DNA of 34,089 bases from Candidatus Gastranaerophilales bacterium. GTDB taxonomy: Bacteria > Cyanobacteriota > Vampirovibrionia > Gastranaerophilales > Gastranaerophilaceae. Every line of letters begins with the position of its first letter. Position 1 is the first letter of the stretch. The position numbers and the translations under genes are program-made. The notes below the pieces were generated by a model. The model saw only the letters and a list, made by a program, of their open reading frames with translations, was not told where the DNA came from and did no database searches. The stretch spans positions 1-34,089 of the forward strand of contig CALVHD010000020.1 in the NCBI GenBank assembly GCA_944327245.1. Direction: 5' to 3'. This document shows positions 1 to 34,089 of this stretch, piece after piece.

Positions 1-130
1 TTATAATTCTGCCATATTTTAGTTTAAATGATTATTCTAAATTATAGCATTTTTATAATTTAGTTTCAATAGATTAAGCAATGCCTTTAATTAACCAAGT
101 TCGAAACTCGACAACTCTATGGTAGACTTA

Positions 131-160
131 AAAAAGACTCTCTAAATGAGAGTCTTTTTT
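131..160. terminator. Bidirectional rho-independent terminator
   Basis: A perfect 12-bp stem (AAAAAGACTCTC against GAGAGTCTTTTT) encloses the 5-base loop TAAAT. It has a T run on both strands, so it can end transcripts from either side. On the plus strand it would end a transcript entering from outside the window; on the minus strand it would end the secreted-protein gene at 205-651. Positions 1-130 contain no coding region I can support. Confidence 0.85.
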
Positions 161-204
161 GCGTTTAAGTCAACCTTGAAGTATTCTCAGTTTTTTACGG
201 TGTT

Positions 205-651
205 TTATCTATTTTTATGGCATTTACACTTGCAATATTGACATTTGCCGTTTTTATCAAGATTTAAGATTTCATTTGTAACATATTCAAAATCGAAATC
301 ATAAATTTTAGCTAATTTTTCAACTCGTTTTAAATACATTATTTCTTTTGGTTGATTAATAATTAAAACAACTTTTGCTTTTTTACCCGTAATTGCGCCA
401 TAATAAAGAGCTTGACCTACGCTTTCAGCCCATTTTTTAGCAAAATCAAATTCAACAGCGTGAGTTTTAGTAAGGCAGTCTATTCTTGTTTGGTCATTAT
501 TCCTATATTCCTCAATTCCGTTATTTAAGCTGCACCAAGCGTATTGATAACTTTTTTCTGAGTGTTGGCAGATTGTAGCGGCTTTTGTATTTGAAAATGC
601 AAAACACAAAAGGCTGATTAAAAATATGAATATTTTTTTAAATAAATCCAT
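205..651 (-). CDS. Secreted small protein with PD-(D/E)XK-like nuclease signature
   Basis: A 148-residue protein if translation starts at the ATG at 651. A TTG in the same frame at 693 would place charged residues before the signal peptide, so I prefer 651, although no strong ribosome binding site precedes it. Residues 1-25 are a signal peptide (short basic start, hydrophobic core, Ala-rich cleavage region), so the product is probably periplasmic or secreted. The core reads RIDCLTKTHAVEFDFAKKW followed by AESVGQALYY. It resembles a family of small exported bacterial proteins of unknown function, and the D...E-x-D...K spacing looks like a PD-(D/E)XK nuclease-type fold. The C-terminus has a Cys-rich tail (CQYCKCKCH) that could bind metal. 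The gene is monocistronic and convergent with whatever lies left of the window. The family resemblance is from memory; nuclease activity is inference. Confidence 0.7.
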   Translation of the reverse strand: MDLFKKIFIFLISLLCFAFSNTKAATICQHSEKSYQYAWCSLNNGIEEYRNNDQTRIDCLTKTHAVEFDFAKKWAESVGQALYYGAITGKKAKVVLIINQPKEIMYLKRVEKLAKIYDFDFEYVTNEILNLDKNGKCQYCKCKCHKNR

Positions 652-832
652 AATTTTTTTTAATTTAATTTGTAAAAAAAGTTTATTCTTCAACCGTCTA
701 AGATATTTATAAGTTTACATTATTTTTTATATTATTTATATAAATTTAATTTATATACAACATATAAATTATATTTTTATATAAATAACAAATTATTTTA
801 AAAGCGGTATTTTGCCTGAAAATAACTTTTTA

Positions 833-859
833 TTGCGTGAAAAATTGATTTATTATAAA
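833..859 (+). promoter_or_regulatory. Possible promoter of pnp
   Basis: TTGCGT (833-838) and TATAAA (854-859) are separated by 15 bp, which is short for a sigma-70-type promoter. The rest of the 694-902 gap is AT-rich and shows no gene or hairpin that I can support. The leader just before the pnp start is purine-rich (GAAAGAAGAAAAAG), giving only a weak ribosome binding site. Confidence 0.25.
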
Positions 860-902
860 ATTTTCATATAAATTAAGGTTATAAAAAAGAAAGAAGAAAA
901 AG

Positions 903-3044
903 ATGTCAAACAAACCGGAAAGCAAAAAAATGATTCTAACGGTTGGTGGGAAAACCGTTGAAGTTGAAACAGGAAAGTATGCTAAACAAGCAACTTCTTC
1001 TGTTACTGTACGTTGCGGCGATACAATGCTGTTTGTCCATGCAACAGTTAGTAAAGAACCTCGTGTAGGTATAGATTTCTTCCCTCTTTTGATAGATTAC
1101 GAAGAAAGAATGTCTGCAGTGGGTAAAATTCCAGGAGGTTATACAAGAACCGAAGGAAGAAGTTCCGAAAAAGCAATTTTAATTTCAAGATTAATAGATA
1201 GACCTATAAGACCTTTGTGGCCTAAAGGTTATAGAAATGATGTTCAAATTGTTTCTCAATTATTCGCTTATGATGAACAAGAACAACCGGATATCTTATC
1301 AATAATCGGCGCTTCAACTGCCCTAATGCTTTCAGGCGCACCTTTTGAAGGTCCTGTCGGCGCTGTTAGAGTTGGAAGGATTGATGGTGAGTTTATTGCA
1401 AATCCTACCCATTCTCAAGATGAAAAATCAGATATGAATATTGTTATTGCAGGTACAAAAGAGTCTGTAATAATGGTTGAAGCAGGTTGTAAATTTGTAA
1501 CTGAAGATGATATTATGGCTGCTGTTGAATTTGCACAAGTTGAAATTGCTAAACAATGTGATGCTCAGATTGAATTTGCAAAAGAATGCGGCGTTGAAAG
1601 ACAAGAATTTGTTAACCCTTATGACACTTCTGAATTAGCTTCAATAATTAAAGAAACAGCCTATGACGCTGTAGTTGATGCATATCACACTACAGACAGA
1701 GACCAAAGAAGTGAAAAATTAGACAAAATCAAAGAAACTGTTAAAGAAAAAATCGAAGCTTTAGGCGAAGATCATCCTATTGCTAAGATGATTGAAGAAA
1801 CAGGAATTGATTTTGTTGCTGAAGAATTCAAGGCTCTCGAAAAGAAAATTATGCGTGCAATGATTAAAAATGAGGGTATTAGAGCAGATGGCAGAACGGT
1901 AACCGAAGTTCGTCCAATTTGGTGTGAAGTTGGTGTTCTTCCTGTTGTCCATGGTTCAGCAGTATTTACGCGCGGTCAAACTCAAATTTTATCCGTTGCA
2001 ACTTTGGCTGGTCCCGGCATGGCTCAAGAGCTTGATGGTGTTGATCCTGTCAAAACAAAACATTATATGCATAAATATATTTTCCCAGGGTTCTCTGTTG
2101 GAGAAGTTAAGCCTCTAAGAGGTCCTGGACGCCGCGAAGTGGGTCATGGTAACTTGGCTGAAAGAGCTAATGTTCCTGCGCTTCCATCACAAGAAGAATT
2201 CCCGTATTCAATCAGAGTTACATCTGATGTGTTGGAATCTAACGGTTCAACTTCAATGGGCTCAACTTGCGCTAGCTCAATGGCATTAATGGACGCAGGT
2301 GTACCTGTGAAATGCATGATAAGCGGTGTTGCAATGGGTCTAATCCATGAAGAAGATACTGATATTGTTTTGACGGACATTCAAGGCATTGAAGATTTCT
2401 TGGGTGATATGGACTTTAAAGTTACAGGTAATACTGAAGGCATTACTGCCCTACAAATGGATATGAAAATCAAAGGTATTTCAAATCCGACTTTAAGACG
2501 TGCTTTGGCACAAGCTAAAGAAGGCAGATTGCATATTATGGAATGCATGAAAGAAGCAATTAGTGCTCCAAGACCTGAAATATCACCAAATGCACCAAGA
2601 TTATTAACCATGACAATTCCTCAAGAAGACATTGGAACAGTAATCGGACCTGGCGGCAAAATGATTAGAAGCATAATTGATGCTACCGGCGCTGAAATTG
2701 ATATTCAAGATGATGGCAAAGTTACTATAACATCAAATGATAAAGAAGGCGCAGAATTAGCTAAGAAAATGATTCGCGATTTAACCTTTAAACCTGAAGT
2801 AGGTATGATATGCAAAGGTAGGGTTGTAAGAATTATTCCAATTGGTGCTTTTGTTGAATTAGCCCCCGGTAAAGACGGTATGGTTCATATTTCACAAATT
2901 TGCAATGAAAGAATAGAAACCATTGAACCGCACTTAACAATTGGTCAAGAAGTTGTTGTTAAAGTTCAAAAAATCGATGATAAAGGCAGAGTAAATCTTA
3001 CAATCAAAGGTTTGACAGACGAAGAAAGAGCTTCTTTGGGCTAA
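903..3044 (+). CDS. pnp: Polyribonucleotide nucleotidyltransferase (PNPase)
   Basis: This is the phosphorolytic 3'-5' exoribonuclease that degrades mRNA to nucleoside diphosphates and works as a trimer in the cytoplasm. At 713 residues it has normal length. The expected order is present: first RNase PH core (about residues 15-145), helical linker, second RNase PH core (about 328-465, with the Ser-rich phosphate-binding segment GSTSMGSTCASS), KH domain with GPGG near residue 583, and S1 domain from about 632 (GRVVRIIPIGAFVEL, then GMVHIS). The ATG at 903 follows a purine-rich stretch. A strong hairpin terminator directly after the stop separates it from trmD. rpsO, a common upstream neighbour, is not in the window. 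Identification is secure. Confidence 0.98.
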   Translation: MSNKPESKKMILTVGGKTVEVETGKYAKQATSSVTVRCGDTMLFVHATVSKEPRVGIDFFPLLIDYEERMSAVGKIPGGYTRTEGRSSEKAILISRLIDRPIRPLWPKGYRNDVQIVSQLFAYDEQEQPDILSIIGASTALMLSGAPFEGPVGAVRVGRIDGEFIANPTHSQDEKSDMNIVIAGTKESVIMVEAGCKFVTEDDIMAAVEFAQVEIAKQCDAQIEFAKECGVERQEFVNPYDTSELASIIKETAYDAVVDAYHTTDRDQRSEKLDKIKETVKEKIEALGEDHPIAKMIEETGIDFVAEEFKALEKKIMRAMIKNEGIRADGRTVTEVRPIWCEVGVLPVVHGSAVFTRGQTQILSVATLAGPGMAQELDGVDPVKTKHYMHKYIFPGFSVGEVKPLRGPGRREVGHGNLAERANVPALPSQEEFPYSIRVTSDVLESNGSTSMGSTCASSMALMDAGVPVKCMISGVAMGLIHEEDTDIVLTDIQGIEDFLGDMDFKVTGNTEGITALQMDMKIKGISNPTLRRALAQAKEGRLHIMECMKEAISAPRPEISPNAPRLLTMTIPQEDIGTVIGPGGKMIRSIIDATGAEIDIQDDGKVTITSNDKEGAELAKKMIRDLTFKPEVGMICKGRVVRIIPIGAFVELAPGKDGMVHISQICNERIETIEPHLTIGQEVVVKVQKIDDKGRVNLTIKGLTDEERASLG

Positions 3045-3063
3045 AAATTGATTATGTTAAAAG

Positions 3064-3093
3064 TGAGCCTGTCTTTAGATGGGCTCATTTTTT
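3064..3093 (+). terminator. Rho-independent terminator of pnp
   Basis: The stem TGAGCC/GGCTCA, with a 12-base loop, is followed by six T residues and lies 20 bases after the pnp stop codon. It also argues against the upstream in-frame start of trmD at 3079, which would lie inside the hairpin. Confidence 0.8.
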
Positions 3094-3105
3094 GTGTTAA
3101 AATAT

Positions 3106-3122
3106 TTTAGTCTTAAACTAAA
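3106..3122 (+). promoter_or_regulatory. Small inverted repeat in the trmD leader
   Basis: TTTAGT (3106-3111) and ACTAAA (3117-3122) form a 6-bp stem with a 5-base loop, 11 bases before the trmD GTG. Its 3' arm overlaps the start of the AAAGG that I take as the ribosome binding site, so it could limit translation. In a sequence this AT-rich it may be chance. Confidence 0.25.
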
Positions 3123-3132
3123 GGTTAATTTT

Positions 3133-3813
3133 GTGAAATACGATGTTATAACTCTTTTTCCTGATATTATTAATAATTATTGTACTCAATCCATTACAAA
3201 AAGAGGAATTGAGATGGGTTTAATATCTGTTAAAACCCATAATCCAAGAGATTATTCCCTCGATAAACATAAAAGAGTGGATGATACTCCTTATGGCGGG
3301 GGTGATGGCATGGTTTTAATGTGCCAGCCTGTTTTTGATTGCTATGAGGCAATTAAAAAAGAAGATGATTTTGAATTTATTATGTTAACTCCCCAAGGGG
3401 AAAAATATAATCAAAATATTGCCCTTGAATTATCTCAAAAAAAACAGATAATTCTTCTTTGCGGACATTATGAGGGATTTGACGAAAGAATAAGATTGGG
3501 TTTATCTCCAAGAGAAATTTCAATTGGTGATTTTGTCTTAACAGGAGGAGAATTACCTGCTTTGATTTTAATAGACAGTATTTCAAGAAATATTCCTAAT
3601 TATTTAGGTAAGGATAAATGTGCTTTTGATGATAGTTTTTCTAATGGACTGGATGGGCTTTTGGAATACCCGCATTATACAAAACCTCGTGAATATAAAG
3701 GCATGAGAGTTCCCAGTGTATTATTAAGCGGTAATCATAAAGAAATTGAGGAATATAGAAAAAAAGAAAGTCTTAAAAGAACAAAAACAAGGCGCCCTGA
3801 TTTGCTAAATTGA
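3133..3813 (+). CDS. trmD: tRNA (guanine37-N1)-methyltransferase
   Basis: TrmD methylates G37 of tRNAs reading CCN, CUN and CGG codons using S-adenosylmethionine, preventing +1 frameshifts. The product is 226 residues from the GTG at 3133, which sits 8 bases after an AAGG site; the family average is about 240. The frame is open upstream to 3079, but that segment overlaps the pnp terminator and is not conserved in character. SPOUT trefoil-knot motifs are clear: PYGGGDGM (about 53-60), GHYEGFDERI (about 111-120) and SIGDFVLTGGELPA (about 130-143). The C-terminus carries the usual YPHYTKPREYKG and GNHKEIEEYR segments. The usual rimM-trmD-rplS arrangement is absent; here it follows pnp. Confidence 0.96.
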   Translation: MKYDVITLFPDIINNYCTQSITKRGIEMGLISVKTHNPRDYSLDKHKRVDDTPYGGGDGMVLMCQPVFDCYEAIKKEDDFEFIMLTPQGEKYNQNIALELSQKKQIILLCGHYEGFDERIRLGLSPREISIGDFVLTGGELPALILIDSISRNIPNYLGKDKCAFDDSFSNGLDGLLEYPHYTKPREYKGMRVPSVLLSGNHKEIEEYRKKESLKRTKTRRPDLLN

Positions 3814-3855
3814 TTTTTTTCTACACCATCACTCCTTTTCTTTATAATAAAATAA

Positions 3856-3879
3856 CTGCTACATATTTTAGTATAGCAG
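3856..3879. terminator. Weak hairpin between convergent genes
   Basis: CTGCTA/TAGCAG form a 6-bp stem around a 12-base loop in the gap between trmD (+) and the zinc-ribbon gene (-). Short, broken T runs follow on each strand. It could be a weak bidirectional terminator. Confidence 0.35.
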
Positions 3880-3932
3880 ATGTTTTGGCAAAAACCCCTA
3901 TTTTAGTCCAAAATTTGGAAGGTCTTACAATT

Positions 3933-4133
3933 TTATTTAAAAGGATTAACCTCACCTTTTTTTAGTTTATAAATCATACCGCACTTTGAACAGGCCAAAA
4001 TTCTTCCTGTCGAATCAATTGGGACAAACAAATGGTCGCATTTTTCAATTTCTTCGGTTTTTTTGGGCTGTTTTTTAAATTTACCGTTTTTTATATCGTC
4101 TTTAATCTTTAAAAAAAGTTCAATAATATACAT
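3933..4133 (-). CDS. Small zinc-ribbon-like protein
   Basis: A 66-residue protein from an ATG at 4133. The N-terminal 30 residues are lysine-rich and probably helical. The second half has a C-x-H ... C-x-x-C arrangement (CDHLFVPIDSTGRILACSKC) that looks like a one-site zinc ribbon, ending in NPFK. No enzyme family is recognised. It is divergent from the TIM-barrel gene at 4169 with only 35 bases between start codons. The ordered metal-binding pattern makes it more likely to be a real gene than chance. It could bind nucleic acid or protein; the function is unknown. Confidence 0.6.
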   Translation of the reverse strand: MYIIELFLKIKDDIKNGKFKKQPKKTEEIEKCDHLFVPIDSTGRILACSKCGMIYKLKKGEVNPFK

Positions 4134-4156
4134 TTTAATTTTCTTATTTTTTAAAC

Positions 4157-4162
4157 TATAAT
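4157..4162 (+). promoter_or_regulatory. -10 element giving a probably leaderless transcript
   Basis: A consensus TATAAT ends 6 bases before the ATG at 4169, so the expected first transcribed base is the A of the ATG. The -35 region (4134-4139, TTTAAT) is poor. No ribosome binding site is possible in such a short leader. Confidence 0.5.
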
Positions 4163-4168
4163 TTAATT

Positions 4169-4981
4169 ATGAATAATAAATTAAAAAGATTTATATCTTC
4201 AACGGTATCATACCATGATTTTTTACAAGCAGTTAATATTGCGCAGGAATTAAATTGCGGAATTGAGATTTCTCGTTTTGGAAGATTGGCTGATATTGAA
4301 GTTGATTTTGAAAAAAATAAAAAAGAATATAAGGCAATTTTAGCTGATTTTGATAATGAAGTTACTCTGCATGGCTTTTTTTCAAATCTTAATATAGCAG
4401 CAAAAGATCCTCTTATTGCTCAAGCAAGTCTTAAAAGATATTATCAAAGTTTGGAACTGGCCCAAGAGTTTGATGTTTCTTTGGTTGTTTTTCACACTTG
4501 TTTTAATAACCTTTTAAAGCAAAAAAAATATAAAGAAATGTTTTTTTTAAAAAATCTTGAATTTTTTAACGATTTTATAAAAAACTTTGAAAATTCAGGA
4601 ATAACGGCAACTTTGGAAAATGTTCATGAGCCTGACCCTGAATTAATAAGGTCAATTGTGGCTGCGGTTAATTCAAAAAATTTTGGAACAACAATTGATA
4701 TTGGTCATTGTAATTTGCATTCGGATTTGACTGTTTCTGATTGGATAGAAGAATATGGAATAATGCTAAAACATATGCATTTTCACAGTAATTTTAAAGA
4801 TGAAGATTCACATTCATCTTTGCTAAAGGGTGATATTAACATAAAAGACATTTTATTAACCTTAAAAAAAATGCATTTATATCCAAAAATTACTTTTGAA
4901 ATTTTTGACAAAGAAGCTTTATATGAATCAGTAAAATATTTTAATTCTTTGTGTGATGAGCTTGAAATTCCTTATGAATAA
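4169..4981 (+). CDS. TIM-barrel sugar phosphate isomerase/epimerase-like protein
   Basis: A 270-residue protein with the AP-endonuclease-2/xylose-isomerase-like TIM-barrel pattern. Candidate metal ligands occur in the right order: E in TLENVHE, D and H in TIDIGHCN, H residues in KHMHFHSN, and E in ITFEIFDK. An early strand carries GIEISRFG and another LVVFHTC. The family includes sugar phosphate isomerases, epimerases, xylose isomerases and endonuclease IV; the substrate here cannot be read from the sequence. The protein is soluble with no signal peptide. The gene stands alone between the divergent zinc-ribbon gene and the ATPase gene, which has its own promoter. A consensus -10 only 6 bases before the ATG suggests a leaderless mRNA. 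Confidence 0.82.
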   Translation: MNNKLKRFISSTVSYHDFLQAVNIAQELNCGIEISRFGRLADIEVDFEKNKKEYKAILADFDNEVTLHGFFSNLNIAAKDPLIAQASLKRYYQSLELAQEFDVSLVVFHTCFNNLLKQKKYKEMFFLKNLEFFNDFIKNFENSGITATLENVHEPDPELIRSIVAAVNSKNFGTTIDIGHCNLHSDLTVSDWIEEYGIMLKHMHFHSNFKDEDSHSSLLKGDINIKDILLTLKKMHLYPKITFEIFDKEALYESVKYFNSLCDELEIPYE

Positions 4982-4987
4982 GTAATT

Positions 4988-5016
4988 TTGCTCCTTGCTA
5001 TAAAAAATGATATAAT
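4988..5016 (+). promoter_or_regulatory. Promoter of the FliI-like ATPase gene
   Basis: TTGCTC (4988-4993), a 17-bp spacer, and TATAAT (5011-5016) preceded by TGA, an extended -10. The expected start point is about 5023, two bases before the ATG at 5025, so the transcript is leaderless or nearly so. Confidence 0.6.
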
Positions 5017-5024
5017 TTATTTTG

Positions 5025-6371
5025 ATGAAAGAAGAATTAGAATATAAACTTCATAACCTAAAACAAAAAGCTTTTCAAACTATTGAAAATGCTGATTTGT
5101 ATAAATACAAAGGTGTTGTTTCAAAACTTTTAGGTTTGACTGTTGAAGTCAAACTTCCGGGGCTTAAAATTGGTGATTTATGTTATATACAAACCTACAC
5201 CGGCGAAAGAAAAGCGGCGGAGGTTCAGGCTTTTAAAGGTGATGTTGCTCAATTATTGCTTTTGTATGACGGAGAAGGGATAGGTCAGGGTTCTTTGGTT
5301 GAAACAACAGGGGCGCCGATATTATTCCCTGTTGGAGATTTTTTATTAGGCAGACTTGTAAATCCTTTGGGTGAACCTATGGATTCAAAACCTTTGGATT
5401 TAACAGGTGCTAAATACATGAATATAAACGGCACAATTCCAGACGCTTTCCATAGACCGATTATAACTGAACAAATGTCCACAGGGGTTAGGGTTATAGA
5501 TGGACTTTTGACCATGGGTACAGGTCAGCGTATGGGGCTTTTTGCCGGCTCCGGTGTTGGTAAATCAACTCTTTTAGGTATGATTGCAAGAAACTCGGAT
5601 GCTGATGTTAATGTTGTTGCTTTGATTGGTGAACGCGGCAGAGAGGTTAAAGAGTTTATTGTAGATTCATTAAAAGAAGAAGGCATGAAAAAGTCTGTTA
5701 TAGTTTGCGCAACAGGTGATCAGCCTCCTTTAATCAGAATGAAGTGTTTGCTTGCGGCTACAACAGTTTGCGAATATTTTAGAGATCAGGGAAAAAAAGT
5801 TTTCTTAATGACAGATACAATAACCCGTTGTGCTATGGCAGGGCGTGAAGTGGGTTTGTCTTTAGGTGAACCGCCTACTATGAAAGGCTATCCTCCGAGT
5901 ATTTTCTCTTGGCTTCAAAGAGCGCTTGAAAGAACAGGAAATTCTGAAAAGGGTTCAATTACTGCGCTTTATACGGTTTTAATGGAAGGGGACGATATAA
6001 CAGATCCTATTGTAGATATTGTGCGTGGTATTGTGGACGGGCATATTTTCTTATCAAGGAAAGTAGCAGAACAAAATCATTATCCTGCTGTTGATGCGCT
6101 TGGTTCAATTTCAAGGTTGATGAGTGCAATTTGTGATGATGAACATAAAGAAGCCGCAGGCAAAATGAGAAATTTAATGGCATTATATAGAGAAAATAAA
6201 GATTTAATCGATGTTGGTATGTATCAGGCAGGGTCTAACCCTAAGCTTGATGTTGCAATTGAGCTTATGCCCAAAATAAACGCATTTTTGCAGCAAAAAA
6301 CAACAGATATTGTTTCAATGGATACAACTATAAAAACTCTAAAAGATATGATGAGAGATGTTACTGTCTAG
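5025..6371 (+). CDS. FliI/SctN-family export ATPase
   Basis: This is the hexameric ATPase of flagellar or type III export, related to the F1 beta subunit. The product has 448 residues from the ATG at 5025 (a TTG lies just before). The first 30 residues form an export-ATPase-like N-terminal helix, followed by a beta-barrel. Walker A is GSGVGKST (175-182), and Walker B is VFLMTD (259-264). Other family hallmarks are LIGERGREV, ATGDQPP, RTGNSEKGSITALYTVL and GDDITDPI. These fit FliI/SctN better than ATP synthase beta. No flagellar gene (fliH, fliJ, fliG, fliF) lies nearby, so the gene is an orphan here; partners must be elsewhere, or it serves another machine. The usual name fliI is likely but not proven. 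Confidence 0.88.
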   Translation: MKEELEYKLHNLKQKAFQTIENADLYKYKGVVSKLLGLTVEVKLPGLKIGDLCYIQTYTGERKAAEVQAFKGDVAQLLLLYDGEGIGQGSLVETTGAPILFPVGDFLLGRLVNPLGEPMDSKPLDLTGAKYMNINGTIPDAFHRPIITEQMSTGVRVIDGLLTMGTGQRMGLFAGSGVGKSTLLGMIARNSDADVNVVALIGERGREVKEFIVDSLKEEGMKKSVIVCATGDQPPLIRMKCLLAATTVCEYFRDQGKKVFLMTDTITRCAMAGREVGLSLGEPPTMKGYPPSIFSWLQRALERTGNSEKGSITALYTVLMEGDDITDPIVDIVRGIVDGHIFLSRKVAEQNHYPAVDALGSISRLMSAICDDEHKEAAGKMRNLMALYRENKDLIDVGMYQAGSNPKLDVAIELMPKINAFLQQKTTDIVSMDTTIKTLKDMMRDVTV

Positions 6372-6431
6372 TTATTTTTGTATTTAAAAGATTAAAAATT
6401 ATGAACTTTTTTATATATATTTCTTGTTTTA

Positions 6432-6475
6432 TTGTTATTCATTGTATAATTTAGCTATAATATGCATTGTATAAT
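6432..6475 (+). promoter_or_regulatory. Cluster of -10 elements before the YcsF-yvcK-pan run
   Basis: Three exact TATAAT hexamers occur at 6445-6450, 6456-6461 and 6470-6475. The middle one has TTGTTA (6432-6437) 18 bp upstream and is the best promoter. The first and third sit in an 11-base direct repeat, CATTGTATAAT (6440-6450 and 6465-6475). The leader to the TTG start at 6509 is about 40 bases and contains GGAG. The rest of 6372-6508 shows nothing else. Confidence 0.5.
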
Positions 6476-6508
6476 GCTTTATTTATATAAAATTATGGAG
6501 AATATAAA

Positions 6509-7135
6509 TTGTTTGATTTTAATTGTGATGTAGCACAATCATATGGAATTTATAAAAATGATTTAGAGCTTGAAATGGCTAAATATGCCAGCTCTGTTAA
6601 CATTGCAGCCGGCTTTCATTCAGGCGACCCTATTAAAATAAGAGCAGCATTATTATTCAGCCAGAATAATAATTTAGCTTTGGGTGCTCATATAGGTTAT
6701 CCTGATATTCAAGGGTTTGGCAGAAGAAAGATGGATTTATCGAAAGATGAATTGGAAGCTGTTGTTATATATCAAGTTGGGGCAATTATTGCATATGCAA
6801 AAACCATGGATCTTGAAATTGAACAGGTAAGATGCCATGGTGCACTAAAAGATGTGTTAAATGAAAATGCGCAAGAAACAGAGGTTATAGTTGAAGCTGT
6901 TAAAAAAGTTTCTCCTTGGTTAAATTTAATTGTACAAAATCAAGAAACCAAAGAATTTGTTCAAAGTCTTGGTTTAAAAGCTGCTTATGAGAAAGATTAT
7001 TCTGAAGGAATATTATTAAATAAAGAAGATAAGCCGGATACGATACATTTTAGAACATTGGAAGATATTAAAGAAGCATATGAAATTATAAAACCCTCTC
7101 CAATTAATTACAATAGAGTTCAAGAACAAATATAA
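6509..7135 (+). CDS. LamB/YcsF (PxpA-like) protein, shortened
   Basis: This is a member of the LamB/YcsF family, whose best-known member, PxpA, is part of ATP-dependent 5-oxoprolinase. It has 208 residues from the TTG at 6509, which has GGAG (6497-6500) 8 bases upstream. The N-terminus FDFNCDVAQSYG matches the family's LNCDxGExxG, followed by NIAAGFHSGDP (usually NIACGFHAGDP) and GAHIGYPDIQGFGRR. A family HGAL motif appears as RCHGALKDVL. The family is usually about 250 residues; here the C-terminal segment with a conserved CVHGD is missing and the end is KPSPINYNRVQEQI. No pxpB or pxpC subunit is nearby. Function may have drifted. It lies 11 bases before yvcK, so the two are probably cotranscribed. 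Confidence 0.85.
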   Translation: MFDFNCDVAQSYGIYKNDLELEMAKYASSVNIAAGFHSGDPIKIRAALLFSQNNNLALGAHIGYPDIQGFGRRKMDLSKDELEAVVIYQVGAIIAYAKTMDLEIEQVRCHGALKDVLNENAQETEVIVEAVKKVSPWLNLIVQNQETKEFVQSLGLKAAYEKDYSEGILLNKEDKPDTIHFRTLEDIKEAYEIIKPSPINYNRVQEQI

Positions 7136-7146
7136 AAGGCGAAGCA

Positions 7147-8487
7147 ATGAAAATATTTGATAAAAAGGTAAAATTTCCAAAAGATGCAATATGGCTTGTG
7201 CCCGGATTAAGAGTTAAACGCTGGTTTGCATTGTCTGTTATGGGGTCTGTTTTAGCGGCAATTGGCGCTACTTTTATATTTAAATTAGAACCTTTGTACT
7301 ACATTGTAAAAGCAGCAAAAGAATTGTTTCATGTTGTGCCTCCTGAACCAATCGGGGTATTGTTTGTATTTGTTGGTGCTATTTTATTCCTTTTGGCATG
7401 GAAAAAAACAAATCTTTCTATGATGGATGTTGATGACGTAAATCAATTAAGAAAAAGAAATTCCATAGGCGAAGTTTTATATAGAAGAATGAAGCTTGAC
7501 CATGGTCCGAAAATTGTTGCAATAGGTGGAGGAACAGGTTTATCAATGTTGCTTCGCGGTATTAAAAAAATTACAAATAATATTACAGCGGTTGTAACAG
7601 TTGGCGATGACGGCGGTTCATCAGGCAGATTAAGAGAACAAATGGGGGTTTTGCCTCCGGGGGACATAAGAAATTGTATTGCAGCATTGGCTGATGATGA
7701 TGATATTGTAACAAAATTATTCCAATATCGTTTTAAAACGGGTCAAGGACTTGAAGGTCATAGCTTCGGCAATTTATTTATTACTGCAATGACGGCTATT
7801 TGTGGAGATATGGTTTCAGCTATTAAAGAATCATCTAAAGTTCTTTTAATTAGAGGAAGAGTTTTGCCTGCAACATGCGATGATATGAAATTATACGCCA
7901 AAATGGAAGATGACTCTATTGTTAGAGGCGAAAGCAATATTCCTGAAGCAGGTAAAAAAATTATGCAATTATGTTCGGAGCCTGCTGATTGCAAGCCTGT
8001 TCCTGAAGTTATTGATGCAATAAATGACGCCGATTTAATTATAATGGGGCCGGGAAGTTTATATACATCTGTTATTTCAAATTTTCTTGTAAAAGATATA
8101 ACAAGAGCTATTTGGCGTGCTAAAGCAAAAAAAATCTATGTATGTAATGCAATGACACAGGTGGGTGAAACTGATAATTATTCGGTTTCTGACCATGTTA
8201 AAACTATATTTGACCATGTAAGACTTGATGATATAGATGATTCAAATAAAAATTTCTTTGATGCTGTTTTGGTTAATAATTCTATGCCAAGAAATTTAGC
8301 CGAAAAATATGAACAAGCCGGCTCTTTGCCTGTTGAAATAGATATTACAGAATTAAGAAAATTAAATGTTGAAGTAGTTCAAAGCAGTTTATTGGAAGAT
8401 AATAAAGAGGGGTTTGTGCGTCATAATTGCTCTAAGGTTGCAAGAGTGATTTATCTTTGGTACAAAAAATCAATTAAAAACAAATAG
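7147..8487 (+). CDS. yvcK: YvcK/CofD-like gluconeogenesis factor with N-terminal membrane hairpin
   Basis: The CofD-like fold is clear: GGGTGLSMLLRG (from residue 127), VVTVGDDGGSSGRLR, LPPGDIRNC, EGHSFGNLF, IMGPGSLYTSVI and IYVCNAMTQVGETDNYSV. In Bacillus, YvcK binds UDP-sugars and is needed for growth on gluconeogenic carbon sources and for normal wall synthesis. This protein has 446 residues, longer than the about 320 of B. subtilis YvcK, because two membrane helices (about 27-46 and 69-86) precede the catalytic-like core. That extended form is found in cyanobacteria and some other phyla and would tether the protein to the inner membrane. The start ATG is preceded by AAAGGCG. It sits downstream of the YcsF gene and upstream of panB. 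Confidence 0.93.
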   Translation: MKIFDKKVKFPKDAIWLVPGLRVKRWFALSVMGSVLAAIGATFIFKLEPLYYIVKAAKELFHVVPPEPIGVLFVFVGAILFLLAWKKTNLSMMDVDDVNQLRKRNSIGEVLYRRMKLDHGPKIVAIGGGTGLSMLLRGIKKITNNITAVVTVGDDGGSSGRLREQMGVLPPGDIRNCIAALADDDDIVTKLFQYRFKTGQGLEGHSFGNLFITAMTAICGDMVSAIKESSKVLLIRGRVLPATCDDMKLYAKMEDDSIVRGESNIPEAGKKIMQLCSEPADCKPVPEVIDAINDADLIIMGPGSLYTSVISNFLVKDITRAIWRAKAKKIYVCNAMTQVGETDNYSVSDHVKTIFDHVRLDDIDDSNKNFFDAVLVNNSMPRNLAEKYEQAGSLPVEIDITELRKLNVEVVQSSLLEDNKEGFVRHNCSKVARVIYLWYKKSIKNK

Positions 8488-8494
8488 GATAGAA

Positions 8495-8511
8495 TGTTCT
8501 TTTAAAGAACA
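8495..8511. promoter_or_regulatory. Perfect inverted repeat between yvcK and panB
   Basis: TGTTCTTTTAAAGAACA is an 8+1+8 palindrome, 15 bases before the panB ATG. It could be an operator for the pan genes or, as RNA, a small hairpin with a 5-base loop. It is not followed by a T run, so a terminator is unlikely. Confidence 0.35.
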
Positions 8512-8525
8512 AAATTTGCGATGGT

Positions 8526-9362
8526 ATGAGAAAAAGTATTCAAAAAATACAAAATTTTAAAAAAGAGGGTAAAAAAATAACAGTTTTAACTGCTTATGAT
8601 TACTCTACCGCAAAATATATTGATCAAGCCGGAGTTGATATGATTCTTGTGGGTGATTCTTTGGCTCAGGTTGCGCTTGGATATGAAAATACAACTGATA
8701 TAGGCATGGAAGAAATGCTTGTTTTTACAAAAGCAGTATCTCGCGGGGTTGAGAATGCTCTTTTGATTGCCGATATGCCATTTATGAGTTTTCAAGTTGA
8801 TAAAAATGAAACAATGAAAAATGCTTGTAAATTAATAAAGGCAGGCGCAAATGCCGTTAAAATGGAAGGTATATCAGATTATTTAATTGATACTATAAAA
8901 CATTTGACTCAAAACGGAATACCTGTAATGGGACATTTAGGTTTTACTCCCATGAGTATTAATTCTCTGGGCGGTCATAAAATCCAAGGAAAAGATGCAG
9001 ATAGAACTATTGATATCCTTAAAGATGCGCTTAAATTACAAAATGCGGGATGTTTTGCAATTGTTCTTGAGCTTATGCCATTGCAATCCAGTCAATTTAT
9101 CTCTCAACGATTAAGAATACCAACTATAGGAATAGGCGGCGGAAAATTTTGTGATGGGCAAGTATTGGTTTCTGATGATTTATTGGGAAAATTTGACAGA
9201 TTTAAACCAAAATTTGCACGTCAATATTCAAGTTTAAAAGATATAATATTAAATGTAGCAAAAGCGTATTGTCAAGACGTTGAAAACGGGGTATTCCCAA
9301 ATATTCAAGAGTCTTTTTCACTGGATATAAAGGAGATAGAAAAACTTGAAAATTATAGATAA
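8526..9362 (+). CDS. panB: 3-methyl-2-oxobutanoate hydroxymethyltransferase
   Basis: PanB transfers a hydroxymethyl group from methylenetetrahydrofolate to 2-oxoisovalerate, the first step of pantothenate synthesis. At 278 residues it has normal length. Family motifs: TVLTAYDYSTAKYIDQAG, ILVGDSLAQVALGYENT, IADMPFMSFQ, AGANAVKMEG, VMGHLGFTPMS and IPTIGIGGGKFCDGQVLV. The Mg-binding aspartates are in the VGDSL and ADMPF motifs. The ATG at 8526 has no clear ribosome binding site; a palindrome lies just before it. The 3' end overlaps panC by 17 bases, so the two are translated together. panD is not in the window. Confidence 0.96.
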   Translation: MRKSIQKIQNFKKEGKKITVLTAYDYSTAKYIDQAGVDMILVGDSLAQVALGYENTTDIGMEEMLVFTKAVSRGVENALLIADMPFMSFQVDKNETMKNACKLIKAGANAVKMEGISDYLIDTIKHLTQNGIPVMGHLGFTPMSINSLGGHKIQGKDADRTIDILKDALKLQNAGCFAIVLELMPLQSSQFISQRLRIPTIGIGGGKFCDGQVLVSDDLLGKFDRFKPKFARQYSSLKDIILNVAKAYCQDVENGVFPNIQESFSLDIKEIEKLENYR

Positions 9363-10188
9363 TATTAAGGAATTAAAAGAAGAAATTAAGAAACTAAACG
9401 GCTCAATTGGTCTTGTTCCTACTATGGGCGCATTACATAGCGGTCATAAATCATTAATCGATAGAGCAGTTAGCGAAAATGACAACGTTATAGTGTCTAT
9501 ATTTGTAAATCCTATTCAGTTTTGTGCCGGAGAAGATTTAGATAAATATCCAAGACAACTTCAAAAAGACGCTGAACTTTGTTTGAATGCAAATGTTAGT
9601 ATTATATTTGCGCCAAAAGTTTCTGAAATGTATCAGGAAGATAAAAATAATTTGACTTTGATTTGTCCGCCTTATTCCGTTGTGGATAAATTATGCGGAA
9701 AATCACGTCCAGGACATTTTGATGGAGTTTGCAGCGTTGTAGCGAAATTGTTTAATTTGACAAAAGCAAATAGGGCATACTTTGGACAAAAAGACGCTCA
9801 ACAGCTTTTTATTATTCAAAAGATGACTAGAGATTTAAATTTTGATATTGAGATTATTCCTTGTCCGATAGTTAGAGAAAAAGATAATTTAGCGTTATCA
9901 AGCAGAAATAAATACTTAACCGAAAACGAAAGAAAAATAGCTCTTAATATTTCAAAATCTTTGTTTGAAGCTAAAAGACTTTATAAAGAAGGTGTTTTAA
10001 CAAAAAGAACAATAATAGATAATTCATTAAAATTGATGAATGATTTGGATGTCGAATATATTGAATTTGTTGATAAAAATACATTTATTGAGCAAGATGA
10101 AATAGATAATAACACACTTATTTTGATTGCGGCAAGAACTCCTGAAACTCATACAAGATTGATTGACAATATTTTATTATGGGAATAA
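9346..10188 (+). CDS. panC: Pantothenate synthetase
   Basis: PanC condenses pantoate with beta-alanine using ATP, through a pantoyl-adenylate. It has 280 residues. It starts with TTG at 9346, inside the end of panB, supported by AGGAG at 9331-9335, ten bases upstream. Signature segments: VPTMGALHSGHKSL (HIGH-like), VSIFVNPIQF, GEDLDKYPR, CGKSRPGHFDGVCSVV, RAYFGQKDAQQ and LALSSRNKYL (KMSKS-like). The usual FGPxED is FCAGED here, a mild deviation outside the catalytic His. It overlaps the following membrane-protein gene by 10 bases. With panB it forms the pantoate branch of coenzyme A synthesis. Confidence 0.96.
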   Translation: MKIIDNIKELKEEIKKLNGSIGLVPTMGALHSGHKSLIDRAVSENDNVIVSIFVNPIQFCAGEDLDKYPRQLQKDAELCLNANVSIIFAPKVSEMYQEDKNNLTLICPPYSVVDKLCGKSRPGHFDGVCSVVAKLFNLTKANRAYFGQKDAQQLFIIQKMTRDLNFDIEIIPCPIVREKDNLALSSRNKYLTENERKIALNISKSLFEAKRLYKEGVLTKRTIIDNSLKLMNDLDVEYIEFVDKNTFIEQDEIDNNTLILIAARTPETHTRLIDNILLWE

Positions 10189-11105
10189 TTAAAGCAAAAC
10201 TTTTATTCTTTTTTCAGGCATTAAAATTCATAATGTCTTTTATGGCATTTGTATATTTTTCGGGCTGGATTGTTCAAATATATTCGGATAATTTTTTTGA
10301 AAAATTAAATGGTTTTCTTGGTTTATTGCCAAATTATTTTGATGAAATTATTTATATGGAAGCAATTATAAATCAAAAGGCAGTGACCATGGGTTATGTA
10401 TATTCTGCCCTATTGATGATTTTAGCGGCTTTAATTGCTATGTTTTGCGTGAGAGTTTTGTCTTTTGAAAAAGCAGAAAATAATGATAAAAATGAGATAT
10501 CAAAAAAAGAAAATGAAATTATATTAACCGAAAAAAAAGTTACACATACTGAAATTAAAAACGAAGAACAAGAAGAAAAGCTCGATTGTTTTTGTGCGTT
10601 GTTTGAATTTATATTAAAGCCGGTTGATGAAAATCAAAAAAATTATAACGATATAAAAAAATTAAAAAATGAGTATTCTAAAATAATAAAAAGAAAGTTA
10701 AGCGAAAAATATTCTTCTAATTTGAAGTTTGCCATAGCCGATAGAGTATTTTTAGTTTGTAATGATTTTTCTTTATTAAATTCAATTGTAGTTGATATTT
10801 TAAGATTGTATAAAGTAATAAGTAATATTGATAATCAAAAGTTAATCAAAACTGATTATTTATTTTCTTTTTATGCTTCTTTGGATAGAAAAAATATAAA
10901 AGAAAATTTAAAGATTTTATATAAAATTAATGAATATAAAAATATAAACAGAGTTATTGTAAATCACGATATATATATGCAATATTGGGATTTAGAAGAG
11001 AAAATTTTTGATTTCAAGCCAATGGAAAGTGTAAAATTATCCAATATTAACTCTAAAAATGAAGATTTAGAGGTAGACTTATATTATATAAAAAATATTA
11101 TTTAA
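10179..11105 (+). CDS. Unknown two-helix membrane protein
   Basis: A 308-residue protein starting with ATG inside the end of panC. Two hydrophobic helices (about 16-37 and 73-95) are followed by a Lys/Glu-rich linker (about 98-135) and a soluble C-terminal domain of about 170 residues containing SNLKFAIADRVFLVCNDFS. I do not recognise the family. The topology suggests an inner-membrane anchor with a long domain on one side. The tight overlap with panC points to cotranslation, but a link to pantothenate is not evident. Its stop overlaps the stop of the convergent pilin-like gene by 8 bases. Confidence 0.75.
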   Translation: MGIIKAKLLFFFQALKFIMSFMAFVYFSGWIVQIYSDNFFEKLNGFLGLLPNYFDEIIYMEAIINQKAVTMGYVYSALLMILAALIAMFCVRVLSFEKAENNDKNEISKKENEIILTEKKVTHTEIKNEEQEEKLDCFCALFEFILKPVDENQKNYNDIKKLKNEYSKIIKRKLSEKYSSNLKFAIADRVFLVCNDFSLLNSIVVDILRLYKVISNIDNQKLIKTDYLFSFYASLDRKNIKENLKILYKINEYKNINRVIVNHDIYMQYWDLEEKIFDFKPMESVKLSNINSKNEDLEVDLYYIKNII

Positions 11106-11748
11106 CTTTTGAAGAACCAAAAGGAATTATAAACGTATCTTTCCCAAAGATTCCATCGGCATTTATATAAGAATATAATATATATCCGCAGGCATTATTG
11201 ACCACTCTGGCATTAGAAACAGGAAGAGTTGTTTCTTCTGTTTCTTCTTCGGTTTCTTCTTCTGTTTCAATTTTTTTATCATCTCTTGCAAGGTATTCTT
11301 TTGCAACAACTTCAAGAGAACAATCTTTGTCGTAAACAAAAGCTGCTTTAATTTTGGGCATAAAATAAGCGCATTGTGGATCTAGGGAAGAATTAATATA
11401 TTCTTTAATTGAATCAGAATTTATTGAAATTTCAGAACAATCTATTGTATCTCCATCTAAATATTTAACAAAATAATTTCTCAAATCAACCGAATCAATA
11501 AGTGTATCACCATTTTCATCATTTAAGTTTTTGAGGTCAAAATTTTTAGTGTTGCTAAGCAGAATATTTTGTAATGTGGCTATAACGGTTGAATAAAAGT
11601 CTTGGCTGATTGATATTGTTTGTTTTGTTTTTAGGGTTTCAACATTTACATTTGTAGCTATTGTTAGTATAGATACAAAACCTATAACAACAAGTACTAT
11701 TAATGATTCTGAGATAGTAAAAGCTTTTTTTCTTTTAAAATTAGACAT
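11098..11748 (-). CDS. Type IV pilin-like / pseudopilin protein (divergent member)
   Basis: A prepilin with the start MSNFKRKKA/FTISESLIVLVVIG: a basic leader, then a hydrophobic helix with Glu at mature position 5. The residue before the predicted cleavage site is Ala instead of the usual Gly. I chose the ATG at 11748 (216 residues) because it gives a 9-residue leader; an ATG at 11781 would add 11 residues. Near the C-terminus lies a Glu/Thr run (residues from about 160) coded by imperfect TTCTTCTGTTTC-type repeats, then the end CGYILYSYINADGIFGKDTF, which resembles the ends of the three pilin genes on the other strand. It is probably processed by a PilD-type peptidase and assembled in a pilus or pseudopilus. 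Confidence 0.82.
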   Translation of the reverse strand: MSNFKRKKAFTISESLIVLVVIGFVSILTIATNVNVETLKTKQTISISQDFYSTVIATLQNILLSNTKNFDLKNLNDENGDTLIDSVDLRNYFVKYLDGDTIDCSEISINSDSIKEYINSSLDPQCAYFMPKIKAAFVYDKDCSLEVVAKEYLARDDKKIETEEETEEETEETTLPVSNARVVNNACGYILYSYINADGIFGKDTFIIPFGSSKVK

Positions 11749-11822
11749 CTTGCACCAATTTGATAATACATATTTTTGCATAAAATTTTAATTTGCTGTT
11801 CATATAAATAGAGGACTTGCAA

Positions 11823-11850
11823 TTGAATATTAAAAGCTAGTTGGTATAAT
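11823..11850 (+). promoter_or_regulatory. Extended -10 promoter of the pilin cluster
   Basis: TTGAAT (11823-11828), a 16-bp spacer, and TATAAT (11845-11850) preceded by TGG, which makes an extended -10. The expected start point is 11857, exactly the GTG start codon, so the mRNA should be leaderless. Confidence 0.6.
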
Positions 11851-11856
11851 GATTTT

Positions 11857-12495
11857 GTGGCCAAGTACAATATAAGAAAAAAAGCATTTACAATTTCAGA
11901 AATGATAATCACGATGGTGATTATCGGAGCTATTTTTGCAATTACTACAGCCGTTATAAAGATTGCTAATCCTGTTGAAGAAGGTTTTTTGACTCTTTCA
12001 ATGAAAACAGAAATTGCTATAGAACAAGCAAGCACAGCGATTTTATTAAATAATGCGGTTTATGATGATTATAAAAGAATAAAAGATTCGAAAGGCTATT
12101 TTTCTATTGAAGATAAAGATATAGATAAAAGAATGGTTAATTTGTATGCAAGATATCTTCAAAAGGTTGATTATGGCGTAGATTTATCAGAGGAATATTT
12201 TTTAAAAAATCTTAAAATTTCAAATAAACAATTATCCAGTGTTCCTCTGAAAGATATATACGGTAATTTTATTTTTATACAAGACGGGGTATTGCTTGGA
12301 TTTAGATTTTATAATTCTTGTTCAGCTACTGAAAAATGGGCTTCCCCGTCTAATTATAAAGGAGTTTATGAAATAAAAAATGTTTGCGGTTCTATTTTTT
12401 ATGATGTAAATTCTTATGCTAAACCTAATAAATTAGGTTTAGACCAACATATTATAGCAATATATAATCGTGGAATTAAATATGATGAGAACTAA
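11857..12495 (+). CDS. Type IV pilin-like / pseudopilin protein
   Basis: A 212-residue protein starting with GTG. The prepilin leader MAKYNIRKKA is followed by FTISEMIITMVIIGAIF, with Glu at mature position 5 and Ala before the cleavage site. The C-terminal part has the motif CGSIFYDVNSYAKPNKLG and then LDQHIIAIY. It shares this ending with the next two genes, so all three are probably diverged copies of one pilin family. It is first of a plus-strand run and lies 11 bases before the next gene. The likely role is a minor pilin or pseudopilin in a type IV pilus, DNA-uptake or T2SS-like machine; which one is not decided by the sequence. Confidence 0.85.
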   Translation: MAKYNIRKKAFTISEMIITMVIIGAIFAITTAVIKIANPVEEGFLTLSMKTEIAIEQASTAILLNNAVYDDYKRIKDSKGYFSIEDKDIDKRMVNLYARYLQKVDYGVDLSEEYFLKNLKISNKQLSSVPLKDIYGNFIFIQDGVLLGFRFYNSCSATEKWASPSNYKGVYEIKNVCGSIFYDVNSYAKPNKLGLDQHIIAIYNRGIKYDEN

Positions 12496-12506
12496 AGGAG
12501 ATAAAA

Positions 12507-13061
12507 ATGAATTATAAAAAAGCGTTTACAATGGCAGAAGCGATTTTAGTTATGACCATATTGGGTATAATTGCAACCATTATGATTACTTCTTTGAAGC
12601 CTGCCCAATTTAAGGATAAAGGTTTTTCCATTATGGCCAATAAAGTTTTGTCTGAAATTGATACAGCTATGACACAAATTCTTGTAAACGATTCAAAATA
12701 CGGTCAGCTTTCTAATTTGATTGATGGTAATGTAATGTTTAGCTTTGCAACTACAGATAAATCTGCTAATCTAAAAAATTTATTTAAAAAATACTTAACT
12801 ACAACAAGAAAAGATATTACCGGAACATATTGCGCTACAGATACAACATTTTCTTTTTCTTTAAAAGATGGTGCTTGTATGGGTGTTAAAATGGGAAAAG
12901 TTGACAATGCTGCTACTATATTCCCCGGTGAAGATACAACTACAAGTACAACAGCAACATACGGCACTATTAAATTTGATATCAATGGTGCCGAAGAGCC
13001 AAACGCTACAGGAAAAGACCAGTTCTTGCTGCCTATTGGTGTCGATGGCATAATGTATTAA
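12507..13061 (+). CDS. Type IV pilin-like / pseudopilin protein
   Basis: A 184-residue protein with strong AAAGGAG before its ATG. The leader MNYKKA is followed by FTMAEAILVMTILGIIATIM: Glu at mature position 5, Ala before the cleavage site. The middle is rich in Thr and Lys (a TTTSTTAT run near residue 150). The C-terminus reads YGTIKFDINGAEEPNATG then KDQFLLPIG, the same motif as its neighbours. DINGxxxPNxxGxD looks like an Asp/Asn-rich loop that could bind calcium, as in some T2SS major pseudopilins. It is cotranscribed with the genes on both sides. Confidence 0.87.
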   Translation: MNYKKAFTMAEAILVMTILGIIATIMITSLKPAQFKDKGFSIMANKVLSEIDTAMTQILVNDSKYGQLSNLIDGNVMFSFATTDKSANLKNLFKKYLTTTRKDITGTYCATDTTFSFSLKDGACMGVKMGKVDNAATIFPGEDTTTSTTATYGTIKFDINGAEEPNATGKDQFLLPIGVDGIMY

Positions 13062-13077
13062 TTTGACAGAGGTAAAA

Positions 13078-13620
13078 ATGGCAAAAAATGGCTTTACATT
13101 GTTTGAAGCTATGATTGTAACGGTCATTGTCGGTATGATAGTCAGTATAATGCTGGTTAATTTAAGACCAAATGATATCAGACAAGAAACCTTGCAAAAA
13201 GCCGCTTTAGCTTTATATAGGCATATTGATTTTGCAACTAATCAGATAATAGTTAAAAATTCACCTACATATTCACTTGATAACGTAAGGGCTCTTGATG
13301 GAACCAGTTGTTCTATTACTAAGGAAGCTGATGAAAAATATTTTTTAGAATTATATAAAAAATATTTAATTGCAAAACGGAGTGATAAAGCTATCACCAG
13401 CGGAGAAATAACATTAAGAAATAATGCCACTTTTAAAATAGAATTGAACGGAGATTGCACCCAAGAAGCCACAGGTTTATATAATCCCATGCTTCCTAAT
13501 ACTTCAACATCTAAAAGGAGCTGCGGGTTAATATATTTTGATGTGAATGGAGAAGATTTGCCTAATACATTAGGATTGGACAAATACATTATTTCAATAG
13601 GAAAATTAGGTTTAAGATAA
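13078..13620 (+). CDS. Type IV pilin-like / pseudopilin protein
   Basis: A 180-residue protein from the ATG at 13078, which has AGAGG 6 bases upstream; a TTG at 13063 is in frame but overlaps that site. The leader MAKNG is followed by FTLFEAMIVTVIVGMIV. Of the four pilins here, this is the only one with Gly before the cleavage site. The end reads CGLIYFDVNGEDLPNTLG then LDKYIISIG. It carries two Cys residues in the middle of the mature protein (near SCSI and GDCT) that could form a disulfide. Last of the pilin genes on this strand, followed by TPR genes. Confidence 0.86.
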   Translation: MAKNGFTLFEAMIVTVIVGMIVSIMLVNLRPNDIRQETLQKAALALYRHIDFATNQIIVKNSPTYSLDNVRALDGTSCSITKEADEKYFLELYKKYLIAKRSDKAITSGEITLRNNATFKIELNGDCTQEATGLYNPMLPNTSTSKRSCGLIYFDVNGEDLPNTLGLDKYIISIGKLGLR

Positions 13621-13622
13621 TT

Positions 13623-13638
13623 TCATCTGATTAGATGA
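13623..13638 (+). terminator. Weak hairpin after the pilin genes
   Basis: TCATCT/AGATGA form a 6-bp stem with a GATT loop three bases after the pilin stop, followed by the interrupted T run TTTAATCTT. At most it would be a leaky terminator that reduces readthrough into the TPR genes. Confidence 0.35.
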
Positions 13639-13720
13639 TTTAATCTTGATGATATTAAAGCATAATTTTGTAAAATCGATAGCTAAGACAGTACGAGTTT
13701 TTGTCAAAGCAAGGATTAAA

Positions 13721-15388
13721 ATGTTAAAACATAAAGAGAGTTTCCCCATAAAAGAAGATAATAAATCAATGATACAGGCGCAAGATACATTAGAAAAAGC
13801 AGTTCAGGCTCATCAAAGGTATTTGTTAAAAGAATCCAATGAGGATTTAAGTGCTGCAATTAACGGATATATTGAAACAATATCAGAAAATCCAAAGCAA
13901 ACAAGCGCATATTACAGACTTGCGACACTTTTACACAAAAACGGACAAATTGGAATTGAAAGTGCTATACAACAGTGCAGAAAAGCTGTTGCAATAAGTC
14001 CTGATGATGCCAATGCGCACATGTATTTAGGATATTTTCTTTCTTTAAATGCTGATTTTGATGAAGCAAAAGATGAATTTAAAAAAGCGATAAATTTAAA
14101 ACCTGCTGCTTCAAGAACTCGCATTGTAATGGCGTTAACTTGTATTGAAAAAATAAGAAATACAAATGATAAAAATGCACTGAGGGATTTGACAGGTGCA
14201 ATATATTATGGACTTACAGGGACCATAATGAGTATTTTTGATAAAGCCAGCATAAAAATGCTTTGTCAAAATATAAAAGATGATATTAATTTTATAAAAT
14301 ATAAAACAAAAGGCGAATTTTATGAAAAAATAAATTCGCAAAAAAAAGCTTATAACATATATTTGAGCGCTGTTGATAATTCAAAAAAATCAATTTCGTT
14401 GTATGAGCGCATGGCAAAAATTGCTATCAAAAAAAATCGTTATGATATAGCTTTTGATTGCTTGAATAACGTTGTTATATTGTCTGATAATGACCCTATG
14501 AAGGTTGTTAGCGCAATAGAATTTGTTGAAGAATATCAAAAAGATAAAATAGATGAATTAATCGATTACTATACGATTTTAGTTAATAAATATCCTGAGT
14601 TTTCTAAGTGTTACTATGAACTTGGACATTTATATTTGAAAAAAGATGAAAAAATTAATGCGCTTTCTGCTTTCAAACTGGCGCTTAAATATGATGAAAA
14701 TAATCCGTATTATCAAAATTCTTTGGCATATGCATATGTTCAATTAGAACAATATGACAGTGCCATAGAGCTTTATAAGAAAGCTCTTGAAACAAATCCT
14801 AACGATGAATGGTCGGCTGTTGTTGCGCAAGCCCTTGCTGCTATATACCATCAAATTAAAGGTAATTCCGAAGCTGCAATATCAATGTTGCAAAGCAGCC
14901 TTTTATTAACAAAAAATAAATCGCAAATCCATGAAGCGATTGCTGATATATATTATGATAATGAAAATCTGGATAATGCAGTTGAATATTATCAATTAGC
15001 TTTAAAAGAAGATAGTGAAAATCCTAAAATTTATTCAAGACTTGCTATGGCATATTGGGAAAAAGATTGCATTGAAAAAGCTATTATTTATTATTCAAAG
15101 GCAATCGAGCTTGATTCAAGTTATGATATAGCATACAATAACCTTGGCGTAGTATTTTTAGACGGATTGGGCGATGCTCATAGAGCTATGGAATATTTTA
15201 AAACAGCGGTTTCTATTAATCCGATGTATGTTCTTGCATATTTTAATTTAGCAAGAAGCCATGAAGCTCTGGGAGAAAAAATCCAAGCTGCAAAGCAATA
15301 TCAAAAGGCACTAAATCTAAATAAAGAAAAGAATGAAATGGAGCAAAGAATTATAGAAGACAGGCTCTATAAATTATTTGAAGCGTAG
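13721..15388 (+). CDS. Tetratricopeptide repeat protein (soluble)
   Basis: A protein of 555 residues from the ATG at 13721, chosen because AAGGA lies 6 bases upstream; an ATG at 13649 in the same frame would add 24 residues but has no such site. At least ten TPR-type helical pairs cover most of the length, for example AYYRLATLLHKNGQ, NAHMYLGYFLSLNADFDEA and AYNNLGVVFLDGLGDAHRA. There is no signal peptide or membrane helix. TPRs are protein-binding scaffolds; in pilus systems, TPR proteins such as PilF/PilW help secretin assembly, but those are short lipoproteins unlike this one. The place between pilin genes and a diguanylate cyclase suggests a related job, though that is inference. Confidence 0.88.
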   Translation: MLKHKESFPIKEDNKSMIQAQDTLEKAVQAHQRYLLKESNEDLSAAINGYIETISENPKQTSAYYRLATLLHKNGQIGIESAIQQCRKAVAISPDDANAHMYLGYFLSLNADFDEAKDEFKKAINLKPAASRTRIVMALTCIEKIRNTNDKNALRDLTGAIYYGLTGTIMSIFDKASIKMLCQNIKDDINFIKYKTKGEFYEKINSQKKAYNIYLSAVDNSKKSISLYERMAKIAIKKNRYDIAFDCLNNVVILSDNDPMKVVSAIEFVEEYQKDKIDELIDYYTILVNKYPEFSKCYYELGHLYLKKDEKINALSAFKLALKYDENNPYYQNSLAYAYVQLEQYDSAIELYKKALETNPNDEWSAVVAQALAAIYHQIKGNSEAAISMLQSSLLLTKNKSQIHEAIADIYYDNENLDNAVEYYQLALKEDSENPKIYSRLAMAYWEKDCIEKAIIYYSKAIELDSSYDIAYNNLGVVFLDGLGDAHRAMEYFKTAVSINPMYVLAYFNLARSHEALGEKIQAAKQYQKALNLNKEKNEMEQRIIEDRLYKLFEA

Positions 15389-15409
15389 AAGTAATAAGCC
15401 ATTACCAAG

Positions 15410-16477
15410 ATGTATAAAATAAAAAAGATATTTCAATCAACTCTAGTTCGTGTTATGAGCCTTGTGCTCATAGTTTCTTTTGTGTTGAGCGGATTTTTCT
15501 TTTATGATTTTTATAAAGTTCAAATCAATAAAATAAAAGGTTATTATTGGATTTATCAGGGTGATTTGGCCTATAAAAAAAGAGATTTGCAAAAAGCTGT
15601 TAATTGCTATGAACATGGCATCAAGCTTCATCCCAAGCATTATAAGGCAATGTATAATTTAGCTAATATTTATGTTGCTTATGAAGATTATTATTTGGCT
15701 TTAAAAAACTATGAAAAGGCACTTTTGGTTCGTCCTGATTATGAAGTAGCCAGAATTGACTATGCAATTATTTTATCTGAAACATATAGAACCGATGAAG
15801 CAATAGAGCAATATAAAAAAGTAATTGATAACAAACCTCGATTTTATAAAATACCTTTTATTGTTGATAATAAAAAATCTTATAATTACAACAGGGGTGT
15901 TGCATATTATAATATGGGGATTGCATATAGAACGAAGTCTTTATTGGCAGGTTTGAATAAAACAACAAGCAGAGAATATCTTAATAAAGCTTCTGAATCA
16001 TATGAAGAAGCTGTTGATATTTTAAAAACATATAATTCAAATTATAATCTTGGTTTAATAAACCAATTGTTGAGAAACACAAGACAAGCCGGTTATTATT
16101 ATTGCAGGGCTATGGAAATAGAGCCTATGGAATATGAGGCGCATTTTAATCTTGCAGTTTTATTAAAAGATATGGAAAAATATCCTCAATCGGCTGAAGA
16201 ATTTAAAAAGGCGGGTTTACTTTTAGATTCTATATCAGATAATGTTAAATCAAGATATTTGTATGATATTTTATCTGATGTTAATCAAAAAATTGCAATC
16301 ACAAATGATGAAAGCTATTTCAAGAAGTTGAGAGAGGAAGAAGAAAAAAATCTTTCTTCAAAATATAAAGCAGGAAAGCTTGTAATAAACACAGACTCAA
16401 AATCAAAAGATGATGAGTTTATTAAAAGTTTTTCAAATTGCGAGGGAAAAGAATTTTTCATGGGGGTTGGTGAATAA
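15410..16477 (+). CDS. Membrane-anchored tetratricopeptide repeat protein
   Basis: A 355-residue protein. One membrane helix (about residues 12-32) follows a short basic N-terminus, then TPR units: YQGDLAYKKRDLQKAVNCYE, MYNLANIYVAYEDYYLALK, DYAIILSETYRTDEAIEQYK, and a later pair around residue 220. The TPR domain is most likely periplasmic given the positive N-terminus. It is 21 bases after the previous TPR gene and 2 bases before the GGDEF gene, so the three are probably one operon. No specific family is recognised. Confidence 0.86.
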   Translation: MYKIKKIFQSTLVRVMSLVLIVSFVLSGFFFYDFYKVQINKIKGYYWIYQGDLAYKKRDLQKAVNCYEHGIKLHPKHYKAMYNLANIYVAYEDYYLALKNYEKALLVRPDYEVARIDYAIILSETYRTDEAIEQYKKVIDNKPRFYKIPFIVDNKKSYNYNRGVAYYNMGIAYRTKSLLAGLNKTTSREYLNKASESYEEAVDILKTYNSNYNLGLINQLLRNTRQAGYYYCRAMEIEPMEYEAHFNLAVLLKDMEKYPQSAEEFKKAGLLLDSISDNVKSRYLYDILSDVNQKIAITNDESYFKKLREEEEKNLSSKYKAGKLVINTDSKSKDDEFIKSFSNCEGKEFFMGVGE

Positions 16478-16479
16478 TC

Positions 16480-17862
16480 ATGGAAAGATTATTGTATGAT
16501 TTTATATACCTTTTGATAAAATCAGCGCAAGATGGGCAAGACAGGTCTTCTTTGTGCGAAGGTTTTTTAAAGGCATTATCTTTATATTTTCCGGTAATCA
16601 GTTTGAGAATTTTTATGATGGATGAGTATTCTTTTCAATTGAAAGATTTTGTAAAGCCTTGGGAAAATTTATCTAATATTGAAGAAAGTGAAAATATTAA
16701 AAAGAAATTTGATAATTTTTTAATTCAAAAATCAAGCTATGAAATTGAAAAAGATATTTTATATTTTCCGATAGTTCAAAAAAACAAGACCCTTGGGCTT
16801 GTTGAAGTAAAATCAAGGGAAGATTTTGATAATCAAAATGATTTTTTTAAGATATTGCCTTTAGCTGCTGCTCAAATTTCATTGTTGTGCGGAGCGCTAA
16901 AAAGCGAGGAACAAATTAAAATCAGCTCTAAATTTCACCAAACAGTAAGAAATATTGCAAAAATAACCGAAACTCAATATGAGCTTGATTATATTTTGCC
17001 CATTATGGGCGAGATGATAGACGGGTTTATTCAAGAGCATTTAATTTATATTTTTATAAAGAATAAATCCAAAAAAGAATATAAGTTAATTTGGCCTAAA
17101 AAATGTTCAGATGATAGAATTTACTCTTATTTGGAAGAAATTAATTCAAAATCTCAAACTTTAATAAAACAAGACGGAAAAATGGGCATTTTTCCTTTAA
17201 TTATTGATTCTAAGCCTTATGGAGCAATCGTGGCTTATAATCATTTTGATAAAATAACAAAAAAAGAAATCGAATATCTTGAAGAAATTAAATCCCAAGC
17301 GCAAACTACATTGGAACGCGCTAAATCATATATTGAGGTATTAGAATATGCAACTCTTGATGCTTTAACCGGATATAATAATCGTCATCAATTTGAAAAA
17401 AGGTTAAAAGAAACTATTGCAGCAGCTAAAAGACAAAATCAGCCTTTGTGTTGTATTATGTCTGATATTGATTATTTTAAAAAAGTTAATGATACATACG
17501 GGCATGCTGTCGGCGATTGTGTATTGAAAAATGTTGCTAAAATAATCAAAAAAGAGCTTCGTGAGTCTGATATTCCATCAAGATATGGCGGAGAGGAGTT
17601 TATTTTTCTTCTGCCTCATACAAATCTTGAAGAAGCTGAAATTGTAGCTCAAAGATTGAAAAATGCCGTTGAAAATAAAAAAATTAACATTGAAGAATAT
17701 AATATAAAAGACACTAAAGAAATCTCTGTTACTGTTTCAATCGGAGTTTCCGAGTATGACAAAACTGATAAAGACCCTCAAATGTTATATAAAAAGGCAG
17801 ACAGCGCTTTGTATGAAGCAAAGGAAACAGGCAGAAACAAAGTTGTTGTCTTTGGGGATTAA
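16480..17862 (+). CDS. Diguanylate cyclase with N-terminal GAF-like sensor region
   Basis: A 460-residue protein that should make cyclic-di-GMP from two GTP. The GGDEF domain covers about residues 290-458: DALTGYNNRHQFEKR, SDIDYFKKVNDTYGHAVGD, the active-site GGEEF (370-374) and VSIGVSEY. The product-inhibition I-site RxxD is present as RESD (361-364), five residues before the active site, so feedback inhibition is expected. The first 290 residues have no membrane helix and look like two GAF-type modules (for example ILYFPIVQKNKTLGLVEVKS and MGIFPLIIDSKPYGAIV), which would sense a cytoplasmic signal. The gene starts two bases after the membrane TPR gene. Confidence 0.93.
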   Translation: MERLLYDFIYLLIKSAQDGQDRSSLCEGFLKALSLYFPVISLRIFMMDEYSFQLKDFVKPWENLSNIEESENIKKKFDNFLIQKSSYEIEKDILYFPIVQKNKTLGLVEVKSREDFDNQNDFFKILPLAAAQISLLCGALKSEEQIKISSKFHQTVRNIAKITETQYELDYILPIMGEMIDGFIQEHLIYIFIKNKSKKEYKLIWPKKCSDDRIYSYLEEINSKSQTLIKQDGKMGIFPLIIDSKPYGAIVAYNHFDKITKKEIEYLEEIKSQAQTTLERAKSYIEVLEYATLDALTGYNNRHQFEKRLKETIAAAKRQNQPLCCIMSDIDYFKKVNDTYGHAVGDCVLKNVAKIIKKELRESDIPSRYGGEEFIFLLPHTNLEEAEIVAQRLKNAVENKKINIEEYNIKDTKEISVTVSIGVSEYDKTDKDPQMLYKKADSALYEAKETGRNKVVVFGD

Positions 17863-17866
17863 TAAA

Positions 17867-18607
17867 TTATTTTTTTTCGTTTATTCTGTCATAGAACCAA
17901 AATGTGTTGATTGAATAAAAATAAATATTCAATAAAAGCATTAAAATACCTTGTAAAACAGGATTTATAAGCCCCGGAATACTTGAGATAATTGTTATTG
18001 AAAAAGCTATTATAATTCCATCTTTATTAAGGTATTTATAACAATTAATAAATGCATCACTGAATGTTTCATAGTCTTTTTTATAGAAAAATGCTTGAGT
18101 CATAAAATTTATAAAAGGAATTAAAATTATTGAATTTATTAAAAATATAATAAATGTGCTTATAAATTTGTTTAGCATTGTCATAATTCCCGCCGGATTT
18201 GTAAACAGCGCGCCCAAGATTGATGTTGAAGATAAGATTGTAGGCAAGAATAAAACTATGCTGACAATAGCGCAAAATGAAAGGTATAGTGCAAGATTTT
18301 TTTCTTTTTCTTTGTTTTGTTCAATAAATTCTAAAAGAGTGTAATCACTTTCGTCATGGTAAAAATCATAAGCTGCATAATTTAGGGCATAAGTTATAAC
18401 ATAACCTCTCCAAAAAGCCCAGAATATACAAGGAAAAGTTATTATAAATACAAAAAATATAAAAAACGGATTTTTAAGCGCCATTTGAACAAACATATAG
18501 CCAATAAGTCCGATTGCAATAGGTTTTGTCATCAAAATGAGATATTCTTTTATGTATTTTTTTGCAAATTTTTTGCTTAGTTTTAGGTATTTATTAATTT
18601 TGCTCAT
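17867..18607 (-). CDS. Unknown multi-pass membrane protein
   Basis: A 246-residue integral membrane protein with about five or six hydrophobic helices (near residues 28-45, 47-70, 105-130, 145-170 and 195-235). The N-terminus is basic (KINKYLKLSKKFAKKYIKEY). I do not recognise a family. AAGGA precedes its ATG, and the start lies within the 3' end of the upstream membrane-protein gene (14-base overlap), so the two are translated together. Similar size and layout suggest they form a complex or arose by duplication. It ends 4 bases from the stop of the convergent GGDEF gene. Confidence 0.75.
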   Translation of the reverse strand: MSKINKYLKLSKKFAKKYIKEYLILMTKPIAIGLIGYMFVQMALKNPFFIFFVFIITFPCIFWAFWRGYVITYALNYAAYDFYHDESDYTLLEFIEQNKEKEKNLALYLSFCAIVSIVLFLPTILSSTSILGALFTNPAGIMTMLNKFISTFIIFLINSIILIPFINFMTQAFFYKKDYETFSDAFINCYKYLNKDGIIIAFSITIISSIPGLINPVLQGILMLLLNIYFYSINTFWFYDRINEKK

Positions 18608-19376
18608 TATTTTTTCCTTTGGCTAAATCTTTAAGTAAAATTGATTGAATGGCTATGTACAATGGTGCTAAAAGATATAATCCGAGATTGTTAATTATTG
18701 CGTGGAATGATTCAACGAAAAATTGTGTTAAGGGAATAAATTTTGCAATTACATAAAAACATATTGTACAGATTAAAATTACTAAAATTTGTCCTATTAT
18801 GTAAATAAAAAGGTATAATGGCGCTGTTTTTAAGATATTTTTAATTGTGATTTTCATTGATTTTAATATTGAAAAAAATGGATTTTCTTTTTGAAAATAT
18901 ACTAAAGAGCTAACAGATAAAAATAATGACAGATAATATAAAACAGTGAATATGTTAGCTATGATTTGTAAATACAGAATTATGGAGTTGTTGAATTTTG
19001 CAAGAGGAATAATCAAAAGAAAAATTACCATAGGAATTATATTAAATAATCCTAAAACCAATAATGACTTTACTATTTCAAGATTATTTAACATATCTTT
19101 TTCAAGATAACCGGAAGCTAAATTAAAAACTTTTTTAAACATAAAAAATAAACAAGGAATATAAATTAAAGCGCCTAAAATTGAGATAACGGCAATAGTT
19201 GATGTATTAATTACACCGTATAATTTCATTGGTATAACTATCATTAAATAGCCTATAACTTGTGCAATAATCAAAAGCCATATTATTCCTTGGGTTTTTA
19301 TATTGTTTTTAAAGAAAATTAAGCCCTTTAAAATAGTGTCCGATAAATATTTAAAATAATTTTTAATTAATTCCAT
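18594..19376 (-). CDS. Unknown multi-pass membrane protein, partner of the next gene
   Basis: A 260-residue protein with about six hydrophobic helices. I prefer the ATG at 19376 because GGGAG lies 8 bases upstream; an ATG at 19391 in frame would sit right at the predicted transcription start. The beginning MELIKNYFKYLSDTILKG is amphipathic, and hydrophobic stretches fill the rest, ending in a charged tail (DLAKGKNNEQN). No family recognised. The promoter to its right (19398-19427) is good, so the two membrane-protein genes form a two-gene operon. Confidence 0.74.
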   Translation of the reverse strand: MELIKNYFKYLSDTILKGLIFFKNNIKTQGIIWLLIIAQVIGYLMIVIPMKLYGVINTSTIAVISILGALIYIPCLFFMFKKVFNLASGYLEKDMLNNLEIVKSLLVLGLFNIIPMVIFLLIIPLAKFNNSIILYLQIIANIFTVLYYLSLFLSVSSLVYFQKENPFFSILKSMKITIKNILKTAPLYLFIYIIGQILVILICTICFYVIAKFIPLTQFFVESFHAIINNLGLYLLAPLYIAIQSILLKDLAKGKNNEQN

Positions 19377-19397
19377 TGTACTATCTCCCATAGTTGA

Positions 19398-19427
19398 ATT
19401 ATACTATTAGAGTGTAATTAAAGGCAA
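19398..19427 (-). promoter_or_regulatory. Promoter of the two-gene membrane-protein operon
   Basis: On the minus strand TTGCCT (19422-19427) and TATAAT (19398-19403) are 18 bp apart. The expected start near 19391 leaves a leader of about 15 bases containing GGGAG before the ATG at 19376. Confidence 0.55.
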
Positions 19428-19434
19428 TTAATTT

Positions 19435-20064
19435 ATGGAAATCAGAGAATTATTTAAAAGTTTTAATAAAGGGGATTTTTATAATAAGGTAAATCTTCAT
19501 ATTCATTCAAATTTTTCTGACGGTAAAGAGGATTTCGATGAACTTATTTTGCAAGCTAAAAAACTTAATATGAAATATATTTCAATAACTGATCATAACT
19601 GCATTAAAGGCTATAAAACATCAAAATATAAAGATGATTCTATTTTGATTAAAGGGGTTGAATTTGATTGTTTTTATAAAATGTCATTATTGCATATTTT
19701 GGGTTATGGAATAGATGTGGAAAATGAAGAATTGAATAGTTTGTGTGCTAAAAATGAGCTTGAACAAAAAAATGATATAATTCGTCTTTTAAAATCCCGC
19801 CATCCTAAAAGAGTAATTGAAATAATACATAATTCGGGCGGAATTGCTGTTTTGGCTCATCCTTGTTGTTGTAATGTTATATTTTTAAAAGATTTTGTGA
19901 AAAGACTGAAAAATTACGGTTTGGATGGAATTGAGGTTTATTATCCGTATGACAGATTTAGGGGGATAGTAAAGTTTTCATCAAGACAATATCCTTTTAA
20001 AATTGCAAAAGAGCTTGATTTGTTGCAAACAGGCGGAAGCGATGAACACGGAAGCCTAATATAA
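19435..20064 (+). CDS. PHP-domain metal-dependent phosphoesterase
   Basis: A 209-residue PHP-family protein. Metal-binding motifs in order: NLHIHSNFSDG (residues 19-29), ISITDHN, LIKGVEFDC, VLAHPCCCN and QTGGSDEHG near the C-terminus. PHP enzymes hydrolyse phosphate esters; relatives of this short stand-alone form include 3',5'-nucleoside bisphosphate and RNA phosphatases, but the substrate is not evident. It is somewhat short for the family (250-290), with the region between the AHP and GSDEHG motifs compressed. Three consecutive Cys follow the AHP motif, which is unusual. AAAGG lies before the ATG. It is convergent with the HD-GYP gene, 3 bases between the stops. Confidence 0.87.
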   Translation: MEIRELFKSFNKGDFYNKVNLHIHSNFSDGKEDFDELILQAKKLNMKYISITDHNCIKGYKTSKYKDDSILIKGVEFDCFYKMSLLHILGYGIDVENEELNSLCAKNELEQKNDIIRLLKSRHPKRVIEIIHNSGGIAVLAHPCCCNVIFLKDFVKRLKNYGLDGIEVYYPYDRFRGIVKFSSRQYPFKIAKELDLLQTGGSDEHGSLI

Positions 20065-20067
20065 TAA

Positions 20068-21171
20068 TTAATGAATTCTTTGATATAGAGTTGAATATTT
20101 CATGTAATATTCTTCGGGGTGTTCTTTTGCGGCTTCAATAATATCTTGAATTTCTATGAATTTTTTGGCTAAAACGGGGTCAAATTGTGTTCCTGCACAT
20201 TTTTCAATTTCGGCTATAGCTGTTTGATGGCTTAGAGCAACCCTATATGAACGAGTTGAAGTCATAGCATCATAGGTGTCTGCGATAGCTATAATTCTTG
20301 CTGCAAAAGGTATATCTTCTCCTTGCAATTTATCAGGATAGCCTTTGCCATCCCATCTTTCGTGGTGATGTTTAACTCCTGGGGAAATTTCATGGAGTTT
20401 TTTAATGCTTGAAATTAATTTTTCAGAATTGGCAGGATGAGATTTCATAATCATAAATTCATCATCGGTTAATTTTCCCGGTTTACATAAAATTGATTCA
20501 GGAATGGCAATTTTGCCTATATCGTGTAATAATCCTGCTGTTTCAATTGCTTCTAATTGATTTGAGGGTACATTTAATTCTTTTGCTAAAATAATTGAAT
20601 ATAATGTAACTCTCATTGAATGCCCATGGGTATATGGGTCTTTAGCGTCAAGCGCTGAAGCTATTGATTTTATTGTTTTATAGAATAATTCTTTTAAATC
20701 TTTTAATATAATGGATTTTGAAGATATAAGGTCGAATTTATCAAGTCCGTTTTTAACTACTTCTAAGAGTTCTTCCGGATTAAAAGGCTTTAAGATATAT
20801 TGAAATAAATTACATTTGTTTACTGCGTCAGTGATAATTTCAATATCGGAAAAGCCTGTTAAAAGAATTTTAATAACATCAGGAGCAATTTTGTTTGCTT
20901 CTTCAAGAAATTTAGTTCCCTCCATAATCGGCATTTTGTGGTCGGATACGATTAAGGAAATATCATCAATATTATTTTTTAATACTTCTAAACCTTCAAG
21001 TCCGTTTGAGGCGGTTAAAATTTTGTACTTATTTCTAAAAGTTCTTTTTAAAAGTTGCAGATTGTTTATCTCATCATCTACAATTAAGATAGTGTGTTCA
21101 TTATGAATACTTGCAGCGCTGATTAAATCTCCGACATTACTTAAAAAAAAGTCGTTCTTCACATTTAACAC
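20068..21171 (-). CDS. Response regulator with HD-GYP phosphodiesterase domain
   Basis: A 367-residue two-domain protein. The receiver domain (about 26-150) has the acidic pair D32/D33, the phosphoacceptor D77 in IVSDHKMP, T105 and K128. The HD-GYP domain (about 170-350) has LLHDIGKIAIPES near 216 and HHERWDGKGYP near 267, plus ADTYDAMTS. HD-GYP enzymes hydrolyse cyclic-di-GMP to GMP, and phosphorylation of the receiver would control it; the RpfG type has the same layout. The start is a GTG at 21171 with AGAGG eight bases upstream. No histidine kinase gene is adjacent. It is the natural counterpart of the diguanylate cyclase at 16480. Confidence 0.94.
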   Translation of the reverse strand: MLNVKNDFFLSNVGDLISAASIHNEHTILIVDDEINNLQLLKRTFRNKYKILTASNGLEGLEVLKNNIDDISLIVSDHKMPIMEGTKFLEEANKIAPDVIKILLTGFSDIEIITDAVNKCNLFQYILKPFNPEELLEVVKNGLDKFDLISSKSIILKDLKELFYKTIKSIASALDAKDPYTHGHSMRVTLYSIILAKELNVPSNQLEAIETAGLLHDIGKIAIPESILCKPGKLTDDEFMIMKSHPANSEKLISSIKKLHEISPGVKHHHERWDGKGYPDKLQGEDIPFAARIIAIADTYDAMTSTRSYRVALSHQTAIAEIEKCAGTQFDPVLAKKFIEIQDIIEAAKEHPEEYYMKYSTLYQRIH

Positions 21172-21233
21172 GTGTTTTTCCTCTTAGAATTTTATATAAA
21201 TCAGTTATCGACACAAAGTAGAAAAACTTTAAC

Positions 21234-21263
21234 TACATTTTAATCTAAATGTAAAGAAATGTA
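21234..21263. promoter_or_regulatory. Inverted and direct repeats between map and the HD-GYP gene
   Basis: TACATTT (21234-21240) and AAATGTA (21247-21253) form a 7-bp inverted repeat around 6 bases; AAATGTA recurs at 21257-21263. It lies between the map stop and the HD-GYP gene, so it could be an operator for the latter or a poor terminator for map. Confidence 0.3.
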
Positions 21264-21270
21264 AAATATT

Positions 21271-22020
21271 TTATAATAAAACTGTTGTAATTACGGGCCC
21301 GTCTTGGGTTGCAACGACAGTATGCTCAAAGTGTGCAGATGGTTTTTTGTCATCTGTTACAACTGTCCATTCGTCAGCCAAGGTATGGACATCATCACAC
21401 CCGAGATTAAACATAGGTTCAATTGCAATTGCACAGTTATTTTTGATGATTATATCGGAATTTGTTCGGTAATTAAACAAAAAAGGGTCTTCATGCATTT
21501 CTCTGCCAACGCCATGACCGCCATATTGCCTTACAATTCCGACTTTTGCTTCAAGAGCTACATCTTCAATTGCCGCTGAAACGTTTTCTAGGGGGCTATC
21601 CGGAATCATTTGCTCAATGCCTTTGAATAAAGCTTTTTCAGTTACTTTTAACAGGTTTTCAACTTCAGGAGCTATTTTACCTACAGGATAAGTCCAAGCG
21701 CCATCTCCTACCATACCTCTAAAAGTAGCTCCGACATCAATAGAGATAATATCTCCTTCTTTTAAAACAGCATCAACGGAAGGAATTCCATGGACAACTT
21801 GCTCGTTTATTGAAGCACAAATTGAATTAGGAAAGCCGGCATAACCTAAAAAAGTTGGTATTGCTTTGTTTTTTTTAATTATGTCATAAGCAATTTTATC
21901 CAATTCAAGAGTTGAAATTCCGGGCTCTATTACTTTTTTCATTTCCTGATGAACAAGAGCCACAATATTGCCGGCATGGCGCATTAATTTTATTTCTTCT
22001 CTTGATTTTTTATGTATCAT
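21271..22020 (-). CDS. map: Methionine aminopeptidase, type I
   Basis: Removes the initiator Met from nascent proteins using a two-metal centre. At 249 residues it is the short bacterial type Ia form without an SH3-binding zinc N-terminus. Metal ligands are visible: D in ISIDVGA, D in VGDGAWTY, H in YGGHGVGREMHE, E in AIEPMF and E in FEHTVV. The substrate-site segment SICASINEQVVHGIP is intact. AAGGAA lies 8 bases before the ATG at 22020. A consensus promoter sits between it and comEC, so map is transcribed from its own start. Confidence 0.97.
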   Translation of the reverse strand: MIHKKSREEIKLMRHAGNIVALVHQEMKKVIEPGISTLELDKIAYDIIKKNKAIPTFLGYAGFPNSICASINEQVVHGIPSVDAVLKEGDIISIDVGATFRGMVGDGAWTYPVGKIAPEVENLLKVTEKALFKGIEQMIPDSPLENVSAAIEDVALEAKVGIVRQYGGHGVGREMHEDPFLFNYRTNSDIIIKNNCAIAIEPMFNLGCDDVHTLADEWTVVTDDKKPSAHFEHTVVATQDGPVITTVLL

Positions 22021-22053
22021 AATAAAATTCCTTATACTGTTTTAGGCGACTAT

Positions 22054-22082
22054 ATTATATAACGGGAAAATTGTTTTTTCAA
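22054..22082 (-). promoter_or_regulatory. map: Consensus promoter of map
   Basis: On the minus strand TTGAAA (22077-22082), a 17-bp spacer and TATAAT (22054-22059). The predicted start is near 22047, giving a leader of about 27 bases with AAGGAA. This is the best sigma-70-type promoter I see in the window. Confidence 0.7.
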
Positions 22083-22083
22083 A

Positions 22084-24645
22084 TTAAGAATTTTCTTTTA
22101 TTAAATTTTGCACAAAATTGCTTTTATGAAATGGCAGCTCATCTTTTTTGTTGAATAAAATATTTTTAATTGAGTGTGTTTCTTTGTCATAATGTTTAAA
22201 ATTGGTTTCAAGATTTTTGTTTATAATAATTTTGCTAAAACCGTAGTTTTTGGTTGAAATTGTGTTGATTTCGTTTTCTGATAATAAAATTATTGTTGAA
22301 TAATGAGGGTGATTAAATTTATTTAATCCTGTTGAAATAAGCGCGTATTTTGGTTTTAATTTTTTCAACATTGATTTATTTATGACGTTTTTGGCTCCGT
22401 GATGACCTATTTTTAATATTTCAATATTTCCTTTAATATATGGTTTTATTTTATTAAAGCCTTCAATTCCGCAATCAGCCATAAAAAGATAGTTTTTATT
22501 TTTATAAGTCATAAGGGTAATAATAGATTCTTCATTGTCATATTTATCGTTATTTTTGTTAAAATTTGCTCTAAAAGTTTTAATTTTGAGGTCTTTCTCT
22601 TCATAAATTAAATCATTATTTTTTGCGGTTGAATAATTGATAGACTTGTTTTTAATATATTCCATAATTTTGGATGAAATTTTTGATTTTGTTTGTTCTT
22701 TTTGGATAATTACTTTTTTTATTTTGATGTTTTTTAATAAATCTAATGCACCTCCGCAGTGGTCAGAGTCAAAGTGAGTTATTTCAAGGATTTCTAGTGA
22801 CTTTATTCTTTCATTTCTAAAATAAGGCAGAATGACATTTTGTGCACTATTTGTTGATTGAAAAATAATCTTGCCGGTATCAATCATTATATATTTGTTT
22901 TTTGGGGTTTTAATTAAAAAGCAATCAGCATTTTCAACATCAAACATTGTAATTTCAAGATTATTTTGAAATTGGGAAGGTTTTATAAAACTCAAAAGAA
23001 AAACAAAAATACAAAAAATAAGAACAATTATGTGTTTTTTCTTTCTGAAATTATTTTTTAAATTTAACATAAATAATAAAATTAAAATCCAAAAGCTTAA
23101 TATTTGAAAAATATTAAAGCCCATTGTTGCAATAAGTGAAAATTTAAATGATGAGAAAAATTCGCTTATTTTAACCAGTAAGCTTATTAAGGGATTAGCA
23201 ATAAAATCAAAGATTGCAGTGCTTATATTTGAAATTTTAGGTATAAGTGCCAAAATTGAGCTTAAAAATCCAATAAAACTCAATATTCCAATAAAAGGCA
23301 CAACTGTGATATTTGCTAAAATGCTTAAGGGTGCAAGATTGTTAAAATAATGCATTTGTAAGGGGATTACCCATAATTGAGCAACCAATGGAACACTTAT
23401 TAAAGAAGCAATGTTTATGGGTGAAAATAAGAATAAAATATATTTTTCTAAGCGGGTTTTGTTTTTGTGTTTTCCTTTGAATTTTTCATCTTGTTTTTTG
23501 AATTTATCGATAATTACAGGACAGCATACGATTAGACCAAAAGTTACAACAAAAGACAATTGAAAACCAATATCAAAGAACATTTTTGGATTAAAAAGAA
23601 GTATCAAAAATCCGACAAAAGAAATGAGCGCAACTGAATCTGCATCTTTATCAATTAATTTACCGAATAAAATAAATAAAAGCATTAAAGAAGCTCTTAA
23701 AATAGACGGCGGAAAACCTGTCATAAAAGTATATAAAACAACAAAAGCGCCGCCTGTTAAAATCGAGAGCTTATAGGGTAATTTTATTAAGCTTGCAATC
23801 CACCACCAAATTCCGTATATTAGGGCAACATTTAGACCGCTTGCGGCTAAAAGGTGAAGCAAACCTGAATTTTTGAAATTTTCTTTTATATTTTCATCAG
23901 GATTAATTGTTTCATTTCCGAAAACAATTCCTCCTAATACTTCTAAATTTGGTGATTTAATGTTTTTTGAGTGTTGTTTGATGATTTTTTCTCTTGTTTT
24001 TTCAAAATTATTTAAAATATGATACCAATTATTTTCAAGATGATGATTAAATTTTGAAGCTTTTATTAATTGAATTTCATTATTTGAATAAAATACGCTA
24101 TAGCAATCGTTGTTTGAAAGATATTTTCTATAATCAAATTGATAAGGGTTTGTAGCTTGTTTTGGCGTTCTTAATTTGCCTTTTATTTTAACTTCATTTC
24201 CTATTTTTATTATATTTTCAAGATTTTTTTCATAATCAAGACTTACTAAGATTTTAGAATTAAGATTAGAAAAAGTTTTATTGAAAATTTCAGCTTCGTT
24301 GGTTTTAATATAAAATTTAATTTTATGATTTTTGTATGAAATATTTTTAGGACTTATAATCTTGCCTTTAATTGTTGCATCGGAGCAATTTATTCCTTTT
24401 AGCATGTCGTTATTATTTGTTAAATTGACTCTGATAAAGCCGACAAAAAATATTAAATATAAAATTATGATTTTCTTTTTGTCATAGTTAAAAAATAAGA
24501 TTAAAAAAGATAGAATAATAAATGCGATAAAAGCGCACAAAATCTCATGATTATAAAAACAGCCTAAAACTCCAAAAATGTAGAATAGTGAAAATAATAC
24601 GGTAAAATTTTTCTCATATAGAAAAGTTTTTGTGTTTTCTTTCAT
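22084..24645 (-). CDS. comEC: ComEC/Rec2 DNA-uptake channel protein
   Basis: ComEC forms the inner-membrane channel that carries single-stranded DNA into the cell during natural transformation. The product has 853 residues from the ATG at 24645, one base after the ftsY stop; a TTG upstream would overlap ftsY. An N-terminal DUF4131-type region with early helices is followed by the competence domain (about 225-500) containing LLHLLAASGLNVALIYG and GFPPSILRASLMLLFILFG. The C-terminal metallo-beta-lactamase-like domain (about 565-800) has THFDSDHCGG near 621, LFMADCG, and IGHHGAK near 745, so its metal site looks intact and a nuclease role is possible. It is the last gene of the glyS-GT-nusB-ftsY-comEC run. 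Confidence 0.94.
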   Translation of the reverse strand: MKENTKTFLYEKNFTVLFSLFYIFGVLGCFYNHEILCAFIAFIILSFLILFFNYDKKKIIILYLIFFVGFIRVNLTNNNDMLKGINCSDATIKGKIISPKNISYKNHKIKFYIKTNEAEIFNKTFSNLNSKILVSLDYEKNLENIIKIGNEVKIKGKLRTPKQATNPYQFDYRKYLSNNDCYSVFYSNNEIQLIKASKFNHHLENNWYHILNNFEKTREKIIKQHSKNIKSPNLEVLGGIVFGNETINPDENIKENFKNSGLLHLLAASGLNVALIYGIWWWIASLIKLPYKLSILTGGAFVVLYTFMTGFPPSILRASLMLLFILFGKLIDKDADSVALISFVGFLILLFNPKMFFDIGFQLSFVVTFGLIVCCPVIIDKFKKQDEKFKGKHKNKTRLEKYILFLFSPINIASLISVPLVAQLWVIPLQMHYFNNLAPLSILANITVVPFIGILSFIGFLSSILALIPKISNISTAIFDFIANPLISLLVKISEFFSSFKFSLIATMGFNIFQILSFWILILLFMLNLKNNFRKKKHIIVLIFCIFVFLLSFIKPSQFQNNLEITMFDVENADCFLIKTPKNKYIMIDTGKIIFQSTNSAQNVILPYFRNERIKSLEILEITHFDSDHCGGALDLLKNIKIKKVIIQKEQTKSKISSKIMEYIKNKSINYSTAKNNDLIYEEKDLKIKTFRANFNKNNDKYDNEESIITLMTYKNKNYLFMADCGIEGFNKIKPYIKGNIEILKIGHHGAKNVINKSMLKKLKPKYALISTGLNKFNHPHYSTIILLSENEINTISTKNYGFSKIIINKNLETNFKHYDKETHSIKNILFNKKDELPFHKSNFVQNLIKENS

Positions 24646-24646
24646 T

Positions 24647-25573
24647 TTAATCAAACAAAGCGCTTATAAATTCATCTTTATTAAATTCTTTAATGTCATC
24701 TATGCCTTCGCCAATTCCGATTAATTTTGTCGGCAGTTTAAGGTTTTTGGCAATTGAAAAAATAATTCCGCCTTTTGGTGTGCCATCAAGCTTTGTTATG
24801 GCGATTGCCGAAATATCAACAGCTTCATTAAAAACCATAGCTTGATTTAGCCCGTTTTGACCTTGGGTGCCATCCAGTACAAGAATTGTTTCAAGGTTAT
24901 CATTTTCAAGTTTTTTAGCTATTACGTTTTTAATTTTTTTCAGCTCTTCAATTAAATTGAATTTATTTTGCAATCTTCCTGCACTATCTATAATTACGAC
25001 ATTATAATTGTCTTTTCTTGCCATATCTATGGCTTTATACGCCAGCGAAGCACTGTCGGCTTTATCTATTCTTAAAATATCAACATCGGCCCTTTTTGAC
25101 CAAACGTCCAGTTGTTCTTCGGCGGCTGCCCTAAAGGTATCTCCTGCAACAAGAAGAACTTTTTGTCCTTCTTGTTTAAATTTATGAGCAAGCTTTCCAA
25201 TCAGGGTTGTTTTTCCTGCGCCGTTGACTCCGACCACGAAATAGATATTTATTTTATCTTTATCAAATTTTAGTTTTTCATCGGGTGCATTATTTAAAAT
25301 ATTTATAAATTCTTCTTTTAAAAAAGGCTTTAGTTGAGAAGATTTAATTTTTTTATCTTTTAATTTTTCAACAAGCTCAACTGACAAATCAACTCCTAAA
25401 TCAGCCTTTATAAGCATAGATTCAATATCATCAAACTCGTATTCATTAATAATTTCATCATTTGTAATTGATGTAACATTATTGATTAATGAATTAATTG
25501 TTTTTGACAATGCGTTTTTGAGTGAGTTTTCTTTTTTTTCTTCACCTTTATTTTTTTTAAAAAAATTAAACAT
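24647..25573 (-). CDS. ftsY: Signal recognition particle receptor FtsY
   Basis: The GTPase that docks ribosome-SRP complexes at the inner membrane. The product has 308 residues from the ATG at 25573, overlapping the nusB stop by 8 bases (ATGTTTAA). A short charged N-terminus of about 25 residues replaces the long acidic A domain of E. coli. The NG domain is complete: GVNGAGKTT (115-123), GDTFRAAAEEQL (about 145), DSAGR (about 195; DTAGR is more usual), TKLDGTPKGG (about 259) and GIGEGIDDI. Translational coupling with nusB and comEC is likely because the frames overlap or touch. Confidence 0.96.
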   Translation of the reverse strand: MFNFFKKNKGEEKKENSLKNALSKTINSLINNVTSITNDEIINEYEFDDIESMLIKADLGVDLSVELVEKLKDKKIKSSQLKPFLKEEFINILNNAPDEKLKFDKDKINIYFVVGVNGAGKTTLIGKLAHKFKQEGQKVLLVAGDTFRAAAEEQLDVWSKRADVDILRIDKADSASLAYKAIDMARKDNYNVVIIDSAGRLQNKFNLIEELKKIKNVIAKKLENDNLETILVLDGTQGQNGLNQAMVFNEAVDISAIAITKLDGTPKGGIIFSIAKNLKLPTKLIGIGEGIDDIKEFNKDEFISALFD

Positions 25574-26219
25574 ATTTTTCAACTACTTTAGCTAAAATAC
25601 CGTTTATAAATGATGGTGAATCATCTGTTGAATATTTTTTGGCAAGCTCTAAAGCTTCATCTATAACAACCTTATGAGGTGCGTCTTTAATAAATACAAG
25701 TTCTGTAATTGCAATTCTTAAAATGTCTTTGTCTATTTTAAATAATCTTTCTATATCCCAGCCAAAGGCAAATTCGCTTATTATTTTATCGATTTCCGTT
25801 TTATTTTTTTGAAAATCGCTGCAAATTTTTAAAATGTAGCTTTTGACATCTTCTTGAGATGATAGTGTGCATAATTCTGCTATATCCAATGCGCTCATTG
25901 TTTTTTCGCTTGCATTTAATAAAACATCAATTTTGGCTTCTAAATCAGATGTTAAAGGGAGCGCAACAGGGATATTTTCACAATCAATCGGACGAGAAAG
26001 GTTGTCGGGATGATTGTTTTCAAATTCGATTATTTGATTTTTAATTTCATTTAATTTAGATACACACATTGAAATTTCGTCAGCTGATGATGAAATTAGT
26101 GTTCTTACTGATTTTAGTATAATGGATGAAAAATCTTCGTTTTTATATTTTTCTAAATTTTTATCTAATTGGGAAAATAATATTAAAGCTAATTCCCTGC
26201 TTGCTCTTCTTGCTTGCAT
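25566..26219 (-). CDS. nusB: Transcription antitermination protein NusB, long form
   Basis: NusB binds boxA RNA with S10 and supports antitermination in rRNA operons. At 217 residues it is much longer than the usual 130-150; the extra length is an insertion of about 75 residues (roughly 30-110) after the first helix. Cyanobacterial NusB proteins have the same extended form and a start like MQARRASRELAL, as here. The conserved C-terminal half is clear: WDIERLFKIDKDILRIAITEL, then VVIDEALELAKKYSTDDSP and FINGILAKV. AAGGAA precedes the ATG. It overlaps ftsY by 8 bases. Confidence 0.93.
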   Translation of the reverse strand: MQARRASRELALILFSQLDKNLEKYKNEDFSSIILKSVRTLISSSADEISMCVSKLNEIKNQIIEFENNHPDNLSRPIDCENIPVALPLTSDLEAKIDVLLNASEKTMSALDIAELCTLSSQEDVKSYILKICSDFQKNKTEIDKIISEFAFGWDIERLFKIDKDILRIAITELVFIKDAPHKVVIDEALELAKKYSTDDSPSFINGILAKVVEKYV

Positions 26220-26272
26220 TTTTAATTCCTTTTTTATTTATATTTTTAATTATATTGAAAACACAACTATTT

Positions 26273-27346
26273 TCATAGAATTTTTTTAATTGTTTCAACA
26301 TATTTTGTTATAATTTTTTCTTTTTCATAATTTTTTATTGTTTTTAGAGTATTTTTTGAAATTTCTTCTTTTTTTTCTTTTGAAAGGTTTTGAATTTTTA
26401 CTAAAATTTCTTTTATTTCTTTAACATTGGGATTAATCAAAAAGCCGTTTTCATTGTTTTTTATTATGCCGTCTATTCCTTCTTTTTTTGTGCCTATTGT
26501 AATTAAGCCTCTTGCCATGGCTTCAAGATACGATAGTCCAAAAGTTTCTTTTATGGATGGAAGAATAAAAACATCATTTTCATCCAGTTTTCCATAAATT
26601 AAGCTATGGTCTATATATGGCATAATTTTAATTTTGTTTTTAAGATTTAATTTTTTAATTAAATTGTTCAGTTTTTTAAATTCTTTCCCTTTACCATAAA
26701 TTATGTATTCAAAATCAAAATCAACTTGGGCTAATGCTTTAATAACAAGATTAAGATTTTTTCTTTTGATTAATTTAGACAGAGTGATTATTTTCAATTT
26801 TTCTTTATTGAAAGATTTTTTCTCTTTTATATTTTCTTTTTCAATGAAAGATGGAAGTGTGAAATCTGCCTTTAGTTCTTTTTTTAAAAATTCACTTCTT
26901 GCGCCTATTAGGGTTGAATTTTTAAGAGCTTTTTTTAATTTATTTTTAAAATAAAAACTGTATTTAAATTCTTTTAAAACCCTGTAGTCGCTATAATGCA
27001 GGATTGAAATTCTCGGAAGTTTTAATTTTTTATTGATTAAATCGGCATAAATATGTCCTAAGGGCATATGGGAAATGATTATATCAAAATCATTTGTTAT
27101 TTTCAGATTATTGAATAAAAAGGGTATAAAAAAATTTTTGTTATATATTTTTATTCCTTTTTGCAGATATTCTCCTGATTTAAAAATTTTATGACCTCTT
27201 ATAAAGGTATTAAACAGAAAATTAGGACGAATAATTTCAATAATAATATTTTTTTCTTTTAGCGCAAGCGAAAAATCCTCTAAAACTGATGGAAGTGTAT
27301 TATCAGATTTTAGAGGATATAAATCGCTAATTAATAATATTTTCAT
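26273..27346 (-). CDS. Glycosyltransferase, GT4 (group 1) family
   Basis: A 357-residue GT-B fold glycosyltransferase. The N-terminal Rossmann half begins MKILLISDLYPLKSDN; the C-terminal half has the donor-binding region ITLSKLIKRKNLNLVIKAL and the E-x7-E motif in KETFGLSYLEAMARG (about 265-280). It contains no membrane helix or signal peptide. It should add a sugar to an envelope polysaccharide or lipid, but donor and acceptor cannot be read. Codon use is strongly Lys/Ile/Asn rich, more AT-rich than its neighbours. Its ATG overlaps the glyS stop (TAATG), so it is coupled to glyS; the pairing has no obvious functional logic. Confidence 0.9.
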   Translation of the reverse strand: MKILLISDLYPLKSDNTLPSVLEDFSLALKEKNIIIEIIRPNFLFNTFIRGHKIFKSGEYLQKGIKIYNKNFFIPFLFNNLKITNDFDIIISHMPLGHIYADLINKKLKLPRISILHYSDYRVLKEFKYSFYFKNKLKKALKNSTLIGARSEFLKKELKADFTLPSFIEKENIKEKKSFNKEKLKIITLSKLIKRKNLNLVIKALAQVDFDFEYIIYGKGKEFKKLNNLIKKLNLKNKIKIMPYIDHSLIYGKLDENDVFILPSIKETFGLSYLEAMARGLITIGTKKEGIDGIIKNNENGFLINPNVKEIKEILVKIQNLSKEKKEEISKNTLKTIKNYEKEKIITKYVETIKKIL

Positions 27347-29403
27347 TATAATTTTTCAAAATCGCAAACTATATTGAATTTTTCATTTAATTTTGATAAA
27401 AGTGCCAGTCTGTTATTTTTGATTTTTTCATCTTTATCCATAACAAGAACTTTATCAAAGAACTGAACAATCGGATTTATTAAAGTTTTTAGGGATTGAA
27501 TATATAAATCGAGATTTTCTATGTTTGTATTGTGATTATTAATTGCCTCATAGAGGGCTTTTTCTTCGTCTAAAATAAATAAATCCGGCGAAATATTGTC
27601 ATAAGAATTATCTTTTAATATTCTTTTAACTCTTGTTGCATTTTCTTTGATTAATTCAAAATCAGGATTTGTTTGATATTTTGTTAATATCTTTGCTTTT
27701 TCAATAAAGCCTGTCAAATCTTTTAGAGAGTTAAATCCTGAGATTGAATTTATAATTTGAATTTGAAAATCTTTTTCATACATAAATAGTAATCTTTGTA
27801 AGAAAAATTCTTTTAATTCATCTAAAATTGTATTTTCAAGTTCAATATTGAATTCTTTTGATAATAAATCAAGAGAATGTTTAATTATGGCTTCTAAATC
27901 GAGATTTAGATTTTTTTCGATAACCGTTCTTAAAACACCTATTGCTGCACGTCTTGCACCAAGCGGGTCATTAGAACCGGTTGGACGTTTTTTCTTTTTA
28001 TCACCTTGTGTTGAAATAAATAAAGCGCAAATTGTGTCTATTTTATCGGATATTGAAACTATTTGACCTGTTATTTCGCTTGGTAGTTCAGAGTTTGCAC
28101 CAAGGGGAAAATAATGTTCACAAATTCCTTTTGAAACGGATTCGTTTTCATTATCAATTTGAGCATAGTTTTCTCCGATAAATCCTTGAAGCTCGGTGAA
28201 TTCAAAAACAAGCTTGGTAGATAGATCGCATTTTGATAATAAAGCACATCTTAAGATATCTTTATCATCTTTAATCGATAATTTTTCGCAAATTAATTGA
28301 GATAGATTAATCATTCTTTGAGTTTTATCATAAAGAGAGCCAAGACCTTTTTGGAAAGTCATTCCTTTAAGGTTATCAAGTTTATCTATTAGTTTTGTTT
28401 TGGTGTCTTCATGATAGAAAAATGCGCCATCTTCAAGTCTTGCTGTTATAACTCTTTGGTTTCCGGCTTTAATGTTTGAAAAATCATCCCCAACATAGTT
28501 TGCCATTGTGATAAATTTATTTGATAATTTTCCGTTTTTATCCCATAGAGGAAAATATCTTTGATGTTGAGTCATAACAGTTGTTGTAACGATAGAGGGA
28601 ATTTGAAGATATTTTTCATTGAATTCACACAAAACTGCTTTGGGCCATTCTGTGATAAATGTTATTTCTTCTAATAAATCTTCCATACTTTCAAATTTTA
28701 TTTCAAGATTGTTGTCTTGAGCGCATTTTTTGGCAAGATTTATAATTAATTCTTTTCTTTCATCTTGATTGGCCACAACATTACCTTTTTTAAGAATTTC
28801 AAGATAATTTTTTGGTTCATCTATTGTTAAATATCTGTTTGTTGAATATCTGTGCCCTTGCGTTGTGTTTGTTGCTTTTTTATCAAGAATGTTAAGGTCA
28901 ACAACTTCATTTCCTAAAATTGCAACAACATTTTCAATAGGGCGAGAGAATTTTTCCGTATTATCCGCCCAGCGCATAAAGTGCGAACCTTGCATTTTCA
29001 AAATTAGTGATTCAATATTGTCTTTTAAAATTTCAGCTGTAGTTTTGCCTTTTATTTCAATTTTTGCCCAAATGTAGTTATCTTTTTCATACAGCATTGA
29101 AGTTTCAATATTGTTTTTCTTTGCAAAACCAATTGCAGCAGGGCCGAGTGTTCCGTCTTGATTTTTGGCAACAGATAAAATCGGGCCTTTGACATCTTTT
29201 TCAATGGTTTCTTGTTTATCAGCCAGATTTGAAACGATTATTGCCAATCTTCTTGGAGTAGCATAAACTTTAATATCACCGTAAACAAGGGCGTTTTCTT
29301 TGAATAATTTTTCAAAAGAGCTTTTTAGCTGCGCAATTGCGCTTGGAATGAATTTATAGGGAAGCTCTTGAACCAATATTTCCAGTAAAAAATCTTTTCT
29401 CAT
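27346..29403 (-). CDS. glyS: Glycyl-tRNA synthetase, beta subunit
   Basis: The beta chain of the bacterial alpha2beta2 GlyRS, needed for tRNA recognition and charging with glycine. At 685 residues it has full length. Recognisable segments: MRKDFLLEILVQELPYKFIP, VYATPRRLAIIV, MRWADNTEKFSRPIENVVAI, TTTVMTQHQRYFPLWDKNG, RLEDGAFFYHEDTK, KGLGSLYDKTQRM and GSNDPLGARRAA. The alpha-subunit gene glyQ is not in the window, so the pair is split. The ATG follows a minus-strand TATAAT by nine bases, so the leader is very short. It begins the run glyS-GT-nusB-ftsY-comEC. Confidence 0.97.
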   Translation of the reverse strand: MRKDFLLEILVQELPYKFIPSAIAQLKSSFEKLFKENALVYGDIKVYATPRRLAIIVSNLADKQETIEKDVKGPILSVAKNQDGTLGPAAIGFAKKNNIETSMLYEKDNYIWAKIEIKGKTTAEILKDNIESLILKMQGSHFMRWADNTEKFSRPIENVVAILGNEVVDLNILDKKATNTTQGHRYSTNRYLTIDEPKNYLEILKKGNVVANQDERKELIINLAKKCAQDNNLEIKFESMEDLLEEITFITEWPKAVLCEFNEKYLQIPSIVTTTVMTQHQRYFPLWDKNGKLSNKFITMANYVGDDFSNIKAGNQRVITARLEDGAFFYHEDTKTKLIDKLDNLKGMTFQKGLGSLYDKTQRMINLSQLICEKLSIKDDKDILRCALLSKCDLSTKLVFEFTELQGFIGENYAQIDNENESVSKGICEHYFPLGANSELPSEITGQIVSISDKIDTICALFISTQGDKKKKRPTGSNDPLGARRAAIGVLRTVIEKNLNLDLEAIIKHSLDLLSKEFNIELENTILDELKEFFLQRLLFMYEKDFQIQIINSISGFNSLKDLTGFIEKAKILTKYQTNPDFELIKENATRVKRILKDNSYDNISPDLFILDEEKALYEAINNHNTNIENLDLYIQSLKTLINPIVQFFDKVLVMDKDEKIKNNRLALLSKLNEKFNIVCDFEKL

Positions 29404-29412
29404 AATACAAAG

Positions 29413-29423
29413 ATTATATTATA
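29413..29423 (-). promoter_or_regulatory. glyS: -10 elements of glyS
   Basis: Two overlapping TATAAT hexamers on the minus strand (29413-29418 and 29418-29423) lie 9 and 14 bases before the glyS ATG. No good -35 is visible. With the nearer hexamer the leader would be about 3 bases. Confidence 0.45.
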
Positions 29424-29576
29424 AAAAATCAAAACAAAATACAGACCCAAAAAAATATATTAAGAAAATGCAACAAAAACGTAACAATAATAAAATTTTT
29501 TTTGAAAAAAAATCCATTATGTGTCAAATTATAGGTAAAGAGATTATTGGGTTTATAAATTTTGTTAATACAGGAT

Positions 29577-31178
29577 GTGGAAATAGTTGAAATAGCTGAT
29601 GAGCAGGCATATGACGCCAAGCTGTTAGCGAGCGCATTATCTGATGCCAAAGCAAGAAAAAGAGCAATGATAGACATGCTCGGGATTTCTTGTGCGGCGA
29701 ATTATTTAAATGCTAAAAAAATCCGAATTAATACTAAAAGAAGTGTTTATAAAATCCCTCTTTTGTTTGAAGAATTTAAAATTACCGATATTTATTACGG
29801 TAATTACAGGATTGATGTTATAACTCTTTATCGTGAAAAAACGATAAAAATTCCAAAAATACACTCCGAGATGGATATTTTGCCTCATTTTTATTTTGTT
29901 GTTCAAATAGGAGCAAAAATAAAAGAAGCAAAAATGATTGGTTTTATTGATTCAAAAAGTATCAGTAATTGTTCTTTTGATTCCAAATTTTATTATCCTA
30001 CTTTGGATATGATTTTTGATGTAAACAAATTTATTGCCCTAACGCGTCATTCTGTTGCAACTAAAACTCTTTTAGGAAAACACATCGATTGCATGGGTTT
30101 ATTTTTGAAGTTTATTGATAATGACTTATCTTCACTTTATAAAAGACAAATGATTCAACATTTGATGAACTGTGATTCTTGCAGGGCTCGTTTTATTGAT
30201 GTGGTTGAATTTGAGAAATTGGCAAATAATATTAAATATTATCCTGATGTTATAAGAAAAAGCGAAACAAAAATTAAAACCCAAAATTCTTCATCTGAAT
30301 TGCAGCCGCCCCCTAAAGCAATGACTTTAGAGGAAAGTCTTGAAAATGTTGCGCTGGACGAAGAAGATAAATCCCAAGATGATGCTTTTATAGATATCGA
30401 ACAAGACACTGAAGCAAAGAAAGAAGATTTTTCCGATAAGGAAAAACCAAAAACCGTTCAAATGTTTGATTTGTCTTCTGATGAATTCAAAAAACAGACA
30501 AGTAAAAAATTAATAGAGGGAATTTTTAATGAAGTTCCAAAGTTGGAATTGCCTCAAATAAAGACTGTAATTAGTGCAAAAAATAGAAGAACAATATTGG
30601 TTATAGCATTAATTTTTATTATTTTGGGCAGTTTTGCATTAATTTCCATAAAAGGAAGTACTGAATCTTTTGAGCAAAATCAGCCATTGGCGGATTTTGA
30701 AGAGGTTGATGAAAATTATGCAGATTCTTATATGCCTCAAATGCATGTTCAAGGACAAGCTCAGCTTATTCCAAAAGAAACAAGTGTGAACGATTTTGTT
30801 ATAAATCAGCCGATTTCAACTAAGCCTACATATACACCTTCGGTTGCAAAGATTTCTTGGGAGGCGCCTGAAAGCGTAGTTAAAAAAGACAATTATATTA
30901 AGTTTTTGCAATTAGTGGGTAAAAATATTAAATTGAATTTGCAAAATGATTTACTTTTGGTTAATGATGTTCCGATAAATAAAATTGTAAAATTAGATTT
31001 AAAAATTGCTCCAAACGGTAATATAGATGATATTAGGCTGTCATCTTCATCAGGAACAGTTGCAATTGATAATGCAATTAAAAAAGTAATAAATGATACT
31101 TTGACATATATGAAACCTCCGAGCAACGGTATAATTTCAAAGCCTGCTGATGTTACTCTGGTGGTTGAATTAAAGTAG
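29577..31178 (+). CDS. DUF1822-like / zinc-finger / TonB-C-like membrane protein
   Basis: The start is uncertain: TTG at 29562 or GTG at 29577 (I use the latter); a TATAAA at 29554-29559 lies just before. Residue numbers below count from the TTG. Residues 10-140 resemble the DUF1822 family (CAANYLNAKKIRI, then FYFVVQIGAKIKEAKMIGF), known from cyanobacteria, where it neighbours sigma factor genes. Next is an anti-sigma-type zinc finger (zf-HC2): C177, H200, C204, C207. A long acidic linker precedes one membrane helix (about 344-363); then a periplasmic linker leads to a TonB-C-like end (IAPNGNIDDIRLSSSSG to VVELK, about 470-538). N-terminus inside, C-terminus outside is the expected topology. 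This could sense an envelope signal and control a sigma factor, but no sigma gene lies alongside. Domain identification is from pattern alone. Confidence 0.75.
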   Translation: MEIVEIADEQAYDAKLLASALSDAKARKRAMIDMLGISCAANYLNAKKIRINTKRSVYKIPLLFEEFKITDIYYGNYRIDVITLYREKTIKIPKIHSEMDILPHFYFVVQIGAKIKEAKMIGFIDSKSISNCSFDSKFYYPTLDMIFDVNKFIALTRHSVATKTLLGKHIDCMGLFLKFIDNDLSSLYKRQMIQHLMNCDSCRARFIDVVEFEKLANNIKYYPDVIRKSETKIKTQNSSSELQPPPKAMTLEESLENVALDEEDKSQDDAFIDIEQDTEAKKEDFSDKEKPKTVQMFDLSSDEFKKQTSKKLIEGIFNEVPKLELPQIKTVISAKNRRTILVIALIFIILGSFALISIKGSTESFEQNQPLADFEEVDENYADSYMPQMHVQGQAQLIPKETSVNDFVINQPISTKPTYTPSVAKISWEAPESVVKKDNYIKFLQLVGKNIKLNLQNDLLLVNDVPINKIVKLDLKIAPNGNIDDIRLSSSSGTVAIDNAIKKVINDTLTYMKPPSNGIISKPADVTLVVELK

Positions 31179-31204
31179 TTTAGTAAATATTAGTTGAGGC
31201 AAAT

Positions 31205-32398
31205 ATGGAAGTTAATAAAAATTATAAAAATCTTGAAGCAAGTTATCTTTTTTCAACAATAGCAAAAAAAGTAAATGAGTTTGTTGAAAAAAATCCCGAT
31301 AAAAAGGTAATTCGTCTGGGTATCGGCGATGTTACAAGACCGTTGTGCAAAAGTGTAGTGGAAGCTATGAAAAATGCCGTTGATGAAATGGGAACTTTTG
31401 AAGGCTTTCATGGTTACGGCCCTGAGCAAGGGTATGATTTTTTGAAAGAAAAAATTCAACAATATTATAAAGATAAAAAAGTTGATTTAAAGCTTGATGA
31501 AATATTTATTTCAGACGGCGCAAAGTCTGATTTAGGAAATATTTTAGATATATTTTCAAAAGAAAATACGGTATTAATTCCTGATCCTGTTTATCCTGTG
31601 TATGTTGACACTAATATTATGCAAGGTAGGAAAATAGTCTTTGCTCAAGCAAATCAGAATAATAGTTTTCTTCCTTTGCCGGATGAAAGTTTAGCGGCAG
31701 ATATTGCTTATATTTGTTCTCCAAACAATCCGACAGGAGCTGTTTATAATAAAGAACAGCTCAAAAAATGGGTGGATTGGGCAAATAAAAATAATGCCGT
31801 AATTCTTTATGATGCTGCTTACGAGTGTTTTATCAGTGATGATAGTTTGCCAAGAAGTATTTTTGAGATAGATGGCGCAAAAACTTGTGCAATAGAGTTT
31901 TGTTCATTTTCAAAAACGGCCGGTTTTACAGGTACCCGTTGCGGTTATACGGTTGTTCCTTTTGAGCTAAAATTTGGCGATATGAGTTTAAATAAAATGT
32001 GGTTAAGAAGACAAACAACAAAATTCAACGGTGTTCCATATATTGTCCAAAGAGGTGCCGAAGCAGTGTTTAGTGAACAAGGTCAGAAAGAAATTAAGGA
32101 AAATATAAATTATTATAAAAAGAATGCTAAAATAATTGCTGATACATTAAAAAAACATAATATATGGTTCACAGGCGGTATTCATTCACCTTATATTTGG
32201 TTAAAATGTCCGAATAATATGACAAGTTGGGAATTTTTTGATTTTCTTTTAGAAAAAGCTCAGGTTGTAGGTACGCCGGGAGCAGGTTTTGGTAAAAATG
32301 GCGAAGGGTTTTTCCGTTTAACTTCTTTTAATACAAATGAGTCTACAAAAGAAGCAATGGAAAGATTGGATAAAGTTTTGCTTAACTATTGCAAATAA
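31205..32398 (+). CDS. dapL: LL-diaminopimelate aminotransferase
   Basis: DapL converts tetrahydrodipicolinate directly to LL-diaminopimelate with glutamate as amino donor, a one-step route to lysine and peptidoglycan found in cyanobacteria, chlamydiae and plants. The product has 397 residues. Class I/II PLP aminotransferase features: RLGIGDVTRPL, GYGPEQGYDFLKEKI, SDGAKSDLGNI, SPNNPTGAVY, LYDAAYECF, and the PLP lysine K237 in FCSFSKTAGFTGTRCG. These match DapL more closely than aspartate aminotransferases. GAGG lies before the ATG, and the gene follows the DUF1822-like gene by 26 bases, probably in one transcript. Confidence 0.95.
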   Translation: MEVNKNYKNLEASYLFSTIAKKVNEFVEKNPDKKVIRLGIGDVTRPLCKSVVEAMKNAVDEMGTFEGFHGYGPEQGYDFLKEKIQQYYKDKKVDLKLDEIFISDGAKSDLGNILDIFSKENTVLIPDPVYPVYVDTNIMQGRKIVFAQANQNNSFLPLPDESLAADIAYICSPNNPTGAVYNKEQLKKWVDWANKNNAVILYDAAYECFISDDSLPRSIFEIDGAKTCAIEFCSFSKTAGFTGTRCGYTVVPFELKFGDMSLNKMWLRRQTTKFNGVPYIVQRGAEAVFSEQGQKEIKENINYYKKNAKIIADTLKKHNIWFTGGIHSPYIWLKCPNNMTSWEFFDFLLEKAQVVGTPGAGFGKNGEGFFRLTSFNTNESTKEAMERLDKVLLNYCK

Positions 32399-32429
32399 AT
32401 TTTGTTTATAGCAAAATAATCTTGTAGTT

Positions 32430-32505
32430 GCGGAAGTAACTCAATTGGTAGAGTACCTGCCTTCCAAGCAGGCTGCTGCGGGTTCGAGCCCCGTCTTCCG
32501 CTCCA
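32430..32505 (+). tRNA. tRNA-Gly (anticodon TCC)
   Basis: A full cloverleaf: acceptor stem GCGGAAG/CTTCCGC, D arm with TTGGTAGA, anticodon stem CCTGC/GCAGG around CTTCCAA (anticodon TCC at 32463-32465, reading GGA and GGG), T arm GCGGG/CCCGT with TTCGAGC. The 3' CCA is encoded (32503-32505). A strong terminator follows. Confidence 0.97.
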
Positions 32506-32507
32506 AT

Positions 32508-32539
32508 AAAATGCACCCACAAAGGGTGCATTTTATTTT
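32508..32539 (+). terminator. Rho-independent terminator after tRNA-Gly
   Basis: An 11-bp perfect stem (AAAATGCACCC/GGGTGCATTTT) with the 5-base loop ACAAA and a T-rich tail starts 2 bases after the tRNA CCA. The symmetric A/T flanks would also work on the minus strand. Confidence 0.88.
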
Positions 32540-32827
32540 ATGAAATCAACTTAATATATTATATATTTTGCTGCGGCTTGAAAAATTTTTTGTTTTAATA
32601 TATAACGTATCTACACTGGTTAATAAATATGATATTGTATGCTTTATGTAATTTGTTTAATGAGTCTTAAAATTGTTTAAAATTATATAGTGAAAATGCG
32701 TTAGTGTACTTCTGTTAAAATTTTATTAAGAAATGTAAAATTTTATGTTAAAGTATTTCTTATCAGCGCAAATATCATGGTTTATATAACTTCTATGGAT
32801 AGTACTAAAATTTGGGAGTCATTGTAT
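32540..32827. other. AT-rich intergenic region before the CHAP-like gene
   Basis: About 290 bases with no coding region or RNA gene that I can support. Several TATA-like stretches occur, but none pairs convincingly with a -35. An ATG at 32777 is in frame with the next gene, but the GGGAG at 32814-32818 favours the later start. The promoter of the CHAP-like gene should lie here. Confidence 0.6.
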
Positions 32828-34089
32828 ATGAAAATCAATGGAATATCTTCAGTTCAGCTAAACAAAACCGAAAAACAAAATTTTAACAAAAATAATGTTC
32901 AAAATCCTATATACAGGAGCGGAATTGCTGCTGATTCTGTTTCTTTTACAGGTAAAAAAGGCGGCTTCAAGCAACGTTTGGCTGCAAGAGTTGCCTCCAT
33001 TGTTCTTGCAATAACAGGTATGTTAAATATGGTTTCATGCGGTACTGCTAAAAATTCTGAAACGGAAGCGGATAAACCATCTTCATCACAAACGTTGGTT
33101 GAAGATACCGATGATTCTCTTGATTTGGCGCAAACACCTGAATCTGCAAGCTCTTTGACAGATACAGAAGATGAAAAAACAACCGAAGATACTCTTGATG
33201 TTGATACAAAAGAAATAGATGAAGAAGCTTTATCAAATGAGGCTGAAGAAGTTGACCCTTATTATGAAGAATATATTTTACCGATTTATGACGAAATCAC
33301 TGATCCATATAATATCGTAGATGGAATTATAAGAAGTGAAAGAGCCGGTGATGCCGACCATTTCGTAGCAGAAAGCGGACTTGGTGCCGATGGCGAGAGA
33401 GGTGGTGTTGCTTGGTGTGCTGCATATGTAACATATATTAATGAAAATTCTGGAATAGATTTACTTCCTTGGTATGAAAATATATGTCAAGATGTTAATC
33501 GTGACGGCGTTAAAGACTCTTGGACAGTTAAATATGTTAGACAGGCTGCAGAGGCAAATAATGCCTTAATATCAGGTAATAAAGCCATGGTAGGTGATAT
33601 TTGTTTTATAAATTCTCACCATATGGGTATTGTATGTAAAGTAGAAGATGACGGCACAATATTATTAATTGCCGGCAATAGTGCTGACAGAACTTTAATA
33701 TATGCTGTTCAACCGCAAGATTATGATAAAGTTGCATTTGCAGATACAACAGGTAGAGATAGAACAAATGTTAATAATTTAGATGGTGCTGTATACGGTA
33801 ATTCTATTGATTATAACGTATTTACAAAAACACCTGATAACATACTTCCTCTTGATGATTATAATCCTTGTGATAATAACACTAAAAGAGAATGGTATAT
33901 ACCGGGAGATGGTTTTTCAGACTTTTTAGAAGATGAACCTGAATGTCCAAATCCAAACCCAAATCCAACACCGGATCCAACTCCAAATCCAAACCCAACT
34001 CCGGATCCAAACCCAAATCCAAACCCAACTCCGGATCCAAACCCAAATCCAAACCCAACTCCGGATCCAAACCCAAATCCAAACCCAAC
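32828..34089 (+). CDS. CHAP-like amidase/peptidase lipoprotein with Pro/Asn repeat tail (3' end outside window)
   Basis: Open to the window edge; 420 residues are visible from the ATG at 32828 (GGGAG nine bases upstream). Residues 1-55 are polar, with SVSFTG at 37-42. A hydrophobic segment then leads to MVSC, a lipobox-like site with Cys71. An acidic, Thr/Ser-rich linker (about 72-155) follows. The enzyme-like domain has WCAAYV with Cys197, a DVNRDGVKD loop (222-230) that could bind calcium, GDICFINSHHMGIV with His264/265, and AGNS with Asn284. This Cys-His-Asn order fits CHAP/NlpC-P60-type peptidoglycan amidases or peptidases. From about residue 375 the tail repeats TPDPNPNPNP. The long segment before the hydrophobic stretch is unusual for a lipoprotein. 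Target and substrate are unknown. Confidence 0.8.
   Translation, partial: MKINGISSVQLNKTEKQNFNKNNVQNPIYRSGIAADSVSFTGKKGGFKQRLAARVASIVLAITGMLNMVSCGTAKNSETEADKPSSSQTLVEDTDDSLDLAQTPESASSLTDTEDEKTTEDTLDVDTKEIDEEALSNEAEEVDPYYEEYILPIYDEITDPYNIVDGIIRSERAGDADHFVAESGLGADGERGGVAWCAAYVTYINENSGIDLLPWYENICQDVNRDGVKDSWTVKYVRQAAEANNALISGNKAMVGDICFINSHHMGIVCKVEDDGTILLIAGNSADRTLIYAVQPQDYDKVAFADTTGRDRTNVNNLDGAVYGNSIDYNVFTKTPDNILPLDDYNPCDNNTKREWYIPGDGFSDFLEDEPECPNPNPNPTPDPTPNPNPTPDPNPNPNPTPDPNPNPNPTPDPNPNPNP
33991..34089 (+). repeat. 30-bp tandem repeat coding for a Pro/Asn/Asp tail
   Basis: Three exact 30-bp units (33991-34020, 34021-34050, 34051-34080) and the first 9 bases of a fourth, running out of the window. 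Each unit encodes ten residues of the type TPDPNPNPNP. Less exact units reach back to about 33949. The unit is a multiple of three, so copy-number change keeps the frame. Confidence 0.92.

Follow-up and report, generated by a model that had tools for sequence, protein, structure and literature searches.

A helical domain carrying an Hx3Cx2C motif is a signature of class I anti-sigma factors, and the published class I groups contain zinc and zinc-free types together (PMC7406223). RsiW, a class I zinc anti-sigma factor, combines Hx3Cx2C helices with one membrane helix and a linked ECF sigma gene, and is found with its partner SigW within one crystal (5wuq). In cyanobacteria, DUF1822 (PF08852) is a common domain without an assigned function, and a survey reported ECF sigma genes together with DUF1822 genes in some prokaryotic neighborhoods (PMC8195603). 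Cyanobacterial SigG/SapG likewise consists of an ECF sigma factor and an adjoining partner; we liken it to the system described here by arrangement and not by kinship with SapG. The sigG and sapG mutants of the cyanobacterium PCC 7002 show an identical cold phenotype (PMC2758279); therefore, a sigma-associated protein is not necessarily a plain inhibitor. An anti-sigma role has been reported in Nostoc punctiforme, in the form in which Bell 2017 is cited in PMC12329169.

In this study, we analyzed a 34,089-nucleotide stretch of DNA (the window) from a Candidatus Gastranaerophilales bacterium, which contains a gene for a 538-amino-acid protein in which parts of these systems are joined. We propose, with a probability of roughly 75%, that it is an anti-sigma factor of class I type that is anchored in the membrane and bears a TonB-like sensor in the periplasm, for which sigma factor binding and inhibition are predicted. 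The kind of system, sigma and anti-sigma factor, is already known; the domain architecture is new. The open-access literature yielded no described equivalent combining zf-HC2 with TonB or an anti-sigma factor with TonB and a zinc finger, and nothing on GltJ as an architectural analogue. An earlier note, written from the sequence, knew of no described protein with the DUF1822/zf-HC2/TonB combination, and we found none in that literature either.

Domain organization of the protein

The gene lies at 29562..31178 on the + strand, with a provisionally assigned TTG start, and is flanked by the divergent glyS (27346-29403) and by a gene for an aminotransferase (31205-32398). From the N- to the C-terminus, the protein contains a DUF1822 N-domain, putative zinc-binding helices of the anti-sigma type, an acidic linker, one membrane helix and a TonB-like domain. 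This order had been proposed in the earlier note and was confirmed using Pfam and AlphaFold. The AlphaFold model, built from a 40-sequence alignment, resolved the N-domain, the helices, the membrane helix and the C-domain as separate pieces (residues 5-160, 177-237, 341-364 and 428-537) connected by low-confidence linkers. Pfam profiles agreed in part: DUF1822 (27.6 bits vs cut-off 25; residues 9-143) and TonB_2 (26.3 bits vs 22; residues 471-524) scored above their cut-offs, whereas zf-HC2 (19.7 bits; residues 183-208) was slightly under its cut-off of 22.2, and TonB_C, the profile suggested at first for the C-terminal end, reached 19.1 bits against a cut-off of 24.6. When 40 family members were scanned singly at E<=0.01, TonB_2 was detected in 37, DUF1822 in 33 and zf-HC2 in 31, with a best zf-HC2 E-value of 7.9e-6. 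Of 58 relatives, 55 carried an orthologue, as did 133 of the 136 genomes in the order-wide set, indicating that the architecture did not arise by chance. A second, weak match in the same genome (G000:C5:18427, E 0.05) was rejected, as the region reads as an unrelated membrane protein gene.

The N-terminal domain (residues 5-165; 29574..30056, +) was modeled with a pLDDT of about 90. The initial description of this segment as DUF1822-like holds for its N-terminal part: the match is above the Pfam cut-off and covers positions 1-142 out of 370 of the profile only, and we therefore call the protein a sharer of the N-terminal domain and not a full-length DUF1822 member. In a profile comparison with 29 cyanobacterial DUF1822 proteins using hhalign, residues 5-205 were aligned (prob 94.9, E 4.4e-8). 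The cyanobacterial proteins have a homologous N-domain, a matching order of secondary structure and an adjoining sigma-like gene; however, those sampled are 334-488 amino acids long, lack Hx3Cx2C and end in a beta-rich part. A gene matching a sigma profile was immediately upstream of DUF1822 at 24 of 30 cyanobacterial loci, one of them with a TIGR02937 E-value of 1.2e-30; together with the published survey, this bears out the statement of the earlier note that DUF1822 genes neighbor sigma factor genes in cyanobacteria.

Structural comparison of the N-domain placed the archaeal Hjc resolvase (2wcw) at the top (Z 9.0, 105 aligned residues, 3.0 A). A separately built model of a cyanobacterial DUF1822 protein also gave archaeal Hjc as the top match (Z 7.0, about 3 A); the Hjc alignments of both models cover 105-110 residues. 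A Z-score near 8 may reflect a common structural arrangement, and Foldseek searches with the N-domain of both models returned no match at E<=0.001. Hjc was the nearest structure for two independent models, which suggests that the modeled DUF1822 N-domain has a fold of the PD-(D/E)XK type. Where the catalytic acid would be expected, all 46 family members have Ile or Val, with Pro and, in most cases, Lys after it, which makes nuclease activity unlikely. The domain is thus probably catalytically dead, with the catalytic positions assigned by pattern and not by superposition.

The putative zinc-binding helices resemble class I anti-sigma factors

The N-domain is followed by a helical domain of the class I anti-sigma type (residues 170-237; 30069..30272, +), in which AlphaFold placed helices at 177-185, 191-203, 205-226 and 228-237. 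It thus has the three to four helices of a class I anti-sigma factor domain (ASDI), with counterparts in RsiW and RslA, and it carries the Hx3Cx2C motif of the zinc subclass as H200-x3-C204-x2-C207 (30159..30182, +). This motif was present in 37 of 46 family members and absent in 9. A zinc finger formed by C177, H200, C204 and C207 had been proposed; our results retain the last three residues and make C177 the less likely fourth. Both upstream ligand candidates, H174 and C177, lie at 30081..30092 (+). H174 was found in 36 of the 37 members with Hx3Cx2C and in none of the 9 members without it, whereas C177 occurred solely within the window's genus and in a single near relative. H174 is therefore likelier than C177 to be the fourth metal ligand. 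The occurrence of zinc and zinc-free members within one family is consistent with the mixed composition of the published class I groups (PMC7406223).

The best PDB sequence match of the family profile was RsiW (5wuq_C, E 0.0011, profile positions 180-219), followed by the anti-sigma factor DdvA; TonB entries came next at E 0.1-0.3. In the structural comparison, residues 173-246 matched RsiW (5wuq_D) with a Z-score of 6.3 but an rmsd of 8.7, and RslA (3hug_F) with a Z-score of 5.2 over 56/56 residues, although these Z-scores are weak if taken alone, as the domains are small and helical. The window family resembles RsiW in its Hx3Cx2C helices, its one membrane helix and its linked ECF sigma gene. 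Three parts set it apart from RsiW: the DUF1822 domain that precedes the helices, the long acidic linker, and the TonB-type domain on the far side of the membrane. The gene arrangement differs as well, the sigma gene being the downstream one of the pair and, in the window's genus, unlinked.

Linkage to an ECF-type sigma factor gene

A sigma factor gene near orthologues had been named as a check of the transcriptional role, and such a gene was found across the order. Close reading of order-level loci showed that, in 14 of them, the next gene has the same orientation and encodes about 190 amino acids; the gaps are 4-202 bp, and all 14 neighbors matched TIGR02937 (sigma70-ECF; best E 4.9e-21). 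On a wider scale, 100 of 118 genomes had an ECF-type sigma gene as the adjoining downstream gene in the same orientation, the 118 being the matches listed with both coordinates, a part of the 133 genomes that carry the anti-sigma-like gene. Several of the non-linked cases appear to be contig breaks; true unlinking was seen in the window's genus, in G029 and in family f6. The profile of the sigma neighbor had a sole PDB match, SigW (E 8.5e-5), so that the two family profiles match both halves of the RsiW/SigW complex.

The two genes were also retained together. Among the 136 genomes of the order, 130 had a sigma homologue and 133 the anti-sigma-like gene, and two had neither. The anti-sigma-like gene was kept and a sigma homologue was not detected in G213, G254 and G297, nor in G011, which is 99% complete.

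The homologue in the window's genome (G000:C10:34663-35313, 222 amino acids) was found using the family profile (E 3.7e-32). It is diverged and falls below the cut-offs in general family libraries; therefore, its sigma assignment rests on the family profile. The sigma gene was divergent from bamA at 10 of 10 loci read in the genus, with 158-218 bp between them, an arrangement that represents one inheritance within the genus and not ten independent cases. The neighbor belongs to the BamA/Omp85 family, and the copy in the window's genome has an Omp85 domain and three POTRA stretches. This neighborhood makes an envelope role in the window's genus attractive and hints at what the module may watch.

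An alternative is that the protein is a membrane scaffold whose zinc finger recruits, for example, a STAND-type ATPase of the same operon, the sigma gene being merely co-transcribed. In many relatives (L033-L051, e.g., L038:11279-14245), the gene after the sigma gene encodes a zinc-ribbon/AAA/STAND-type ATPase/TPR protein. This protein is nearly universal in the order (47 of 48 genomes), including the window's genome, in which its gene is unlinked (G000:C1:83196-85982). However, the tightest linkage was that to the sigma gene, cyanobacterial DUF1822 is sigma-linked without the architecture of the window protein, and the helices resemble anti-sigma factors. We consider the scaffold improbable, if marginally less so than the other alternatives.

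Several variants of the sigma gene were observed along with these loci. In genus g34 (L105:5997-7820 and L106:5683-7482), a very long acidic insertion separates the N- and C-terminal parts of the sigma homologue, so that the ORFs reach about 600 amino acids. In family f6 (L089, L090 and L091), the sigma gene is in a different conserved cluster away from the anti-sigma-like gene, with a metal-dependent hydrolase-like gene and two similar genes of about 300 amino acids. Long open frames suggested a fusion of the sigma and STAND genes in G083 and G178; the fusion was rejected because the ORFs are separate, and a TAG stop separates both genes in G083.

The linker, the membrane helix and the TonB-like end

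An acidic and mostly disordered linker (residues 238-340; 30273..30581, +) follows the helices, as judged from its composition and a pLDDT mostly below 50. The length of the cytoplasmic linker differs greatly among full-length family members, with some 100 residues in the shortest and several hundred in the longest. The single membrane helix (residues 341-364; 30582..30653, +) was placed from sequence, AlphaFold and charge. Lys/Arg residues were enriched ahead of it in 41 of 45 members, and the N-terminus is therefore predicted to be cytoplasmic. Beyond the membrane is a TonB/TolA-type C-terminal domain (residues 428-538; 30843..31175, +), for which, in addition to the TonB_2 match, Foldseek ranks 1-12 were all TonB/TolA and structural comparison gave the H. 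pylori TonB-CTD with a Z-score of 8.9.

This periplasmic fold is shared with TonB/TolA proteins, and the protein could accordingly be read as an energy transducer, in which the helix couples to ExbB/ExbD, the periplasmic domain drives an outer-membrane receptor and the cytoplasmic half is decoration. In favor of this reading, the TonB/TolA fold of the C-terminal domain is clear, and ExbD genes are present in the genome. However, both ExbD genes are located on contig 5 (48.4-50.2 kb) along with another TonB_2 protein, and none is within the window. The membrane helix of the window protein has no His for ExbB/ExbD coupling, and a His was found in the helix of 4 of 45 family members. The large cytoplasmic half and the sigma gene adjoining it in relatives would also be unexpected in a transducer. 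Because a separate ExbD-linked TonB-like protein exists, the window protein is not the sole TonB-like one, and with a helix lacking His it is unlikely to be the energizer.

Proposed mechanism

For the anti-sigma factor, we propose a dedicated ECF-type sigma factor as the binding partner of the cytoplasmic N-half, which consists of the DUF1822 domain and the four-helix zinc-binding domain; in this genome, the partner would be the 222-amino-acid product of the gene beside bamA. The acidic flexible linker and the membrane helix would join this half to the periplasmic TonB/TolA-type domain, such that the sigma factor may be held at the inner membrane. The periplasmic domain would sense an envelope partner or state, and a change in it may free the sigma factor through cleavage or a conformational change. 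The domains, the topology, the order-wide linkage, the co-retention and the resemblance of the two proteins to RsiW/SigW are computed results; we infer the binding and its inhibitory effect. The suggestion in the earlier note that the protein passes an outer-membrane or periplasmic signal to transcription gained support from the sigma linkage, the RsiW/RslA matches, the topology and the TonB/TolA fold. Against the anti-sigma reading stand the unlinked genes in the window's genus, the four genomes that keep the anti-sigma-like gene with no sigma homologue detected, the zf-HC2 score below cut-off, the low score of the G000 sigma protein in family libraries, the lack of a common upstream motif in the search for a regulon and the 9 of 46 members without the zinc motif, although such mixing is known from the published class I groups (PMC7406223).

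Least probable of all is that the DUF1822 half is a positive sigma partner, a chaperone or co-activator with membrane tethering for localization: the results fit activation as well as inhibition, and the shared cold phenotype of the PCC 7002 mutants (PMC2758279) fits it too, but Hx3Cx2C helices are characteristic of class I anti-sigma factors (PMC7406223), and the proteins matched in sequence and fold were inhibitors.

If the anti-sigma reading is true, periplasmic information would reach RNA polymerase by a new route, through an anti-sigma factor equipped with a TonB-type sensor. The protein and its sigma factor would form a candidate envelope-signaling module that is nearly universal in a common, mostly uncultured gut lineage, and DUF1822 would gain a testable role. 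A far more tentative extension, which we consider doubtful as a whole, is that DUF1822 binds sigma factors throughout the phylum and descends from a PD-(D/E)XK nuclease fold that has lost its activity. The Gastranaerophilales would have incorporated it into an anti-sigma factor that spans the envelope and uses its TonB-like sensor to follow the assembly of the outer membrane. The sigma factor would control bamA and act together with the conserved STAND-type ATPase.

Flanking sequences

A conserved block upstream of the gene, TTTTTTGAAAA-N11-TGTGTCAAATTAT (29498..29532, +), is a candidate promoter. A genome search allowing <=3 mismatches did not find a second copy, a similar block was not seen in the sigma/bamA intergenic region, and the upstream motif search gave no shared motif marking a regulon. 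The idea that a common promoter motif marks a regulon was therefore rejected. Downstream in the window, an ORF at 32777-34087 (+) that runs off the end has a possible lipobox close to its start, and its Pro-Asn-rich tail arises from a 30-base tandem repeat (33946-34089).
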